Shown here piece by piece: positions 1 through 64,000 of a stretch of 64,000 bases of DNA. The stretch lies in contig JAUNHC010000003.1 of NCBI GenBank assembly GCA_030524175.1, positions 62,001 to 126,000 of the forward strand, given 5' to 3'. The DNA is from Eubacteriales bacterium. Its GTDB lineage: Bacteria > Bacillota > Clostridia > Lachnospirales > Lachnospiraceae. Under the pieces are notes generated by a model. That model was not told the origin of the DNA. It saw nothing but the letters and a program-made list of their open reading frames with translations, and made no database searches. The stretch's first letter is position 1, and every line of letters begins with the position of its first letter. The position numbers were made by a program, and so were the translations under genes.

Positions 1-1338
1 GCTCTGCACTGTTGTCTGCTGATCCCCCGTATAAGCGCCGTCTTTTGCCAGAACTTTCGGAAGTCCCACGGAAACAGCAGGCACATATGTGACAATAAGA
101 AGAACTGCCACACTGACAGCGATCATAGGCACCACTGCTTTGGAAATCTGCTGAAGGGTAACTTCAAGTCCCTTTTTAATCTTGATTCCGATCGCCACGA
201 AGAGATTCACCCCAACTGGCGGTGTCACCTGGCCGATGGCAAGGTTCACGGTAGCCATAACACCGAAAGCTACCACATCATATCCCAATGCTTTGCACAC
301 CGGAAGCATGATAGGAATAAATATGTACATTGCAGAGTTTGCATCAATAAAGCAGCCTGCGATAAGAAAGATAACATTCACGATCAACAGGAAAATGATC
401 TGATTGCTGGCGATCCCTCCCAGAAGCCCAGATGCCGCCCCCGCAATTCCAAACTTGGTACATACAAAAGAAAACAGGGAGGCGCTGGCAACGATGAGCA
501 TAATGCCGCCTGTTGTTTTCGCGGAGTCTACCAGGATATCCATTAAATCTCTAAAGGAAACCTCCCGGTAAATGACCATTCCCACAAACAGTCCATACAC
601 AACAGACACTGCTGCAGCCTCTGTAGGCGTGAAAATACCTCCGTAAATCCCCCCAAGAATGATAACCGGCATTAAAAATCCCCAGAAAGCATCCTTAAAA
701 GCAACCCAGCGTTCTTTTCCAGTAGCCTTCTGCTGGGTAGGCTGGATATTCTTCTTTCTTGCTTCCACCATAACTACTATAACAAGAGCCACTCCCATAA
801 GTATACCGGGAACGATACCTGCCATAAACATATCTGCAATAGAAACACCTGTGATGGAGGCGTAAACTACAAAAGCGATACTTGGGGGTATGACAATGGC
901 TATAGAGCTTGCCGTAGCCATCAGCGCTGTTGAGAAGGACGGGGAAAATCCCCCTCTCTCCACCATAGCGGGAACCAGAACTGCCCCAAGGGCCGCAACC
1001 GTAGCCGGGCCGGAGCCGGAAATGGCCCCGAAGAAGCAGGCTACGATAACACAGACTATGGCGATCCCCCCTCTTCTGTGCCCCACACAGGTATCAACGA
1101 ATTTGATCAGCCGTTTGGAAATTCCGGCCCTGGCCATAATATTTCCCGACAAAACGAAAAACGGAATGGCCAGCAGAAGGAATTTACTGATGCCCGAGTA
1201 CATGTTCGTTGCCACAATTGTAAGGGAAGTACCTGAATAGATAATAGCGCAGACTGATGAAAGTCCGAGACAAATACCAATAGGAACACCCAGAACCAGG
1301 AAAATAAAAAATGAAATAAAAAGAATTGCACTTATCAT
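1..1338 (-). CDS. dctM: TRAP transporter large permease DctM (3' end cut by window)
   Basis: Large integral-membrane subunit of a tripartite ATP-independent periplasmic (TRAP) transporter, which takes up organic acids or related solutes with sodium. About 446 residues are visible with no stop before the left edge; since the family is usually about 425-430 residues, only the tail should be missing. The protein is almost entirely hydrophobic. Family signatures are AIPFFVLSGNIM near residues 57-68 and GAISGSGPATVAALG near 104-118. The ATG lies directly after the dctQ stop with AAAGGAGG just upstream, so the two subunits are translationally coupled. No solute-binding DctP gene is visible; it may lie beyond the left edge. 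The substrate cannot be read from the sequence, but the upstream T-box suggests a link to amino acid status. Confidence 0.93.
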   Translation of the reverse strand, partial: MISAILFISFFIFLVLGVPIGICLGLSSVCAIIYSGTSLTIVATNMYSGISKFLLLAIPFFVLSGNIMARAGISKRLIKFVDTCVGHRRGGIAIVCVIVACFFGAISGSGPATVAALGAVLVPAMVERGGFSPSFSTALMATASSIAIVIPPSIAFVVYASITGVSIADMFMAGIVPGILMGVALVIVVMVEARKKNIQPTQQKATGKERWVAFKDAFWGFLMPVIILGGIYGGIFTPTEAAAVSVVYGLFVGMVIYREVSFRDLMDILVDSAKTTGGIMLIVASASLFSFVCTKFGIAGAASGLLGGIASNQIIFLLIVNVIFLIAGCFIDANSAMYIFIPIMLPVCKALGYDVVAFGVMATVNLAIGQVTPPVGVNLFVAIGIKIKKGLEVTLQQISKAVVPMIAVSVAVLLIVTYVPAVSVGLPKVLAKDGAYTGDQQTTVQS

Positions 1339-1836
1339 TTATTTATCCTCCTTTTTCTTATCTTTTGTACAGAAATCAATGCAGTATTCTATAAAATGAA
1401 GAATCATGCAACCTGCACCGATGGGAACAAAGGACCAGAAAATCCATTCCGGCCAATTCAGCACAAAGGTACGCTTACCATTGGCAAGCTGGGTGATAAC
1501 CTTATCCATACCATACTTAAACAAAATTACTGTAAAAATAATACTGAGCACAGTAATGAGAATGACGGACGGCTTGCGCAGCTTATCCGGAAGCCGGTCT
1601 GTGAACAGTGTCAGACTGACCAGTTCTCCCTCCCTGCAGGAAAGAGCTGCTGCCAGCAAAGTGATCAAAACAAAGACCGCCACCACAAGCTCCTCTGTAA
1701 AGGACCAGGAACGGTGGATGACCTTACGGGAAAACACGTTTCCCACAGTGAGTACCAGAATCAGAAGCAAAGACACGATCAGAAGAACTTTCTCCACTGA
1801 TGCCACTGCGTTCATGATTTTTTTGTAAGTTTTCAT
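1339..1836 (-). CDS. dctQ: TRAP transporter small permease DctQ
   Basis: Small membrane subunit of the TRAP transporter, 165 residues, with four predicted transmembrane segments. The WSFTEELVV stretch after the first helices is typical of DctQ, and the tail is highly charged (KDKKKEDK). It pairs with DctM, whose start codon follows its stop without a gap. GGAGGAG precedes the ATG. It is the first gene after the T-box leader, so transcription of both permease genes should depend on read-through of that terminator. Confidence 0.9.
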   Translation of the reverse strand: MKTYKKIMNAVASVEKVLLIVSLLLILVLTVGNVFSRKVIHRSWSFTEELVVAVFVLITLLAAALSCREGELVSLTLFTDRLPDKLRKPSVILITVLSIIFTVILFKYGMDKVITQLANGKRTFVLNWPEWIFWSFVPIGAGCMILHFIEYCIDFCTKDKKKEDK

Positions 1837-1889
1837 TCTATCTCCTCCTCTTGGTTACTTCCGGCTTCAGGATCGGATCAAGGATTACA

Positions 1890-2180
1890 TGCACAAAAAA
1901 ATCCGCCCCAAACTAGGGACGGACAATAATCCGCAACCACCCTGTTTCCCTTTTGAAACAAGTACGATCCTGCAACGTACCGGCATACGCGGTTCCGGTA
2001 ACGGGGAACAGCCGTGGAAACCTACTGGAACTGCTCGTTCGGCTTCCCTTCTCGGGGATGATTTTCAAAACAGGACCACCGCTGCCTTCCACCAATGGCA
2101 GCTCTCTGGAGGTGGGTGCCTCTTTCTACTTTTTCCCTTCTCAGAATTTACGCTTTAAACTTTCATTCTGTTAATGAACT
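1890..2180 (-). ncRNA. T-box leader, isoleucine-type, controlling dctQM
   Basis: The RNA on the minus strand has the T-box layout. An AGTA element is followed by a distal stem I (CAGAGAGCTGCC, loop with GGTGGAA, GGCAGC). Next comes a specifier region TTTTGAAAATCATCCC at about 2052-2070. The T-box proper is AGGGTGGTTGCGG (1931-1943). It ends in a terminator with stem TCCGTCCC/GGGGCGGA (1902-1923) and seven U. The triplet in the usual place (after GAA, before a purine) is ATC at 2060-2062, Ile; AAT (Asn) one base earlier is the alternative. TGGT in the T-box pairs with a tRNA 3' end ACCA, meaning discriminator A, which fits tRNA-Ile and not tRNA-Asn (G73). Uncharged tRNA would stabilise the antiterminator and switch on dctQM. 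Confidence 0.82.
1895..1923 (-). terminator. T-box intrinsic terminator
   Basis: Eight-base-pair GC-rich stem with a six-base loop followed on the minus strand by TTTTTTT. The CGTCCCT...GGGG form is typical of T-box terminators and competes with the antiterminator that contains the T-box sequence. Confidence 0.85.
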
Positions 2181-2186
2181 AAAGTA

Positions 2187-2215
2187 ATTTTACTCCAATT
2201 TCACAGATTCGTCAA
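2187..2215 (-). promoter_or_regulatory. Promoter of the T-box-dctQM transcript
   Basis: Minus-strand TTGACG (2210-2215) and TAAAAT (2187-2192) are separated by exactly 17 bases, a good sigma-A promoter. It starts the leader RNA between the amidohydrolase gene and dctQ. Confidence 0.75.
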
Positions 2216-2243
2216 GAGGGTTTGTTAGAAAATGGAATGGGCT

Positions 2244-3833
2244 TTATCTGCGGTAGACAGGCACTCCGTGGCGGTAGGTGGCCATAACCCGTATATTTTT
2301 GATTTCCTCCTTGGGCACCTTTAAAGGATTCTTGTCCAGAACCACCAGGTCAGCCCACTTTCCTTCCCGGACAGAACCTTTTTCATTTTCTTCAAAATAT
2401 TGGTGTGCTGCATTTATGGTAACAGCTTTCAGGGCTTCGTAAACAGGAATACATTCTTCCTGCCCAAGTATCCTGCCTTCCCTGGTTGTCCTGTTTACTG
2501 CACACCATACAGTTTCCAGCATATCCGGCTCTATGACAGGGTTATCCTGATGGAAGGTAAATGGAATTTCATACTTCAGGGCTGTACCTGCCGGACTGAT
2601 TTCTGAGGCACGCTTCTCCCCGAAATTTTCCCTGTGGACATCCCCCCAATGATAGACATGGGCCACGAAGAAAGAGGGAATCATGCCTAAATCCTTTACC
2701 TCCTTCATTTGCTCCCGGCGCAGGAGCTGGGCATGTATCATGACCAAACGCATAGATTCAATATCGTATCCTTCTGCTGCAGCTTTCTCAGCCATTCTGA
2801 TATATTGGTCAGCGGCAGCATCACCGTTGCAGTGAGCCAAAAGCTGCATATTTGTGTCCGCTGCCTTCTTGACTGCCGCCAATACCTGGCTGTCCGTAAG
2901 AGTTCCATAACCGCAATATTCTTCTTCCCCTTCGTATGGCTCCAGCATCCAGGCAGTCCGCCCCTGAGGGGACCCGTCCAGAAATATCTTGTAACCTCCC
3001 AGTTTAAAGTTTCTGTCATACTTTCCTATGGAGCTTTCAAAAGCTTCCCTAAATTCCTCCGCACTGTTCACATCCCCATACCCCACCACATCCAGCTTGA
3101 GGTAACGGCGGTGCATCAGCTCCCGGTAGAGAGGTATCATCTGAGAAGCCATCATCCCCTCCTGGACAGTGGTGATACCGTACGATGCATACTTATCCTG
3201 CATCTCCTCAATGGCATCCATAAACTGGTTTAACTCAGGGCCGCCGATTTTCTTCAGGCACTCTATAAACGCATTCTCCTCCATATAACCCGTAAGCCGG
3301 CCATCCCTCTTTCCTATAAGTCCGCCTTTTGGAGAAGGAGTGTCCGCTGTGATCCCAAGCTTCTCAAGAGCTATGGAATTCAATACTCCCATATGACCGG
3401 ACTTATGCTGGAGAAGAAAAGGATTATCCGGCAGAAGCTTATCCAGAAATTCCAGATCCGGAAATGCTTTCTCTTCCATCTGGTTATGGTCAAATCCCTT
3501 GGCCCGGATCCACACACCGGGCTTTATCTGATTTCGGTCCACATATTCCAGCAATACTTCCCGAAGCTGTTTCATATTTCTTACATTCTCAAGAGCTATC
3601 TGAAGAGACTCTGAAGCTGCTGAGGAAAGATGACTGTGTGCATCAATAAAAGCCGGCATCATCACTCCGCCCCGAAGGTTATGAAACTCAGCCTGAGGAA
3701 AACGCTGTCTTGCTTCCTGTTCTTCCCCCACAAATATGATCCTTCCTTTTTCCACACAGACTGCATTGACCTTGCCTTCCCTGTCTGTTTCTTCCTCCAT
3801 AGTAAGAACTGTACCGCCGTAATAAATGTCCAT
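2244..3833 (-). CDS. YtcJ-type amidohydrolase (amidohydrolase 3 family)
   Basis: Cytoplasmic metal-dependent hydrolase of about 529 residues. The metal-binding DAHSHL lies near residues 64-69; LLAHCNGDAAADQYI and the late FHQDNPV (the aspartate region of the family) are also seen, and the C-terminal WADLVVLDKNP is the usual composite beta-sandwich end. Relatives hydrolyse amides or N-formyl compounds, but the substrate cannot be assigned here. The ATG at 3833 is chosen because GGAAAGGAG lies six bases upstream; an in-frame ATG at 3854 has no such site. No signal peptide. The gene stands just upstream of the T-box TRAP transcript on the same strand and ends without a clear terminator, so a functional link with the transporter is possible but unproven. 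Confidence 0.85.
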   Translation of the reverse strand: MDIYYGGTVLTMEEETDREGKVNAVCVEKGRIIFVGEEQEARQRFPQAEFHNLRGGVMMPAFIDAHSHLSSAASESLQIALENVRNMKQLREVLLEYVDRNQIKPGVWIRAKGFDHNQMEEKAFPDLEFLDKLLPDNPFLLQHKSGHMGVLNSIALEKLGITADTPSPKGGLIGKRDGRLTGYMEENAFIECLKKIGGPELNQFMDAIEEMQDKYASYGITTVQEGMMASQMIPLYRELMHRRYLKLDVVGYGDVNSAEEFREAFESSIGKYDRNFKLGGYKIFLDGSPQGRTAWMLEPYEGEEEYCGYGTLTDSQVLAAVKKAADTNMQLLAHCNGDAAADQYIRMAEKAAAEGYDIESMRLVMIHAQLLRREQMKEVKDLGMIPSFFVAHVYHWGDVHRENFGEKRASEISPAGTALKYEIPFTFHQDNPVIEPDMLETVWCAVNRTTREGRILGQEECIPVYEALKAVTINAAHQYFEENEKGSVREGKWADLVVLDKNPLKVPKEEIKNIRVMATYRHGVPVYRR

Positions 3834-3884
3834 ATATTTCTCCTTTCCCTGCATCTGCTGCCCCTGATCCTTATGGGGCCGGGG

Positions 3885-5117
3885 CTAATCACCTCTGTGC
3901 CTGATGCTGAAACCTTTATTTATGGAATCCTCCTTCAGAAAAGAGGCTCTCCTCACTGCATTACTCCCGAACTTTCTGCGGATTTCATCCACTGCCTGGT
4001 CCATATGCTCCCATTTTTCATATTCTCCGTTATCAAATAAGGTGAGCTGCCTTGCCTCCTCGTCCTTAGTATGGCTTGTCTGTATCCCCAAAAGGCGGAT
4101 CGGCCGCCCGTCCCAAAGCTCATGGAACAGTTCACAGGCTGCCTGATATATTTCGTTTGTAATATTGGTGGCAGAATCAAGCACTTTTTGGTGTGACATT
4201 TTCTTCAGCTGGTTATCCTTGATAGAAACGCTGACCACCTGAATTTTCACTTCATCCCTGCGAAGTCTTGCACCTACTGACTCCGCCAAAGCCAGAAGCA
4301 CTGTTTTCGCAGCCTCTGTATCCGTGACGTCAAAGCTTATGGTTGTGCTGTTGCCGTAACCTTTATTCATTTCCGGCTCTGTCTGAACAAGAGAAAAATC
4401 AATTCCGTTGGCAAAATTCCAGATGCTCTCCCCCTGCTTTTTTAATACTGACCTAAGTATGCCCAAATCTGTACGGGCCAATTCGCCGATGGTACGGATA
4501 CCCATAGCTTCCAGTTTTTTCACTGTAGATCGGCCCACGAAAAGCAGTTCGCCAACAGGAAGGGGCCACATCTTATCCCGGATCTCCTCCGGAAAAAGAG
4601 TGTGTACCTTGTCCGGCTTCTCAAAGTCAGACGCCATCTTTGCCAGATATTTATTCCGTGAAATCCCCACATTCACAGTAAATCCCAGTTCACTGCGTAT
4701 CCGGTCCTTAATAGTGACGGCTGCCTCCACAGGTTCTCCCAGCAAAGTCTGCATCCCTGTCATATCCATAAATGCTTCATCAATGGAATAAGGCTCCACA
4801 TCCGGGGAATACTCTCTTAAAATATCCATAAATGCTTTGGAATTTTTCTTGTACAGTTCATAATTAGCCGGCGCCAGATAAAGCTTCGGGCATTTCTTAC
4901 GGGCCTCCATAATACTCTCACCTGTGCGCACACCAAATTCCTTGGCGGCAATGGATTTGGCAAGGATGATTCCCCTGCGCTTCTTCTCATCACCGCCTAT
5001 GGCAGCCGGAATCGTCCGCAGATCAAGGTCCTCATGAAGTACGTTCAGACGGTACACAGATTCCCATGACAAAAAGGCTGAATTTACATCTATATGAAAT
5101 ATCACACGCTCCTGCAT
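3885..5117 (-). CDS. dinB: Y-family DNA polymerase IV
   Basis: Error-prone translesion polymerase, 410 residues. The palm begins HIDVNSAFLSWES (residues 8-20, with catalytic Asp10), and the second catalytic motif is YSIDEAFMD at 110-118 (Asp113, Glu114). A helix-hairpin-helix stretch (LEAMGIRTIGELA) and a C-terminal little-finger domain follow. The ATG has GAGGTGAG upstream. Its promoter overlaps a LexA-type box (5165-5178), so damage-inducible expression as part of the SOS response is expected. The tail ending in GFSIRHRGD lacks an obvious beta-clamp motif. Confidence 0.92.
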   Translation of the reverse strand: MQERVIFHIDVNSAFLSWESVYRLNVLHEDLDLRTIPAAIGGDEKKRRGIILAKSIAAKEFGVRTGESIMEARKKCPKLYLAPANYELYKKNSKAFMDILREYSPDVEPYSIDEAFMDMTGMQTLLGEPVEAAVTIKDRIRSELGFTVNVGISRNKYLAKMASDFEKPDKVHTLFPEEIRDKMWPLPVGELLFVGRSTVKKLEAMGIRTIGELARTDLGILRSVLKKQGESIWNFANGIDFSLVQTEPEMNKGYGNSTTISFDVTDTEAAKTVLLALAESVGARLRRDEVKIQVVSVSIKDNQLKKMSHQKVLDSATNITNEIYQAACELFHELWDGRPIRLLGIQTSHTKDEEARQLTLFDNGEYEKWEHMDQAVDEIRRKFGSNAVRRASFLKEDSINKGFSIRHRGD

Positions 5118-5156
5118 AATCTCACCTCTGTATCCTGTAAATCATTCGCTCTCTTC

Positions 5157-5185
5157 ATTATACAAGAACATGCGTTTGTTTACAA
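5157..5185 (-). promoter_or_regulatory. dinB promoter overlapped by a LexA (SOS) box
   Basis: Minus-strand TTGTAA (5180-5185) and TATAAT (5157-5162) with a 17-base spacer. The spacer contains AGAACATGCGTTTG on the plus strand (5165-5178), one base off the Gram-positive LexA consensus CGAAC-N4-GTTYG at its first position and fully symmetric in the GAAC/GTTT core. LexA bound there would block RNA polymerase. Confidence 0.75.
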
Positions 5186-5409
5186 GTAAGGATGAATTTC
5201 TATTTAAAAATAATCACTATATGGGTGCGGATACTGTTCAGAAAGCTACACGGCCATGAATACCTATTATTTTCAAATATGATATTGACAGGAAAATTCT
5301 GCTATGACAAAATGTACTCAGGCTCCCATATGCAGCAGAGTGTGCCTTACAGGATCATGAAACGTATATTATCCCGGAACCCTACTTTATGAAAAGGAAG
5401 AAGTACAAT

Positions 5410-6231
5410 ATGGACTATAAATTATTAGTATTGGATATTGACGGAACTGCAACAAATTCTAACAAAGAAGTCACTCCCCTCACAAAAGAAGCAGTGATCC
5501 GGCTTCAGGAAAAGGGGGTTCCTGTGGCAATCGCCTCCGGGAGGCCTACTCCGGGAGTTGCTCCCATTGCAGATGAGTTTTCATTCCAGGATTTCGGCAG
5601 TTACACCCTCTCCTACAATGGAGCAAAAATAACAAACTGGAAGACAAAGGAGTGTGTTTACAGCAAGCTTCTGCCTTCTTCCCTTCCCCGCAGTCTTTAT
5701 AAGGATGCCTGCCGCTACGATGTGGGCATTATCACCTATGAGTCAAATGACTCCGCTATTCTGTGCGGCCGGCACGTGGATTCCTACATTGAACTGGAAT
5801 CCCATATCTGCAGTATACCCATACACACCTGTGACGGTGATTTCCCGGAAAGAGTAAATTTCCCGGTGAATAAATGCCTGCTCACCGGCAATCCGGACGA
5901 TATCGAACGCATTGAGCCTATCATCGCAGAGAAATATCAGCATGAGGCAACTGTGTTCCGTTCAGAGCCCTTCTATCTTGAGATCATGCCCAAGAATGTA
6001 GATAAAGCATACTGTCTCTCCAAGCTTCTTAAGATTCTGGGATTGAAGCGGGAGGAAATGGTGTGCTGCGGGGACAGTTACAATGACTTGACCATGCTTC
6101 AATACGCCGGACTGGGAGTTGCTATGGCCAATGCCAAACCGCCCATCAAGGATGTGGCAGATTATATCACACTCTCCAATGATGACGACGGCATTGCCCA
6201 TGTGATCGATAAATTCTTTTTTGGCAAATAG
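5410..6231 (+). CDS. Cof-type HAD-superfamily phosphatase
   Basis: Cytoplasmic sugar-phosphate or cofactor phosphatase of the HAD IIB (Cof) group, 273 residues. Motif I is LDIDGT near residues 8-13 with the nucleophile Asp9; the GDSYNDLTML motif IV lies in the last third; AIASGRP is motif II. The ATG at 5410 is preceded by AGGAAG nine bases upstream; an in-frame ATG at 5389 has no site. A plausible weak promoter (TTGACA at 5285-5290, CAAAAT at 5308-5313) lies upstream. It is monocistronic and ends in a bidirectional terminator. Substrate unknown. Confidence 0.88.
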   Translation: MDYKLLVLDIDGTATNSNKEVTPLTKEAVIRLQEKGVPVAIASGRPTPGVAPIADEFSFQDFGSYTLSYNGAKITNWKTKECVYSKLLPSSLPRSLYKDACRYDVGIITYESNDSAILCGRHVDSYIELESHICSIPIHTCDGDFPERVNFPVNKCLLTGNPDDIERIEPIIAEKYQHEATVFRSEPFYLEIMPKNVDKAYCLSKLLKILGLKREEMVCCGDSYNDLTMLQYAGLGVAMANAKPPIKDVADYITLSNDDDGIAHVIDKFFFGK

Positions 6232-6251
6232 ACACTTGTCCTCACATACTG

Positions 6252-6288
6252 AAAGGGGATTCCACATTTAAAACGGAATCCCCTTTTT
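6252..6288. terminator. Bidirectional terminator between HAD gene and pseudouridine synthase
   Basis: Perfect 12-base-pair stem AAAGGGGATTCC/GGAATCCCCTTT with an 11-base loop and a T-run on the plus side. The stop codon of the convergent minus-strand gene lies inside the loop, so both convergent genes probably end here. Confidence 0.85.
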
Positions 6289-7149
6289 AGATATATCAAT
6301 ATTTATAATTTTCTCAGTAAAGGGCTGCACCAGTGTAAGCCTTGCGGCATGAAGGCAAAGACGTTCTCCCCTCTCCCCGGCACCATAGATACAGTCTCCC
6401 ACAAGAGGATGCCCCAGAGCAGCCATATGCACTCTGATCTGGTGAGTTCTGCCAGTTTCAAGCCGGCATTCCACAAAGGATACTTCCGTGCCTTCCCATA
6501 TTTCTTCTTTTTGCACACGGTAACAGGTAACAGCCCTCTTCCCGTCAGGTGCTGTACACATTTTATTCTTTTCACCGGGCATTCTGCGTAAAGGCAAATC
6601 TATCACCCCTTCAGCCGGCTGTAATCTTCCGCGTACAAGAGCCTGATAAATTTTCTTAAAGCTTCCCTCTTCCCTCTGCTTCCAAAGTCTGGCCGCAGCA
6701 ATCTGATTCTTTGCAAAAACGACTAATCCCGATGTGTCTTTATCCAGTCTTCCTATCTGCCTTATAGGGAAATCTTCTCCCTTATCCCGGCACCATGCAG
6801 TAACCTGGGCTCCCAGATTATCCCGGTAATGACCTTTACCCGGATGGCAGGACAAGCCCGGCGGCTTATCTGCAATCAGCAAGTCCTGATCTTCATAACA
6901 AACAGACAATCCAGGCAGATTCCCGGCAGGCGGTATGATTGCTGCGCCCTTTTCCCGGAGGGTTATCTCAGCTTTCTGTCCGGCCTTTACAATGGCTGTT
7001 GTCCTGCACGGCTTTCCGTCCAGCAGAATACCTCCGGGTATAAATTTCTGTCTGCTGATCTCCTTTTTCGAAAACCCCGCCGCCTTCAGCACCTGCTCCA
7101 GTGATTTCCCCTGTTCCTTTATATTGATCACGTATTCCCATTTGCGCAT
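6268..7149 (-). CDS. RluA-family pseudouridine synthase
   Basis: RNA-modifying enzyme that isomerises uridine to pseudouridine in rRNA or tRNA, 293 residues. An S4-like RNA-binding N-terminus (to about residue 65) precedes the catalytic domain with GRLDKDTSGLVVF at 133-145; Asp136 is the expected catalytic residue. The late QIRVHMAALGHPLVGD motif is also typical. It starts five bases after the stop of the upstream membrane protein, so the two are cotranscribed. The exact RNA target cannot be told from sequence. The ribosome site (AAGGATGGG) is modest, which fits coupling to the upstream gene. Confidence 0.9.
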   Translation of the reverse strand: MRKWEYVINIKEQGKSLEQVLKAAGFSKKEISRQKFIPGGILLDGKPCRTTAIVKAGQKAEITLREKGAAIIPPAGNLPGLSVCYEDQDLLIADKPPGLSCHPGKGHYRDNLGAQVTAWCRDKGEDFPIRQIGRLDKDTSGLVVFAKNQIAAARLWKQREEGSFKKIYQALVRGRLQPAEGVIDLPLRRMPGEKNKMCTAPDGKRAVTCYRVQKEEIWEGTEVSFVECRLETGRTHQIRVHMAALGHPLVGDCIYGAGERGERLCLHAARLTLVQPFTEKIINIDISKKGIPF

Positions 7150-7154
7150 TTTAG

Positions 7155-8858
7155 TCAGCCCATCCTTCTGCCCCCAGACAGCACATGAAACTGCCGCCCC
7201 GCTGACATCAGCCCGTCCGGCTCCTGAACAGGCAGCTCGCTGGCATAGTCGGTGATCCCTTTTCCTGTATTTGGATGCAGATGGGCATATGAAGAATCAG
7301 CCGCAAAAGCTGCGATCAGCATCATACAAAGAAGAAGCTGCCTGTGAGCAGGTATTTTCTTGTACAGCTCATCAAAGAAAGGGGCAAGTACATAAATAAA
7401 AGCACAGCCTCCAAGCCCGAATACCAGCAGACCTTCTGCGCAGATTCTTCCGTCTAGGTTCAGGAAATACCCTGAATAATCCCACCACTTGGTTCCTTTG
7501 GTTACTTCCAGGTACCAGCTTGTACCATACTCCACAATACCGCAGACTACCACTGTCAGAAGAAATGTAAGGATCGGCCTCCTTCTGGCCTTCTGGAGAA
7601 GAACTAAAATAAGCACACCTCCGGAACCGTAAATAGGCAGCCACGGCCCATACATAACACCCCTGTTTACAAAGGTTCCATCCTCCACAAGATGCAGTGC
7701 AACCTCCCAAACCCATCCTATGAAGGAAAAAGTGAAGAAAAGCAGAATCAATGATTTCAGGGAATAGCAGCGCATATAGTCATTGCGCAGCCACACACGG
7801 TGCTGATGCTCCGGAATGGGAAAATATCCGATGGGATATGAATATTCCCCATCCGGCACTCTCTTCATCTCCTCCGGGATCTCAAACAGCCACTCATCAT
7901 TAAAATTCTCATACCCGTAAAGCTTCTCTCTCACTGCCTTAGCTCTCAATTCACGGTAAAGAAGTGCATGGGCTGATGTCATATAAGGATTCAAAAAGAA
8001 AATGCTAATAAGTCCAAAGGTTAAAATACCTAAAATATACCATCCCGCAAAGGTAAGATCCAGAATGAATGTTTTCCACTTCTCTCCCTTCATCATTTCC
8101 TTTGACATGCGGATCGCTGTCCCGGGCTTCACCCCCGGATTCTCCGCCAGAATATAAGGCACCATCAAATAAGAATAATGCTTGATAAACCCGCCTGCAA
8201 TGGTCAAATTCCATAAAAACTGATATAAACTTTTCAACGCCATCCCAGCTGCCGTATTCATTATTTTCCCCACTCGTACAGGCAAATATAATGTACGGTA
8301 GGATATCTCAGTATAATTGATTTTCTCCAAAAAAAATCTCTTCTCTCCCACCAGAAGAAGATTCTGTACAAAAAACCACCAGCAGAATGTCACCGCAATT
8401 CCTGACAAGGCTGTGAGTATCTGGAGAAACTCACTTTTTTCCATCAATGGCAGCAAAGTATGTACCACACCTAAAAAAAGAGAACCATCTGTATTGGTGT
8501 TATGGTAGATTTTCGCGAAAACGCCCCTTGAATTAGGCACCACTACCTTTCTTCCGCTGGGGTTGGTAAAATACAAGGACTCCTGAACATCCTCCCCGGA
8601 TTCCGGAGCTGTATCTTCTTTCTTCTCCTTGATCTGTCCGGCAAGTTCCTCGATCACACGTGTGTCATAAGTGGGGATCAGACTGTTATTCTCCACAGCC
8701 TCCACTTCTTTTGAGTTATCATAATAGCGTACGGTCCACAGAGAATCTCCATATTCTCCGGCCACAAAGGCAAGTATAAAGCACACAGCTATCAGCTGGA
8801 GATAATGACGGCTCATCATCTTCTTTGCCTTGGTCTTTAGTTCTTTTCTGTTCCACAT
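7155..8858 (-). CDS. Membrane protein with DUF975-like N-half and CmpB-type (PF06541-like) C-half
   Basis: 567-residue polytopic membrane protein. The N-terminal half (about 1-330) starts with a cytoplasmic basic stretch (MWNRKELKTKAKKMM), one helix, an extracellular segment of about 110 residues, then several helices resembling DUF975 integral membrane proteins. The C-terminal half (about 360-530) begins SLKSLILLFFTFSFIGWVWE and contains NRGVMYGPWLPIYGSGG, the hallmark of the putative ABC-transporter type IV (CmpB) family. Fusion of the two in one chain is notable. Function unknown. It heads a two-gene operon with the pseudouridine synthase; GGAGGAG precedes the ATG. Confidence 0.78.
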   Translation of the reverse strand: MWNRKELKTKAKKMMSRHYLQLIAVCFILAFVAGEYGDSLWTVRYYDNSKEVEAVENNSLIPTYDTRVIEELAGQIKEKKEDTAPESGEDVQESLYFTNPSGRKVVVPNSRGVFAKIYHNTNTDGSLFLGVVHTLLPLMEKSEFLQILTALSGIAVTFCWWFFVQNLLLVGEKRFFLEKINYTEISYRTLYLPVRVGKIMNTAAGMALKSLYQFLWNLTIAGGFIKHYSYLMVPYILAENPGVKPGTAIRMSKEMMKGEKWKTFILDLTFAGWYILGILTFGLISIFFLNPYMTSAHALLYRELRAKAVREKLYGYENFNDEWLFEIPEEMKRVPDGEYSYPIGYFPIPEHQHRVWLRNDYMRCYSLKSLILLFFTFSFIGWVWEVALHLVEDGTFVNRGVMYGPWLPIYGSGGVLILVLLQKARRRPILTFLLTVVVCGIVEYGTSWYLEVTKGTKWWDYSGYFLNLDGRICAEGLLVFGLGGCAFIYVLAPFFDELYKKIPAHRQLLLCMMLIAAFAADSSYAHLHPNTGKGITDYASELPVQEPDGLMSAGRQFHVLSGGRRMG

Positions 8859-8960
8859 ACGTTTTACTCCTCCTGTATGCTCTACTATACCTTCTCAATA
8901 CTTGTTTGTCAAAAGAAAGCGTTACTACCCACGGCCCGAGGGGCGCCCCTGGCAACAGTG

Positions 8961-8992
8961 AAAGCAGCAGCTCCCGAGAGAACTGCTGCTTT
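8961..8992 (-). terminator. Hairpin downstream of the AGCS symporter gene
   Basis: Perfect 10-base-pair stem AAAGCAGCAG/CTGCTGCTTT with a 12-base loop, 30 bases after the stop of the symporter gene. The T-run is only three bases long, so termination strength is uncertain. Confidence 0.5.
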
Positions 8993-9021
8993 CGCTGGTG
9001 ATCCCGCCGGACAGACGGAAG

Positions 9022-10404
9022 CTATTTATCCATAATCTGTACTTTTGTATCGTCTTTCATATCCAGATTATTGATATATTTCTTCGTCTCACGTACGATG
9101 ACATTGGACAGAAGCAGAACTGCCACCAGGTTTGGTATGGCCATTAGTGCATTTAGGATATCAGCGATGGTCCAGACCAGATTGAGAGATACCACAGGCG
9201 CAATTGCCGCAACAAGGATATACAGAATACGGTAGGGGATAAGCCCCTTCCTTCCCGCAAAGTATTCCACACAGCGCTCGCCGTAGTATGCCCATCCAAG
9301 AACAGTCGAATACGCAAATGAAATAATCCCCACCACAAGGATCAGCGGACCTAATACCGGTATCTGGGAAAATGCCAGTGTTGTAAGTATCCCTCCGTCA
9401 GTGATATTGCCCATATCAATGGACGGGTTCTTCATAATACTTGTCACAAGTACAAGACCAGTCATGGCACACACCACCACAGTGTCCCAAAAAGTACCTG
9501 TGCAGGAAACCAATGCCTGGCGCACGGGATTTCTTGTCTGGGCTGCAGCTGCCGCTATAGGAGCAGAACCCATACCTGATTCATTTGAGAACAGGCCCCT
9601 TGCAATACCATACTGCATGGCCATCATAATTCCTCTGCCTACCAGTCCGCCCGCTGCCGCTCCCGGTGTAAAAGCAAGGCTGCAGATCGTCTTCAATGCA
9701 GGCAGGATGAAATCAAAGTTAATACCAAGGATAATAATACATCCGATCACATAAAAAACAGCCATAAAAGGAACCAGCTTCTCACATACATTGGCTATGG
9801 CTTTGATCCCGCCGAAAATAACAAGAGCCGTCAGGGCTGCCACCACAATACCCACCAGGGCATTAGGAATGCCCAGATTTTCCTTACAGACTGTGGCAAT
9901 GGCATTTACCTGGGTTGCACAGCCGATTCCGAAAGAAGCAAATCCCCCGAAAAAAGCAAATATGACAGCAAGCCATTTCATATTCAGTCCCCGCTCCAGA
10001 GCATACATGGCACCGCCCTGCATACGGCCGTCTTTTGTTTTTACACGGTATTTCACTGCGATCAGAGATTCACTGTACTTAGTGGCAATTCCGAAAACAC
10101 CTGTAAGCCAGCACCACAATACAGCTCCGGGGCCGCCAAGTGCAACCGCTGTGCCCACACCGATGATATTCCCGGTACCGATGGTGGACGCAAGGGCTGT
10201 AGTCAGTGCTCCGAACTGGCTTACCTCACCTTCCGCATCCGGGTCCTTAGTTACTGACAGTCTGATACCTGTACCTATTTTCCGCTGTATAAAGCCGGTA
10301 CGAATGGTCATGAAAATATGGGTTCCCAAAAGCAGGATGATCATCCACCAGCTCCACACAAAAGCATCAATGTCACCAATGATCTTGGTCAATGAATCTA
10401 ACAT
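9022..10404 (-). CDS. Alanine/glycine:cation symporter (AGCS family)
   Basis: Sodium- or proton-coupled amino acid importer, 460 residues, about eleven transmembrane helices. Family motifs are GALTTALASTIGTGNIIGVGTA (first helix region), GGPGAVLWCW and the glycine-rich loop GLFSNESGMGSAPIAAAAA. It takes up alanine or glycine by family knowledge; the exact substrate is inferred. GGAGGAGG precedes the ATG. It is monocistronic, with its own promoter about 175 bases upstream. I looked for a glycine riboswitch in the long leader and did not find one. Confidence 0.93.
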   Translation of the reverse strand: MLDSLTKIIGDIDAFVWSWWMIILLLGTHIFMTIRTGFIQRKIGTGIRLSVTKDPDAEGEVSQFGALTTALASTIGTGNIIGVGTAVALGGPGAVLWCWLTGVFGIATKYSESLIAVKYRVKTKDGRMQGGAMYALERGLNMKWLAVIFAFFGGFASFGIGCATQVNAIATVCKENLGIPNALVGIVVAALTALVIFGGIKAIANVCEKLVPFMAVFYVIGCIIILGINFDFILPALKTICSLAFTPGAAAGGLVGRGIMMAMQYGIARGLFSNESGMGSAPIAAAAAQTRNPVRQALVSCTGTFWDTVVVCAMTGLVLVTSIMKNPSIDMGNITDGGILTTLAFSQIPVLGPLILVVGIISFAYSTVLGWAYYGERCVEYFAGRKGLIPYRILYILVAAIAPVVSLNLVWTIADILNALMAIPNLVAVLLLSNVIVRETKKYINNLDMKDDTKVQIMDK

Positions 10405-10710
10405 AGTTTACCTCCTCCGCCTCGTTATGAAACGATACTCCGAACCGGCTTCCTGCCATTATATGTATAGGATTTCTGAAATATACAGACTATCAGCCGG
10501 ACAGAAAAAGGTGTACTGCGGCATAGTCGCTGTACACCCTTGTACTTCCTGCATTCCGAATATCATTATATAGAAAACAGTATACAGGATTCATTTTTGT
10601 TTTGCAAGAAATATTTTGTCAGATTAAAGCAATAGACTAATGCCGTATTACTGTTTTCCAATCGTATTAAAGATTGGCGGCATCACACTGTTCTTATTTT
10701 TAGTGTATGT
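10405..10710 (-). promoter_or_regulatory. Leader and promoter of the AGCS gene
   Basis: Minus-strand TTGCAA (10602-10607) and TATACT (10579-10584) with a 17-base spacer give a good promoter. The 5' leader of about 170 bases contains an inverted repeat GGTGTAC...GTACACC (about 10510-10540) that could fold into a hairpin. No known riboswitch was recognised. Nothing else is seen between this promoter and the end of the next gene at 10711. Confidence 0.65.
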
Positions 10711-11649
10711 TCAGGCTGTCCAGCAAAGATTGCTGCAATACCAGAGACAGACAGAATTCTTACCATAGCAGGACTTAAGGGACGCCTTATATTTGTCTAC
10801 CATAAATGCAGGATGGTATGAAGTTTTGGCTTTTCTCAGTCCTTCCAGCCCTAAATCTTCTTCCCTGTTCACATACCGGTAACACTGAAGCTGGTTCTGG
10901 GCAAACTGCTGATTTATTACAGCGTACAGCTCAGGAATTGTATCGAGAGCCTTTTCAAAGTGGGTCACAAAGGTGTCCTCAGTAACCTGCTCTCCCAAGG
11001 TAAACGCCATCACCTGGCCGTCCACCCGGATAAGCCCTCCCTGAAATCCCAGCTCTTCATAATATTGGAATGCCAGTTCAATTGCCTTCTTCTCAGCTTC
11101 AAGGGACGGATTCATCTCCCGGCTCTCTCTCCATTTTGCAGCCATATCAAGACACTCCTGTTTATTTTCCGGGGTGATCGTCTCATATGTGAAATCATGG
11201 AGTTTTTTAAAACGATTCACATGATTCTTCTTTTTGTGGTAGCGCTTTCCGCTTAAATTGCACAAATCCGCTGTCTCATATACATAGTCGCTTCCATCTC
11301 TGTCGTACTCCAGCTGGAAAATTTCGGGATAGCTTTCTTCCAGGGCTTCCTTCATCTCGGCAGAAAGATCTGCAAAAAGCATTTCTTTTTTCAGGTTTCT
11401 GGCATCCTCGGAAAGTTTCTGGATGATTTCAGGAAAGTATTCATTGTACTCTGCCACATGGTAAATGGCCTGGTCTTCCGTAACGGTTCGGAACACAATA
11501 GTCTCTTCCACAATTGTATACGTAAGATTTAAGTCCTGGCTCCAGATAATAATATTTCCCACACTGTAGTTACAGCCTCTGTTTCCTGATTTACTGAGAT
11601 ATTTTTTCATTTCCTGCAAATTTTCCATTGATATTTTTTTAAATTCCAT
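10711..11649 (-). CDS. DUF2156 / phosphatidylglycerol lysyltransferase C-terminal-like protein
   Basis: 312-residue soluble protein resembling the GNAT-fold DUF2156 family related to the aminoacyl-transfer half of MprF. Typical stretches are KRYHKKKNHVNRFKKLHDFTYETI in the middle and YVNREEDLGLEGLRKAKTSYHP near the end. It lacks the membrane half, so it is a stand-alone cytoplasmic transferase of unknown acceptor. The ATG at 11649 is preferred because AGGACAAGG lies upstream; the in-frame ATG at 11682 would overlap the preceding gene. It forms a two-gene operon with the GNAT protein, which ends 16 bases upstream. Confidence 0.8.
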   Translation of the reverse strand: MEFKKISMENLQEMKKYLSKSGNRGCNYSVGNIIIWSQDLNLTYTIVEETIVFRTVTEDQAIYHVAEYNEYFPEIIQKLSEDARNLKKEMLFADLSAEMKEALEESYPEIFQLEYDRDGSDYVYETADLCNLSGKRYHKKKNHVNRFKKLHDFTYETITPENKQECLDMAAKWRESREMNPSLEAEKKAIELAFQYYEELGFQGGLIRVDGQVMAFTLGEQVTEDTFVTHFEKALDTIPELYAVINQQFAQNQLQCYRYVNREEDLGLEGLRKAKTSYHPAFMVDKYKASLKSCYGKNSVCLWYCSNLCWTA

Positions 11650-11665
11650 TTTACACCTTGTCCTT

Positions 11666-12625
11666 TCAAATAGGTATGACACCGTGAATTTCTCTCACCT
11701 GCTGCCGGGCACAGACTGAAATAAGGGGACTGCTGGCCCCGGCTGTGACCGGGATAGCGGCTGTATCAGAGAAGCTGGCCTTGTCCGGATTTATATAAGA
11801 TAGAACCTCCGTTTGACAAACACCTGCCCGGGATAGAGCAGACCCAAGCTCATTCCAGCAAGGCTTGCTCATGCCATAATAATTTATATGAAACATCTGT
11901 TTCTTTATATTCCCCTGGAGAAAACCAATGATCTCACCAGAGCTTACAATCTTATAAAAACATGATTCTTTGTCTGCAAGCAGCCAGTCCAGGCAGAACA
12001 TTTCTATTTCCTTGGGAAAGCTGACATTGCAGTTTGTATAAGTCCATCTGCGGCTCATAAGCTCTGCGGCTCCCCCTCTCTCTGCACTGCTCAATCCGGT
12101 TTTCTCAAGGAAGATCCTCTCCCCTGATGTGCCCCGGGCTGCCTGTGAGATCGTCTTGTCCCCAGCAGGCTCTTCTGACCGTTGGGTAGCATCTCTTTCT
12201 TCCAGTCTGTTATTTATATAAAATGACGAAATTTTATTCATTGGCTGAAACTGAAACCTTAGGTAATAATCCACAAGACTCTGCTCTGCCGGGATCAGGA
12301 AAATCATTTGGTCTCCATCGGAGAAAATCTCTTCCTTAGCAGCAGCAATCAGGCGTCCCATGATTCCTTTTCCTCTCCAGTCTCTTTTCGTTGCCAAAGC
12401 ATAAAAATACCAGGCATTTTGGGCCTTGTCTCCGTATGTCCTGACTGTACATGGAAGCTTATAAAGCATGGCTGTGATGATTCCGTTCTGTACCTCACAC
12501 AATGTATATTCCGGGCGGAATACCCGTCGGAAGAAATCATCTCTGTATTCATCCTCATCCCCAAAAGCCTGTTTCCACAAGATTTTAAGCTGAGGAATGT
12601 CTTCATATTTACCGTGACGTATCAT
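11666..12625 (-). CDS. GNAT-family N-acetyltransferase (Eis-like)
   Basis: 319-residue acetyl-CoA-dependent transferase. The N-terminal GNAT core shows RHGKYEDIPQLKILWKQAFGD, then the acetyl-CoA loop ATKRDWRGKGIMGRLI (about 86-101) and FLIPAEQSLVDYYLRFQF, a pattern seen in Eis-like two-domain acetyltransferases. The C-terminal half is not recognised. The ATG at 12625 has AAGGTG six bases upstream; a GTG nine bases earlier is less likely. Promoter TTGTTT (12677-12682) and TATACT (12654-12659) with 17-base spacing. It heads the operon with the DUF2156 protein; substrate unknown. Confidence 0.82.
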   Translation of the reverse strand: MIRHGKYEDIPQLKILWKQAFGDEDEYRDDFFRRVFRPEYTLCEVQNGIITAMLYKLPCTVRTYGDKAQNAWYFYALATKRDWRGKGIMGRLIAAAKEEIFSDGDQMIFLIPAEQSLVDYYLRFQFQPMNKISSFYINNRLEERDATQRSEEPAGDKTISQAARGTSGERIFLEKTGLSSAERGGAAELMSRRWTYTNCNVSFPKEIEMFCLDWLLADKESCFYKIVSSGEIIGFLQGNIKKQMFHINYYGMSKPCWNELGSALSRAGVCQTEVLSYINPDKASFSDTAAIPVTAGASSPLISVCARQQVREIHGVIPI

Positions 12626-12653
12626 TTTGATCACCTTCTGTCTTTTCCTCTAT

Positions 12654-12682
12654 AGTATATACAATTAAGAAATATAAAACAA
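12654..12682 (-). promoter_or_regulatory. Promoter of the GNAT-DUF2156 operon
   Basis: Minus-strand TTGTTT and TATACT separated by 17 bases, 28 bases upstream of the acetyltransferase start codon. Confidence 0.6.
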
Positions 12683-12752
12683 GACTTTTTTTGTTAAGTT
12701 TCTGTGTCCCCATAAACTTCTTGAACAAAGTGAGTAGCAGTATACAAAGAAA

Positions 12753-12781
12753 GACAGCAACGGCTGGATTCCGTCACTGTC
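12753..12781 (-). terminator. Terminator of the threonine aldolase operon
   Basis: Minus-strand hairpin GACAG..ACGG / CCGT..CTGTC with a two-by-two internal loop, followed by TTTCTTT, just after the aldolase stop codon. Confidence 0.65.
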
Positions 12782-12788
12782 CTTCCAA

Positions 12789-13826
12789 TTAATCCCATTT
12801 TTTCAGATCATTTAAAAACTGCTCTACAGCATCCTCTCTGGTGGCCCAGCTTGTACAGAAACGCACAATGCTTGACTGACTGTCATAGGCACCGGAATAG
12901 GTACAGGCATATTTCTCCTGGATTTTATCCAGAATATTATTTGGTATCACCGGAAACTGCTGGTTTGTTGTACTGTCAACATAGAGCTTAAAGCCCTTTG
13001 CCAAAAATCCTTCTTTCAGCTCCATTGCCAGCTTGTCTGCCCTGCGGGACAAATCCCAATACAGCTCGTCCCGGAACAGCTCCATAAACTGGATTCCCAG
13101 AAGCCTTCCCTTTGCCAGCATTCCGCCCTTCTGCTTGATAACATAGCGGAAATCCTGCTTCAATTCCGGATTTGTGATCACAACAGCTTCACCAAATAAG
13201 GCGCCGCACTTAGTTCCGCCTATATAGAATACATCACAATACCTTGCAATATCCCACAGACTTAGATCATTATCTTCCGCTGCCAGTGCATATCCCATCC
13301 GTGCCCCATCCATATACAGATACAGCCCGCACTGCCTGCAGACCTGATGAAGGGCTTCCAACTCCTGTTTATGATAAATCAGGCCGAATTCTGTGGAATT
13401 GGAAATATACACCATCTTCGGCTGTACCGTATGTTCAAAGCTGTCATCCTCCACATGTTCCTGATACATGCGGAGTACCTGGTCTGCTGTTATTTTTCCG
13501 TCCCTGGACGGTGCAGTAAGGACCTTATGCCCTGCCGCCTCAATAGCCCCTGTCTCATGTACGGAAATATGCCCGCATTCAGCCGAAATGACCCCCTGAT
13601 GAGTGCGCAGGGCAGCACTGATCACTGTAGTGTTGGTCTGGGTTCCTCCCACCAGAAAGTGTACGTCTGCCTCAGGTGCCTTGCACACATCCTTGATCAT
13701 TTCTCTGGCCTGTGCACAATACTCATCCTCACCGTATCCTGCTGACTGAACCATATTCGTCTCAGCCAGCTTATTAAGGATACGCTCATGTGCGCCTTCT
13801 GTATAATCACTTGTGAAATAAATCAT
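12789..13826 (-). CDS. Low-specificity threonine aldolase (beta-eliminating lyase family)
   Basis: PLP-dependent enzyme, 345 residues, expected to cleave threonine or related beta-hydroxy amino acids to glycine and an aldehyde. The N-terminus MIYFTSDYTEGAHERIL and the GGTQTNTTVISAALR and YMDGARMGYAL stretches are typical. The PLP lysine is in DVFYIGGTKCGALFGEAVV. The ATG at 13826 follows GAGGGAG; an ATG at 13847 that would give a 4-base overlap with the upstream gene is a weaker alternative. It is the last gene of the MerR operon, after the aldo/keto reductase that could reduce the aldehyde product; that link is inferred. Confidence 0.9.
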   Translation of the reverse strand: MIYFTSDYTEGAHERILNKLAETNMVQSAGYGEDEYCAQAREMIKDVCKAPEADVHFLVGGTQTNTTVISAALRTHQGVISAECGHISVHETGAIEAAGHKVLTAPSRDGKITADQVLRMYQEHVEDDSFEHTVQPKMVYISNSTEFGLIYHKQELEALHQVCRQCGLYLYMDGARMGYALAAEDNDLSLWDIARYCDVFYIGGTKCGALFGEAVVITNPELKQDFRYVIKQKGGMLAKGRLLGIQFMELFRDELYWDLSRRADKLAMELKEGFLAKGFKLYVDSTTNQQFPVIPNNILDKIQEKYACTYSGAYDSQSSIVRFCTSWATREDAVEQFLNDLKKWD

Positions 13827-13843
13827 ACTGTCTCCCTCTCTCG

Positions 13844-14959
13844 TCATCTTTCTGTATCAAAGGTCTCGCCGACCTTCTTCATATACTCCATAACAGGCAA
13901 ATGCTGGGGACACTGCTCCTCACACTGGCCGCAGGCGATACAATCTGAGGCAGCGCCGTAATTATCCATAAACCCTTTATAATTAGCTCTGGAATTAGAC
14001 TTCTCTCCGAACTGGCAGAATGTATTATATAATTTAAAATATTCCGAAACAGGAATATTCTGAGGACATCCCTCCACACAGTATTTACAGCCTGTACAGG
14101 GAATTGCAATGCTGGCATTGATCATATCCGTCACTTTTTCTATGATCTGCATTTCCTCACTGTTAAGAGGCCGGAAATCCTTCATATACGAAGTATTGTC
14201 CATAAGCTGGCTGTAATCCGACATTCCGGAAAGAACCATAAACACTCCCGGAAGGCTTGCCGTATACCGGACAGCCCAGGAAGCAGCAGAACTTTCAGGC
14301 GCATATTCTCTGAAAATCTTCTCCGCCTCATCAGGAACATTTGCCAGCATACCGCCCTTCACCGGCTCCATTACGATCACCGGCTTATTATGTGCCCTGC
14401 AGATATCATAGCAGGCATGTGCCCGGACATTGGCATCCTCCCAATCGATATAATTGATCTGAAGCTGCACAAACTCTGTCTCCGGATGGTCATTGAGAAT
14501 CTTTTCAAGAAGCTCCGGTGTGTCGTGGAAAGAGAATCCCAGCTTCCTGATCTTGCCCTCTTCTTTCATTCTGACTCCAAATTCAAAGCCGCCAAACTTC
14601 TCCGTCAGTTCATAGTTCTCCTGGTTCAGGCAATGCATCAGATAGTAATCAAAATACTCTACCCCGCATTTCTCCAGCTGATGGCTGAATATCTTTTCCA
14701 GGTCCCCTTCTTCCTTTAAGATCATGGTAGGCATTTTAGTAGCAAGCTGAAAACTCTCTCTTGCATGTCTGCGCACCAGCGCCTCTCTTACTGCTGTCTC
14801 ACTGGCACTCTCATGATATAAGTAGGCTGTGTCAAAATATGTAAATCCCTGCTCCAAAAAAGAATCCACCATCTTACAGACCTGCTCCATATCTATACTC
14901 TTTTGGTCGTCTTTATTCAATAAAGGCAGACGCATACATCCGAATCCTAAATTTTTCAT
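13844..14959 (-). CDS. Aldo/keto reductase with C-terminal 4Fe-4S ferredoxin domain
   Basis: 371-residue oxidoreductase. The N-terminal TIM barrel (about 1-270) has LGFGCMRLPL at the start and TYFDTAYLYHE with the catalytic tyrosine. The C-terminal part carries two cysteine clusters, CTGCKYCVEGCP and CIACGQCEEQCP, which bind two iron-sulfur clusters, so electrons may come from ferredoxin instead of, or as well as, NADPH. Such fusions are common in anaerobes. The ATG at 14959 is chosen because GGAGAAAGGG precedes it. It lies between the MerR gene and the threonine aldolase in one operon. Confidence 0.92.
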   Translation of the reverse strand: MKNLGFGCMRLPLLNKDDQKSIDMEQVCKMVDSFLEQGFTYFDTAYLYHESASETAVREALVRRHARESFQLATKMPTMILKEEGDLEKIFSHQLEKCGVEYFDYYLMHCLNQENYELTEKFGGFEFGVRMKEEGKIRKLGFSFHDTPELLEKILNDHPETEFVQLQINYIDWEDANVRAHACYDICRAHNKPVIVMEPVKGGMLANVPDEAEKIFREYAPESSAASWAVRYTASLPGVFMVLSGMSDYSQLMDNTSYMKDFRPLNSEEMQIIEKVTDMINASIAIPCTGCKYCVEGCPQNIPVSEYFKLYNTFCQFGEKSNSRANYKGFMDNYGAASDCIACGQCEEQCPQHLPVMEYMKKVGETFDTER

Positions 14960-14981
14960 AATTTTCCCTTTCTCCATTGTA

Positions 14982-15356
14982 CTAATCCCAGTTTAATTTA
15001 CCTGTCTTCTCAGCAGCTTCATATCTGCTGATTTTTTTGTTAAGTCTTTCAAGGGTACTCTGCATATCCTGTATCTTGGCTACAAGCTTCTCCCTCTCTT
15101 CCACAAGCAGTTCTTTTCTTGCAGAAAAGGTAGAGTCCCCTTGCAGGGTCAGCGCACAGTATTCGATGAGACTCTCAATGGGAATCCCGGCAGAACGCAT
15201 ACACTTTACCAGACCGATCCAGTTGCAGGATTCCTCTGTATAATTGCGGATCCCGCTCTTTGTTCTCTCAACTCTCGGTATCAGCCCGATCCTCTCATAA
15301 TAACGTAAGGTATCAGCAGAAATATCGTATCTTTTGCTGACTTCGGCTATGGTCAT
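14982..15356 (-). CDS. MerR-family transcriptional regulator
   Basis: 124-residue DNA-binding activator. The N-terminus TIAEVSKRYDISADTLRYYERIGLIP is a canonical MerR winged helix-turn-helix, followed by a coiled coil (about 75-115) for dimerisation. The C-terminal effector region is short and has no cysteine pair, which fits the aldehyde- or stress-responsive AdhR group better than metal sensors. AAAGGAGAGG precedes the ATG at 15356; the upstream in-frame ATG at 15383 has none. Its own promoter has the 19-base spacer and internal dyad typical of MerR control, so it should autoregulate the operon. Confidence 0.9.
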   Translation of the reverse strand: MTIAEVSKRYDISADTLRYYERIGLIPRVERTKSGIRNYTEESCNWIGLVKCMRSAGIPIESLIEYCALTLQGDSTFSARKELLVEEREKLVAKIQDMQSTLERLNKKISRYEAAEKTGKLNWD

Positions 15357-15401
15357 ATTCCTCTCCTTTCCTGCATCAGGCAACAGCTTTTTTCACTCAA
15401 T

Positions 15402-15432
15402 ATATTATAATCCTTAGAGTACACTCCAGGTC
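15402..15432 (-). promoter_or_regulatory. MerR-type promoter with 19-base spacer and operator dyad
   Basis: Minus-strand TTGACC (15427-15432) and TATAAT (15402-15407) are 19 bases apart rather than 17. The spacer holds the imperfect dyad CTGGAGTGTACTCTAAG. This is the classic overlong promoter that MerR proteins activate by twisting the DNA. Confidence 0.85.
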
Positions 15433-15491
15433 AAGAAAAACATAAAATATGTGCAATATGCACAAAAACCCTCGTAAAAGTTGACATAAAG

Positions 15492-15520
15492 TTGATTTTT
15501 TTTCCATTTTGCATTATAAT
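15492..15520 (+). promoter_or_regulatory. Promoter of the KamA-like gene
   Basis: TTGATT (15492-15497) and TATAAT (15515-15520) with a 17-base spacer, about 54 bases before the start codon. It is divergent from the MerR promoter. Confidence 0.7.
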
Positions 15521-15573
15521 GGAAAACAGGTCACATAAAAACAGATACCTCACAAAAATCTAACAGAAAGAAG

Positions 15574-16677
15574 ATGATGAAAATGGATTGGAAAAATGCA
15601 CTGAAAAAAAATATCACAAGGGCAGATGAGCTTCAGGATATCCTGCACCTGAACAGCGCCCAGACAACTCAGCTGGATCACATATTGGACAAGTTTCCAA
15701 TGAGTATTCCTGAATATTATCTCTCCCTTATTAACTGGGAGGACAAAGACGACCCTGTACGGAAAATGTGCATTCCCTCCATTGAGGAAACCGATTTATC
15801 CGGCGATTTTGATACCAGCGGCGAAGGTGACAACACGAAAATGACAGGACTTCAGCATAAATACCATGAAACCGCTTTAATCCTTTCTACACACCAATGT
15901 GCCATGTACTGCCGCCACTGCTTCCGCAAAAGGCTGGTAGGTGTCTCCACTGAAGAGACCACGGGCAATATCGATCTGATGGCAGATTATGTACGAAGCC
16001 ACACAGAAATCAGCAACGTCCTCATATCCGGCGGAGATGCTTTTCTTAACAGCAACCGCATCATTGAGCATTATCTGAAGCTTTTCACTGAAATAGACCA
16101 TCTTGATTTCATCCGCTTCGGAACAAGAACTCCTGTCGTACTTCCTATGCGTATTTACGATGATCCTGAACTGTTGGATATACTGGAAACTTACAACAAC
16201 AAAAAACAGATTTATGTTGTCACCCAGTTTAATCATCCTAATGAATTGACTGAAGATGCGAAAAGAGCAGTCTCTGCCCTGACGCACAGAGGCATTATTG
16301 TAAGAAACCAGACTGTACTGTTAAAAGGTGTAAATGACAACGGTAAGATCCTGGGTACTCTTCTTAAAGAAATGACACGTTCAGGCATTGTACCTTATTA
16401 CATTTTCCAATGCCGCCCTGTCACAGGTGTGAAAAACCAGTTCCAGGTACCGCTTCTTGCCGGCTGTCAGATTGTGGAAGAGGCCAAGGCAATGCAGAAC
16501 GGGCAAGGAAAGTGTATCCGCTATGCCATGTCTCACAGGACAGGAAAAATAGAAATATTGGGAACTTTGGAAGACAACAAGATGTTATTTAAATATCACC
16601 AGGCCAAGAACGACGGGGACAAAGGAAAAATTTTCACGCTGTCCTTAACGCCGGACCAGACCTGGCTGGAAGAATGA
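15574..16677 (+). CDS. KamA-family radical SAM protein of unknown substrate
   Basis: 367-residue iron-sulfur radical SAM enzyme related to lysine 2,3-aminomutase. The cluster motif CAMYCRHC (residues about 109-116) and the SAM-binding ISGGDAFL are clear. However, the substrate-binding motif of lysine aminomutase (QCDLSxG) reads QCRPVTG, and the PLP-lysine region (VDAPGGGGKxPV) is replaced by a stretch ending MSHRTGKIEILG. Both aspartates that hold lysine, and the recognisable PLP lysine motif, are therefore absent. It is probably not a lysine 2,3-aminomutase. Monocistronic. The ribosome site (AGAAAGAAG) is weak, and the start could be any of the ATGs at residues 1, 2 or 4. Confidence 0.82.
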   Translation: MMKMDWKNALKKNITRADELQDILHLNSAQTTQLDHILDKFPMSIPEYYLSLINWEDKDDPVRKMCIPSIEETDLSGDFDTSGEGDNTKMTGLQHKYHETALILSTHQCAMYCRHCFRKRLVGVSTEETTGNIDLMADYVRSHTEISNVLISGGDAFLNSNRIIEHYLKLFTEIDHLDFIRFGTRTPVVLPMRIYDDPELLDILETYNNKKQIYVVTQFNHPNELTEDAKRAVSALTHRGIIVRNQTVLLKGVNDNGKILGTLLKEMTRSGIVPYYIFQCRPVTGVKNQFQVPLLAGCQIVEEAKAMQNGQGKCIRYAMSHRTGKIEILGTLEDNKMLFKYHQAKNDGDKGKIFTLSLTPDQTWLEE

Positions 16678-16722
16678 TCCTATTCTATAGATACTTCCTG
16701 AAGGAACTCTCTTACATTATTG

Positions 16723-16776
16723 CCGGGTGTATGATCCGGCCGGGTGTACGATCTGCCGGGTATATTATCTTACCGG
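16723..16776. repeat. Short imperfect tandem repeat between kamA-like gene and nrdJ
   Basis: Three adjacent units of 16-17 bases begin CCGGGTGTATGATC, CCGGGTGTACGATC and CCGGGTATATTATC, followed by a partial ACCGG. They fill the space between the two convergent genes; no conventional terminator was seen there. Confidence 0.6.
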
Positions 16777-19107
16777 ACACACACCATTGACACATTCGGA
16801 GTCGCCGATATCCAGCTCCGTCTCCTCATATTCATATTTTGACAAAAGAGAAGGATTGAACGGCCTCATTTCTGCCTTGCGCCGTTCATATTCTTCTTTT
16901 GTTATTTCTTCATAGGGTAGCAGCTCATAAAAGTTATCATCATAACTTAAGAAAGAAAGGGCTACAATATCATCCCAGTTTTCCCAAACCCACTCCTCCA
17001 CCTCATCCCATTCATTTTCCCGCACATGGACAGTGATAGAACAATTGTGATCCACATAATGCTTCATGAACATCTTATAATTCTCCAGCTGCCGGATCGC
17101 AGTGACATCTGCCTTAACGGTACCCTGAGGGGCCTGGACCGGGAATTCCACCACCTTAGTAACAGGATTCTCAGGATCCTGTCCAACCTCCGGAAGAACA
17201 GGATAACCCAAATCCTCACATACACGGCAAAGAGGATCTGTGGCACTGATGCGGATACGGCGGATATAGTAAGGTGCATGGGAATAATGCACACCGTTTG
17301 AAACTGTAGGAAGAAGAGAAAGAGTACCCTCCGGCTTAATGGTAGTGACCAGAAGCGGTTTAGGTATTCCAAGCCTTGCGGCCAGCTTCTCCGCCGCCTC
17401 ATGTGCTTTGGCGCGAAGCTTTTCTAACAGCATGATCTGCTCCTCCTCTGTCATGCCGGTGGCATTCACCATATCCTGCCAGCCTGTCATGGAACAGCCT
17501 AAAAGACGGTCTCGCTGCTGGACATTATTCCAGCGGTGGATTTCCAGTTCCCGGCAGGTCATACGCAGCCCGGCTTTTGCTGAAAGCTTCTGAGCCTCCA
17601 AAAGCCCTTCTTCATCCAGTTTCCCGTTGTTCACGAAAGCCATCACATTCAAGGTGGTGAGATTACACAGTCCATGGCTGTCCAGCAGGATTTCCCCGCA
17701 GGGATTGCAGCCGTTGAAATTAGGACGGCGCTTTCTTCCGGCCTCCTCATTGATCCAGCCCGGTTCTCCGGAATATCTCATCTGCTGCAGATGCCAGTGC
17801 AGCATCTCACGTGTCGGCTTCCTGCGGTAATAAATGGAATTATTGCTCATCTGCCTGTGTGCAAGAGATTTATTGATCTCCCAGCGGCCCTTGACCTGGC
17901 GGTACAGCTTATTCTTTGCCTCTATACATTCCTTATCCTCCGCGTCGATCAGACCGATTTCTGATGTACGGCGGACTCCGCCTGAGACTACATTTTCCCC
18001 TATAATATTAGCAATATCAAGAAGGTCGATAGGTCTGAGCTGTACACGCACAGCACCGTCCCTGGCTCCGGCTGAGGCAATCACCTTATGGATCTTGTCC
18101 AGCATTGCCATCATAGATTCATATCCGCTGGCAGTGCCTCCGAAGTTTTTCAGCCTTTCCCCCCGGGGACGGATAGAATCGTATACCACCACTATTTCTT
18201 TGATTTTTACATATTCATTGTTAGTAAGAATCTCAAAATAGCGCTCCAGTGCCTGTGCCCATCCCTCCTTGGAATCTCCTACCGCCAGGACAGCCACGTC
18301 TCTTGAAAAGTTCACGTCCGTAAATTCCAGTCTTTCAGGCGCAGGCTTTCCGTCATAGGCTTTATGAAGGATTTTAACATCTGTACGGATTTTCGGAAGC
18401 TTCTCAGCATCTTCCCGGAGAACACGCACACCCACACCGCTTCCCACCATAAGAAGGTAAAACAAATCGTGATATGCATGGAAATCATCGATCACCTCAA
18501 AAGCACAGTTATAATTGGCCATAGGATAACTCTCTGCCACGGGAGTGTTTCCCACCCATAAAGTACGCCCGGACAAAAACTGACGGAGATGATACACATT
18601 ATCGAAAAGCTTTTCTGCCTCTTCTCTGGAAGTAGGGGCCAGGGAACAGTTGTACTCCACAGCCCTGCGGACCGTTTCCCACCAAAACTCTCTTCTCCCT
18701 ATCTTCGGAAGAAAACGGGAATACGTGCGGGTATACACAAAGGACCCCAGCTGCTCCATGGGATTAGGTGCATGCTTATAAGGACTTAAGAATTCTCTGC
18801 TTAGCAGTCCGTCTTTCCAATTCTCATTTGCCCTTTCCTTCTCCTTCTCGATCCTGTAAAGAATATAGGCCTTGGCAGTGCGGTAGCAGTGCTCTTCAAA
18901 GAGAGCCTCCTCCACTCTGTCCTGGATCCGTTCAATATCAATGGTCTCATCATTATCTGTGGTCAGCTTCACTACCACATCATCAGTCACCTTCTGAATA
19001 TCTTCCTGACTCATTTCTCCTGTGGCAGCAGAGGCCAGTGAAATAGCCCTTAATATAAAGTCAGCGTCAAAAGGCACCACCTTTCCGCTTCGCTTGCGTA
19101 CGTTCAT
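16765..19107 (-). CDS. nrdJ: Adenosylcobalamin-dependent ribonucleoside-triphosphate reductase (class II)
   Basis: Makes deoxyribonucleotides using vitamin B12, 780 residues. An N-terminal ATP cone (about 1-90, MNVRKRSGKVVPFDADFI) gives allosteric control. The catalytic part contains NCSLAPTSREEAEKLFDNVY, GSGVGVRVL and PNFNGCNPCGEI. The C-terminal tail CVNGVCPVR (about 772-780) carries the redox-active cysteine pair that re-reduces the active site. The monomeric triphosphate reductase of Lactobacillus is the closest described type. AGGAGGAAG precedes the ATG. Two NrdR boxes 31 bases apart lie upstream. Confidence 0.95.
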   Translation of the reverse strand: MNVRKRSGKVVPFDADFILRAISLASAATGEMSQEDIQKVTDDVVVKLTTDNDETIDIERIQDRVEEALFEEHCYRTAKAYILYRIEKEKERANENWKDGLLSREFLSPYKHAPNPMEQLGSFVYTRTYSRFLPKIGRREFWWETVRRAVEYNCSLAPTSREEAEKLFDNVYHLRQFLSGRTLWVGNTPVAESYPMANYNCAFEVIDDFHAYHDLFYLLMVGSGVGVRVLREDAEKLPKIRTDVKILHKAYDGKPAPERLEFTDVNFSRDVAVLAVGDSKEGWAQALERYFEILTNNEYVKIKEIVVVYDSIRPRGERLKNFGGTASGYESMMAMLDKIHKVIASAGARDGAVRVQLRPIDLLDIANIIGENVVSGGVRRTSEIGLIDAEDKECIEAKNKLYRQVKGRWEINKSLAHRQMSNNSIYYRRKPTREMLHWHLQQMRYSGEPGWINEEAGRKRRPNFNGCNPCGEILLDSHGLCNLTTLNVMAFVNNGKLDEEGLLEAQKLSAKAGLRMTCRELEIHRWNNVQQRDRLLGCSMTGWQDMVNATGMTEEEQIMLLEKLRAKAHEAAEKLAARLGIPKPLLVTTIKPEGTLSLLPTVSNGVHYSHAPYYIRRIRISATDPLCRVCEDLGYPVLPEVGQDPENPVTKVVEFPVQAPQGTVKADVTAIRQLENYKMFMKHYVDHNCSITVHVRENEWDEVEEWVWENWDDIVALSFLSYDDNFYELLPYEEITKEEYERRKAEMRPFNPSLLSKYEYEETELDIGDSECVNGVCPVR

Positions 19108-19141
19108 AACTCTTCCTCCTGATTTAAATCATTTCTAGTCT

Positions 19142-19188
19142 TTAGTATATATTGTTGTTCATATTTTTTCAACCACTATATATAGTAC
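19142..19188 (-). promoter_or_regulatory. Tandem NrdR boxes upstream of nrdJ
   Basis: Box 1 (19142-19157) on the minus strand reads CAACAATATATACTAA and box 2 (19173-19188) reads CCACTATATATAGTAC. Both match the core of the NrdR consensus acaCwATATATwGtgt. Their centres are 31 bases apart, three helical turns, as seen for paired NrdR sites. The repressor NrdR would shut off nrdJ when dATP is high. Confidence 0.8.
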
Positions 19189-19230
19189 ACGATACAGTTT
19201 TATAAATCAAGAGTATTTTCATCCGTTTTC

Positions 19231-20115
19231 TCATATCTGATCCGTTTCCCGGCCAAGCCACTTAACAAGCCTTTGAATAGCAGCCTCGGCGTCCCTGTGT
19301 CCGATATCATAGACCTCCTGGATCCGTTCCGGATCATGCTCCATACGGCTGATGGTCAGTTCAACGCTTGGCCGTATCACAAAGATATCTCCAGACTGTT
19401 CCATCTTCCGTATTTCCTCCAGGGTTTGATTATAAACAATATGGCGCTTTTTTACTGCTGCCCCAAAAGCCGGATATTTCCTGTAAAAAATTTTAGTGAG
19501 ACCTGTGGGCTCCGGTTTCTTCTCATAACCCTCATGACGGGTAAGAACAACCACATTTTTCTTATATCCCAAATCATAAAATGCCTTTACCGGAATACTG
19601 TCCGTACATCCTCCGTCCAATAACTTCTTACCGCGGAAATCCACAATCCTGGAAACAAAGGGCATGGAGGCAGATGCCCGCAGAAGGTCGATCTCTTCTT
19701 TCATATCTTTCACTTTAAAGTATTCCGGCTTTCCTGTGACAAGATTGCTGCAGGTGACATAAAAGTCTGTTGAGGATTTGTTGAAACTGTCATAATCATA
19801 TGGGTCCAGTTTTTCCGGAAGTTCATGGTAGCAGAATTTCTCCTCCACCAGATCTCCGCTGCGCAGAAGACTGTGAAAACTCATAAAGCGCTTATCTTTA
19901 CAATACTTTTTATAATAACGGATGCTTCTTCCTTTCTGGCCTGATACAAAGGAGCATCCGTGGATAGCCCCTGCCGAAACTCCCATAACACCGTCAAACC
20001 CAACTCCATGATCCATCAATACATCCAGTACACCTGCAGTATAAATCCCCCGCATGGCACCGCCTTCCAGAACAAGTCCTGTCTTCACCGCTTCCTTACT
20101 TCTACTTTGTGACAT
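19231..20115 (-). CDS. Patatin-like phospholipase (YjjU-type)
   Basis: 294-residue serine hydrolase predicted to act on lipid acyl esters in the cytoplasm. The oxyanion loop GGAMRGIYTAG (about 18-28), nucleophile elbow GVSAG with Ser47, and LLDGGCTDS containing the catalytic Asp form the patatin Ser-Asp dyad. No signal peptide. The start overlaps the end of the upstream TfoX-C gene by 14 bases and has AAAGGAG 11 bases upstream, so the genes are coupled. Substrate unknown. Confidence 0.9.
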   Translation of the reverse strand: MSQSRSKEAVKTGLVLEGGAMRGIYTAGVLDVLMDHGVGFDGVMGVSAGAIHGCSFVSGQKGRSIRYYKKYCKDKRFMSFHSLLRSGDLVEEKFCYHELPEKLDPYDYDSFNKSSTDFYVTCSNLVTGKPEYFKVKDMKEEIDLLRASASMPFVSRIVDFRGKKLLDGGCTDSIPVKAFYDLGYKKNVVVLTRHEGYEKKPEPTGLTKIFYRKYPAFGAAVKKRHIVYNQTLEEIRKMEQSGDIFVIRPSVELTISRMEHDPERIQEVYDIGHRDAEAAIQRLVKWLGRETDQI

Positions 20116-20359
20116 CCTGATAAAACTCCTTTAACTCAGCCTTAACATCCGGAGGAAGCTGTGCCTTCTTAATCCCACGGATAGCTCCCTCAAAGGAATA
20201 AAGCCGGTGGATACATGCCGAACTGTCTATCTCTCTGATTTTCAGCCATGCCTGCTTACTCCCTGTCTCCTTTAACTGTTCATATGTAGTAATCCCCACA
20301 GCTTCCAGTTGTCCCTCTACAACAGGTCCGATGTTAGGAAGTTTTGATAATTCTCCCAT
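20102..20359 (-). CDS. TfoX C-terminal domain protein
   Basis: Small 85-residue protein made only of the helical TfoX C-terminal domain (LSKLPNIGPVVEGQLEAVGI, then WLKIREIDSSACIHRLYSFEGAI), which resembles helix-hairpin-helix folds. In gamma-proteobacteria TfoX controls competence, but stand-alone C-domains in Firmicutes have no known role. AGGAGGAG precedes the ATG. First gene of an operon with the patatin. Confidence 0.85.
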   Translation of the reverse strand: MGELSKLPNIGPVVEGQLEAVGITTYEQLKETGSKQAWLKIREIDSSACIHRLYSFEGAIRGIKKAQLPPDVKAELKEFYQDVTK

Positions 20360-20494
20360 TTTTGTTCTCCTCCTGGACTTTCTTTTATCATCATGTTGGG
20401 GTCAAAAAGTGTATTAACCCTGATATCTTATCATAATCCTACAGCAGATTGACGTCAAGGCCCAGAGCGAGTTTGAAATTCATTCCGGCAAGCT

Positions 20495-20665
20495 GCACGT
20501 TACTGTTCACTCCGTGACCAGTAACACGCTTCGCGATGTACAGAAATTATGCATACTGCATAATTTCGCACGTTGTATGTCTCGGGATTTTCATGCATAT
20601 ATGCATGAAAACACCTCGCGGGATATTACCAGTGAACAGTTACAGCTGCGCGCCCCAGTGTCTTG
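20495..20665. repeat. Palindrome-rich intergenic element (three nested hairpins)
   Basis: This gap holds no gene but three inverted repeats: GTTACTGTTCAC/GTGACCAGTAAC at 20499-20525, a perfect 11-base-pair stem at 20543-20567 (GAAATTATGCA/TGCATAATTTC), and a perfect 24-base palindrome at 20588-20611 centred on CATGCATATATGCATG. ACTGTTCACT near the left end is matched by its complement AGTGAACAGT at 20631-20640, enclosing the whole. The layout suggests a REP- or MITE-like mobile repeat or a structured RNA. Copy number elsewhere is unknown. Confidence 0.65.
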
Positions 20666-20699
20666 GCAACATCCAATATACCATACTTAAAAATGTACC

Positions 20700-20728
20700 T
20701 TGACATATTATGTACTGTGTAGTACGAT
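20700..20728 (+). promoter_or_regulatory. padR promoter with PadR-type operator
   Basis: TTGACA (20700-20705) and TACGAT (20723-20728) with a 17-base spacer. The perfect dyad GTACT-GTGT-AGTAC (20712-20725) covers the spacer and -10, as expected for an autoregulated PadR repressor. Confidence 0.75.
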
Positions 20729-20747
20729 GTATATAGGAGGTGCAAAG

Positions 20748-21080
20748 ATGAATATAGATGAATGGAAATCACAAATCAAGCGCGGCACCTTGGAGTATTG
20801 TATTCTGCTTATGATCAGCAGTAAGAAGTATTACGGATACGAGATTTTGCAAAAACTTGACGACTATCCTATAATCGCTGCCAAAGAGAGTACCATATAT
20901 CCTTTGCTGCGGCGGCTGCTGAAAGAGGAATATCTCACTTCCTCCTGGCAGGAGACAACAGAGGGACTGCCGCCCCGTAAATATTACACCATAACAGATA
21001 AGGGAAGAGAGTATCTCTATGCCATGTCTGAGGAATGGGACAATCTTTTAAGTGCAATTTCTGATTTGAAGGGAGAATAA
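20748..21080 (+). CDS. PadR-family transcriptional regulator
   Basis: 110-residue winged-helix repressor: MNIDEWKSQIKRGTLEYCILLMI, YYGYEILQKLDDY, ESTIYPLLRRLLKEEYL and the wing RKYYTITDKGREYL. It lacks a long C-terminal domain, so it is a short PadR of the s-PadR subgroup. TAGGAGG lies upstream of the ATG at 20748; an earlier in-frame ATG at 20700 would overlap the promoter. It is followed two bases later by a membrane protein gene, a frequent PadR/DUF1700 pairing. Confidence 0.92.
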   Translation: MNIDEWKSQIKRGTLEYCILLMISSKKYYGYEILQKLDDYPIIAAKESTIYPLLRRLLKEEYLTSSWQETTEGLPPRKYYTITDKGREYLYAMSEEWDNLLSAISDLKGE

Positions 21081-21082
21081 CT

Positions 21083-21643
21083 ATGGACCGTACATTAGAA
21101 AAATATTTAGACATTGTAGATAAGCACCTGAAGCCGCTTCCGGCATCTGAACGGGCAGATATTATCAGGGAGATCAAGAGCAGTATGGTAGAGATGGAAA
21201 CCACAGACCTTCTGTCAGCACAGGAGATCATACAAAGGCTGGGAGATCCCAGAGAATTGGCCCGGGCCTATTTAGGTGACCTTATTACAAACAATACACA
21301 TTTCAGCTGGCGCAAGGCCGTTACCATCTGTGCATTTTACAGCCTGGCCGGATTATCGGGAATCATTGTGATCCCCACACTTGGGATAATCGCACCGGTA
21401 TTTTCACTCTGCGGTATTTTAGTTCCCATTGCCGGCTTAGTGAAACTGGCAGGATACTTTTTTGGTTTTGATCTCCCATTCCTCCTGTTCCAGTTTGGCT
21501 CTTATTCACCCGCAGCGCCAATGTCTTTTATCCTGTCCTTATTTACAGGTGTTATACTTTTAGTTCTGGGTTATGGTTCCTGGAAACTATTACTCCGCTA
21601 TATTGAAATCGTAAGCAAAAAGAAAAAACTGTATTTTTCGTAA
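21083..21643 (+). CDS. DUF1700 / HAAS-domain membrane protein
   Basis: 186-residue protein. The N-terminal helical HAAS-like domain (about 1-68: MDRTLEKYLDIVDKHLKPLP, then ADIIREIKSSMVEM and IIQRLGDPRELARAYLG) is followed by four hydrophobic segments. Proteins of this type act with the neighbouring PadR regulator in membrane or envelope stress sensing by family association. Its exact role is unknown. Start immediately follows padR (two-base gap), so the two are one operon. Confidence 0.85.
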   Translation: MDRTLEKYLDIVDKHLKPLPASERADIIREIKSSMVEMETTDLLSAQEIIQRLGDPRELARAYLGDLITNNTHFSWRKAVTICAFYSLAGLSGIIVIPTLGIIAPVFSLCGILVPIAGLVKLAGYFFGFDLPFLLFQFGSYSPAAPMSFILSLFTGVILLVLGYGSWKLLLRYIEIVSKKKKLYFS

Positions 21644-21666
21644 TTGGTTCTTTCCCAGTTATGGAG

Positions 21667-21682
21667 ATATTAAATTTAATAT
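21667..21682. repeat. AT-rich perfect palindrome
   Basis: ATATTAAATTTAATAT, a perfect 16-base palindrome between the DUF1700 gene and the kinase gene. It could be an operator or part of a weak terminator; no further evidence. Confidence 0.35.
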
Positions 21683-21804
21683 GAAATTTATCCTGTGTTT
21701 TGAGAATCATGCAAGTAGATTTTTCTTCCGGGTGAGTTATAATTGACCTTGCCTGAATGAATTCGGAGATATACCGTATTACAGGCGGAAGGAGGCTTGC
21801 TGCC

Positions 21805-22794
21805 ATGAATGTAAATTCCAGTCTGTACAAGGAAGTAGAAATAGATATCATAAGAAAAATACTCAGAGAAAAGCTGGGGATCAGTGAGGAATGCAAGGTT
21901 GAGCTAATGGATGGCGGGATGTTCAATACCACCTATAAAGCCGTGGGAACAAAGGGAAAATGGATTCTCCGTTTTGGCCCGGTGAACCGCCACCTGCTCA
22001 TGGGATTTGAGGAGCATTTAATGACCGCGGAGGAATATGTGTACACCCTATGCCGGGACAGAGGGATTTCCTGCCCGCAGATTCTCCTTTGTGATACTTC
22101 ACGGAAACTTCTTAACAGGGATTATATGATCACGAAATTCGAACCAGGGCGCACTATGCTTGGTATGGAACTTTCCACCAAGGACAGAGACCTTTTATAC
22201 GAAGAAATGGGACAGTATGCAGCTGCAGTCCACCAGATCACCGGCGGGCAGTTCGGATTTGTATCCCGGATCACAGCCGGAAAAGGTTCTCAAAGCTGGG
22301 GCGAATGCCTTCTGCAGGAGGCACAGGATATTGTGGAAAAAATAAGAAGCTGTGATGGTATCAGTAAAGAGGAAGGGAAACGGCTTCTGGGGATTTTTTC
22401 CGAAAACCGGGAGTTCCTTGACAAAATCAAGGTTCCTCGTCTTCTGCACACTGATCTCTGGGACGGAAATGTACTCATAACAGCAGAAGGAGGCACACCC
22501 CATATCCATATGGTCATCGATGGTGACCGGGCTATGTTCGGAGATGAGGACTTTGAATGGGCTGCTCCATGGACAGATATTCCTGCTGTACGCCGGGGCG
22601 CCGGAATAAAGGAACAGGATTACCAGTCTCCTGACAGAGTAAAACGGCGTAAAATCTACCGCCTGTTTTATAACCTTCTGGAGTGTTATGTTGGAGTAGG
22701 AGAATACAATAATCCCCAGCAGTACCGCAATGCCAGGACTCAGGTACTGCTTCTGGCTGACAAGCTCGAGGGCCCTATGTCTCACAAGACATAA
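21805..22794 (+). CDS. Aminoglycoside phosphotransferase-fold kinase
   Basis: 329-residue small-molecule kinase of the APH/choline kinase superfamily. Catalytic loop LLHTDLWDGNVLI (HTDLWDGN replaces HGDxxxxN) and the magnesium-binding VIDGDRAMFGDEDFEWA are present. The substrate is unknown; relatives include homoserine, choline and sugar kinases as well as resistance enzymes, so antibiotic resistance should not be assumed. AAGGAGG precedes the ATG at 21805. The stop codon lies within the terminator hairpin. Confidence 0.85.
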   Translation: MNVNSSLYKEVEIDIIRKILREKLGISEECKVELMDGGMFNTTYKAVGTKGKWILRFGPVNRHLLMGFEEHLMTAEEYVYTLCRDRGISCPQILLCDTSRKLLNRDYMITKFEPGRTMLGMELSTKDRDLLYEEMGQYAAAVHQITGGQFGFVSRITAGKGSQSWGECLLQEAQDIVEKIRSCDGISKEEGKRLLGIFSENREFLDKIKVPRLLHTDLWDGNVLITAEGGTPHIHMVIDGDRAMFGDEDFEWAAPWTDIPAVRRGAGIKEQDYQSPDRVKRRKIYRLFYNLLECYVGVGEYNNPQQYRNARTQVLLLADKLEGPMSHKT

Positions 22795-22801
22795 GGCCCT
22801 C
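22768..22801. terminator. Bidirectional terminator between kinase and deoD
   Basis: Stem GAGGGCC-TATGTCT / AGACATA-GGCCCTC with one mismatch and a four-base loop. The kinase stop codon is inside it. It sits between two convergent genes; the following plus-strand bases are T-rich. Confidence 0.75.
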
Positions 22802-22832
22802 TCTTACTTTTCCTGCTATATTCTCTGTTCCG

Positions 22833-23537
22833 TCAAATGCCAAGTGCAATTTCCATCATTTTATTGAATGAGGTCTGGCGTGCTTCTGCGGAGATAGCTT
22901 CTTCCCTGTAAATATGGTCAGAAATTGTCAGGATTCCCAATGCCTGCTTTCCGGCACGTGCAGCTGTCATATACAGCCCTGCACATTCCATTTCAGCGCA
23001 AAGAACTCCCATCTTCCTCCATGCATCTGACACTGCTGCATTGTCACTGTAGAATACATCTGAGGATACCACATTGCCTACATGGACCGGGGTTCCCTGC
23101 TCTTTTGCCACTTCCACAGCCCTTGCCATCAGACCGTAGTCTGCTGTTGCCGCAAATGTGCCCGGCAGACAGAACTGGCTGGCAAAATTGGAATCTGTGC
23201 AGGCACCCATAGCGATGACAACATCCATCACATTCACATCATCCTGCAAAGCTCCCGCTGAACCAATCCGGATGATCTGGTCCACATCATAGAAATGGTA
23301 CAGCTCATAGCTGTAAATTCCAATAGACGGCATACCCATGCCGCTTGCCATTACAGACACCTCTTTTCCCTTGTAGGTTCCTGTATAACCGAAAATATTA
23401 CGTACTGTGTTAAAGCATACCGGATTTTCCAGATATGTCTCTGCAATATACTTTGCACGGAGAGGATCCCCCGGCATCAGAACTTTCTTTGCAATATCAC
23501 CTTTTTTTGCTGTATTGTGTGGTGTTGGAATACACAT
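22833..23537 (-). CDS. deoD: Purine-nucleoside phosphorylase
   Basis: High-molecular-weight (hexameric) phosphorylase of 234 residues that splits purine nucleosides into base and ribose 1-phosphate. Signatures: TPHNTAKKGDIAKKVLMPGDPLRAKYIAE at the N-terminus, the phosphate-binding RIGSAGAL and the AEMECAGLY that contacts the ribose. The catalytic aspartate is in ILTISDHI. AAGGAGG precedes the ATG at 23537 by eight bases. It starts 13 bases after the deaminase gene, with which it forms an operon for purine nucleoside breakdown. Confidence 0.95.
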   Translation of the reverse strand: MCIPTPHNTAKKGDIAKKVLMPGDPLRAKYIAETYLENPVCFNTVRNIFGYTGTYKGKEVSVMASGMGMPSIGIYSYELYHFYDVDQIIRIGSAGALQDDVNVMDVVIAMGACTDSNFASQFCLPGTFAATADYGLMARAVEVAKEQGTPVHVGNVVSSDVFYSDNAAVSDAWRKMGVLCAEMECAGLYMTAARAGKQALGILTISDHIYREEAISAEARQTSFNKMMEIALGI

Positions 23538-23550
23538 GATCATTACCTCC

Positions 23551-24849
23551 TTAATATGATATTTCTGCTTTGCCCTTACCGCGGGCCAAAAGTGCTTTTT
23601 GAAGACGGATGGCTTCTTCCATCAGCGCCCTGGTATCAAGTTTCAATTTCCCATCGTATTTGAGGAATTCCCCGGCTACCATAGTGTATCTTACATTATG
23701 GCTGTTGCTGCTGTACAGGATGCTGGATATAGGGCTGTAAAAGGGGAAAGTATCCATCTCATACAAATCCCATATCACTAAGTCCGCCGGCGCCCCTTCT
23801 TTTAATTTCCCTGCTCCGAAGGGGAATGCCTCATGTCCTGCCATAAGATGCTGCCAGATTTCTTCCGCCGTAAAAGCGGCAGAGTTTCTGTCCTGATACT
23901 TTCCCAGAAGTCCGAACAGCCTTGCCTGCTCCATTGGATTCAAGGTATTGGAACTTGCAGCCCCGTCGGTGCCGAAACCATAATTGAGCTGCTTATAATA
24001 ATCAAAAAAGCCGCCCCGGCCCGATGCCAGCTTCATATAAGTCTTTGGACAGAATGCAAACCAGGTGTCATCCCTCAGATACTTCAAGTCCTCTTCTTCA
24101 ATCCAAAGGCCATGACCCACCAGCACTTTACAATCAAATCCTCCTGCCCGTGAGAGAATCCCAAAAGGTGTCAGGCCTGTTTCCTGACGGGCCTTTTCCA
24201 CCTGGACATCTTCCTCGGAAACATGGAGATGGATAGGAAGTCCCAGCTTCTTCGCCTCGTCCACGATCTGACCCAGGGTAGGCTCAGGACATGTATAATT
24301 TGCGTGAGGGCCCATATGGAATGATACTCTGTCTGAATCTTCCCTGTGATCTGTGATAAACTCTGTAACCTGGGCCAGGCGTTCCGGAAACTCCGGGGCA
24401 GCCCCGAACAAGGTAGGGGCAAGGTCTCCCCGTATCCCGGTTTCCTTCACTGCTTTCAGCACCTGCTCCTCCCCGAAATAATGGTCTGCAAAAACCGTCA
24501 CACCGTTGTTCAGCATTTCTGCAATCCCGAGAAGTGTTCCCAAATACACGTCATCGTCCGTCATTTTACTTTCATAGGGCCAGATCATCTCGTTAAACCA
24601 GGCATCCGCTGTCACATCCTCTGCAATTCCTTTAAAAATATTCATTGCCGTGTGGGTGTGCAGATTGGCAAGCCCCGGACTTACATAGTACCTGGAACAG
24701 TCGATCACTTCGTCTGCCGTGGAGGCTTCCTCCCCGGAACCTGTGATTTTACTGATTTTCCCGTCCTGAATATATACATCCTGGTTCTTGATGCACTGCG
24801 CCTGCTCGTCCAGCAGCGATGCATTCTTTAATAACGTTGTTTTTCCCAT
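23551..24849 (-). CDS. Amidohydrolase, MTA/SAH- or nucleoside-deaminase-like
   Basis: 432-residue metal-dependent deaminase of the TRZ/ATZ group. Metal ligands: NLHTHTAMN, a central LPIHLHVSEED, GHGLW and the aspartate in FGTDGAASSN. The last is like methylthioadenosine/S-adenosylhomocysteine deaminases. Being cotranscribed with deoD it probably deaminates a purine nucleoside or base; which one is not decided by sequence. The ATG at 24849 has GGAAGGAAA upstream; the ORF could extend to 24888 but without a site. A dyad in the divergent intergenic region may regulate it together with the PfkB gene. Confidence 0.85.
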   Translation of the reverse strand: MGKTTLLKNASLLDEQAQCIKNQDVYIQDGKISKITGSGEEASTADEVIDCSRYYVSPGLANLHTHTAMNIFKGIAEDVTADAWFNEMIWPYESKMTDDDVYLGTLLGIAEMLNNGVTVFADHYFGEEQVLKAVKETGIRGDLAPTLFGAAPEFPERLAQVTEFITDHREDSDRVSFHMGPHANYTCPEPTLGQIVDEAKKLGLPIHLHVSEEDVQVEKARQETGLTPFGILSRAGGFDCKVLVGHGLWIEEEDLKYLRDDTWFAFCPKTYMKLASGRGGFFDYYKQLNYGFGTDGAASSNTLNPMEQARLFGLLGKYQDRNSAAFTAEEIWQHLMAGHEAFPFGAGKLKEGAPADLVIWDLYEMDTFPFYSPISSILYSSNSHNVRYTMVAGEFLKYDGKLKLDTRALMEEAIRLQKALLARGKGKAEISY

Positions 24850-24899
24850 AAATTTCCTTCCTGCTGTTATTTCCTGTATTGTCACCACTCCGAAACTGT

Positions 24900-24923
24900 G
24901 ATAGCATACCTTTGTATGTTATC
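24900..24923. promoter_or_regulatory. Candidate operator between divergent nucleoside genes
   Basis: GATAGCATAC and GTATGTTATC form a 10-base inverted repeat with one mismatch and a four-base centre, between the divergent deaminase-deoD operon and the PfkB kinase gene. No regulator is assigned. Confidence 0.5.
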
Positions 24924-24953
24924 TATTACCTTCCAAAGATAAAGGAGTACACT

Positions 24954-25856
24954 ATGAAAAAAGTATTAGTCCTCGGCTCTACCGTAGTGGATGTTATCAT
25001 TGATTTAGTCGATCATCTTCCCAAAACAGGAGAAGATGTCCATGTCCGCAGCCAGCACATGTCCCTGGGGGGCTGTGCCTACAACGTATCTGATTCTGTC
25101 CGCCACTTTCAGGTACCTTATATCCTCTTCTCGCCGGTAGGCACCGGCGTCTATGGCTATTTCGTCCGGGAAGAGTTAAAAAAGCGGGGAATCTCCACCC
25201 CCATTCCCACTCCCAACCAGGACAACGGCTGTTGCTACTGCTTTGTGGAAAGCACAGGAGAACGCACCTTCATTTCCTATCACGGAGCAGAATATTTGTT
25301 CCGCAGGGAATGGTTTGACCTTGTTCCTCTGGATGAGATAGACACTGTGTATATCTGCGGGCTGGAGATTGAGGAAGTGACAGGCGAAGCTGTTATAGAA
25401 TTCCTGGAGAAGCACCCCGGCCTGAATACTTTCTTTGCCCCCGGGCCAAGACTGACGGTCATTAACCCCCGGCTCACAGAGCGCCTTTACAGCCTTTCCC
25501 CCATTCTCCACCTCAATGAAACAGAGGCCCTGGAAGCAAGCGAAAAATCAACCATCCATGAGGCAGCGGCTTTTCTGTACGAAAAAACCCACAATACTGT
25601 TATCATCACTCTGGGTGAAAATGGCTGCTATTATTTTGACGGTGCCAAGGAAGAACTTATTCCTCCCGTGACCACCAGTCAGGTAGATACCATAGGTGCC
25701 GGAGATTCCCACATCGGGTCTGTCATCGCCTGTCTGAAACGGGGCGATACTCTGACCCAGGCAATAGAAAAAGCAAACCTGGTTTCCTCCCGTGTGGTAG
25801 CCACTACAGGCGCTCTGCTCTCCGATGAAGAATTCAGCACCCTGGGGCTGATCTAA
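24954..25856 (+). CDS. PfkB-family carbohydrate / nucleoside kinase
   Basis: 300-residue ribokinase-fold kinase. Substrate motif GGCAYNVSDSV (about 41-51) and the catalytic anion hole DTIGAGDSHIG near the C-terminus are intact. The gene sits between purine phosphorylase/deaminase and nucleoside hydrolase genes, so ribose, a nucleoside or pseudouridine is a plausible substrate; this is inference. AAAGGAG precedes the ATG at 24954. It converges on the nucleoside hydrolase gene with a two-base gap. Confidence 0.88.
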   Translation: MKKVLVLGSTVVDVIIDLVDHLPKTGEDVHVRSQHMSLGGCAYNVSDSVRHFQVPYILFSPVGTGVYGYFVREELKKRGISTPIPTPNQDNGCCYCFVESTGERTFISYHGAEYLFRREWFDLVPLDEIDTVYICGLEIEEVTGEAVIEFLEKHPGLNTFFAPGPRLTVINPRLTERLYSLSPILHLNETEALEASEKSTIHEAAAFLYEKTHNTVIITLGENGCYYFDGAKEELIPPVTTSQVDTIGAGDSHIGSVIACLKRGDTLTQAIEKANLVSSRVVATTGALLSDEEFSTLGLI

Positions 25857-25857
25857 C

Positions 25858-26817
25858 CTATTTTCCCAGACGGCGGTCCAGTGTATAGACAGCCTCCACA
25901 AGATACTCCTGGAATTTCACACTGTCCGCATCCATGAGCACTGTGGTGGACGGTTCTGTGTCATAGTTCCAGTCTCTGATATCACACACTGTCATACCAC
26001 GGTTTTTATTTTCCGAGCAGTCCACACTCACCGGCATCTTCACTGCTTTAAAAATCTCCGGATGAAGGAGATACATAAATGTGACGGCATCATGGATGCT
26101 GGCATAGGGCTTATCTTTGTATACAACACTCTCCAGATAAAACTGTACCATCTGCCCTACAGCCCTGCACACAGCACCATTTTCTCCCATAAGCTTCGCC
26201 GTATGCTCCCTGTCAATTCCACAAAGGTTGGTAGCATCCAGGCCGCACATTACAATGGGAAGTCCGCTGTCAAAGACAATGGCTGCCGCCTCCGGGTCCT
26301 CATAAATATTAAATTCTCCCGTAGGAGTCACATTTCCTCCAAAAGCTGCGCCGCCCATAAGCACAATCTCATCCACTCTCTCCTTCACCTCCGGGAAAAC
26401 CCGGAAAAGAAGAGCGATATTGGTAAGAGGACCGGTGGGGACAAGTGTAACCTTCTCCCCTTCCGGCAGTGATTTTATTGTCTCATAGAGAAACAGCACA
26501 CCATTCTCAGAAGCCAGGGGTTTCACAGGTTTTGGAAGTTCCACATTTCCCATTCCATTTTTTCCATGAATATCTGATGCAGTTTCAATTTTTCTGAGAA
26601 TAGGAACAACGGAACCCTTTGCCACGGGAATATCAAGCCCGTAAAATTCTACCAGCCTTCTGGCATTCTCTGTCACCTTGTCTATGGTCTGGTTTCCTGT
26701 AACTGTGGTAAAGGCAAGCAGGTGAAAGGCTTCGGGATGAGCGGCTGCCAGACATAAAGCAACCGCATCATCAATACCAGGATCCCCGTCCATGATAATA
26801 TTTCTTCTATTTTCCAC
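25858..26817 (-). CDS. Inosine/uridine-preferring nucleoside hydrolase
   Basis: 319-residue hydrolase that cleaves the N-glycosidic bond of nucleosides to base and ribose. The calcium-binding signature DGDPGIDDAVAL (about 10-21) and the later aspartate in FNIYEDPEAA are present. The start codon is GTG at 26815-26817 with AAGGAG seven bases upstream; it overlaps the end of the permease gene by 11 bases. It is the last gene of the nucleoside ABC importer operon and would process the imported nucleosides. Confidence 0.92.
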   Translation of the reverse strand: MENRRNIIMDGDPGIDDAVALCLAAAHPEAFHLLAFTTVTGNQTIDKVTENARRLVEFYGLDIPVAKGSVVPILRKIETASDIHGKNGMGNVELPKPVKPLASENGVLFLYETIKSLPEGEKVTLVPTGPLTNIALLFRVFPEVKERVDEIVLMGGAAFGGNVTPTGEFNIYEDPEAAAIVFDSGLPIVMCGLDATNLCGIDREHTAKLMGENGAVCRAVGQMVQFYLESVVYKDKPYASIHDAVTFMYLLHPEIFKAVKMPVSVDCSENKNRGMTVCDIRDWNYDTEPSTTVLMDADSVKFQEYLVEAVYTLDRRLGK

Positions 26818-27727
26818 TTAAACGCTCCTTTTTCTTTTTCTGAGCATAATAGTATACACCCAGCCCGATCAAGGTTGTCAGATACGGCACCATCAATATG
26901 ATTTCATAAGGCATCAGTGACGTAAGCTGCATTATGTTTGCAAGTGCCTGGGCAAGACCGAAGAGCAATGATACTAAAAATCCGCCCACAGGTGTATTTC
27001 CACCCATACTAGCAGCTGCCAGAGCGATGAATCCACGGCCGCCTGACATATCCTTGGTAAACATATTCATATATCCGCCTGACAGATAGAAACCGCCCAT
27101 GGCAGCCAGAGCACCGCTGATGATCAGCGCTATGTACTGTACTTTCCTGGAGCTGATCCCCACTGACTCAGCCGCATCCTTATTTTCTCCCACTGCACGG
27201 ATGGATAATCCAAGAGGAGTTTTGTAAAGGAAAAGATGGAGCAGCAGTACTGCCAGCAGAGCCAGCCATGTAAGAACATTCTGCCCGGAAAGCACGTCCC
27301 CCAGAAACGGAATCTTGTCAATGAGAGGGATTGTGATATTAGGCGCTGATACACTCCGTATGGAAGAGGAAACACCCCTGTCCCCGGAAAAAGCCACAAG
27401 TATCAAAACAGTTCCGCCTGTTGCCACCAGGTTGATGGCGATGGCGGCCAAAATTTCATCCGTCTTAAGATTCAGAACGAAAAACGCCAGAACCATTCCA
27501 ATCAGTCCGCCTATGGCGATAGTGATCACCAGGCCCAGCCACGCACTGTGGGTCAGGGATGAAAAAATAACCCCGAACAAAGCGGAAAACAGCATAATAC
27601 CTTCCAGTGCCATGTTGGTAATTCCAGATTTTGAAGCAATAGCTGCCGCCAAGGTGGCGAATAAAATAGGGGTGGCAGCCCTTAAGATGGCCCCGAAGAA
27701 ATCAGGGGATAAAATCGCATTCCACAT
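26807..27727 (-). CDS. Nucleoside ABC transporter permease 2 (NupC/YufQ type)
   Basis: 306-residue membrane subunit of the BPD_transp_2 class: SGITNMALEGIMLFSALFG near the N-terminus is the family signature; GFIALAAASMGGNTPVGGFL is near the C-terminus. It pairs with the upstream permease. GAGGAGG in the end of the upstream gene serves as ribosome site and the genes are adjacent. Confidence 0.92.
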   Translation of the reverse strand: MWNAILSPDFFGAILRAATPILFATLAAAIASKSGITNMALEGIMLFSALFGVIFSSLTHSAWLGLVITIAIGGLIGMVLAFFVLNLKTDEILAAIAINLVATGGTVLILVAFSGDRGVSSSIRSVSAPNITIPLIDKIPFLGDVLSGQNVLTWLALLAVLLLHLFLYKTPLGLSIRAVGENKDAAESVGISSRKVQYIALIISGALAAMGGFYLSGGYMNMFTKDMSGGRGFIALAAASMGGNTPVGGFLVSLLFGLAQALANIMQLTSLMPYEIILMVPYLTTLIGLGVYYYAQKKKKERLSGK

Positions 27728-27728
27728 A

Positions 27729-28793
27729 CTATGCCGCCTCCTCTTCTTTTAATGCTGCCTTAGCTTCTTTGGCAATGAGTTTATGTTTATATTTGCTTAA
27801 GAACTGCTCTGCAACGATGAGCAGGATAATGATACCCTGTGTGATCTGTACGATTTCCAGAGTAACGTCTGTTCTTCTGGCCATAATAGAAGCACCTGTA
27901 CGCAGGTAAGCAAGGAACAATGCTGCAAAAGGTGTATACAAAGGATTCTTTCTGGAGAGGGTACAGATGATGATCGCATCCCACCCGTATCCCAGAAGGG
28001 ATGTCCAGGTAAATCTTGCATAAATAGGGCTGAGCATCTCCACGCCGCCGCCCAGGCCTGCCACAAAGCCGCCCAGAAGCTGGGAGATAAGAATAACCTT
28101 AACAATGCTGATGCCTGAATATCTGGCGAACTCTTCGTTTTCACCTGTAAGACGAAGCTCATAGCCTGTCCTTGTGCGGTAAAGGAAGAAATATCCCAGG
28201 ACCGCCACACCGATAGCAATTAAAATACCAAGATGGACACGGGTTCCCTGAACCAGCACCGGAAGCTTTGAGGCTTCTGTAAGCTTATAAGAAGCTGCAC
28301 TGGCCTTTGGATCGCCGATCACGTTATTGAGCATATAGTTGCCGAAATAAAGGGCAAGGTAGTTGATCATCAGAGAGGATACCAGCTCATTTGCCGTGGT
28401 ACCGATCTTCATGATAGCCGGGATAGCAGTAAACATAGCACCTACGATACCTGCACAGAGAAGGGCTGCTACCGGTGATACAAAAGCTGATGTCATTTTG
28501 ATCGCTACACAGCTTGCGATCAAACCGCCCACATGGAAGGCACCCTCACCCGCCAGGTTGATCTGGTTGGCAGAAAACATGATACAGACACCTGTTCCTG
28601 TAAAAATCAGAGGAATCATGGACTCTACCACATTTCCCATGTTTCTCTTGCTGGTCAATGGGCCGATCAATAAATTTTTTATGGCTTCTACGGGCTGTTC
28701 ACTTACCACAAAGATAATGGCAAATGAAATGGCAAGTGCAATCAGGACAGAAAAAACAGTCCGCAGAATGTCAAATCTTTTTGCACTATTCAT
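27729..28793 (-). CDS. Nucleoside ABC transporter permease 1 (NupB/YufP type)
   Basis: 354-residue polytopic permease. ANQINLAGEGAFHVGGL is the family signature near residues 78-94. The start at 28793 (MNSAKRF) is preferred because GGAGGGAG lies upstream and it gives an eight-base overlap (ATGAATAG) with the ATPase stop. The longer in-frame ORF to 28847 would overlap the ATPase gene more deeply. Confidence 0.92.
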   Translation of the reverse strand: MNSAKRFDILRTVFSVLIALAISFAIIFVVSEQPVEAIKNLLIGPLTSKRNMGNVVESMIPLIFTGTGVCIMFSANQINLAGEGAFHVGGLIASCVAIKMTSAFVSPVAALLCAGIVGAMFTAIPAIMKIGTTANELVSSLMINYLALYFGNYMLNNVIGDPKASAASYKLTEASKLPVLVQGTRVHLGILIAIGVAVLGYFFLYRTRTGYELRLTGENEEFARYSGISIVKVILISQLLGGFVAGLGGGVEMLSPIYARFTWTSLLGYGWDAIIICTLSRKNPLYTPFAALFLAYLRTGASIMARRTDVTLEIVQITQGIIILLIVAEQFLSKYKHKLIAKEAKAALKEEEAA

Positions 28794-30339
28794 ACATGAC
28801 TCCCTCCAATACATCATCTTTCTTGATACCAAGCATATGCTGGCCAAGTTCCTCTTCAGTTACGTTTTCCACATCTGTAAAGAATCCGGCAAATTTCCCT
28901 TTATACATAACAGCCAGTCTGTCACTTAAGGAAAAGATTTCTGTCAGGTCGGCAGAAATCAAAATGACGGCACAGCCTGCATCGCGGAATTCCAGAAGAC
29001 GCTGACGGATAAATGCCGCCGCACCTACGTCAATACCCCGGGTGGGCTGGTTGGCGATAATGATATCCGGCCCGGTGGAAAATTCTCTGGCAACGATCAC
29101 CTTCTGGATATTACCTCCGGAAAGCATACCCACGCTCTGCTTTCTGTTCCTGCATTTTACCAGGTATTCCTTAATAAGTTCATCGCTTCGTTTCTCTATG
29201 GCTTTACGCTTCAGCATAGCCCTGCCTGAATATTTCGGATCCTTATACTGATTAGAGAAAAGATTCTCTTGAATGCTTAAGGTTTTTGCACATCCTGTTG
29301 ACATTCGGTCCTCAGGTATATGTGCAAGCTTCAGGGAGCGGATATCATCAATGGATGCATTGGCGATCTCTTTTCCCTTGATTTCAATAGTACCTTTATA
29401 TTTCTTATTCAGCCCTGTCAGTGTGTCGATCAATTCTGTCTGACCATTGCCTTCCACACCGGCGATTCCCAGGATTTCCCCGCCCTTCAGGTCAAAGGAC
29501 AGATTGTCAACCTTCAGAACACCCTGTGAATTGTTTACTGTCAGATTTCTCACCTTCATGAAAATATTATCTGTCAGATGCTGTTCATTCTTTTCAAATT
29601 GAAGGGAGACTTCACGTCCCACCATAAGCTTTGACATTTCCTTTGTGGAAATATCTGCCACTTCATAAGTTCCCATACTGCGCCCGTTCCTCATGATGGT
29701 GGCCCGGTTGCATATCTGCTTGATCTCATCCAGCTTATGGGAAATAAAAATAATCGTATGTCCCTTTTCCCGCAGCTTCACAAGCTGTATGAACAACTCG
29801 TCTGTCTCCTGGGGAGTCAGAACAGCGGTAGGCTCATCAAGGATTAAAATTTCTGCGCCGCGGTACAATGCCTTTAGAATTTCTACTTTCTGCTTAATTC
29901 CTACAGGGATTTCTTCTACTTTATCCCGTACGTCAATATCAAAATTATATTCTTTTGCAATGCTCTGGGCTGCATCCACAGCCTTATCCATATCTATGAA
30001 AAGGCCTTTTTTAGGTGCCACACCCAAAATAATATTTTCTGCCACCGTGAGGGAGGGGACCAGCATAAAATGCTGATGCACCATACCGATTCCTTTGCTG
30101 ATGGCATCCTGTGGGGACTTAATGACTGTTGACTGCCCGTTCAGGAGAATTTCGCCCTGGTCAGGAGATTCCAGCCCGAAGAGCACTTTCATCAGTGTAC
30201 TCTTTCCTGCGCCGTTCTCTCCAAGCAGAGCATGGATTTCACCCTTGCGAAGCTCCAGAGACACATCTTCATTCGCAACCACACCATTGCCGTAAATTTT
30301 CATGATATGGTTCATCTGTAATACAATCTGATTATCCAA
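28786..30339 (-). CDS. Nucleoside ABC transporter ATP-binding protein (double NBD, NupA/YufO type)
   Basis: 517-residue protein with two nucleotide-binding domains. The first (about 1-240) has Walker A GENGAGKST, Q-loop MVHQHFMLVPSLT and Walker B ILILDEPTAVLTP. The second (about 260-500) has a degenerate Walker A (GVEGNGQTELI) but an intact signature LSGGNIQK, as normal for the family. The start is TTG at 30337-30339; an internal ATG at 30315 would remove the conserved first strand. It follows the binding-protein gene after a hairpin that probably lowers its expression. Confidence 0.92.
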   Translation of the reverse strand: MDNQIVLQMNHIMKIYGNGVVANEDVSLELRKGEIHALLGENGAGKSTLMKVLFGLESPDQGEILLNGQSTVIKSPQDAISKGIGMVHQHFMLVPSLTVAENIILGVAPKKGLFIDMDKAVDAAQSIAKEYNFDIDVRDKVEEIPVGIKQKVEILKALYRGAEILILDEPTAVLTPQETDELFIQLVKLREKGHTIIFISHKLDEIKQICNRATIMRNGRSMGTYEVADISTKEMSKLMVGREVSLQFEKNEQHLTDNIFMKVRNLTVNNSQGVLKVDNLSFDLKGGEILGIAGVEGNGQTELIDTLTGLNKKYKGTIEIKGKEIANASIDDIRSLKLAHIPEDRMSTGCAKTLSIQENLFSNQYKDPKYSGRAMLKRKAIEKRSDELIKEYLVKCRNRKQSVGMLSGGNIQKVIVAREFSTGPDIIIANQPTRGIDVGAAAFIRQRLLEFRDAGCAVILISADLTEIFSLSDRLAVMYKGKFAGFFTDVENVTEEELGQHMLGIKKDDVLEGVMYE

Positions 30340-30368
30340 ACCTGTTCACCCCGTCTCTTTTAAATAGC

Positions 30369-30406
30369 AAAATCCAGCCCCGGGCAAATACCCGGAACTG
30401 GATTTT
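30369..30406 (-). terminator. Intercistronic hairpin between binding protein and ATPase genes
   Basis: Stem of nine pairs (AAAATCCAG/CTGGATTTT), a two-by-two internal loop, then five GC pairs (CCGGG/CCCGG) and a six-base loop. On the minus strand it ends in TTTTGCTATTT. A partial terminator here would let the cell make more binding protein than membrane components. Confidence 0.65.
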
Positions 30407-30459
30407 CCATGCCCATTACCAACTCATTTGTAATTTTTTAAGCTGATTAAATTGTATAT

Positions 30460-31581
30460 TTATTTTACCTGAACGGATTCGATCAAAGCTTTGATATCAT
30501 CCTGGCTCATAGCATTGTCTCCAAGTGCAGTAGGAACGGTAACCTCACCGTTAGTGATCTGCTCTTTCAGCTCAGCAACCTTTGTGCGGATTGCTTCCGG
30601 AACTACTTCTTCGTAGTGTGCATCTTCCACTAACTCAACGCCGCCTTCTGCAAATCCAAGGTACTCAAGCTTGCCGTATTCCAGACTGTCTTCCATATCA
30701 AGCTTGATGGCACGCATCAGAGAATTTCCTACATTTTTCAGAGCGGAGGTAGGAATGAATTCTGCATAATCCGGAAGAAGGGATGCCTGGTCAGAGTCAA
30801 CACCGAAAGCATATCTTCCTGCGTCTGCCGCTGCCTCGATCTGTCCCAGTCCTGCACTTCCTGCCACGTTATATCCAACGTCTGCACCATTCTGGTACTG
30901 GGTAAGAGCCATATCCTTACCTGCTGCGGAATCATAGAAGTTTCCAACGTATGCAAGTGCAACCTGGATCTCCTCATCGATATCTTTAGCGCCCTGGATG
31001 TAGCCTACCAGAAAGTCATTGATAACAGAGTTTTCCATACCGCCCAGGAAACCGATGATCTTGTTTGACGGATCGATCTTGTCAAGGCTTTCGTCTGTAG
31101 TCATCATAGCTGCTGCTGCACCTACCAGGTAAGAAACCTCGTTCTGTTTGTACATAACATTGTATACATTCTCGCCGCCGTTGCTGTAATCGAACGCTTC
31201 ATCAAAATAGATGAATTTCTGGTCCGGATAATCAGCAGATGCATTGGTGAGCGCATCCAGCATCTGGAAGGTACCTACAATGATAACGTCATAAGAACCG
31301 TCATCGCAGTAATCATATACAGTAGGCTCCCATTTCGCTTCATCGGCAGAAGTTGCTCCCATCTGCTCTACCTTGAAAGTAAACTTGTCCTCTCCCAGTT
31401 CATCCTGCAATGCGGTCAGACCGATGTTTGCAGAATCGAAGAAAGATTTGTCTCCCAGTGTTCCGTTGATGAGCAGGGCAGCCTTATAGGGCTCGTCTGC
31501 TGCCATAACGGGTACGGACACAACACCTGTTGATGCCACCATAGCTGCGGTCAGTGCTACTGCTAAAATTCTTTTTTTCAT
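30460..31581 (-). CDS. BMP/PnrA-family nucleoside-binding protein
   Basis: Extracytoplasmic solute-binding protein of the nucleoside importer, 373 residues. An N-terminal signal peptide (MKKRILAVALTAAMVASTGV, then PVMAADE) is followed by the PnrA-like domain (YKAALLINGTLGDKSFFDSAN). Unlike most Gram-positive binding proteins there is no lipobox cysteine; the processing site looks like signal peptidase I (VMA-A). GDKSFFDS matches the BMP purine-nucleoside-binding loop. AAGGAGG precedes the ATG. Confidence 0.9.
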   Translation of the reverse strand: MKKRILAVALTAAMVASTGVVSVPVMAADEPYKAALLINGTLGDKSFFDSANIGLTALQDELGEDKFTFKVEQMGATSADEAKWEPTVYDYCDDGSYDVIIVGTFQMLDALTNASADYPDQKFIYFDEAFDYSNGGENVYNVMYKQNEVSYLVGAAAAMMTTDESLDKIDPSNKIIGFLGGMENSVINDFLVGYIQGAKDIDEEIQVALAYVGNFYDSAAGKDMALTQYQNGADVGYNVAGSAGLGQIEAAADAGRYAFGVDSDQASLLPDYAEFIPTSALKNVGNSLMRAIKLDMEDSLEYGKLEYLGFAEGGVELVEDAHYEEVVPEAIRTKVAELKEQITNGEVTVPTALGDNAMSQDDIKALIESVQVK

Positions 31582-31596
31582 TCTTAGTTCCTCCTT

Positions 31597-32991
31597 TTAT
31601 TTTTGAGCTTTTTTTATACTGCATAAAGTATCATCAACCAATTCTTCCAGAGTAATTTTCCGGAAACGCCCCCGCATGTAGGTCACAAGCTCGGAAAAAG
31701 CCGGATGAATCAGTTCTTTTGGAATGATACGCATTCCCTTTTGGATGGTAAGCAGCGGCATGATCATACCTGCATTACAGTCCACATCAATACCGCACAT
31801 TGTAATAATATGAAGTGTTTCCCCGAAATCACCGCCGCCGTAAAGCAGGGCTATGATCTCACAGCAGGCATTAGGATAAGAATGGATCCAGTTATACCGC
31901 TTATATTTTTCACAGCAGGCTTCTAAGGCCTCCTGCCATGTCCCGTATTTCTCACAGCATTCATAGGCAAAGGCTATGACAGAGTAATATTCACTGTCAG
32001 AAGGGATCATCTCCATGGCCTTCTCCACTACCTCCCGGATGTTGTCATTGACAAAAGCCAGGGAAGTCATAACTGCATTAAACACCTCACCTAAAATACC
32101 GTTGTTTGCATGGGAAACCTCCCCGTCGCTCCAGGCAAGCTTCGCTGCCAGGCGAGGATTTCCCGGTGCCGCCATGCCGCAGATACCTGCCCGCATCTGG
32201 GCTCCTATCCACTCATTGAAAGGATTGCGGTATGTGCCGCTCTCCGGCGGGAAAATCCCGTTTTTTATATTGCGGATCGCAATCTCCTCTGCTGACCACC
32301 CGCAAGGGATCAGCCCTACCCAGGATAATGCAATATCATCTGAAGTAACCTCGTATCCCTTTCTGGAAAAAGCGTCCAGAAAAGCAAGCTCAAAGGTAAT
32401 ATCATCGTTGTATGTATTGGGTTCTCTCAAATACCCCTTCACGTCTCCGAATGCCTTACAGAGATTGGAGAAAGTATAACCTTCCACCATAGTCCCCATA
32501 GCTCCGCCGATAAACTGTGACAGCCATGCCCCATAAATCTTGTCCCGGAACTCTCCGCTGTCAATATCTATTTCTTCTGCCTGAGGAAACTCCACTGCAC
32601 TCTCGTACTGTTCAAAAGAACGGTAGCAGGTATAGTCCCAATATGGGGAATCCTCATCCTTATGTGCTTCTGCCAGCTCTTTACGAAGGAGGGCTGAAAC
32701 CTGATGAAGTTTAACAAAATCCTTTTCTTTATGGGCGATAAGCCCCTGTTCCAGATAGCGGTAACCTTGTTCACTGACAATATAACCACGGTTCTCCAAA
32801 GCCTGTACTGCTGCCACCATGATTTTCTCCGGTGCTCCGGAACCAGGTACATTGCTTCCCCAGTCAAGAGACAGATTATCATCATAAAAGCCTGACACAT
32901 CCACATTATCAGTCCAAGTCTGCTCCTCTTCCTTTCGGATGACCGGCTGGGCTTTCGTAAAAATCTCCTGAGCCATTTCCCATGCTTTCAT
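31597..32991 (-). CDS. ADP-ribosylglycohydrolase-family protein with N-terminal extension
   Basis: 464-residue protein. The ADP-ribosylglycohydrolase domain begins around residue 155 (DKIYGAWLSQFIGGAMGTMVEG), with the metal-binding TYNDDITFELAFLDAF and the C-terminal CGIDVDCNAGMIMP. The first 150 residues are an extra module of unknown fold. AGGAG lies seven bases before the ATG at 32991. It is the first gene of the nucleoside importer operon (15 bases before the binding protein gene), so it probably cleaves an imported ADP-ribose-like or ribosylated compound rather than acting on proteins. It is divergent from a Crp/Fnr gene, with two operators between. Confidence 0.85.
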   Translation of the reverse strand: MKAWEMAQEIFTKAQPVIRKEEEQTWTDNVDVSGFYDDNLSLDWGSNVPGSGAPEKIMVAAVQALENRGYIVSEQGYRYLEQGLIAHKEKDFVKLHQVSALLRKELAEAHKDEDSPYWDYTCYRSFEQYESAVEFPQAEEIDIDSGEFRDKIYGAWLSQFIGGAMGTMVEGYTFSNLCKAFGDVKGYLREPNTYNDDITFELAFLDAFSRKGYEVTSDDIALSWVGLIPCGWSAEEIAIRNIKNGIFPPESGTYRNPFNEWIGAQMRAGICGMAAPGNPRLAAKLAWSDGEVSHANNGILGEVFNAVMTSLAFVNDNIREVVEKAMEMIPSDSEYYSVIAFAYECCEKYGTWQEALEACCEKYKRYNWIHSYPNACCEIIALLYGGGDFGETLHIITMCGIDVDCNAGMIMPLLTIQKGMRIIPKELIHPAFSELVTYMRGRFRKITLEELVDDTLCSIKKAQK

Positions 32992-33152
32992 TGGTTTTCT
33001 CCTAATATTTGTCAAGTTTTTTGAGGTTTCATATTTTACTTAGTGACAATTTATTCGTTAACAGCTTTATTTTACAATATATTTCTTGAAATTTCCATAC
33101 ATTTTTTAAATTTCCCAAAATTTATTATTTTATCATATATGATTGATTATTA

Positions 33153-33214
33153 ATATGACTTGTGTCATATTTAAAAAAAGAAATCTATTCCGCTATATAT
33201 GACATATGTCATAT
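33153..33214. promoter_or_regulatory. Two Crp/Fnr-type operators in the divergent intergenic region
   Basis: Site 1 (33153-33170) is ATATGACTTGTGTCATAT, symmetric except for its four central bases. Site 2 (33197-33214) is the perfect palindrome ATATGACATATGTCATAT. Centres are 44 bases apart. A half site (GTCATAT) follows at about 33224. They lie between the nucleoside importer operon and the Crp/Fnr gene at 33261, making that regulator the likely ligand. Confidence 0.8.
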
Positions 33215-33260
33215 ACAATCTCAGTCATATGGAATAATATTTTAAGAAAAGAGGTAACCC

Positions 33261-33932
33261 ATGATTCGTAAAACATTTTCCCGGCAATATATACGTGTGC
33301 TGGAACAGTACGGCTTAGCAGAGTTTCCTTCGGAATACCTGTGCCTGCTGTCCTATGATAAAAAGGAATACATTTACCAGGAAGGCTGTCCTGTGTCCTA
33401 TATTCTTATCATTCTGGAGGGACGCGCCAAGGTAGTTACTTTCACAGAAGACGGCCGGACTCTAATGCACAGCTTTTCTGAGAAAGGAAGTATTCTCGGC
33501 GAAGTGGAAATGCTCACAGAAAACTATGACGCTGCCCTGCACGTCCAGGCTGTAACTCCTGTCCTGTGTATCGGCATCCCTCTGCCGGACGCCACCAAGC
33601 TGTTAAAAAACAACCTGATTTTTATAAACCACCTGAGTATCCTTCTGGCCCGGAAGCTGAATTCCACTAACTATAATGCTTCCAGGATCATCCTTTATAC
33701 TCTTGAAAACAGACTGTGCTCCTACATAGAAATGACCAGCTCCGGAGGCTGCTTTGAAGAACAGCTCACTCAGGTTGCAGAACTGCTGGGAACCAGCTAC
33801 CGCCATCTCCTCCGGACACTGGAGAAGCTCTGTCAGGAAAAAATACTGGCGAAATCAGGCCATAATTATCTGGTACTGAATCCGGAAGCTCTTCACCAAA
33901 GAGGACGTGGCTTCTACTCCAGTCAGTTTTAA
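33261..33932 (+). CDS. Crp/Fnr-family transcriptional regulator (first of three)
   Basis: 223-residue regulator. The N-terminal beta-roll (about 20-130) contains YIYQEGCPVSYILIILEGRAKV and SEKGSILGEVEML. The C-terminal winged helix (about 150-215) includes QVAELLGTSYRHLLRTLEKL. No cysteine motif for an iron-sulfur cluster. AAGAGG precedes the ATG. The effector is unknown, perhaps a nucleoside-derived molecule. It likely controls its own operon (with two DMT genes) and the divergent nucleoside importer. Confidence 0.9.
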   Translation: MIRKTFSRQYIRVLEQYGLAEFPSEYLCLLSYDKKEYIYQEGCPVSYILIILEGRAKVVTFTEDGRTLMHSFSEKGSILGEVEMLTENYDAALHVQAVTPVLCIGIPLPDATKLLKNNLIFINHLSILLARKLNSTNYNASRIILYTLENRLCSYIEMTSSGGCFEEQLTQVAELLGTSYRHLLRTLEKLCQEKILAKSGHNYLVLNPEALHQRGRGFYSSQF

Positions 33933-33966
33933 ATTTATATTCCAATTCATTTCAGGAGGTACTTCA

Positions 33967-34389
33967 ATGTACGCATTATTCACCCTGCTTGCCGGCGCCT
34001 GCCAGTCAGCTATGGTAAGCTTAAACGGCATGATCTCCAACTATCTCGGCATGTTCGGAATGAGCCTGGCAGTACATCTCATCGGGGGCGCACTGCTGAT
34101 CCTTTACATGAAAACTTTCACTCACGAAAAACTGAAGATCACAGGCATGCCCTGGTATTTATATTCCGCAGGCTTTTTCGGGATTTTCCTGGTGGTCACT
34201 TCCAGCTACTGTATCAGTATACTGGGTGTCTCCTTTATGACCTGCATTTCCGTCACCGGACAACTGGTCATCTCCGCTGTCATCGATCATTTCGGCTGGT
34301 TCGGAGTACCTCAGATTTCTTTTAACAGGAAGCGGATTCCCTGCTTTGCCCTCATATTGGCCGGCCTGATCATCCTGAACTTGTCCTGA
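33967..34389 (+). CDS. Small DMT-family transporter subunit (YdcZ/DUF606-like)
   Basis: 140-residue membrane protein with about five helices (YALFTLLAGACQSAMVSLNG at the start). DUF606 proteins are half-size drug/metabolite transporters that are often encoded as pairs and probably work as heterodimers. AGGAGG precedes the ATG at 33967. It follows the Crp/Fnr gene and precedes a second subunit. The substrate is unknown; placement suggests nucleobases or nucleosides. Confidence 0.82.
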   Translation: MYALFTLLAGACQSAMVSLNGMISNYLGMFGMSLAVHLIGGALLILYMKTFTHEKLKITGMPWYLYSAGFFGIFLVVTSSYCISILGVSFMTCISVTGQLVISAVIDHFGWFGVPQISFNRKRIPCFALILAGLIILNLS

Positions 34390-34449
34390 CCCATATCCGC
34401 CCATATTCCGGACTGATTTACAAAACCATTGTATGAAAGGAGTTTTCCT

Positions 34450-34938
34450 ATGGCTTTTGTGTTAACACTTGCCTTTGTCAACGGCTGTGCCACCGTAATC
34501 TCAAAAATGATCAATTACCGCTGTACCAAAGTCCTGGGAACCAACAACGGTTCTCTTGTAAACTATGTAGTGGCTTCGATTCTGTCCCTGGGACTGCTTT
34601 TCGTTTCTTCCAGGTTCAACATCGACTTCTATTCTTTTGCAGAAGCGCCCTGGTGGATGTATCTGGGAGGCGCTTTCGGCATCGTGGCCTTTATCATCTC
34701 CATGATCACCTTGTCGCACCTTAAAGTAATGGAATCCACCATACTTCTTCTGGTAGGCCAGCTCACTGCCGGAATCCTGTTTGACACCTTCATGTTCCAT
34801 AACATCAGTCTTAAAAAAATACTTGGTATCATTATGGTTGCCGCAGGAATCATCTGGGACAACAAGGTGTCCGCAAGCACAAAACCTGCTGACCCACAAC
34901 CCCTTGAAAAAGCAGAATCCTCGGCAGACCACATATAG
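34450..34938 (+). CDS. Small DMT-family transporter subunit, second of pair
   Basis: 162-residue, four- to five-helix protein starting MAFVLTLAFVNGCATVISK, with a charged C-terminal tail (KPADPQPLEKAESSADHI). It resembles the preceding gene, again a YdcZ/DUF606-type half transporter. AAAGGAG lies upstream of the ATG at 34450. Converges on the next Crp/Fnr gene with four bases between stops. Confidence 0.82.
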   Translation: MAFVLTLAFVNGCATVISKMINYRCTKVLGTNNGSLVNYVVASILSLGLLFVSSRFNIDFYSFAEAPWWMYLGGAFGIVAFIISMITLSHLKVMESTILLLVGQLTAGILFDTFMFHNISLKKILGIIMVAAGIIWDNKVSASTKPADPQPLEKAESSADHI

Positions 34939-34942
34939 CTAA

Positions 34943-35611
34943 CTATGCATCCTTCTCCATACTCCCCAGCTTATCTCCGTCAAGAATACGGATATGATTA
35001 CGGTTTCTGGCTATCAGCCCCTCCGTTTCCATTACATGGAAGATCCTGTTCAAATGGCGGACGGACACGCAGCACTCAAGGGCTGTCTGTTTACAGGAAA
35101 TGGTGAAGGATTCCTGATGGGTCCGCATATACCGTTCGTAAAGGCACTGGGCCACGCGGGTTTTCGCCCCTAAAAGCCCTACCCGCACCCGCTCCTGCCC
35201 GCTCTGGGTGAGTTCCCATCCCAATTGCCGGCAGACAGAACGGAGGAAAGGAGGATGCTGCATCATTTTCTCCTCCACAATATGGATAGGGATGCGAAGC
35301 ACTACAGAATCTTCCGCCAAATCCACACTGTGGAAGAAATCAATCTCCGCAGCCATCTCCATTTCTCCGATCCATCTTCCCTTGGGAATATCATCATCAA
35401 TAGCAATCTCTTTCCCGCCGCTGGTGCCGTTGAGAATCCTGCACTTACCTTCCGCCAGAAAATAAATGGCTTCCACCTTATCTCCTGCGTGGAAAAGATA
35501 CTGTCCCTTTTTATATTTCTCAATGCTGATATCTTTGATATCCAGACATGAAAATTCCTCAGTCATGTCCAGTTCTTCCAGATACTTTTGAATCACTTCC
35601 TCTTTATTCAT
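34943..35611 (-). CDS. Crp/Fnr-family transcriptional regulator (second of three)
   Basis: 222-residue regulator with an N-terminal cyclic-nucleotide-like beta-roll (YKKGQYLFHAGDKVEAIYFLAEGKCRI) and C-terminal helix-turn-helix (TALECCVSVRHLNRIFHVMETEGLI). A dyad operator CGGACACATGTCCG lies 58 bases upstream. A nearly identical site precedes the third Crp/Fnr gene. Effector unknown. Confidence 0.88.
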   Translation of the reverse strand: MNKEEVIQKYLEELDMTEEFSCLDIKDISIEKYKKGQYLFHAGDKVEAIYFLAEGKCRILNGTSGGKEIAIDDDIPKGRWIGEMEMAAEIDFFHSVDLAEDSVVLRIPIHIVEEKMMQHPPFLRSVCRQLGWELTQSGQERVRVGLLGAKTRVAQCLYERYMRTHQESFTISCKQTALECCVSVRHLNRIFHVMETEGLIARNRNHIRILDGDKLGSMEKDA

Positions 35612-35668
35612 GATTCTTCTCTATTCCTTCAGATAATGATAATATAAACACATTGCTCTTATAAAAAT

Positions 35669-35682
35669 CGGACACATGTCCG
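35669..35682. promoter_or_regulatory. Dyad operator upstream of second Crp/Fnr gene
   Basis: CGGACACATGTCCG, half-sites CGGACA and TGTCCG around a two-base centre, between the second Crp/Fnr gene and udp. The same motif with one change occurs at 37348-37361. Confidence 0.7.
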
Positions 35683-35777
35683 CTTTTGCATAATTTCCAC
35701 ACTTTTCATATAATTCATCGTGATTTTTTGTCCAAATTGTATATAACTCTTGTTTTTACTTTGATTTGCAAAATCGA

Positions 35778-36557
35778 CTATTTATTGGACTCTCTATCCT
35801 GTGCAATAAGTCTGCGGAGAGCACCGATACCCACCCGGACAGCCATATCCGTGTCATGTGCCTGAGGATTATCCAGACCTTTCTTTGCACGCTCCTGATT
35901 TGCCACCACAAGGAAGGCCGAACCGCAGCGCACCCGGAGATAGCTTGCAACTGTGAACAATGCCGCGGATTCCATCTCAGAGGCAAGACATCCCAGGCGC
36001 AGCCAGGCATCCCATTTGTTCAGAAGTTCATACCCCACCGGTTTCGTCTCAGGTGAATGCTGTCCATAAAAAGAATCCTTACACTGCACTATCCCTGTAT
36101 GATAACAAACCTGCTCATCCTTGGCAGCTCCTGCCAGTGCATTTACCACATCCAGATTTGCAACAGCGGGAAACTCAATGGGTGCATATTCTTTGCTGGT
36201 TCCTTCCATACGGACAGCGCCTGTGGCTACGACAATATCTCCGCCCTTCACATCCAGGTCCATACCCCCGCAGGTGCCTACTCTCACAAAAGTATCAGCG
36301 CCGCACTGTACCAGCTCCTCCATTGCAATGGATGCGGATGGGCCGCCGATACCTGTGGAAGTAACGCTAACCTTTTCCCCGTCCAGCCAGCCTGTATAAG
36401 TGACATACTCTCTCTTGTCCGCAATAAGCACAGGATCATCAAAATACTGTGCGATAGAGGCACAACGTTTAGGATCCCCAGGCAGGATCACATATTTCCC
36501 CACCTCACCCGGTGCCACATTGATATGATACAACCTTCCGTCATCTGAATATACCAT
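35778..36557 (-). CDS. udp: Uridine phosphorylase
   Basis: 259-residue phosphorylase cleaving uridine to uracil and ribose 1-phosphate. Signatures include [53 protein letters not shown] and [21 protein letters not shown] precedes the ATG at 36557; the longer reading to 36590 has no site. It follows the third Crp/Fnr gene by 41 bases on the same strand and is probably cotranscribed with it. Confidence 0.93.
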
Positions 36558-36598
36558 AATAAAAACCTCCTTATATATTTTTTGGTACACTGTTCACA

Positions 36599-37255
36599 CT
36601 AAACATCTGATTCCAGCCTTTTCAAAAAATCTTCGTCCAGAATACGAAGCCGCCGTCCTTCTCTTTTGATGATCCCTGCATCTTCCCATTCATTCAGGAC
36701 TCTTGAAAGCTGACGCTCCGAAATCCCTGCATCTCTGGCTGTCTCCATACAGGAAAAAGAAAAAGCCTTCTTTCCCTCTGCCCGGGCCTTCAGCCACAAA
36801 AGCCTTGCAACGCGGCTCTTCCCATCTCTTAAAATCACCTGGATCTGGGACGCTGAATCCAAATGCATTTTTTCAGCCATTTCCACAGCCAGAAAACGCA
36901 GAAATTCCACTCGGTAGAGAAGTGTCTTCTCCATGACCTTTCTGGGGATTTTCAGGACCACAGCACTGCCTGCAGCGGCCATACTCAGTTTAAATTCCAG
37001 GTTTACCAGAATCTCCATGTCCCCGAAAAGCCCCAGTGCTTCTTTATAATTGACAAGAACCTCACGCCCTTCCCTGGAAATGCTGAACAGCCTGCACCGC
37101 CCTTCCACCAGAAGATACGCATAATCCACTTCCTGCCCTGCAAAAAATAAAGGTTCCCCATCCTTATAGGTTCTGAGGATCATTCCCTCCATAGGAACTC
37201 CCTCAAAGGCTGAGGTAAGCCCCCACAACTCCAGATACTCTTGTACTGTTTTCAT
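36599..37255 (-). CDS. Crp/Fnr-family transcriptional regulator (third of three)
   Basis: 218-residue regulator: beta-roll YKDGEPLFFAGQEVDYAYLLVEGRCRLF and LVNYKEALGLFGDMEILV, then winged helix METARDAGISERQLSRVLNEWEDAGII. Similar to the second Crp/Fnr protein, it looks like a paralogue. It is upstream of udp and has the dyad CGGACACATGTCTG about 93 bases before its start, shared with its paralogue. No iron-sulfur cysteines. Confidence 0.88.
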   Translation of the reverse strand: MKTVQEYLELWGLTSAFEGVPMEGMILRTYKDGEPLFFAGQEVDYAYLLVEGRCRLFSISREGREVLVNYKEALGLFGDMEILVNLEFKLSMAAAGSAVVLKIPRKVMEKTLLYRVEFLRFLAVEMAEKMHLDSASQIQVILRDGKSRVARLLWLKARAEGKKAFSFSCMETARDAGISERQLSRVLNEWEDAGIIKREGRRLRILDEDFLKRLESDV

Positions 37256-37347
37256 GTTTTCTATCCCTGTCAGACAGCTTTGTCAATTTCTCAGTTGTTT
37301 CCGGCTGTTGATGAACATCAGTATAAAATGATTTTTCCCTTAAGAAA

Positions 37348-37361
37348 CGGACACATGTCTG
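37348..37361. promoter_or_regulatory. Dyad operator upstream of third Crp/Fnr gene
   Basis: CGGACACATGTCTG, identical in 13 of 14 positions to the site at 35669-35682. Likely target of one or both Crp/Fnr paralogues. Confidence 0.7.
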
Positions 37362-37437
37362 ATTTCAAGTATTTTTCACTAATTAGCTAATTTTTCATCT
37401 CGTTTTTTATGAACTTTTCACAAACTCAAAAGGATGC

Positions 37438-38031
37438 TTATAAGGTTCTGCAGGTTTTCTCAACCTTTTCCAAGGCATCTTCCAGGATCTGCTTTCCGTC
37501 CAAGTCGGCCATATCAATACCGTCAGCAAACACACAGGAGTAGCTGTCTATGCCGAAAAAGCTGCACAAGGCTTTCATATACCTGCTCCCTATCTCCATG
37601 TCACTTCCCTCCCAGACTCCTCCTCTGGTGGTAAGAAACAGCATCCACTGAGCATTGCACAATCCATATAACCCTTCCGCACTGCACCCAAAGGTAATTC
37701 CTTCTGCTGAAATATTCTCAATATACACCTTTAAAACTGCAGGTACACTCAAATCCCAGAAAGGAGCTGCCACAATGATACCGTCTGCCTGCCTGAACTG
37801 ATTTCCGTAATCAAACACAGGGGCACTATACTCTTTCCGTGCCAGAAGCTCATCTCTCGCCTTCAGTGATTCAGTATTCCAGTATTTTAAATCTAAGTCC
37901 ATCAAGGTCACTATCTCAAACACCCAGTCCGGGTGCAATTCCTTCAAAGTATCCACCGCTCTGTCCATCATCTTTTTGGTACGTGATTCTTCCCGTCTTA
38001 CACAGGCATCCACAACTAAAATTTTTTTCAT
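37438..38031 (-). CDS. Flavodoxin-fold NAD(P)H oxidoreductase (azoreductase-like)
   Basis: 197-residue cytoplasmic FMN enzyme. It begins MKKILVVDACVRREESRT, with the phosphate-binding serine region, and contains IIVAAPFWDLSVPAVLKVYIENI, the NQO1/AzoR family signature. It probably reduces quinones, nitro or azo compounds with NAD(P)H; the substrate is not defined. The ATG at 38031 has AAGGTGAG upstream. The upstream promoter overlaps an inverted repeat, suggesting control by a repressor. Confidence 0.88.
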   Translation of the reverse strand: MKKILVVDACVRREESRTKKMMDRAVDTLKELHPDWVFEIVTLMDLDLKYWNTESLKARDELLARKEYSAPVFDYGNQFRQADGIIVAAPFWDLSVPAVLKVYIENISAEGITFGCSAEGLYGLCNAQWMLFLTTRGGVWEGSDMEIGSRYMKALCSFFGIDSYSCVFADGIDMADLDGKQILEDALEKVEKTCRTL

Positions 38032-38070
38032 TTTATGCTCACCTTTTCTTTTAATTTGACTGTTTCTCTT

Positions 38071-38099
38071 AGTATATCGTTTTTGTGGATTTTCCACAA
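38071..38099 (-). promoter_or_regulatory. Promoter and dyad of the flavodoxin-fold reductase gene
   Basis: Minus-strand TTGTGG (38094-38099) and TATACT (38071-38076) with 17-base spacing. TTGTGG-ATTTT-CCACAA (38083-38099) forms an inverted repeat over the -35 and is a candidate operator. The remaining 280 bases up to the UPF0303 gene hold a second promoter-like pair TTGTTT/TATTAA at about 38250 and nothing else recognisable. Confidence 0.65.
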
Positions 38100-38378
38100 G
38101 CAACATTGGAATAAATATGTAAAAATCACAATTCGACAGGAATTTCATTCATTCTGCCGGGAAATATCCTGCGGGGCAAATATTTTCTGAACAGTAATTC
38201 CTATTCATCATTTTTTCAGTAATTTGTACATTATTCACAGGTGACAAAGAGATTGTTTTCAGATATACTGAAGCTATTAAATCTGCCGACTATAAACAGG
38301 ACAGATGCAAATCCCAGGAGAGATTTCCTGTACATTATTAACAATGGTACGTTTATTGTAAAAAAGGAGGATACAAGA

Positions 38379-38879
38379 ATGTCAAAAGAATTGGATATAT
38401 TAGAACAGCAAGAACACTATCTTCAATTCGAACACTTTACCAACAACGATGCTTATGAACTTGGCACATTCATGGTTGAGTATGCACGGCTCAAGAACAT
38501 CACCATTGCCGTCAGCATACGCCTGCCAAACGGTTACATTGCATTTCAGCACGGTCCGGACGGCACAAACCTGCTGAACCAGAAGTGGATGGAGAGGAAA
38601 TTCAACACCGTTCTATTGATGGAACGCAGCTCCCTGCGCACTTCCTTCGTGTTCGAGCAAGGCGGCGATACGCTTGCAGTCCATGGCCTGAAGGAAGAAG
38701 ATTACGCTCTCTGCGGCGGCGGATTCCCTATCAGGATCAAGGACCGAACCGGTGTGGCCGGAGTGATCATTGCATCGAATCTTTACCATATAGCAGATCA
38801 TGAGTTTATTATTGACTGCCTGAAAGAATACCTCCACTGTCCGGATGCACCATCTTTCCCCTATACCATCCCGGAATAA
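38379..38879 (+). CDS. UPF0303 / HbpS-like protein
   Basis: 166-residue protein of the UPF0303 (YBR137W) family, sometimes called heme-degrading-domain proteins because of structural similarity to HbpS/GlcG. Typical stretches are WMERKFNTVLLMERSSL and GGGFPIRIKDRTGVAGVIIASNL. AAAGGAGG precedes the ATG at 38379; the longer ORF to 38241 lacks a start site. No signal peptide. Function unknown; no heme ligand is evident. Confidence 0.88.
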   Translation: MSKELDILEQQEHYLQFEHFTNNDAYELGTFMVEYARLKNITIAVSIRLPNGYIAFQHGPDGTNLLNQKWMERKFNTVLLMERSSLRTSFVFEQGGDTLAVHGLKEEDYALCGGGFPIRIKDRTGVAGVIIASNLYHIADHEFIIDCLKEYLHCPDAPSFPYTIPE

Positions 38880-38885
38880 AAAGAA

Positions 38886-38973
38886 CAGGGGCTGCCCCAT
38901 AAAGTGTGAGATATAGAAATCTGTCCCTGATGGATAAATTTGGCATATCCCAAGCTTTATGCAGCAGCCCCTG
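38886..38973. terminator. Large hairpin between UPF0303 and iolG-like gene
   Basis: CAGGGGCTGC (38886-38895) pairs with GCAGCCCCTG (38964-38973), and an inner CATAAAG (38898-38904) pairs with CTTTATG (38955-38961). It lies between two convergent genes and probably terminates both; a T-rich stretch follows on the plus side. Confidence 0.65.
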
Positions 38974-38984
38974 AAGCTTTATTT

Positions 38985-39998
38985 TTACATTTCAATCTCA
39001 GAAATCTTAACAGGTCTGTGTTCCTTATAAGATTTCTTGGCAGCAAGTCCCATGAGGACCGGCTTCAGACCATCCATGACTCCAAGAGGAGTTTCTGTAT
39101 CCTTCACAATTGCTTCGATAAAGCAGTTCATTTCCTTTGCAAAGGAATCCATATAACGTTCCAGGAAGAAATACAGCGGTTTTTCTCCTGTGACTCCGGC
39201 TTCTGTACTGATCACTGCGGAGGACTGGGTATCGTTGGCAGTGGCGATCATTCCCTTAGAACCGAAAACCTCTGCGCGCTGGTCATAACCGTAAACAGCC
39301 TTTCTGGAGTTATCTATAACTGCGATGGCACCGTTTTCCATTTTGAGGGTGATCACTGCGGTATCCACATCTCCGGCTTCTCCGATGGCAGGATCAACAA
39401 GCACGGCTGCCTCTACGTAAACTTCCTCTGCATCACAGCCTGCCAGATAACGTACCATATCAAAATCATGGATTGTCATATCCAGGAAAATTCCTCCTGA
39501 CACTTTTACGTATTCTGCACTTGGCGGCTCCGGGTCTCTGGATGTGACACGGACAATATGAGGCTGGCCGATTTTTCCGCTCTGTACCGCGTTTCTTACT
39601 GCTTCAAAATTGTGATCAAACCGGCGGTTAAACCCAACCTGGTATTTCACCTTATTTTCTTCCAGAGCCTTGATCACCTCTTTGATTTTTTCAACATCGT
39701 GATCAATTGGCTTTTCACAAAAAACGTGCTTTCCGGCCTTAATCGCTTCTACTGATATTGCAGAATGTGTGTCTGTGGATGAACAGATGAGCACTGCGTC
39801 AATTTCAGGATCACTGAGGATTTCCTTATAATCCTTTGTGGTGTTCTCCACTCCCATGCTTCTGGCCCATGCCGCTGTGTCCTCATTCATGAAGGGATCT
39901 GCAATTGTTTTAATCTTTGCATCCTTCACCCTTGTACAGATACTTGTAGTATGTACCTTTCCGATTCTTCCTGCTCCGATGATTCCTACTGTTACCAT
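38985..39998 (-). CDS. iolG: Gfo/Idh/MocA oxidoreductase, inositol 2-dehydrogenase-like
   Basis: 337-residue NAD-dependent dehydrogenase. The Rossmann start VTVGIIGAGRIGKVHT, the EKPIDHDVEKIKE motif with catalytic lysine, and the GGIFLDMTIHDFDMVRYLAG with the catalytic Asp/His pair are like myo-inositol 2-dehydrogenases. No other inositol genes are adjacent, so related polyols are possible substrates. AAAGGAGG precedes the ATG. GCACGC-type repeats upstream are candidate operators. Confidence 0.85.
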   Translation of the reverse strand: MVTVGIIGAGRIGKVHTTSICTRVKDAKIKTIADPFMNEDTAAWARSMGVENTTKDYKEILSDPEIDAVLICSSTDTHSAISVEAIKAGKHVFCEKPIDHDVEKIKEVIKALEENKVKYQVGFNRRFDHNFEAVRNAVQSGKIGQPHIVRVTSRDPEPPSAEYVKVSGGIFLDMTIHDFDMVRYLAGCDAEEVYVEAAVLVDPAIGEAGDVDTAVITLKMENGAIAVIDNSRKAVYGYDQRAEVFGSKGMIATANDTQSSAVISTEAGVTGEKPLYFFLERYMDSFAKEMNCFIEAIVKDTETPLGVMDGLKPVLMGLAAKKSYKEHRPVKISEIEM

Positions 39999-40040
39999 GA
40001 CATATCCTCCTTTAACTGTTTCAAATTAAAATGTTGGCTT

Positions 40041-40060
40041 ACGCACGCTTATTGCGTGCT
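40041..40060. promoter_or_regulatory. GCACGC inverted repeat upstream of iolG-like gene
   Basis: GCACGC-TTATT-GCGTGC (40043-40059), 45 bases before the start codon. A related ACGCACGC...AGCACGC direct repeat is at 40195-40212. The shared hexamer suggests one regulator binding at both places. Confidence 0.6.
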
Positions 40061-40194
40061 TTATTGTTTCATATCCTTGTGCTTTTATATTATCACACGC
40101 ATTGATCACATGCAACTCTTTTCATCAGCATTACCTTTTTTCTCTATTTTGCACTAATTACTCAGCCACTTATTGTACATTTCTCCCAGAACTT

Positions 40195-40212
40195 ACGCAC
40201 GCAATAGCACGC
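40195..40212. promoter_or_regulatory. Second GCACGC element
   Basis: ACGCACGCAATAGCACGC, direct repeat of the GCACGC hexamer about 150 bases upstream of the first site; possible auxiliary operator. Confidence 0.5.
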
Positions 40213-40251
40213 AAAAAAATTAAAACGGAGAGCTATTCCGGTATATAAAAA

Positions 40252-40281
40252 GCAGCGGAATCTTCATAGAATATCCGCTGC
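40252..40281 (-). terminator. Terminator of the 106-residue hypothetical gene
   Basis: Stem GCAGCGGA/TCCGCTGC followed on the minus strand by TTTTTAT, nine bases after the stop codon. Confidence 0.8.
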
Positions 40282-40289
40282 CTTCACTT

Positions 40290-40610
40290 TCACTCTACAA
40301 CTCCAATACCCGTGAACACCGCCCAGACATAAGGTGCGCCATAAACATTGAGCGACTTGGGTCCGGTGATTTTCTGGCCTCCTCCGTTTCTCCCTGCCTC
40401 CAGCTTCTCATAAGCTCTTTCAAATGTGCTCCGCGTAATAGAACGCTCACGCCTGTCTGTAAACAACTCCCCTCCCTTTACTTTATAAGTGAAGGGAAGT
40501 CCTTTCTTTGTATAAAATGTTTCTCCCTGGCGTGATACGATGATATCCCAGATATTATCCCTTGTCACAGTATGACCGCCGCAGGGATCTGTACTCTTAT
40601 CCTTTGACAA
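40290..40610 (-). CDS. Hypothetical protein, 106 residues
   Basis: Not recognised. Small soluble basic protein with a TTG start (40608-40610) preceded by AAAGGAG at eight bases, and its own terminator, so it is likely a real gene. Visible sequence: DNIWDIIVSRQGETFYTKKG in the N-half and SITRSTFERAYEKL in the middle, ending AVFTGIGVVE. No membrane segment and no metal motif. It lies downstream of the kinase-aldolase operon on the same strand but is separated from it by a terminator. Function unknown. Confidence 0.65.
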   Translation of the reverse strand: MSKDKSTDPCGGHTVTRDNIWDIIVSRQGETFYTKKGLPFTYKVKGGELFTDRRERSITRSTFERAYEKLEAGRNGGGQKITGPKSLNVYGAPYVWAVFTGIGVVE

Positions 40611-40771
40611 AAACTGGCTCCTTTCCGGATATCAGATGTTATCATTGATTCAGCTTTCTCTGTACACACTGCCTTACGTATAGTTCAATGAATTACATTC
40701 TTTTTCCATCAATTCAGATTATTTCACAAATTCATTGTATCACTCCTGCATTTATATGGCAATACTTCCTC

Positions 40772-40820
40772 AAAAAACAAAAACAGCCTGCAGGAATTTT
40801 TCAACTCTTTCTGCAGACTG
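40772..40820 (-). terminator. Terminator of the kinase-aldolase operon
   Basis: Ten-base-pair stem CAGTCTGCAG/CTGCAGGCTG with one G-U pair followed on the minus strand by TTTTTGTTTTTTG, just after the aldolase stop codon. Confidence 0.85.
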
Positions 40821-40829
40821 CCTTTCTGA

Positions 40830-41675
40830 CTATGCTTTATTTACTGAACCAAATAACTTCATTTTCTCCATAACCGACTCCTTCACCGCTTGTGCTGCCG
40901 GAAGCATCAGATCGGTAAGGCCTTTCCCTTTGGAGTACGCATTAAAAGAAGCTTCCGCCCCTGCCTGATTAATATCTGTAAAAATATTCACCTTGCTGAT
41001 CCCTTCCTTGACAGCCCTGTGAAAATCTGAATCTGTCAGCCCTGAACCTCCGTGAAGTACCAGCGGTGTATTGATAAGCTCCGCAATTTCCCTTATTCTG
41101 TCAAAATCCAGTTTAGGAGGAAGCTTATATGCCCCATGAGCTGTACCCACTGCAATGGCCAGGGCATCTGCTCCGGTCCTCTCTATAAAATCTTTTGCCT
41201 GGTGGGGAACTGTATAAAACCGGGACGGGTCATCAACAGCACCGTCCTCACCTTCATTATCTCCCACATGGCCCAATTCTGCCTCTATGGTGGCCCCGAA
41301 GGAATGAGCAAGCTCTGACATCTGCCTTACTTTTTCCGCATTTGTCTCATAATCCGCTGTGGAACAATCATACATCACTGAACTGAACCCAAGTTCTAAC
41401 GCCTCTCTGCACACTTCTTCCGTAAGGCCGTGATCCAAATGGACCACCACCGGAACTGTTGCTTTCTCCGCCATGTGAAGGAGAAGGCTGGCCAGATCGT
41501 CAAGAGCAGCATAGGGCAGCAGTATCTCCGCCGTACCCACGATCACCGGTGACCTCAGCTCTTCGGCTGCCTCGATCACACCCCTTGCCAATTCCAGATT
41601 AACTGTGTTAAATAAACCTACCGCATATTTTCCTTTACGTGCAGGTATCAATACATCATTGAGATTCACAAGCAT
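40830..41675 (-). CDS. Class II fructose/tagatose-bisphosphate-type aldolase
   Basis: 281-residue zinc-dependent aldolase. VPVVVHLDHGLTEEVC holds the catalytic Asp and a zinc histidine; GTAHGAYK and LVLHGGSGLTDSDFH provide the remaining zinc ligands and phosphate site. Substrate may be fructose-, tagatose- or a deoxy-sugar bisphosphate. GGGAGG precedes the ATG at 41675. The gene follows a PfkB kinase by one base, so a phosphorylate-then-cleave sugar pathway is likely. Confidence 0.9.
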   Translation of the reverse strand: MLVNLNDVLIPARKGKYAVGLFNTVNLELARGVIEAAEELRSPVIVGTAEILLPYAALDDLASLLLHMAEKATVPVVVHLDHGLTEEVCREALELGFSSVMYDCSTADYETNAEKVRQMSELAHSFGATIEAELGHVGDNEGEDGAVDDPSRFYTVPHQAKDFIERTGADALAIAVGTAHGAYKLPPKLDFDRIREIAELINTPLVLHGGSGLTDSDFHRAVKEGISKVNIFTDINQAGAEASFNAYSKGKGLTDLMLPAAQAVKESVMEKMKLFGSVNKA

Positions 41676-41676
41676 T

Positions 41677-42816
41677 TTATCTGACCTCCCGATTATTTGT
41701 TTTTTTCCATCCCTTAGCAATCCGTTCTTTCATTTCCTCCATGGATTTCAAGCCGCTCAAGGCATCATAGGATGCCACACAGCAGGCCCCCGCAGCCGCA
41801 GCCAAATGAAGTGCCTCCTCAAGAGGATCCTCATTAAGAACAGAGGAAAGAAAAGCAGCAATACAGGTATCACCTGCCCCTGTGCCGGAAATCACTGCAT
41901 CCGGCTCATAGCTGGACTCAAATCCTTCCTTTCCTGCCCAGGATTTCACAGAAAGATTTAACTTTGTGCACAGCTCTGTCATCTCAGTTTCAGGCGCGGT
42001 GCGGAAGTAAATACCAGGTGCCCCGCATTTGATCAATACAACTCTGGCTCCATAATCCATGGCCCTCTGTCCTAAAAATTGAATATCCTCCATAGTGATC
42101 ACATCTGTCACATCTTTTCCCCTGGCTTCTTCCATCCACCTTCTGTACCTGTCCCTGTCCAGCATAAAACACAGCTCCTCTGCACTAGGTACAAAGAAAT
42201 CAACATAAGGAAGAAGATTTTTTAATATTTCCTTCCAGTCCGCCGACGCTGCTGCGGAAGCCTCATCAATGGCTGCCATATCAAGAGAAACTGCTGTTCC
42301 CCCTTCCTTTACCTTCTTAAAAATCCTGACAAGTTCTCTGCCCTTGTCCTGATAAAGCCCCTTCATCTGAGTCGGATATCCAAAATGGAACAGAGAAGCC
42401 CGGCTTACCGTATCCCACTGAATATCATCATAAGCAAAGGTATCGTTGGCTCCCGGGTTGTGCAGGAAAATACGGTCAAGTCCCGGTACTGCCAGAACGA
42501 TGGAATAAGCTGTATCTTCACCTTTGGAAACGATCAGGCCATCACCGGCATCATACTTCTCCAGAAAATCTGAGACAAGGCGGCCGAACTCATCATCTCC
42601 CACCTTTCCCATCAGGCTTACATCTGCCCCCAGTACCTTCATGGCCAAGCCTGTGTTCGCCACTGAGCCGCCCGGGTGAATATCAATACCTTTCACATGA
42701 ACCAGTTTTCCCGGAGACAGGACCTGTTCAATATTTTTTACAGCCTTATGCGGAAATGCCGGTGTGATATCAAGACAGATATGGCCTGCCGCAACTGCCT
42801 TTTTGCTTGTCCCCAT
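41677..42816 (-). CDS. PfkB-family sugar kinase
   Basis: 379-residue kinase, long for the family (about 310). The substrate motif HPGGSVANTGLAMKVLGA (about 47-64) and the anion-hole ISGTGAGDTCIAAF near residue 310 are intact. An insertion after about residue 195 (AEELCFMLDRDRYRRWMEEAR) accounts for part of the length. Coupled to the aldolase; divergent from an AraC regulator at 42992. Substrate unknown; perhaps a sugar phosphate coming from a PTS. Confidence 0.88.
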   Translation of the reverse strand: MGTSKKAVAAGHICLDITPAFPHKAVKNIEQVLSPGKLVHVKGIDIHPGGSVANTGLAMKVLGADVSLMGKVGDDEFGRLVSDFLEKYDAGDGLIVSKGEDTAYSIVLAVPGLDRIFLHNPGANDTFAYDDIQWDTVSRASLFHFGYPTQMKGLYQDKGRELVRIFKKVKEGGTAVSLDMAAIDEASAAASADWKEILKNLLPYVDFFVPSAEELCFMLDRDRYRRWMEEARGKDVTDVITMEDIQFLGQRAMDYGARVVLIKCGAPGIYFRTAPETEMTELCTKLNLSVKSWAGKEGFESSYEPDAVISGTGAGDTCIAAFLSSVLNEDPLEEALHLAAAAGACCVASYDALSGLKSMEEMKERIAKGWKKTNNREVR

Positions 42817-42991
42817 ACAGAATCTCTCCTCTCCAGTCTGTGCGGAATTTTATCTTCCGCTTTCTGTTTATCATACCAGTTCTTCCCTTATTATGCGCTA
42901 ACAAATTTGAGGAAAAAAACATGACAAATTTGCTTTTTCATTTACATTTATCTTTTTTTCTTTTATACTAAAAAAAAGGAGTGTAATCCAA

Positions 42992-43912
42992 ATGAAACAA
43001 GAATTTGAAATTATCTCTTACAGCCGCACTAACTTTAAAATGTTTATGGTAAATTCCCTTTACCGTACCCCTCACATTCATAGGGATTTCGAAATCAGCT
43101 ATATACTCTCAGGAGATGTAGAGGTATTCACCCCTTCACAGACAGTCCTGCTGAACGCCGGGAATTTCTGGGTGATGAACCCATTTATGAGCCATGAGAT
43201 CAAAGCCGCCAAACCTGCACTCATACTGTCTTTGCAGGTTCCGCCGGAATTTTTTGTATCTTACTATCCCCAGATAGAAAATCTTGAATTTGTCACCTGC
43301 TCATCCGGAAAAAATACGGATGCTCCTTCCTATTCTTTGCTGCAGGATGCTTTTATCCATATGGCATATGAGTATTTTGGGGGAGATGAATTTTATGAAT
43401 TCAAATGTGCTGCTCTGCTGAACCAGATTTTCTTCTGGCTTATGGATATTTTCGGCTATAAATTTGTTTCCAAAAAGGAAAGGCTTGCCTCCAGAACGAA
43501 AGCAGAGAGAATGCGTGCCATCACAGACTATATTGATGAAAACTACTGTCAGAAATTACTTTTGACAGATATTGCCGGACAAGAACACCTTTCCCTCTAC
43601 TATCTCTCCCATTTTTTCAAAGACTGCTTCGGTATGTCCTTCCAGGAATATCTCCTTCGCATACGCTGCGAAAAAGCCCGGCAGCTATTGCTGCTTTCAG
43701 AACAGACACTTACTGACATTTGTTTTGCCTGCGGATTTTCTGATCCGAAATATTTTAACAATGGCTTTAAACGCCAATATGGGTGTACCCCAAAATATTA
43801 CAGAAAACAATTTCGGAATGACGGATTGGAACAACAGCAGAAATCCATGCTGACCATAGAAGAATTTCTCACCCCTGAAGCAAGTCTCATAACGCTTGAC
43901 AGACTTCTATAA
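42992..43912 (+). CDS. AraC-family transcriptional regulator
   Basis: 306-residue regulator with an N-terminal cupin-like sugar-sensing domain (PHIHRDFEISYILSGDVEVF) and a C-terminal double helix-turn-helix (about 180-275: LLLTDIAGQEHLSLYYLSHFFKDCFG and DICFACGFSDPKYFNNGFKRQYG). AAAGGAG precedes the ATG. It is divergent from the kinase-aldolase operon, which it most likely activates. Its 3' end overlaps the HPr gene by six bases on the other strand. Confidence 0.9.
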   Translation: MKQEFEIISYSRTNFKMFMVNSLYRTPHIHRDFEISYILSGDVEVFTPSQTVLLNAGNFWVMNPFMSHEIKAAKPALILSLQVPPEFFVSYYPQIENLEFVTCSSGKNTDAPSYSLLQDAFIHMAYEYFGGDEFYEFKCAALLNQIFFWLMDIFGYKFVSKKERLASRTKAERMRAITDYIDENYCQKLLLTDIAGQEHLSLYYLSHFFKDCFGMSFQEYLLRIRCEKARQLLLLSEQTLTDICFACGFSDPKYFNNGFKRQYGCTPKYYRKQFRNDGLEQQQKSMLTIEEFLTPEASLITLDRLL

Positions 43913-44164
43913 ATTGTTCTCAAAAAATGATTTTATTTCCTGGTATGCAGCATCCTCATCATAACCTTCAATCTCTATTTCCACTGTCTGCCCGCACTTA
44001 ACACCAAGTCCCATAAGTGCCATCAGCTTCTTAGCCTCTGCAGTTTTTCCATCCTTATTGACCATGATCCGGCTCTCAAACTTTTTCGCCTCTTTTACCA
44101 GCAGGCCCGCCGGTCTTGCATGGATTCCTACCTCATCCTTGATCTCATAGCTGAATTTTTTCAT
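43907..44164 (-). CDS. HPr-family phosphocarrier lacking the regulatory serine
   Basis: 85-residue phosphocarrier of the phosphotransferase system. The active-site histidine is present in VGIHARPAG (His15 equivalent). The regulatory Ser46 position reads lysine: GKTAEAKKLMALMGLG instead of the usual GKxxxxKSIMGVMSLG. It should accept phosphate from enzyme I but cannot be a normal substrate of HPr kinase. GAGAGGA precedes the ATG at 44164. It is upstream of nothing obvious on its strand other than the AraC tail; the beta-glucoside PTS lies just to the right. Confidence 0.88.
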   Translation of the reverse strand: MKKFSYEIKDEVGIHARPAGLLVKEAKKFESRIMVNKDGKTAEAKKLMALMGLGVKCGQTVEIEIEGYDEDAAYQEIKSFFENNL

Positions 44165-44263
44165 TTTCTTATCCTCTCTTTCTTTCATTATTGGTAATGT
44201 CTGTGTCATCAGACATGCCCGTTTTAATCTTGCCGTATTTTATTTTCAGCAGCATTTCTCAGT

Positions 44264-47770
<3,507 letters not shown>

Positions 47771-47879
47771 TTATATTTATGAAGGTTTGGCCAACTGAAT
47801 GTCACCATCCCGGCATACGTATTAATTATAACAATTTTGCGGTGTGCGCACTGTAAATATCAGTGATAGCCCGCGGAAC

Positions 47880-48725
47880 TCAGTTCTTGATTTTATTGAC
47901 CACACGCTCAATATGTATTGTGAGATAAAGCTGTTCCTCTTTTGACAAAGTATAATCATATTTTTTAGCTATAAACTCTGTGATTTTCTCCACGCATTTA
48001 TAAGCATTCTTATATTTATCTTTGATAACATCCAGTAAGTCATCATTATCGCCTCCGTCATAGGTATTATGCTCTACAAGACGCTTGGCAAAGAATTTCA
48101 GGTGTGTTATAAAACGGTAATAATAAACATCATCTTCATTAAACTCCACATTGAAATAATACTTAACAATATTCACCACTTCCTGCATGATTCGGGTAAT
48201 CTCATACATATTATGCATTACCCCCTCATCCATCTGTGCATTAGCCAGATGAAGGGCTATAAACCCGGCCTCGTCTATAGGAAGCCCGGCCTTACATTTC
48301 TCTTTGATCCTCTCCAGGGCCCACAGTCCGATCTGGAATTCTTCCTTATAGAACCTGCGGATATCCCACAGAAGCACATTTTTCACAGTCACACCCTCAT
48401 GGAAACGTACAATGGACGTATGCACATGGTCTATAAGGGAGATATAAACCATATCATTCAGCTTCTTTCCAAGCTGCAGCCTTGCCTGGGATATGATTTC
48501 CTCTCCGATCACAATATGTTCCATTGGAATATCCTGAATCAATACCTGAAATTTATTGTTAGCTTCCTGGCCCGACAGAAAAAACGTCTTATCCACAGTG
48601 TCCTGTTCTATTTCCTGACCCGCTTTTTTCTTAAAGCAGATTCCCTTTCCCATAACGATTTTCTCCTGTCCCGACTCGTCCAGAACAACTGCCACGTTAT
48701 TGTTAAGAATTTTATATATCTCCAT
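47880..48725 (-). CDS. licT: LicT/BglG-type transcriptional antiterminator
   Basis: 281-residue RNA-binding antiterminator: an N-terminal co-antiterminator domain (about 1-60, MEIYKILNNNVAVVLDESGQE), then two PTS regulation domains with the phosphorylatable histidines (YISLIDHVHTSIVRF about 95-110; GFIALHLANAQ; LYLTIHIERVV near the end). It binds the RAT RNA in its own leader and prevents termination when beta-glucosides are transported. AGGAGGAAG precedes the ATG. Confidence 0.94.
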   Translation of the reverse strand: MEIYKILNNNVAVVLDESGQEKIVMGKGICFKKKAGQEIEQDTVDKTFFLSGQEANNKFQVLIQDIPMEHIVIGEEIISQARLQLGKKLNDMVYISLIDHVHTSIVRFHEGVTVKNVLLWDIRRFYKEEFQIGLWALERIKEKCKAGLPIDEAGFIALHLANAQMDEGVMHNMYEITRIMQEVVNIVKYYFNVEFNEDDVYYYRFITHLKFFAKRLVEHNTYDGGDNDDLLDVIKDKYKNAYKCVEKITEFIAKKYDYTLSKEEQLYLTIHIERVVNKIKN

Positions 48726-48902
48726 CTCTTCTTCCTCCTGTGAGTGTTTTGTCCATGGTCAATCTCAAAATTCCATGAAATATCTCCCGGAACGTTTTCC
48801 GCCCTCTTAATTCCGCCAAACAAAGCGGACAAGTCCACTTCAACTACCTAATCCCTCACATATGAAGGACTTGTACCCTTTGTGCGCCAATGATATAAAA
48901 AA

Positions 48903-48990
48903 AACCTATATACACAAATATACCCGAAAGACCTGGCTTCCAAGAATATTTCTGTATATAGGTTTAGCTTGCAGTGTGCAATCACTATCC
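48903..48990 (-). promoter_or_regulatory. RAT antiterminator overlapping a terminator in the licT leader
   Basis: The minus-strand RAT element (48961-48990) begins GGATAGTGATTGC and ends TGCAAGCTAAACC, matching the LicT/SacT RAT pattern. Its 3' bases overlap the left arm of a terminator whose perfect 12-base arms are AACCTATATACA (48903-48914) and TGTATATAGGTT (48953-48964), followed by a U-run. Binding of LicT to RAT would exclude the terminator. Confidence 0.88.
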
Positions 48991-49007
48991 TATTTCGTTC
49001 TGGCATC

Positions 49008-49036
49008 ATCCTATCACGAGGAAACAGGAAAGTCAA
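49008..49036 (-). promoter_or_regulatory. Promoter of the licT-bglP-bglA operon
   Basis: Minus-strand TTGACT (49031-49036) and TAGGAT (49008-49013) with 17-base spacing, just upstream of the RAT. The remaining sequence to 49188 holds only a small inverted repeat GCTGACT...AGTCAGC near 49152-49170, possibly the end of the upstream kinase transcript. Confidence 0.7.
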
Positions 49037-49188
49037 CAAGAGACTTTTTCCCATAATTAGTTTCTCTGTTTTTGCCAAATTACAAAATAAAAATTTGGTG
49101 GTTTTTCACATCAAAACATTGTTCACTATGAAAGTTCATGGCTGGACCGGCGCTGACTGACGTAGTCAGCACGGCTCCCTCCCTATGG

Positions 49189-50331
49189 CTAAGAGCGTAT
49201 TTCGGCTGCCTTTAAATATATCCGAAAAATACTGCCTTTTCCGATCTCACTTACTGTTTCTATCTTTCCGTCATGCTTGTCCAGGATCATTTTCACAACA
49301 GCAAGTCCCAGCCCAGAACCAGGTATCTTCTGGGAACGGGATGGGTCCCCGCGGTAAAATGGTTCAAAAATATGATCCACAGTCTCTTTTTCCATCCCAA
49401 TGCCATTATCCTCCACCTGGATGCTGACCCAATCCCCCTCCTGCTTCTGCCGGATCATAACTCTTCCGCCTGGAAGATTATATTTTACAGCATTTTCGAT
49501 CAAATTATAAAATGCACGATAGAGAAGATCCTGATTCCCATATACAAAACACTCTGTTTCCTTATCCACAGACAATTCTATTTGTCTTGTCTCTGCCTGA
49601 GGTGACAATTCCTCAACAGCCAGCTCCAGCAAGGGATATACCTCCACATTCTGCTTTTCCTGGACTGCAGTAAGGTTTGCAAGGGCCAGAAGCCCTTCCA
49701 CCGTCTTTATGATACGTTCCAGGGACTTATCCGTATCCTCCATAAATTCCTGATAATCTTCTGTCCCCGGATCAGGATTCATATCCAGCACCTGAAGAGA
49801 AGATTTTATGACTGCAAGAGGTGTTTTCAATTCATGGGCAGCATTGGCAGCAAAGCTTTTCTGAATAAGAAATGCTTCCTCCAGACGCTCCAACATTCCA
49901 TTATAGGCATCTGCCAATATTTTCACTTCCGCCTGTGCCCCCGGCAGGTTAACCCTTTTATCAAGATTTTGGTCATCCGTAGACTTAAGAGATTGTGTCA
50001 GCTCCCTCAACGGCCGTACCAGCCGCCCCACAGCCCAGTAAGTTGCAGCCAATGCCAGAAGTATGGTCAGCAGCATAGCCGCAACCGACCGGACAGAAAA
50101 TTTCTGATAAACATCCTGATAGCTAATGTCTGGTTCAATCTGCGACAAAATGGAATTCTCCGGAAGAACAGAATCATACTCCACAAGCCCCTGCTCAATT
50201 AAGGCAGCATAATCCCCATAATAATTATCAGCGGAAAACAGGGAATTTCCAGTTAACAACAGACATGCAATGATCAATATGATACCGACGATCCCTGTGA
50301 CCTGAAACTGCAGTGTATTTTTTTTCCTCAT
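49189..50331 (-). CDS. Sensor histidine kinase
   Basis: 380-residue membrane kinase. A first helix (about 10-30), an extracellular sensor of about 55 residues, a second helix (near 85-105), HAMP (VGRLVRPLRELTQSLKS), the H-box FAANAAHELKTPLAVIK with the phosphorylated histidine, N-box (LIENAVKYNLPGG) and G-boxes (EDNGIGMEKETVDHIF, GSGLGLAVVKMI). The ATG at 50331 overlaps the response regulator stop by four bases (ATGA) and has AAAGGAGG upstream; a GTG 18 bases earlier is less likely. Signal unknown. Confidence 0.93.
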   Translation of the reverse strand: MRKKNTLQFQVTGIVGIILIIACLLLTGNSLFSADNYYGDYAALIEQGLVEYDSVLPENSILSQIEPDISYQDVYQKFSVRSVAAMLLTILLALAATYWAVGRLVRPLRELTQSLKSTDDQNLDKRVNLPGAQAEVKILADAYNGMLERLEEAFLIQKSFAANAAHELKTPLAVIKSSLQVLDMNPDPGTEDYQEFMEDTDKSLERIIKTVEGLLALANLTAVQEKQNVEVYPLLELAVEELSPQAETRQIELSVDKETECFVYGNQDLLYRAFYNLIENAVKYNLPGGRVMIRQKQEGDWVSIQVEDNGIGMEKETVDHIFEPFYRGDPSRSQKIPGSGLGLAVVKMILDKHDGKIETVSEIGKGSIFRIYLKAAEIRS

Positions 50332-51011
50332 TGCTCCTCCTTTGGACACCGGAGACGGTAGCCATGCCCCCGCTGGGTAACAATATAATCCTGGGCTCCT
50401 GCTGCATCTAACTTTTTCCTGAGGGAATGGACATGATACCGGAAGGAATTGGAAAATAAATCCGCCTCACTGTCCCATCCATGCTCTATCAGTTCTTCAG
50501 CGCTGATCATCTCCCCTGCATGGACAAACAGATACTCTAACAATGAATATTCCTTCCGGGTGAGTTCTACGGCCCGCCCGCTGCACAAAACCTGCCTGGC
50601 GGCCGTATCCATCTCCAGGCAGCCGCAGCGGAGAACTGTGTCTTTTGTAGAAAAGCTGCGGCGCAGAAGACTGCGGATACGCGCCTCCAGTTCTTTAAAC
50701 TCAAAAGGTTTTGTGAGATAATCATTGCTGCCGTTATCCAGACCGCTGACTTTATCCTCCAGAGAATTCCTGGCTGAAAGGATTAAAACACGGAAGCTTG
50801 AATCTTCACTGCGGATACGACGCAGCACTTCCATACCGTCCAGCTTTGGCAGGTTCAAATCTAAAATCATGAGATCGTACTGGTTCAATCCATAAAGATA
50901 CAGTGCCTCTTCTCCATCATAGGCACAATCTACCGCATACCCCATCATCCGCAGACCTTTTGCCAAAGTTTTTGAAAGCATCTCTTCGTCTTCTACCACT
51001 AATAATTTCAT
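50328..51011 (-). CDS. OmpR-family response regulator
   Basis: 227-residue regulator. Receiver domain with acidic residues VVEDEE (about 5-10), phosphorylation Asp in LMILDLNLPKLDGMEVL and the conserved LTKPF; winged-helix DNA-binding domain (about 130-225, VELTRKEYSLLEYLFVHAGE). GAGGTG precedes the ATG at 51011. Coupled to the histidine kinase, and directly downstream of the M13 peptidase gene on the same strand. Confidence 0.94.
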   Translation of the reverse strand: MKLLVVEDEEMLSKTLAKGLRMMGYAVDCAYDGEEALYLYGLNQYDLMILDLNLPKLDGMEVLRRIRSEDSSFRVLILSARNSLEDKVSGLDNGSNDYLTKPFEFKELEARIRSLLRRSFSTKDTVLRCGCLEMDTAARQVLCSGRAVELTRKEYSLLEYLFVHAGEMISAEELIEHGWDSEADLFSNSFRYHVHSLRKKLDAAGAQDYIVTQRGHGYRLRCPKEEQ

Positions 51012-51076
51012 TTTTCTGCACCTCAAATATAATATATCCAGTGTACCCAATCACCGCCGGGCTGTCAACGGTACCT

Positions 51077-51123
51077 TCTGCCCGGCTGCTGCCATCCGCC
51101 CGGTGTGTTGCTGTCCGCCCGGC
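51077..51123. repeat. GCCCGG-containing short repeat downstream of the M13 gene
   Basis: GCCCGG recurs at 51080, 51098 and 51117 within similar 18-19-base units (CTGCTGCCATCCGCCCGG and TTGCTGTCCGCCCGG). No strong terminator could be recognised here. Confidence 0.45.
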
Positions 51124-51140
51124 AGTGATTCTTATATACA

Positions 51141-53516
51141 TTACCAAATGTTAATACGGTCTTCAGGTGCAACATACATTCCGTCACCTTCCTTAATATC
51201 ATAAGTGTCATAAAATTCCTGAAAATTAGAAAGCACCCGGTTACAGCGAAGATTATTTGGCGCATGCATGTCTGACTGGGCTGTTTCCAGCAAAGTATCA
51301 TAGTCAGCAACTCTCAGCCACTGGTTTGCATAGCTGCGGAAAAATGCATCATAATCCGGATCCTCCATTCCGGATAAAATCTCCAGGCCGCAGGCGATCC
51401 CCCCCATATCTGCAATATTCTCACTTAAGGTTTCCTGTCCGTCTGCCTTGATTCCCGGCAGTGCTTCATATCCTTCATAAAATTCTTCAACATTCTTGCA
51501 CAGCTTTTTAAAATGCTTATAATCTTCCTCTGCCCACCAGTCTCTTAAATTTCCCTGTGAGTCAAATTGTGCTCCCCCATCGTCAAACATATGTGTGATT
51601 TCATGTGCTATTGTACTTCCGATCGAACCCAGGTTTGTTTCAAAGGACTCATTCTTATCGTAAAACGGAGCCTGCAGAATCCCTGCCGGGAACAAAAGGG
51701 TGTTGGTGTTCCGATTTGCAGCCGCATTGACCGTATAAGCCGCCAAAGCAAACTTTCGGTTATCAACCGGCTGTCCCAGTTCCTTAAGCTGCTGTTTCCA
51801 TCTGTCCACTTCACAGGCAGCTGCATTTTCAAAAAAACTGCCGCCTTCCTCTTTTCCTCTGATCTCAGCTTTACTTAGCTGCCACTCATCAGGATAACCG
51901 ATCAGGACTGTAAGAGAATCCAGTTTTTTTATTGCTTCTTTTTTTGTGTCATCTTCCATCCAGTCCAGCCGTTCAATCCTCTTTTTGAACGTTTCAATCA
52001 TCAGATTTGTCATTTTTTCAATTTCTTCTTTTGATTCAGGTGAAAAATAACGTTTAACATAAAGCTGTCCCAGCTCCTCGGAAAGATAATTCTGCACTGC
52101 CAGATCCCCGGATGCAATACCGCCTGTGCCAAACTGTTCCGCCAGATCTTCACTTAGATAGGAACTGCATGCACTGAGAAGCACAATCTTCTCTATAGAT
52201 TTAAAAAGCTCCAGGTTCTCCTCCGTCACCCATTTCGCATATGCAGAAAACATTTTGTCATCTAATACCTGCATTTCAAAGGTATCCTTCACACCAATCG
52301 CAGTCATCAGCTCTGACGGTCTTGCCTGAGGCATCATCTCATCCAGCGTCTTAAATGTATAATAGTTCTGCTCCTTAAATTCCCCTGTTCCATCCGGCAA
52401 TTCCATATTTTGAGCTACGTCCTGCTCCAGCTCTAAAATTTTATCTGCATGACATTCCGCTTCCTCCTGACTTTCCCCTACTGCCACAAGCTGCTCCACC
52501 AATGCTGCACGGTATTCTTTATATTCCTCCTTCTCCGGATTTTCGTAATCACCTGCTGCCAGTCCTGGTGTCATGGTCAAGAGAAGCATGATTTTTTTGC
52601 TGCTGTCCTTGATATCTGTTGTTGCCAGCCCGGGAAACAGCCCATTTGCAAAATTCCCCAGCTCATTTACACACATGGCAATTGCCGCATTCAATTCAGA
52701 AAATGATCCTGCTTTGTCAACTGCCTCCAAGTATTTCTTCAACGGCTTTATGCCTGCCCGGTTACGCGCTTCAATGTTTTCAAAGTTGTTATATAAATCC
52801 CGGATTTTCTGTTCAGGGCTTCCTTTGGGATAGTCTTCCCCGCTGTTTACAATTTCATCGATCAGCTCCTTAAGCTGCTTGTCAGTCCTGTCATTCACCT
52901 CACCTGACCCACCAGCTGTTTCCCCGGTTTCCGGAATCTCTGTTGTATCCAGAAGCTTCTTATTCACAGCAGTGTAGAAATCATCCTTCTCATTGGTTCC
53001 AAATGCAGCATACAATCTGGCTGCAATCACTTCAGCATCTTTCATGGCTGCAGAAGCCTCCAGGAAATTATCTTCCCCTTCTTTCTCTCCATCTGAAACA
53101 TCTTCCAAATCCGATGCTGCCAGAATACCTCCATCTGCCAGATTTTTTAATGCATCCTGCGCCCATTCCGGTACTTTTGACAAATCCGGTACAGGGGGTA
53201 CAGTTTTCTCCGCATTTCCTTCCGGCTTTGGCAGTTTATCAAATGCACGCCCGGCAAGCACCAGCATCTGAAGGCGGTCAGCTTCCTCCGATTCCTTCAT
53301 TCCTTCCAAAATTTCCGAGCGCTGTGCAGGCTTCCCATATCCCGTTGCTGCCTTCATAAAAAAATCAGCCAGCTGTCCTGTTGTAACCTTTACAGTTTCC
53401 TGTGGAACAGCGTTTTCTTTTGCCAAAACCTTAACCCCGCCCCGAACACTGCTCCCTGTCAATACTATCATGATAAGAATCAAAGAAAGCCATCTTTTCA
53501 TTCTTCTGTATTTCAT
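51141..53516 (-). CDS. Secreted M13-family metallopeptidase (neprilysin/PepO type)
   Basis: 791-residue zinc endopeptidase. An N-terminal signal peptide (about 1-32: MKYRRMKRWLSLILIMIVLT, then a VLA-K cleavage-like site) is followed by a region (about 45-170) with an SLH-like stretch (VPEWAQDALKNLADGGIL), then the M13 N- and C-domains. The zinc motif HEITHMFD lies near residue 638, the ligand glutamate motif ENIADMGG near 702. AGAGGAG precedes the ATG. It probably acts outside the cell on peptides. It lies immediately upstream of a two-component system that may control it. Confidence 0.93.
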   Translation of the reverse strand: MKYRRMKRWLSLILIMIVLTGSSVRGGVKVLAKENAVPQETVKVTTGQLADFFMKAATGYGKPAQRSEILEGMKESEEADRLQMLVLAGRAFDKLPKPEGNAEKTVPPVPDLSKVPEWAQDALKNLADGGILAASDLEDVSDGEKEGEDNFLEASAAMKDAEVIAARLYAAFGTNEKDDFYTAVNKKLLDTTEIPETGETAGGSGEVNDRTDKQLKELIDEIVNSGEDYPKGSPEQKIRDLYNNFENIEARNRAGIKPLKKYLEAVDKAGSFSELNAAIAMCVNELGNFANGLFPGLATTDIKDSSKKIMLLLTMTPGLAAGDYENPEKEEYKEYRAALVEQLVAVGESQEEAECHADKILELEQDVAQNMELPDGTGEFKEQNYYTFKTLDEMMPQARPSELMTAIGVKDTFEMQVLDDKMFSAYAKWVTEENLELFKSIEKIVLLSACSSYLSEDLAEQFGTGGIASGDLAVQNYLSEELGQLYVKRYFSPESKEEIEKMTNLMIETFKKRIERLDWMEDDTKKEAIKKLDSLTVLIGYPDEWQLSKAEIRGKEEGGSFFENAAACEVDRWKQQLKELGQPVDNRKFALAAYTVNAAANRNTNTLLFPAGILQAPFYDKNESFETNLGSIGSTIAHEITHMFDDGGAQFDSQGNLRDWWAEEDYKHFKKLCKNVEEFYEGYEALPGIKADGQETLSENIADMGGIACGLEILSGMEDPDYDAFFRSYANQWLRVADYDTLLETAQSDMHAPNNLRCNRVLSNFQEFYDTYDIKEGDGMYVAPEDRINIW

Positions 53517-53610
53517 TTTGTTCTCCTCTCATTCTGTCTGCCCTTTAGGCGTCTCAGTTGTTAAACACATGATATCATTTTTTATGTTAGATTATTGTTA
53601 GTTTATTGAG

Positions 53611-53628
53611 AATTTCAAAATTGAAATT
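53611..53628. promoter_or_regulatory. Candidate operator upstream of the M13 peptidase gene
   Basis: AATTTCAA-AA-TTGAAATT, an eight-base inverted repeat with a two-base centre, about 95 bases before the M13 start. The region 53517-53735 otherwise holds only AT-rich sequence with a possible TTGAAA -35 box. The response regulator next door is one possible ligand. Confidence 0.4.
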
Positions 53629-53735
53629 TGGATGGTCTACATAGATACTATATAAATTGGTATTCTAGCAACTAAAAAAGCATGTATTTTACTATATGTT
53701 ACCGTTTATAAAAAACATGAAAACAATGAAAATCT

Positions 53736-53899
53736 TAGAGCGTGTTTGAAAATTGCTTTCGGCAAGATGTGCGTCACAATTTGTGGGAGATCTGGCTCCG
53801 ATGAGGGAGGCGTAGTGGGCTACTCTGACTGAATTGGAGCCAAATCTCCTGCAAAGTGGGGCGTGCAGCTTGTCGGAATGAATTTTCAAATACGCTCTA
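53736..53899. mobile_element. Hairpin MITE-like element, 164 bases
   Basis: Terminal inverted repeats TAGAGCGTGTTTGAAAATT (53736-53754) and AATTTTCAAATACGCTCTA (53881-53899) match at 18 of 19 positions. The interior is also a long imperfect inverted repeat (for example GGGAGATCTGGCTCC on the left against GGAGCCAAATCTCC on the right), so the whole element can fold into one hairpin with its loop near 53812-53825. It has no credible coding capacity. It looks like a miniature inverted-repeat transposable element between the M13 gene and the CRISPR region. Confidence 0.75.
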
Positions 53900-53907
53900 G
53901 AACACAA

Positions 53908-53935
53908 AAAGACGTGTTAGTAAATTAACACATCT
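53908..53935 (-). terminator. Terminator at the end of the transporter remnant
   Basis: Minus-strand hairpin TGTGTTA-ATTTAC-TAACACG followed by TCTTTTTG; the stop codon of the remnant lies within the stem. The stretch from 54087 to 54272 beyond the remnant is AT-rich and holds nothing I can identify. Confidence 0.7.
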
Positions 53936-54086
53936 CTTTTCGATATAGTCTTTTATTGTCTTTTTTAATTAATTTATCGTAGACATACATACCAAAAGAT
54001 AAACAGCCAGACATAAAACTGAATATTCCGTATATTGACTGGTTGTTAAGCAATAGAAAAATAATAGATGATATGATTGGGTCCAT
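53925..54086 (-). pseudogene. Remnant of a small membrane transporter gene (EamA/DMT-like C-terminus)
   Basis: A 53-codon reading frame on the minus strand encodes MDPIISSIIFLLLNN, then YGIFSFMSGCLSFGMYVYDKL and a basic tail KKDNKRLYRKEMC. The hydrophobic pattern resembles the last two helices of EamA/DMT transporters. No ribosome site precedes the ATG, and a stop codon comes directly before it, so this is probably the 3' end of a lost gene. A good terminator overlapping its stop codon supports a former gene. The family assignment is tentative. Confidence 0.45.
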
Positions 54087-54272
54087 TTAATATTAGAAGC
54101 GCTGACGTAATAAAGTCACTATAAACCAATAACACGCTTTTTAATTTTAAATAAATTGATATTATGTTTTGTATTTTTTCTTCTTTTTAGAAAATACTAT
54201 AATTTAATAAAGAAAATAATATTAGCAATATTGTCTAAAATGGTATTACATACTTTTTCTTTTAACTGCGAG

Positions 54273-54569
54273 ACCTAAATCCACACTTCCGCGTAGGAAG
54301 TGACAGCTGTGGTCCAGTCTGTATGGGTACAGGCAGAATTTCAATCCACACTTCCGCGTAGGAAGTGACGTAACACAACAACCTAAACCCCTATAATCAC
54401 CAAATTTCAATCCACACTTCCGCGTAGGAAGTGACTAATACAAGCAGGGTTGCAAATGCAAACGCCCAAATTTCAATCCACACTTCCGCGTAGGAAGTGA
54501 CTGATAGGTATCATCATATATTTATTATGCAAACAAAATTTCAATCCACACTTCCGCGTAGGAAGTGAC
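54273..54569 (-). CRISPR. CRISPR array, five repeats and four spacers (type III)
   Basis: A 32-base repeat occurs at 54273-54304, 54338-54369, 54404-54435, 54470-54501 and 54538-54569; spacers are 33, 34, 34 and 36 bases. On the minus strand each repeat starts GTCACTTCCTACGCGG, contains the stem CACTTCC/GGAAGTG and ends GTGTGGATTGAAAT; the final ATTGAAAT is the usual 8-base crRNA tag. Repeats 2-5 are identical. The leftmost has three changes in the six bases at its 5' plus-strand end, which marks it as the trailer end. The leader is therefore on the right, next to the cas genes, and the array is read leftward in the same direction as the cas operon. Confidence 0.97.
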
Positions 54570-54750
54570 AGCAAAATTACACAAAATTACCCCTAGTATT
54601 TTGACCTTTCCTATAAAGATTACCCTATTTTGGAACCAAATGCAACTTTATATTTTAATTTCCTCCATATTTTATGTATAAAATACCATTTATCAGGTGC
54701 GAATGTCCCAGTAAATTTATGTTCACTATAGGTTCGCACCTGACATTTAC
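54570..54750 (-). promoter_or_regulatory. CRISPR leader with promoter and a long inverted repeat
   Basis: AT-rich leader between the last cas gene and the first repeat. Minus-strand TTGCAT (54640-54645) and TAATCT (54617-54622) with 17-base spacing would start transcription about 40 bases before repeat 5, giving the array its own promoter. Upstream, CAGGTGCGAA (54694-54703) and TTCGCACCTG (54733-54742) are perfect 10-base arms around 29 bases; they may form the end of the cas transcript or a protein-binding dyad. They are not followed by a U-run. Confidence 0.7.
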
Positions 54751-56778
54751 TTATTTTTTCTTTATCAGTTTATATAAGGCCTTTTCCTGATCCAGCTCAT
54801 TATCCCTATCATCATCAGCATCAGGCAAAACCTTTAAAAAATTATAATTAAAATTATCATATTTAGATTTATTTAGTCGGAACCATTGATGAGATGCCCT
54901 GGCATTCTCCTTCTCCTCTCCCTTGGCACTCTTATCCTCCCCCAATGGATACATTACCTTCATTGGCCTTTCTTTCCAATTAGACATAATTTTAAGTTCG
55001 TTCGGAATTTCATCATCTATAAAACCATTTACACCAAAGAATTCTTTATAACTTATTCCGTCTCTTGTTCCTATTGTTATAATGCTCCAACCTCCTGTAT
55101 TCTCATCAATCTCCCGTATATGCAGACCGTCAACAATAATTTGTACACTTCCAAATCCCAAAGGCTTACCTCTGCCTATTTTATGTGCACAATCAGAACT
55201 TCCAAGATCTAATGCCCATTTTAATTGTAATAGTTGTTTTTTATCTAATTGTTCAAAGTACACACGAAAATGAAATTTAGGCTCTGACCCAATCTCTATA
55301 TCCGGTTTCAAAGGTCGTATTCTTTGTTGCATAGGGCTCACTTTATTACCCTTAAAACTATCCAGATCCACATCACTGTGCCAATAGTATTTACGTCCAC
55401 GGATTCTAGGATAGCTTTTGTTTAAAGCGATTCTCTCTTTACTGTTCTTTTTGCCATTTCTATATTTGTACTTATAATCATAAGTCCAATAACCCTGCAT
55501 ATTGTCTTCATCAAAAATTTCGTTTGACCTATAAGGAGACTCTGTATAAAATTCGACAGCACTGGGCCGTGGTTCACCCAATTCAGACAATACTATTGGT
55601 TTTTCAAACAAAATGCTGCTGTCTTTAACTGGATGAATCAATGTAGCATCTGTTATTCTTATCTTCGAACCATAGGCATAGGTCTCAGGTTTCTCGGTTT
55701 TATCCAGCATCCCAAATACTTGGCAGGCCGGACATAAATATTCATTATTACAAGGCTGATAGCCCCCGTTATTTCTCAGTAAATCTTCTACCGTTTTCTT
55801 AAATGCTTCTCTGCCGATACAAGCCGGGCACATATAAACACGGTTTTTATTATCCTTGGCATAGTATACGAGAATATAACTTCCATCTTCCAGCAATTCA
55901 AATTCCTTATACCACCCCTCTGTTTGCACCTTGCAATTCTTTGCCTTATCTCTATAATTTTCTAAAACTTTTTTCAAGAGGTCTACATCCTCATCGCAAA
56001 CTTTTATTGGTTCATTATTTGTTTTTCCTTCAATTTCATAAAAAATTGTCTCACAGTGTTTTCGATCTATGTATTCTCCTTTATGAAGATAACCTTTTCT
56101 AAAATTTGGATTTGACTCTCGTTTTTCTTTTGTAATATTTACGGTATGCTTCGTTACCAGATTATTTTTTCCGATACAAAACCATATTTCCTGACCTTCC
56201 TTCCAATTATCATAGATTTTTCTAGACACCTGCCTATTTACATTTTCTCCGTCATTTTGTTCCACACGCAGTCTTGCTTTTTTGCATTCTTTCAGATACC
56301 ACCCATCCTTTTCTTTATCAAAATATAAGATTCCTGGTATTTTAACCTCTCCACATCTTCTTGATAAATCTCTGCCTCCATCCACTGATGACATACACCC
56401 GTTAAAAGCCGCCTCATACACACTCCTGACCGGGCCCCTGATTTCACTGCCTGGAATAACCGGATTTGAGGGCGGTAACGGAGGCGTATTTAAATATGGT
56501 TTTTCATTAGACCAGTCATCATATGAAAAGAAATCATACCCTTTAAATTCCTCTTTATTTTCATCCCACTCTTTCTCTTCCAAAAGCCTCGCAGAAGAAG
56601 ATGTGTTGGGGATGAATAATGGAGTCAGAAGTCTCATTCCACAGTCAAAATAACCTGTGTAACAATCTTCATCCTTTATATCAGGCTGCTTACGCCGGCA
56701 TTTTTCTCCCAACGGTATAAAATTATAAGGATTTACAAATCTATAATTAAAATCTTCTTTTATTTTGTCATCTCCCAC
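54751..56778 (-). CDS. Type III-D RAMP protein, Cas7 with zinc-ribbon insertion (TIGR03986-like)
   Basis: 675-residue RAMP subunit of the crRNA complex. The Cas7 core starts RFVNPYNFIPLG and has the glycine loop IPGSEIRGPVRSVYEA (about 108-123), ending with the C-terminal IGRGKPLGFGSVQI (about 534-547). A large insertion (about 165-360) holds two CPAC knuckles (317-320 and 349-352), a likely zinc ribbon, the second within LCPACQVFG. The start is set at GTG 56776-56778 because GGGAGGG precedes it; an ATG 78 bases earlier lies deep in csx19. Matches the Cas7-insertion subunit of the III-D variant complex. Confidence 0.82.
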   Translation of the reverse strand: MGDDKIKEDFNYRFVNPYNFIPLGEKCRRKQPDIKDEDCYTGYFDCGMRLLTPLFIPNTSSSARLLEEKEWDENKEEFKGYDFFSYDDWSNEKPYLNTPPLPPSNPVIPGSEIRGPVRSVYEAAFNGCMSSVDGGRDLSRRCGEVKIPGILYFDKEKDGWYLKECKKARLRVEQNDGENVNRQVSRKIYDNWKEGQEIWFCIGKNNLVTKHTVNITKEKRESNPNFRKGYLHKGEYIDRKHCETIFYEIEGKTNNEPIKVCDEDVDLLKKVLENYRDKAKNCKVQTEGWYKEFELLEDGSYILVYYAKDNKNRVYMCPACIGREAFKKTVEDLLRNNGGYQPCNNEYLCPACQVFGMLDKTEKPETYAYGSKIRITDATLIHPVKDSSILFEKPIVLSELGEPRPSAVEFYTESPYRSNEIFDEDNMQGYWTYDYKYKYRNGKKNSKERIALNKSYPRIRGRKYYWHSDVDLDSFKGNKVSPMQQRIRPLKPDIEIGSEPKFHFRVYFEQLDKKQLLQLKWALDLGSSDCAHKIGRGKPLGFGSVQIIVDGLHIREIDENTGGWSIITIGTRDGISYKEFFGVNGFIDDEIPNELKIMSNWKERPMKVMYPLGEDKSAKGEEKENARASHQWFRLNKSKYDNFNYNFLKVLPDADDDRDNELDQEKALYKLIKKK

Positions 56779-57380
56779 TTTAAATCCCTCCCTATATTTT
56801 CCTTCCAAACACAAAAATCCACCATACGTAAGTCTGTCTGATACGCCATCCCCCATGAATCATTCTGCGGAGTACCCATAAATTTTCTTACGCAAACAGC
56901 CGCTTCCTTGTGTTCTCTCAGTTCTATCGGTACCCAAATCCGCGTCCCTCTTTCAGATGTTAAAAGGCTCCATTGTAAACTATCTATCACTTCACTTTTT
57001 TCAAATCTACCCCAGAGCTTCTGATTTTCATCTATTATAAATCCATACATCCCCTCAGCATTTTCTTTGCAGTCAAGGATACTGCCTCGAAACCTTCCAA
57101 TCCAATGCCCCTTTATTGGTGAAATCCGCAATTCACCAATTCTGTTAAAAATTCGCATTTCTTGCACATATCTCCAGTCCAAGGGTAATAATTTTTTTTC
57201 ATTATCCAGCTTTAATAAATAGCTTTGATCCTTATAAATCCCAAATCCTACTGCAAAATCCAAAACCACATAAATCCATGCTTCTTCAAAGTATTTTTTT
57301 ACTCGTTCTTTTACCGCTTCTACTGATACCTCATATATTTTTTCATAACCTTCAAACGTTTCATTTCCCTGCTGTATCAT
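56760..57380 (-). CDS. csx19: Type III-D accessory subunit Csx19-like
   Basis: 206-residue protein. The stretch RIFNRIGELRISPIKGHWIGRF (about 82-103) and IIDENQKLWGRF resemble the Csx19 (TIGR03984) family, a small subunit found in type III-D operons that binds the effector complex. GGGGAGGG precedes the ATG, which follows the Cas7-2x stop directly. Its end overlaps the next gene by 19 bases. Identification rests on motif memory and on operon position. Confidence 0.68.
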   Translation of the reverse strand: MIQQGNETFEGYEKIYEVSVEAVKERVKKYFEEAWIYVVLDFAVGFGIYKDQSYLLKLDNEKKLLPLDWRYVQEMRIFNRIGELRISPIKGHWIGRFRGSILDCKENAEGMYGFIIDENQKLWGRFEKSEVIDSLQWSLLTSERGTRIWVPIELREHKEAAVCVRKFMGTPQNDSWGMAYQTDLRMVDFCVWKENIGRDLKWEMTK

Positions 57381-58811
57381 TTATTCCCTCCCCGTACACC
57401 ACAAGGCTGCTGCCCGCATATATTCCTTTTTCATACTCTCATTCAACACATTACCATCCAGGTTAATCTCTGTGTTTTTTCCCTCAGGTTTACAAAATAT
57501 CCCACGCCCAACTGCTGTTTCTCCACCAATGGTCAAAATTCCAGCCTGCAAATCCGAAATTGCCCAAAGGAGCATTCCACAAATAGCATTACTACTATTC
57601 ATCTTATCACTTTTCTCATCTTTATCCTTTTTCCATCGAATTTTAAGTACAACTGTTCCATCCACCCATGGTACTTCTTCAAAAAGCGCGCCCTCAATAG
57701 TGCCTCCTGTAAAACGGTCTGTGGCAATTCTAGTCAAAGGTATGCCATGCCCGCCTTTGACCACAGCTTCTTCAAATATAATTCTTGAAGATAGCAGATT
57801 TTCTTCTTGCTGTTCTCCTTCTATCCATGTACCCCAAAAAGGCTCAAGTTGCTTTTGGGCCTCTACCCAACTTTGCAAATGAGACAGCTGTTTCACAATT
57901 TTTGCAATGTGACTGCGAAAAGCACCTGCAATACTACTGCCGGGTATCACTGCCTGCTCCCCCTTACCGCATACCGTCAGCTGTCCGTAATCTGGAATGT
58001 CTTTTTCTTTTCCAAAGGCTGCATTATAAACTCTCACCAGCAAGGTATAAGGAATTTTCAATGGAACCTCCATTAAATGTTCTGTGTGCATATATTCTTT
58101 TTCACCTATACCATCTTCGATTTCAATGGTTTCTGCCTGCAGAAATGCATTCTCATTGTCCCAATCCCAGTTAAGCCATTCCCCATATTCCTTTTCCATA
58201 TTAAACTTTTTCACTTTGGCACTTTCTATTGCCAATTTTCCAAATCCTCTTCTGTTTCTTGAACCTATACGGAGTTCTCCTATTGAAAATCCATAAATCC
58301 ACTGCCGGATCCAAAACTCATCCTCCTCCCAAGCCGCCTGGATATTTCCTTTCTTGTCCACAAAATCTTTTCGTTGGATCATTTCCAACCTTATACAAAA
58401 AGTAGCCTTTTCTTCAATTATTTGAATTTCATACTTAGCACCGGATTTTGGAGTTTTATTTTCACTTAATTTCACGCCATCCCGAATACTTGTAACCGCA
58501 TTTTTCAAAAAAACATCATAGCAGTATATCCTGCTCTGTCTATCATTACTCGCCCCGGGACTACCATCATAAGGGGTGCCAAAAAGCTTATCCGACTCTT
58601 TTTCCAAGCCTAATTCTTTATTATAAGCACGCAACGCACCAGCTAATCCACTCCCCGGAATGTAGGGCACACCTCTTGCATTCAATATTATATCTGCATC
58701 TGTATCTTCCTGTTCGCCGGAACCTACTGACAATGGAGAAGCAAGATACCCTGTGAGTTCCACACATAACCGCCCGCAAATCTTATTTCCTGCCTTTGTA
58801 TTATCATTCAT
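57381..58811 (-). CDS. Tandem Cas7 RAMP protein (Cas7-2x, Csm3-like)
   Basis: 476 residues with two Cas7 domains in tandem. Domain 1 (about 1-205): SPLSVGSGEQEDTDADI with several aspartates in the loop that normally holds the RNA-cleaving Asp, VPYIPGSGLAGALRAY (48-63), and GSRNRRGFGKL (183-193). Domain 2 (about 245-440): VIPGSSIAGAFRSHIA (288-303), IPLTRIATDRFTGGTIEGALFEE (357-379) and GGETAVGRGIF (429-439). IDRFTGG-type motifs are typical of Csm3/Cmr4 backbone subunits. It should line the crRNA backbone and cut target RNA. It overlaps the upstream gene by eight bases. Confidence 0.88.
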   Translation of the reverse strand: MNDNTKAGNKICGRLCVELTGYLASPLSVGSGEQEDTDADIILNARGVPYIPGSGLAGALRAYNKELGLEKESDKLFGTPYDGSPGASNDRQSRIYCYDVFLKNAVTSIRDGVKLSENKTPKSGAKYEIQIIEEKATFCIRLEMIQRKDFVDKKGNIQAAWEEDEFWIRQWIYGFSIGELRIGSRNRRGFGKLAIESAKVKKFNMEKEYGEWLNWDWDNENAFLQAETIEIEDGIGEKEYMHTEHLMEVPLKIPYTLLVRVYNAAFGKEKDIPDYGQLTVCGKGEQAVIPGSSIAGAFRSHIAKIVKQLSHLQSWVEAQKQLEPFWGTWIEGEQQEENLLSSRIIFEEAVVKGGHGIPLTRIATDRFTGGTIEGALFEEVPWVDGTVVLKIRWKKDKDEKSDKMNSSNAICGMLLWAISDLQAGILTIGGETAVGRGIFCKPEGKNTEINLDGNVLNESMKKEYMRAAALWCTGRE

Positions 58812-60906
58812 CCTTACTTCTGCACCTCGCTTTCCATTTTGCGTTTTCCAAATAAAGCTTCATAAATCCATATGTCTCACCTTCGCAAGGCTCTATAAAC
58901 TTTAAAATTCTTTGTCTTTTTTCTGCTTTATTTATATGTTCAACTTTGTTTTTAATCTGATCATAAAAATCTTTACTGTTTGCGTATCTTCTAAGCAGCT
59001 GTGACAACAACGAGATAGCCGACGACGGCGGAAGACATCCTTCACGAATGCCATCTAATTTCTGCATAGCTATCTTCTCACATTCCAACTGCACTTCCCG
59101 CAATTGGCGCAATCTGTCAATCAGGCCATTATCTCCATTCTCTACATGGTTTACTTCCTCTTGATCAAAAACGATTTCTCCTTCTTCTGATTTGTCCCAT
59201 AGTCTGACAGCTGCCTGTCCACATCCGTTTCCAACTAACGTTCCCCATCTGATATCTTCAATATCACAGGAGTTGATTTCTCTGTCTGTTTCCAAATAGT
59301 ATGTACTGCCCAGATCAATGGCTGGATATGATACTGACGGAAGCCTCCATTTGCTGTTATATCCACTATATGTCGTACTGCTGACCGCCACTTTTCTCAA
59401 TTCAATAACATTACACCCTAATGATTCCTTTAGTTCATTCTCAAACTCTGCTTTATCTAAAATATATTCACCAGTTTGCCTATCCCGGCTAATCATAGGG
59501 GTAAGAAACCACAGCATCCACTTAGTGCCTTTCCGTGAATCTTCTGCACTCTGGACCTTTTTATTTATATCTATGATTTTGAAAGAACAATTTCCATATT
59601 CAGCTGTCCTTGATTTACCCAGTCTCATGCGGTAGTCACAATCTTGCAGACATTTTACTAAACGCAGGATATCCTTTGCTTTTCCACCCCATGTTCCTGC
59701 GAAACTCTGCCCTTTTGACAATGCAGTATAGTTAAAAAATTCTCCTGTCGGAATAGTTGTATCTTCAGCTCGCTCATTTACAGCATGTCCGATTCCCCTA
59801 TCAATGGGGCGGGAGTGATGAAAATGAAGTTCCTTTGGGGGAGATACTACATGCATTTTCTTACCCTCCCACCATACCAATCCATGAACGTCCTTCCGTT
59901 TTCGTTCCTTATCCTTTTCTATATGGAACCATTTTCCCTCATCTTCTTTCATCTCTGCAACTGCTCTTGGGCACGGAAAATATATTTTACCATTCCGTTT
60001 TGGAAATCCATACCCGAACTGTACATCATCATGCAAAAATATTCTGCTGAAATCCTCGTCTTTATGTGCGTTTCCACCCAGCGAATACTTTTGGATATAC
60101 ATTCCTGCAAGAGCCCCAAGCATCGTGCTTCCTGGAATACAATTGCCTGTACCATCTATGACCACAGGAGAATTTAAATTGAGCTCATAGGACAAAATCA
60201 CTTCTTCCTCTGGATTATATTGATAAAGCAAGTTTGCCTTTCCATCCGAAACCCTATTGATAGATTGGAAGGTATTGCTTTCTGGTGATACTCTCTCCAA
60301 TTCACATTGGACTTCTCCCAAGCCTCTGGTTATTCCCATTCCCATATGACGAAGTCCTTTCACACAGTCCAGAAGTAAATCTTCCTCCTTTTGATTCAAC
60401 TCTCCTACTAGACTACAAACAAAATGAAACCCTGCAGGAACTACTTGAATAGTGCGCAGGGAGTGATTCTTTACAGCTCCAGTCTCTGAATCCATTGCTG
60501 TATGAGTTCGCATTCTGGTAAAAAATCCCTCAAAATACTCTTTCTCTGCACTTTCACATCTCTGTACTTCCATTTGAAAAAGCTTATAATCATCAATATC
60601 TATTTGATTTTCATCTTCAAACAAATATCCGGGAACTGAACATAGGTGCGCGTCACTGATGAATATGCCCTCAGCCCGCGCCGCCCCTGTTTTCCCAAAA
60701 ACTCCTTCTAATACAGACTGATCAATCAGCCCATTATCCCGCATTTCCTTCCCTTCGTTCACAAGGCAGCCTTTTATCCTTTTTGCGGGTATATAAGGAA
60801 TACCATTTTCCATTGCTGTTTTTATATTTGTTATGCCTGGCGCATTTTCGCCGGTAGCTGTACAAAGGTCACTTTTTAATTTAATCTTTAAATTCCATTT
60901 TTTCAT
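58804..60906 (-). CDS. csx10: Cas7-Cas5(Csx10)-Cas11-like fusion protein
   Basis: 700-residue fused effector subunit. An N-terminal Cas7-like domain (about 1-205) has IPYIPAKRIKGCLVNEG, the RMRTHTAMDSETGAVKNHSLR loop and MGMGITRGLGEVQ. A Cas5/Csx10-like domain (about 235-575) has NCIPGSTMLGALAGMYIQK, SRPIDRGIGHAVNERAEDT and RLGKSRTAEYGNCSF. The C-terminal 110 residues (about 590-700) are strongly helical and charged, as expected for a Cas11 small subunit. Normal Csx10 is about 400 residues, so this is a fusion. AGGAG precedes the ATG; it overlaps the end of cas10 by 26 bases. Confidence 0.83.
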   Translation of the reverse strand: MKKWNLKIKLKSDLCTATGENAPGITNIKTAMENGIPYIPAKRIKGCLVNEGKEMRDNGLIDQSVLEGVFGKTGAARAEGIFISDAHLCSVPGYLFEDENQIDIDDYKLFQMEVQRCESAEKEYFEGFFTRMRTHTAMDSETGAVKNHSLRTIQVVPAGFHFVCSLVGELNQKEEDLLLDCVKGLRHMGMGITRGLGEVQCELERVSPESNTFQSINRVSDGKANLLYQYNPEEEVILSYELNLNSPVVIDGTGNCIPGSTMLGALAGMYIQKYSLGGNAHKDEDFSRIFLHDDVQFGYGFPKRNGKIYFPCPRAVAEMKEDEGKWFHIEKDKERKRKDVHGLVWWEGKKMHVVSPPKELHFHHSRPIDRGIGHAVNERAEDTTIPTGEFFNYTALSKGQSFAGTWGGKAKDILRLVKCLQDCDYRMRLGKSRTAEYGNCSFKIIDINKKVQSAEDSRKGTKWMLWFLTPMISRDRQTGEYILDKAEFENELKESLGCNVIELRKVAVSSTTYSGYNSKWRLPSVSYPAIDLGSTYYLETDREINSCDIEDIRWGTLVGNGCGQAAVRLWDKSEEGEIVFDQEEVNHVENGDNGLIDRLRQLREVQLECEKIAMQKLDGIREGCLPPSSAISLLSQLLRRYANSKDFYDQIKNKVEHINKAEKRQRILKFIEPCEGETYGFMKLYLENAKWKARCRSKDE

Positions 60907-62509
60907 TGACCTGCTTCTCCTGTATATTTAATAAATCCTCCAACAGTTCCGTTCTACATAATCCCCGCAGTTCCAGTGCATCATAAAGAGAAGAATTTCT
61001 CCAATCATCTGTCTGTATCAGTTCCTCAATATTGTATTTACGGGATAAAAACTCCTTTTGCAACAGCTTCATTTGTTCATCCCCTTCCAGCATCGCACCA
61101 TATATCCTGTGAAGTCTGTTAGACGGCCATTTGTCTTCCATTGCTTTTATAGTATCGTATAAATAAACCAATGCATCGTTTCTAACTCTCTTATTTTGTA
61201 CAGTCACACAATAAGGGCGCATCTGCCATTCTTCATGTTTTTGAACACCGCCCACCTCGCTTCCTTTTAACACACAAAAATCCAAGAAACTACTGTCCTG
61301 ACAGTTATTCTTCTCCTTCCGTTCCTTATACCACTTCTTTTTTGCTCTGGAGCAAGTCTCCTCTGCAATGTGATAGGCCTCAGAAAAGGGAAAGTGGCTG
61401 TGTACAAAAGCAATTCCAGCACAAGCTGTGATTTTTTTATTCTCCTCTTTCTGACAATTTGAAAGCTCATTCAAAAATCCTGCTGCAATGGGTATTGCCA
61501 AATCGGCAGCACACAAGAATGTAAAATCATCTCCGTCTAGTATAACTGGTCTCAGGGGAAATATCGTCCTCTCTTCATCATCCCTGCTTAAAAGCTTCGT
61601 ATGATTCTCCAGCTTTAAAAGTACTGCTCTATAAGCATTCTTAAAAATACCAGTTATCTCTTTTGATTTTTGTCTCAGCACCGAAACGGCTACTGCATAT
61701 TCTGTCTCTGTATTCAAAACCTCCTGAATTTGCCGTCCCATTCCATTGCCATCAATATGAACAACTGCAATATAACTGTTTTCGCAGTTTTTACTACATA
61801 ACTGTTCCATTTCCACTGGATAATCATAATTATTAATTTTATCAAGCATGGGATACATTTTTTTATCTTTATTATGTCTTGACCACTGATAAGTCTTCCA
61901 TTTCTGATATCTCATCTCAGTCATATTTTTAATAACATAGGATTCGAACTTATCACCGCTCCCATCTTTTTTATATTTATAGCATCTGGTGATTGGCTGA
62001 TGATCCATATTGTCTTGTTCCACTACTGGAAATGGAGAATACACTGGCTGTCGAATCATATCGGCCTTAATTCCGGCTAAATTCCTACCTAACTCCTCCA
62101 TATCACTTTTAAAATTTTGTAACTCGGTTTTTTCTACATATGCTGATACCAAATAAATACCCTGACAATTTTCTGCAACTTTTCTTCCCAAACTCTGGCT
62201 TACTTTTTCAAATTCTTGTCTGCCACGGAATAATACCACTGCATTTCCACCGCCAATATATACGATTTCAGCTTTAAGATTCTCCTTTTCTAAAATACAC
62301 AGTCTATCTTCTTTTTCCCAGTCTAAAACATAATCCTGCGGAAAAATAATTTCTTCCTTAATAGAATCCGGAAGAAATTCTTCTAAAATCCTAGTCACCT
62401 GACAAGATGCTCCAACATTTTCCTGAAGTCTGTTCGATGCAAATATGTATGATTGGATACCGCTAACATCAAACTTTGCCAGAATATACGGATCACTTTT
62501 TCTATTCAT
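60881..62509 (-). CDS. cas10: Cas10 (type III large subunit), no HD domain, DGDD palm motif
   Basis: 542-residue Cas10/Cmr2-like protein. It begins directly with the first Palm domain (FDVSGIQSYIFASNRLQENVGAS, 13-35; IGGGNAVVLF, 85-94), so the N-terminal HD nuclease is missing. The second Palm has VVHIDGNGMGRQI (249-261) and LRPVILDGDDFTFLC (319-333). The usual cyclase motif GGDD is DGDD here (325-328): the metal-binding aspartates stay but the first glycine is lost. Cyclic oligoadenylate synthesis is therefore uncertain. A helical C-terminus follows. It starts eight bases before the stop of the upstream gene. Confidence 0.9.
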   Translation of the reverse strand: MNRKSDPYILAKFDVSGIQSYIFASNRLQENVGASCQVTRILEEFLPDSIKEEIIFPQDYVLDWEKEDRLCILEKENLKAEIVYIGGGNAVVLFRGRQEFEKVSQSLGRKVAENCQGIYLVSAYVEKTELQNFKSDMEELGRNLAGIKADMIRQPVYSPFPVVEQDNMDHQPITRCYKYKKDGSGDKFESYVIKNMTEMRYQKWKTYQWSRHNKDKKMYPMLDKINNYDYPVEMEQLCSKNCENSYIAVVHIDGNGMGRQIQEVLNTETEYAVAVSVLRQKSKEITGIFKNAYRAVLLKLENHTKLLSRDDEERTIFPLRPVILDGDDFTFLCAADLAIPIAAGFLNELSNCQKEENKKITACAGIAFVHSHFPFSEAYHIAEETCSRAKKKWYKERKEKNNCQDSSFLDFCVLKGSEVGGVQKHEEWQMRPYCVTVQNKRVRNDALVYLYDTIKAMEDKWPSNRLHRIYGAMLEGDEQMKLLQKEFLSRKYNIEELIQTDDWRNSSLYDALELRGLCRTELLEDLLNIQEKQVNEKMEFKD

Positions 62510-63448
62510 CTTTTTCTCCTTCTTTTGATTCTGTTAAAATTTTATTAAAACATTGGGCATAAGCTCGATGTGGGAACAACATAGGATTGTTCAATACCAT
62601 GAGAAGTTGATTTAATTGAAAAATCAGGGACAGGAGCACATTTTCTTCTAACTTACCATCTTTGTTTATCTGTTCAACTTTCAGTTCCTGAAGGAATTTT
62701 TCTCTCTGTCTGCCTGAAGTTTCCACAATTTTAATGGCACCCTTTTTTCTAGCATCTTTCTCACCTGCCAGCTTCACATCATCCATATTATCTAACGCAT
62801 GATTCAAAGAATAATGCCATTTAACTAATGAGTTTTCTTCACCTCTTATATATTTATACAATTTCTTATCATCTTCATTTACTGACAATATTATGTCAAA
62901 TTCATCTTTAAAATTCGAAAGTTTACCCATGGAAGCCATTGCACATAGAATTAAAATAGGCCGTGTTGCAGTCTGTGTAACACTATGAGGAGTCATGACA
63001 CTATTATCCACCAGCTTCGTTGCTAATCTTGCTACTGAGTCCATTGAAGTGATCAGCCTCTCTATTTCTTCTTTCCATTCTTTTACATTCGATTTATCAA
63101 TTCTTTTTGATTTGCACTGAACCACAGCAGCCACAGCCTCAATTGGAATAAATTTAATCTTTCCATAATTAAAAATATATGGCGTATACATCTCATCAAA
63201 AATTGCTAAGTCAACTTCCTTAGATTTGTGTCCATAAGAGTCAATAATAAACACACTCTGTTCAATACAATATTTTTTGGGAATGATCATTTCAAATAAT
63301 GACTTCCATACGTTTTCCCTATATGCACCTACTGTTGGGTAATGATTCGAAACATTTAATAATATCTGGTTTACAATCGACTCTTCGATTTTTCATAATT
63401 ATCAGCCAGCATTCCTATAAGATCTTTATATGTTACTTCTTTCGTCAT
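62502..63448 (-). pseudogene. DUF6602/restriction-nuclease-like gene with a -1 frameshift
   Basis: The intact-looking part (62502-63290, 262 residues) contains FIIDSYGHKSKEVDLAIFDE and FIPIEAVAAVVQCKSKR, like the D...ExK core of PD-(D/E)xK nucleases and DUF6602 proteins. Upstream in the same frame, 63291-63390 also translates sensibly (HYPTVGAYRENVWKSLFE), but without a start. A good start (GGGGAG, ATG at 63448) reads MTKEVTYKDLIGMLADNYEK in another frame and stops after five more codons. One extra A in the run at 63389-63393 (five T on the plus strand) would join both. So this is a frameshifted gene or a base-calling error. It lies between cas6 and cas10. Confidence 0.62.
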
Positions 63449-63462
63449 CTCATACTCCCCTC

Positions 63463-64000
63463 TCATCTGTCATAAGATACCTCATAGTGACCAAAACCAA
63501 TAGTTGCACCTTTACCAATCCTCAGATATTTCCCTACCTCTAAAATTGGCACAAACATTGATAAATCTCCTTCATATAAAGCCCATCCTGTTTTGGATGG
63601 AAGTTCCAGCTTTCCTTCCTTTTGGTTCATAGAATACCTTTTAAAGGGCACCTCCCTCCAATATTCACTTAAAGTTTTCACTTCTTTAGCCTGCTCCAAT
63701 AGTCGTTTTTCATCCCACTCTAATTGAAATTCTGTATAAGTGGTCGTCAACAGCGATATCCTGCGCATTAGAAACTTAAGCAACATGTCAAACGGCAGTC
63801 TTTCAAACAGTTTTTTTCCCGATACTACTCTAAGGGGTGTGTCAAAAAACAGGCTGACATAAGAGGCATTTCTTTCCATAATCTGTAACGGCCTGGGGGA
63901 AAGATTACGAATCCAGATTTTGCCCCCGGCATATATCACCTTACCTGTATCCGGATCCACTACCTGCATCAAACGGAAGGAAAGTCGTTCTGCTCCCCAG
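63463..64000 (-). CDS. cas6: Cas6 pre-crRNA endoribonuclease (5' end beyond window)
   Basis: About 178 C-terminal residues are visible; the frame is open to the right edge (WGAERLSFRLMQVVDPDTG), so the start is outside. The C-terminus LRIGKGATIGFGHYEV is the conserved glycine-rich loop of Cas6 RAMP nucleases, and RNLSPRPLQIMERNASYVSLFFDTPL also fits. Cas6 cuts the array transcript within each repeat, at the base of the CACTTCC stem, leaving the ATTGAAAT tag. It is the most upstream visible gene of the cas operon; 14 bases separate its stop from the ATG of the frameshifted gene. Confidence 0.85.
   Translation of the reverse strand, partial: WGAERLSFRLMQVVDPDTGKVIYAGGKIWIRNLSPRPLQIMERNASYVSLFFDTPLRVVSGKKLFERLPFDMLLKFLMRRISLLTTTYTEFQLEWDEKRLLEQAKEVKTLSEYWREVPFKRYSMNQKEGKLELPSKTGWALYEGDLSMFVPILEVGKYLRIGKGATIGFGHYEVSYDR

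Follow-up and report, generated by a model that had tools for sequence, protein, structure and literature searches.

A NucC-linked type III-D CRISPR locus with III-Dv-like architecture in a Lachnospiraceae genome, and a suggestive association between nucC and loss of a target-RNA cleavage residue

Introduction

The closest described system is the type III-Dv complex of Synechocystis sp. PCC 6803 (PDB 8s9t, 8s9u, 8s9v and 8s9x), encoded on the plasmid pSYSA, in which one copy of each subunit is held on a 37-nt crRNA. Three catalytic Asp residues serve target-RNA cleavage, i.e., D26 of the Cas7-Cas5-Cas11 fusion at the Cas10-proximal site 3, and D33 and D246 of the double Cas7 (Cas7-2x). Mutation of each Asp abolishes its own cut, and the D26 cut appears as a single predominant event with a 3′ label, which was taken to mean that it is faster; once the target has been cleaved, its 3′ end is no longer present and Cas10 has returned to its target-less conformation (PMC11026444). 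Cas10 R490 and H487 assist site 3 there (PMC11026444), and a further residue, D140, holds a second metal. We note that the definition of the subtype does not include this three-Asp set, which belongs to the Synechocystis complex.

Two further systems are relevant. In type III-E, the effector Cas7-11 (gRAMP) is one polypeptide and works without Cas10. The III-B complex of Vibrio metoecus is coupled to NucC and has a Cas10 without HD domain (PMC8682760); its Cmr4 carries Asp D26, on which the cuts depend. Its target-RNA cleavage is unusually slow, which led those authors to suggest prolonged NucC activation; abolishing cleavage made little difference in their assay, which they explain by the slow rate (PMC8682760).

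Gene content and fused architecture

The window, i.e., the whole 64,000-nt stretch of gut-bacterial DNA analysed here, carries a minus-strand operon in the order cas6, nucC, cas10, cas7-cas5-cas11 fusion, cas7-2x, csx19 and cas7-insertion, followed by a five-repeat CRISPR array; all features below are on this strand. The six genes other than nucC had been named in the preliminary description, and all were found where it had placed them. That description was silent on nucC in the operon, the absent catalytic Asp and the type I-C-like repeat.

The 3′ part of cas6 lies at 63463..64000 (Pfam CRISPR_Cas6, E = 5e-12; PADLOC Cas6, 2e-38), and the complete open reading frame (L002:1463-2371, 302 aa) extends with its 5′ part 371 bases beyond the window end. 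It is followed by a broken nucC (62502..63448; PADLOC NucC, 1.4e-65; PDB NucC, 5e-8) and by cas10 (60881..62509, 542 aa; PADLOC Cas10d, 9e-147; PDB 8s9t_C, 3e-17). This Cas10 is of the III-D type and carries the cyclase motif DGDD; no HD-domain family was among its Pfam matches up to E = 1, a search in which filters may drop weak matches. The fusion gene (58804..60906, 700 aa) matches PDB 8s9t_A with E = 3e-53, the match spanning positions 4-695 of the profile, cas7-2x (57381..58811, 476 aa) matches 8s9t_D in two stretches, csx19 (56760..57380, 206 aa) matches TIGR03984 above its cut-off (1.6e-33), and cas7-insertion (54751..56856, 701 aa) matches TIGR03986 (2e-73) and 8s9t_E (4e-57). PADLOC profiles already fit the fused gene, with E-values in the operon of 9e-228 (Cas5_IIId, PDLC02089), 1.5e-167 (Cas7_IIId, PDLC02112) and 2e-191 (Cas7_IIId, PDLC02109), and the NCBIfam Csx10 model matched weakly, below its cut-off. 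Single-sequence phmmer searches gave nothing useful for Csx19 and, for the 700-aa fusion against PDB, no match; a family profile resolved the fusion.

An AF2 model of the 700-aa protein (mean pLDDT 82) contains a Cas7-like part (residues ~1-205), a Cas5-like part (~235-580) and five C-terminal helices (594-694), the domain names being assigned from matches. In a Foldseek comparison with PDB, its top four matches were the four III-Dv Cas7-Cas5-Cas11 chains, with TM-scores by query of 0.62-0.64, an rmsd of about 10 and 16-17% identity. The Cas7-insertion is likewise matched to its III-Dv chain by profile and by predicted fold (AF2, Foldseek). For the 476-aa protein, the match of the family profile to the III-Dv Cas7-2x chain extends to both halves of that chain (E = 4e-52). 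Thus, profiles link all the fused chains to those of Synechocystis, and predicted folds do so for two; over the stretches that align best, identity is 22-26%. The subunit set and the order from cas10 to cas7-insertion are also alike. The III-Dv-like subunit set proposed earlier is borne out, since neither the 700-aa protein (by model) nor the 476-aa protein (by profile) appeared as a single RAMP fold, and the best matches were not III-A/B subunits.

Could the fusion be only apparent, and the complex an ordinary one of type III-A or III-B? Csm3 and Cmr4 profiles and chains do match, although more weakly, whereas the III-D profiles, the III-Dv chains and the Foldseek matches are best by far, and we rule this reading out as having a negligible probability. 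Type III-E was also rejected as the identity of the locus: the C-terminal half of Cas7-11 is matched by the Cas7-insertion in profile and fold, but the effector here consists of several polypeptides with Cas10 and Csx19. With the type III-D marks Cas5_IIId, Cas10d and Csx19, and with Cas7, Cas5 and Cas11 in one chain, a double Cas7 and a Cas7 with a large insertion, the locus is, as predicted from profiles and from the folds of two proteins, an RNA-guided type III-D effector built on the III-Dv plan. Upstream of the complex genes lie cas6 and nucC, whereas Csm6, Csx1 and adaptation genes are reported for Synechocystis (PMC11026444).

Distribution of the fused form

The nearest named relatives, Murimonas, Faecalicatena and Lactonifactor, agree with the Lachnospiraceae-type host suggested earlier. 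The fused system is indeed present in this family, as had been suggested, but the window is no isolated case, since the fused gene occurs in at least 14 of the 397 genomes searched from this family (20 genomes had a match; 18 were inspected, including that of the window, giving 14 fused, three separate and one unclear, with the partial matches G267 and G369 left out). A search of titles and abstract starts for type III-D in Lachnospiraceae listed one paper, which deals with type VI-A systems and reverse transcriptase-Cas1, and no relative of the fusion protein was found in the phages or viral contigs searched.

For the wider comparison, 101 loci were reduced to 92 by dropping nine near copies, the threshold being 97% identity in Cas10, and genes were labelled with profiles built in this analysis rather than by curated annotation. 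In Nostoc, Planktothrix, Thermodesulfovibrio and others, the same subunits occur without the fusion, cas7 and cas5-cas11 being separate and Cas7 mostly encoded on its own (186-260 aa, or 374 aa in L100); two of the 36 such loci counted (L098, L099) have nucC. A tree of 77 of the 92 loci (the other 15 had a missing or short Cas10 or Cas7-2x) rejected the grouping of all fused forms in one clade (p-AU 6e-6), which speaks against a fused state inherited in common with Synechocystis, and its starred branches force at least three changes between the fused and separate states. This tree is a quick one with SH-aLRT support only, long branches (L099, L107, L076, L104, L098) and a root that is not known. 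A single ancient origin of the fused architecture, or its spread from one source, is not supported, given this rejection and the relatives on Planktothrix and Nostoc plasmids with a separate Cas7 gene. 'III-Dv' thus denotes, on these sequences, a design that arose repeatedly (or was lost several times) and does not mark a single lineage.

The reverse history, in which the fusion is ancestral in this III-D branch and separate genes arose by repeated splitting, draws on the fact that change counts on a tree of this kind cannot separate gain from loss. Fused forms outside Bacillota are also thinly sampled, because the scan that supplied the named loci relied on patterns shared by fused Bacillota proteins, which biases the set towards such proteins. 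However, many phyla and one archaeon have a separate cas7 gene, whereas the fused loci, Synechocystis excepted, are Bacillota by name or kinship, and we regard ancestral fusion as improbable. Several origins of the fusion would make it a recurrent solution rather than one fossil step, and Synechocystis alone could then not represent the III-E ancestor.

The nucC gene and the CRISPR array

The window shares its gene order with NucC-linked fused III-D loci of other Bacillota (Murimonas intestini L108, Faecalicatena L109, L110 and others); in this clade, nucC is immediately preceded by cas6 and followed by cas10 in 13/13 relatives. The relatives have an open nucC frame (305-380 aa), whereas that of the window is broken: 25 codons from the ATG at 63448 end in a stop at 63373-63371, and the remainder lies in another frame (a 262-aa open reading frame from the ATG at 63290). 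The frameshift means that this copy has lost its NucC effector or carries an assembly error. Moreover, the ExK of the PD-(D/E)xK active site, which we take to be catalytic in NucC, reads QxK at the presumed position in the window and in eight of nine aligned proteins, so that NucC activity is not assured.

The CRISPR array (54273..54569, limits set by eye) has five 32-nt repeats, with five matches found against none expected by shuffling, and four spacers of 33-36 nt. Its terminal repeat at 54273 is degenerate; from this and from its position, the operon-array gap (54575..54750) is presumed to be the leader. No adaptation genes were seen among the open reading frames listed up to about 10 kb upstream of the operon. 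The single Cas1 match in the whole genome is on another contig, next to genes that by eye resemble a type I-C operon, whose repeat agrees with the III-D repeat at 29/32 positions. The array may thus be supplied in trans by these type I-C adaptation genes. A 233-base query (four spacers and three intervening repeats) gave no match among 50,697 phage records; against plasmids it gave four weak matches, the best with E = 0.06, and exact 21-23-base cores of the four spacers were absent from the viral contigs searched for exact matches; no convincing target was found.

The broken nucC with no second copy in this genome (the profile matched only at the operon), the short array and the distant Cas1 could together mean that the system is decaying in this strain. 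Yet all five genes of the complex have open reading frames, with 51-62% identity to their Murimonas (L108) counterparts, five-repeat arrays and a missing cas1 are also seen in relatives whose nucC is open, and the frameshift itself is possibly an assembly error, so we hold decay to be unlikely.

Target-RNA cleavage sites

The catalytic Asp is kept at both sites of Cas7-2x (Synechocystis D33, D246), whereas the fusion has Asn27 in place of D26 at site 3; two of three are thus kept. Of the loci with nucC, 10 of 16 have lost the site-3 Asp, compared with none of 75 without nucC (L080 having no readable site 3). The nucC cut of 1e-15 leaves out L135, a weak partial match (profile 2-80), with which the counts become 10/17 and 0/74. 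Six nucC loci keep the Asp, among them, unlike the window, the relatives L114, L116, L117, L118 and L141. The plain count is strong, but two independent losses suffice on the tree, the chance of the association by branch length is about 0.04, and an independent-pairs test is not significant. The association is graded suggestive because only these two events underlie the count. Wider sampling for nucC lineages (63 + 113 genomes of two orders) added one locus, L170, which is kin to L099, outside the 91-locus set and also without site-3 Asp. Sites 3 and 2 of L170 read as Q and P; site 1 was judged from likeness to L099, as the small alignment misplaced that column, including the window's own Asp. 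L099 itself has replacements at all three sites.

The helper residues give a divided picture. The R490 equivalent in Cas10 is Arg in 56/74 loci without nucC vs. 1/16 with it (Tyr in 12), which supports a weakening of site 3 as read from the alignments. The H487 equivalent is His in 8/10 loci that lost site 3 vs. 3/74 without nucC, and the D140 equivalent is Asp in 2/75 loci without nucC (gaps in three); neither supports it, the former pattern suggesting something other than simple decay and the latter that site-3 chemistry is not uniform.

Proposed mechanism

In the proposed pathway, Cas6 would cut the array transcript, and Cas10, Csx19, Cas7-Cas5-Cas11, Cas7-2x and Cas7-insertion would assemble on the crRNA. 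Binding of a matching foreign RNA would switch on the Cas10 cyclase (DGDD), the cyclic oligoadenylate formed (most likely cA3) would activate NucC, and DNA in the infected cell would be destroyed. With the site-3 Asp lost, cleavage in the window's clade would be expected only at the two sites farther from Cas10, so that the target end keeping Cas10 active would be released more slowly. The resulting longer signalling would suit an abortive-type effector, and NucC-coupled III-D complexes may have shed site 3 for this. The two distant sites may nevertheless suffice to end the signal.

That the loss has nothing to do with NucC, being neutral or lineage-specific with two sites enough for normal shut-off, is a serious rival, given that the losses are just two and that six loci without nucC lack the Asp at site 1 or 2. 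The zero count of site-3 losses among the 75 loci without nucC speaks against it, as do the replacement at all three sites in L099 and the variation among N, S and H at site 3 in the window's clade, which is expected once constraint is lifted; we lean away from it. We favour, with some reserve, the explanation as a whole, i.e., a III-Dv-type effector, coupled to NucC, in which site-3 loss prolongs the signal. A bolder version, which we put forward only tentatively, is that NucC-coupled III-D systems dismantle the type III timer, site 3 first and all three sites in the L099 lineage (probably L170), so that one RNA encounter would give a prolonged signal and a near-irreversible suicide trigger rather than RNA-cutting immunity.

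The fused III-D architecture is itself known from Synechocystis, and the new point is the suggestive association of site-3 loss with nucC, of which no published description was found among titles and abstract starts in a search with most subscription journals outside it. Natural complexes that have the Cas10 cyclase motif and lack one or all cleavage residues allow a direct test of how far target-RNA cleavage sets the length of type III signalling, and whether that length is matched to the effector. A separate natural test concerns the insertion domain of Cas7-insertion, which lies approximately at 55807..56364 (residues about 165-350) by alignment to Synechocystis residues about 224-455. Most of it is absent in L109, L111 and L113, and the relatives without most of it (4/77) bear on its proposed seed-gate role.

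Subunit identity and organization of the locus

The operon at the end of the window (positions 62001-126000 of a contig of 219,911 bases; genome of 5.95 Mb in 119 contigs) is a member of type III-D with the III-Dv architecture. It is a single minus-strand operon that runs cas6, nucC, cas10, the gene for a 700-aa protein (the Cas7-Cas5-Cas11 fusion), the gene for a 476-aa protein (Cas7-2x), csx19 and the gene for a 701-aa protein (Cas7-insertion), followed by a five-repeat CRISPR array. The cas6 gene (302 aa) begins inside the neighbouring sequence and only its 3′ part is in the window. The type III operon of fused subunits claimed in the preliminary description was confirmed, with its genes on the minus strand. 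A gene that by eye resembles a glutamine synthetase stands upstream of the operon.

The III-Dv subunit set was borne out by PADLOC, by profile matches to the PDB and, for the 700- and 701-aa proteins, by predicted folds; the 476-aa protein and Cas10 were judged by sequence profile. PADLOC assigned the 700-aa protein to Cas5_IIId (E 9e-228), the 476-aa and 701-aa proteins to Cas7_IIId (E 1.5e-167 and 2e-191) and Cas10 to Cas10d (E 9e-147), and Csx19 scored above its NCBIfam cut-off. When family profiles were compared with the PDB, the top match of the 700-aa protein was the III-Dv Cas7-Cas5-Cas11 chain (profile positions 4-695, E 3e-53), and that of the 476-aa protein was the III-Dv Cas7-2x chain, in two stretches (4e-52). 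The AlphaFold2 model of the 700-aa protein (mean pLDDT 82) shows two strand-rich parts followed by five C-terminal helices, rather than a single RAMP fold. Its best four fold matches are the four III-Dv chains A, with TM-scores of 0.62-0.64 by query and an rmsd of about 10, which means that the domains match these chains with a loose mutual placing.

The 701-aa Cas7-insertion protein resembles the type III-E effector Cas7-11 in both fold and profile. Its profile matched III-E Cas7-11 chains first (best 4e-66) and then the III-Dv Cas7-insertion chain (4e-57), and its model (pLDDT 84) had TM-scores by query of 0.54 with Cas7-11 and of 0.50 with III-Dv chain E. Chain D of PDB 9wxh, a TIGR03986-family protein of 1235 residues, is matched by the Cas7-2x profile at 16-463 and by the Cas7-insertion profile at 517-1202; by these alignments it has the look of a fusion of the two subunits.

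Distribution and phylogeny of the fused form

Matches to the Cas5_IIId family were found in 20 of 397 same-family genomes and in 48 of 398 same-phylum genomes, many of them partial, the window's genome being included in both counts. The fusion is one open frame in 14 of the 18 same-family genomes examined out of the 20 matching, the window's own among the 14, so that the search for the fused system in Lachnospiraceae proposed earlier places it in at least 14 of the 397. The named loci, which came from a scan favouring fused Bacillota, include relatives in Murimonas intestini (60% identity), Faecalicatena, Lactonifactor, Bacilliculturomica and Clostridium symbiosum. The cas7 gene is separate in Planktothrix, Nostoc, Persicobacter, Thermodesulfovibrio, Planctomycetes, Deltaproteobacteria, a Heimdallarchaeote and others.

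A tree was built from Cas10 and Cas7-2x for 77 of 92 loci (101 collected, 9 near copies removed). Fused rows form one large clade (42 rows, SH-aLRT 100) and also stand elsewhere, namely L083, L085 and L086 together, L087, L101-L103, and Synechocystis, whose place is unsure because of long branches. The fused form of the window's system and that of Synechocystis are not in one clade. A tree with all fused rows together was 197 log units worse (p-AU 6e-6), which rejects a single clade of fused forms and leaves unsupported the earlier suggestion that the fused architecture is one old trait or the result of a single spread. On the 77-locus tree, five changes between the fused and separate states are required, at least three of them forced by starred branches. 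These unrooted state counts leave the direction of change to other considerations; the occurrence of separate genes in many phyla makes repeated fusion look the simpler course, although the same pattern could have come about by repeated splitting of a fused gene.

Measured between anchors, the stretch containing the insertion is at least 193 residues long in 73 of 77 Cas7-insertion proteins (450-900 aa) and 63-81 residues in the other four, from L109 (Faecalicatena), L111, L113 and L084. Since these four loci fall in three places on the tree, about three losses of the insertion domain seem to have taken place. The III-Dv study proposes this domain as a seed gate (PMC11026444), and relatives without most of the insertion bear on that role.

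NucC and the loss of a cleavage-site residue

The system's own interest lies in its link to nucC and in a lost cleavage residue. The nucC gene is present in 16 of 92 loci, and cas6 directly precedes it in all 13 relatives of the fused NucC clade. The window's copy is broken: one frame stays open for 25 codons before a stop, and the conserved rest of the gene is in a different frame. No second copy was found in the window's genome, and relatives carry open copies of 305-380 aa; the frameshift may be an assembly error. The presumed active site reads QxK in eight of nine aligned proteins, rather than ExK, which we take to be the catalytic motif of NucC. A Clostridia MAG has two tandem nucC genes ahead of cas10 (L117:2640-4824).

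In Synechocystis, according to PMC11026444, Asp 26 of Cas7-Cas5-Cas11 (site 3, Cas10-proximal) and Asp 33 and Asp 246 of Cas7-2x (between them sites 1 and 2) each serve one cut, and with a 3′ label a single event predominates, the D26-dependent cut. The site-3 Asp is kept in 81 of the 91 loci where this site is readable, among them L114, from the relative Clostridium sp. Marseille-P2415. It is lost in 10 of 16 nucC loci versus none of 75 without nucC, a plain count that overstates the association because loci in one clade are kin. The tree requires two site-3 losses. Both fall in NucC clades, and as these clades account for 21% of the branch length, two of two would arise by chance at about 0.04; an independent-pairs test of site-3 loss against nucC, which takes some six or more informative pairs to reach significance, was not significant. 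That the nucC link and the lost residue belong together is suggestive. Losses at site 2 (4/71 loci without nucC, 2/16 with) and site 1 (4/71 and 1/16) are unlinked to nucC.

The window has Asn27 at site 3 and keeps the other two Asp; the AlphaFold2 loop bearing Asn27 (residues 19-27) is of low confidence, so this residue call rests on sequence alignment. Among the Cas10 helper residues, position R490 holds Arg in 56 of the 74 loci lacking nucC; of the 16 nucC loci, one has Arg and 12 have Tyr. This pattern is consistent with site-3 weakening, although most of those nucC loci are one clade. H487 does not fit such weakening, as His occurs in 8 of 10 site-3-lost loci and in 3 of 74 non-nucC loci. 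At D140, no more than 2 of the 75 non-nucC loci have Asp.

Two related NucC-linked III-D loci, L099 and L170 (the latter additional to the loci counted above), have separate cas7 and cas5-cas11 genes. L099 has Gln at all three sites; L170 has Gln at site 3 and Pro at site 2, and its site 1, where the alignment is unreliable, probably resembles that of L099. The complexes of both loci are predicted to bind target RNA and leave it uncut.

Proposed mechanism

The complex would survey RNA, and a match would switch on Cas10 to make cyclic oligoadenylate, of which NucC is the likely receiver. In the Synechocystis post-cleavage complex, as described in PMC11026444, the target 3′ end is released and Cas10 is again in its target-less conformation. 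With no cut next to Cas10, release of the target end would be expected to be slower and the signal longer. Two reports on other systems describe dormancy or death in a III-B system with RNase-dead Cas7 (Cmr4) (PMC9368842), and very slow target cleavage in Vibrio III-B/NucC, where the authors suggest prolonged NucC activation (PMC8682760). By analogy, these observations would fit a longer signal in the window's clade, although in the Vibrio system the assay changed little when the cut was removed altogether (PMC8682760).

CRISPR array and adaptation

The repeat was found at five places with at most three mismatches, where shuffling gave an expectation of none. Arrays were found by an exact-repeat scan in 10 of 16 NucC relatives, all ending GTGGATTGAAA(T/C). 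For the four spacers, no convincing target was found in the phage, plasmid and viral-contig sets searched. Among 16 NucC loci searched for cas1 (L170 included, the window not; many stretches short), the only match was in Saccharibacillus (L141).

The single Cas1 match of the window's genome lies in an operon on another contig, C100. By eye this looks like a type I-C operon, with cas1 (PF01867) and a short array (L166:4069-12911). The III-D repeat and the C100 repeat, also compared by eye, agree at 29 of 32 positions, and the type I-C-like genes may provide adaptation in trans.

Close to the III-D array, a 791-aa ORF (window 51141-53516, minus strand) appears by eye to encode a secreted M13-type metallopeptidase with a HEITH motif. 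Judged by eye, the stretch adjoining the array (window 53740-53900) could be a small element of palindromic or transposon-like character.
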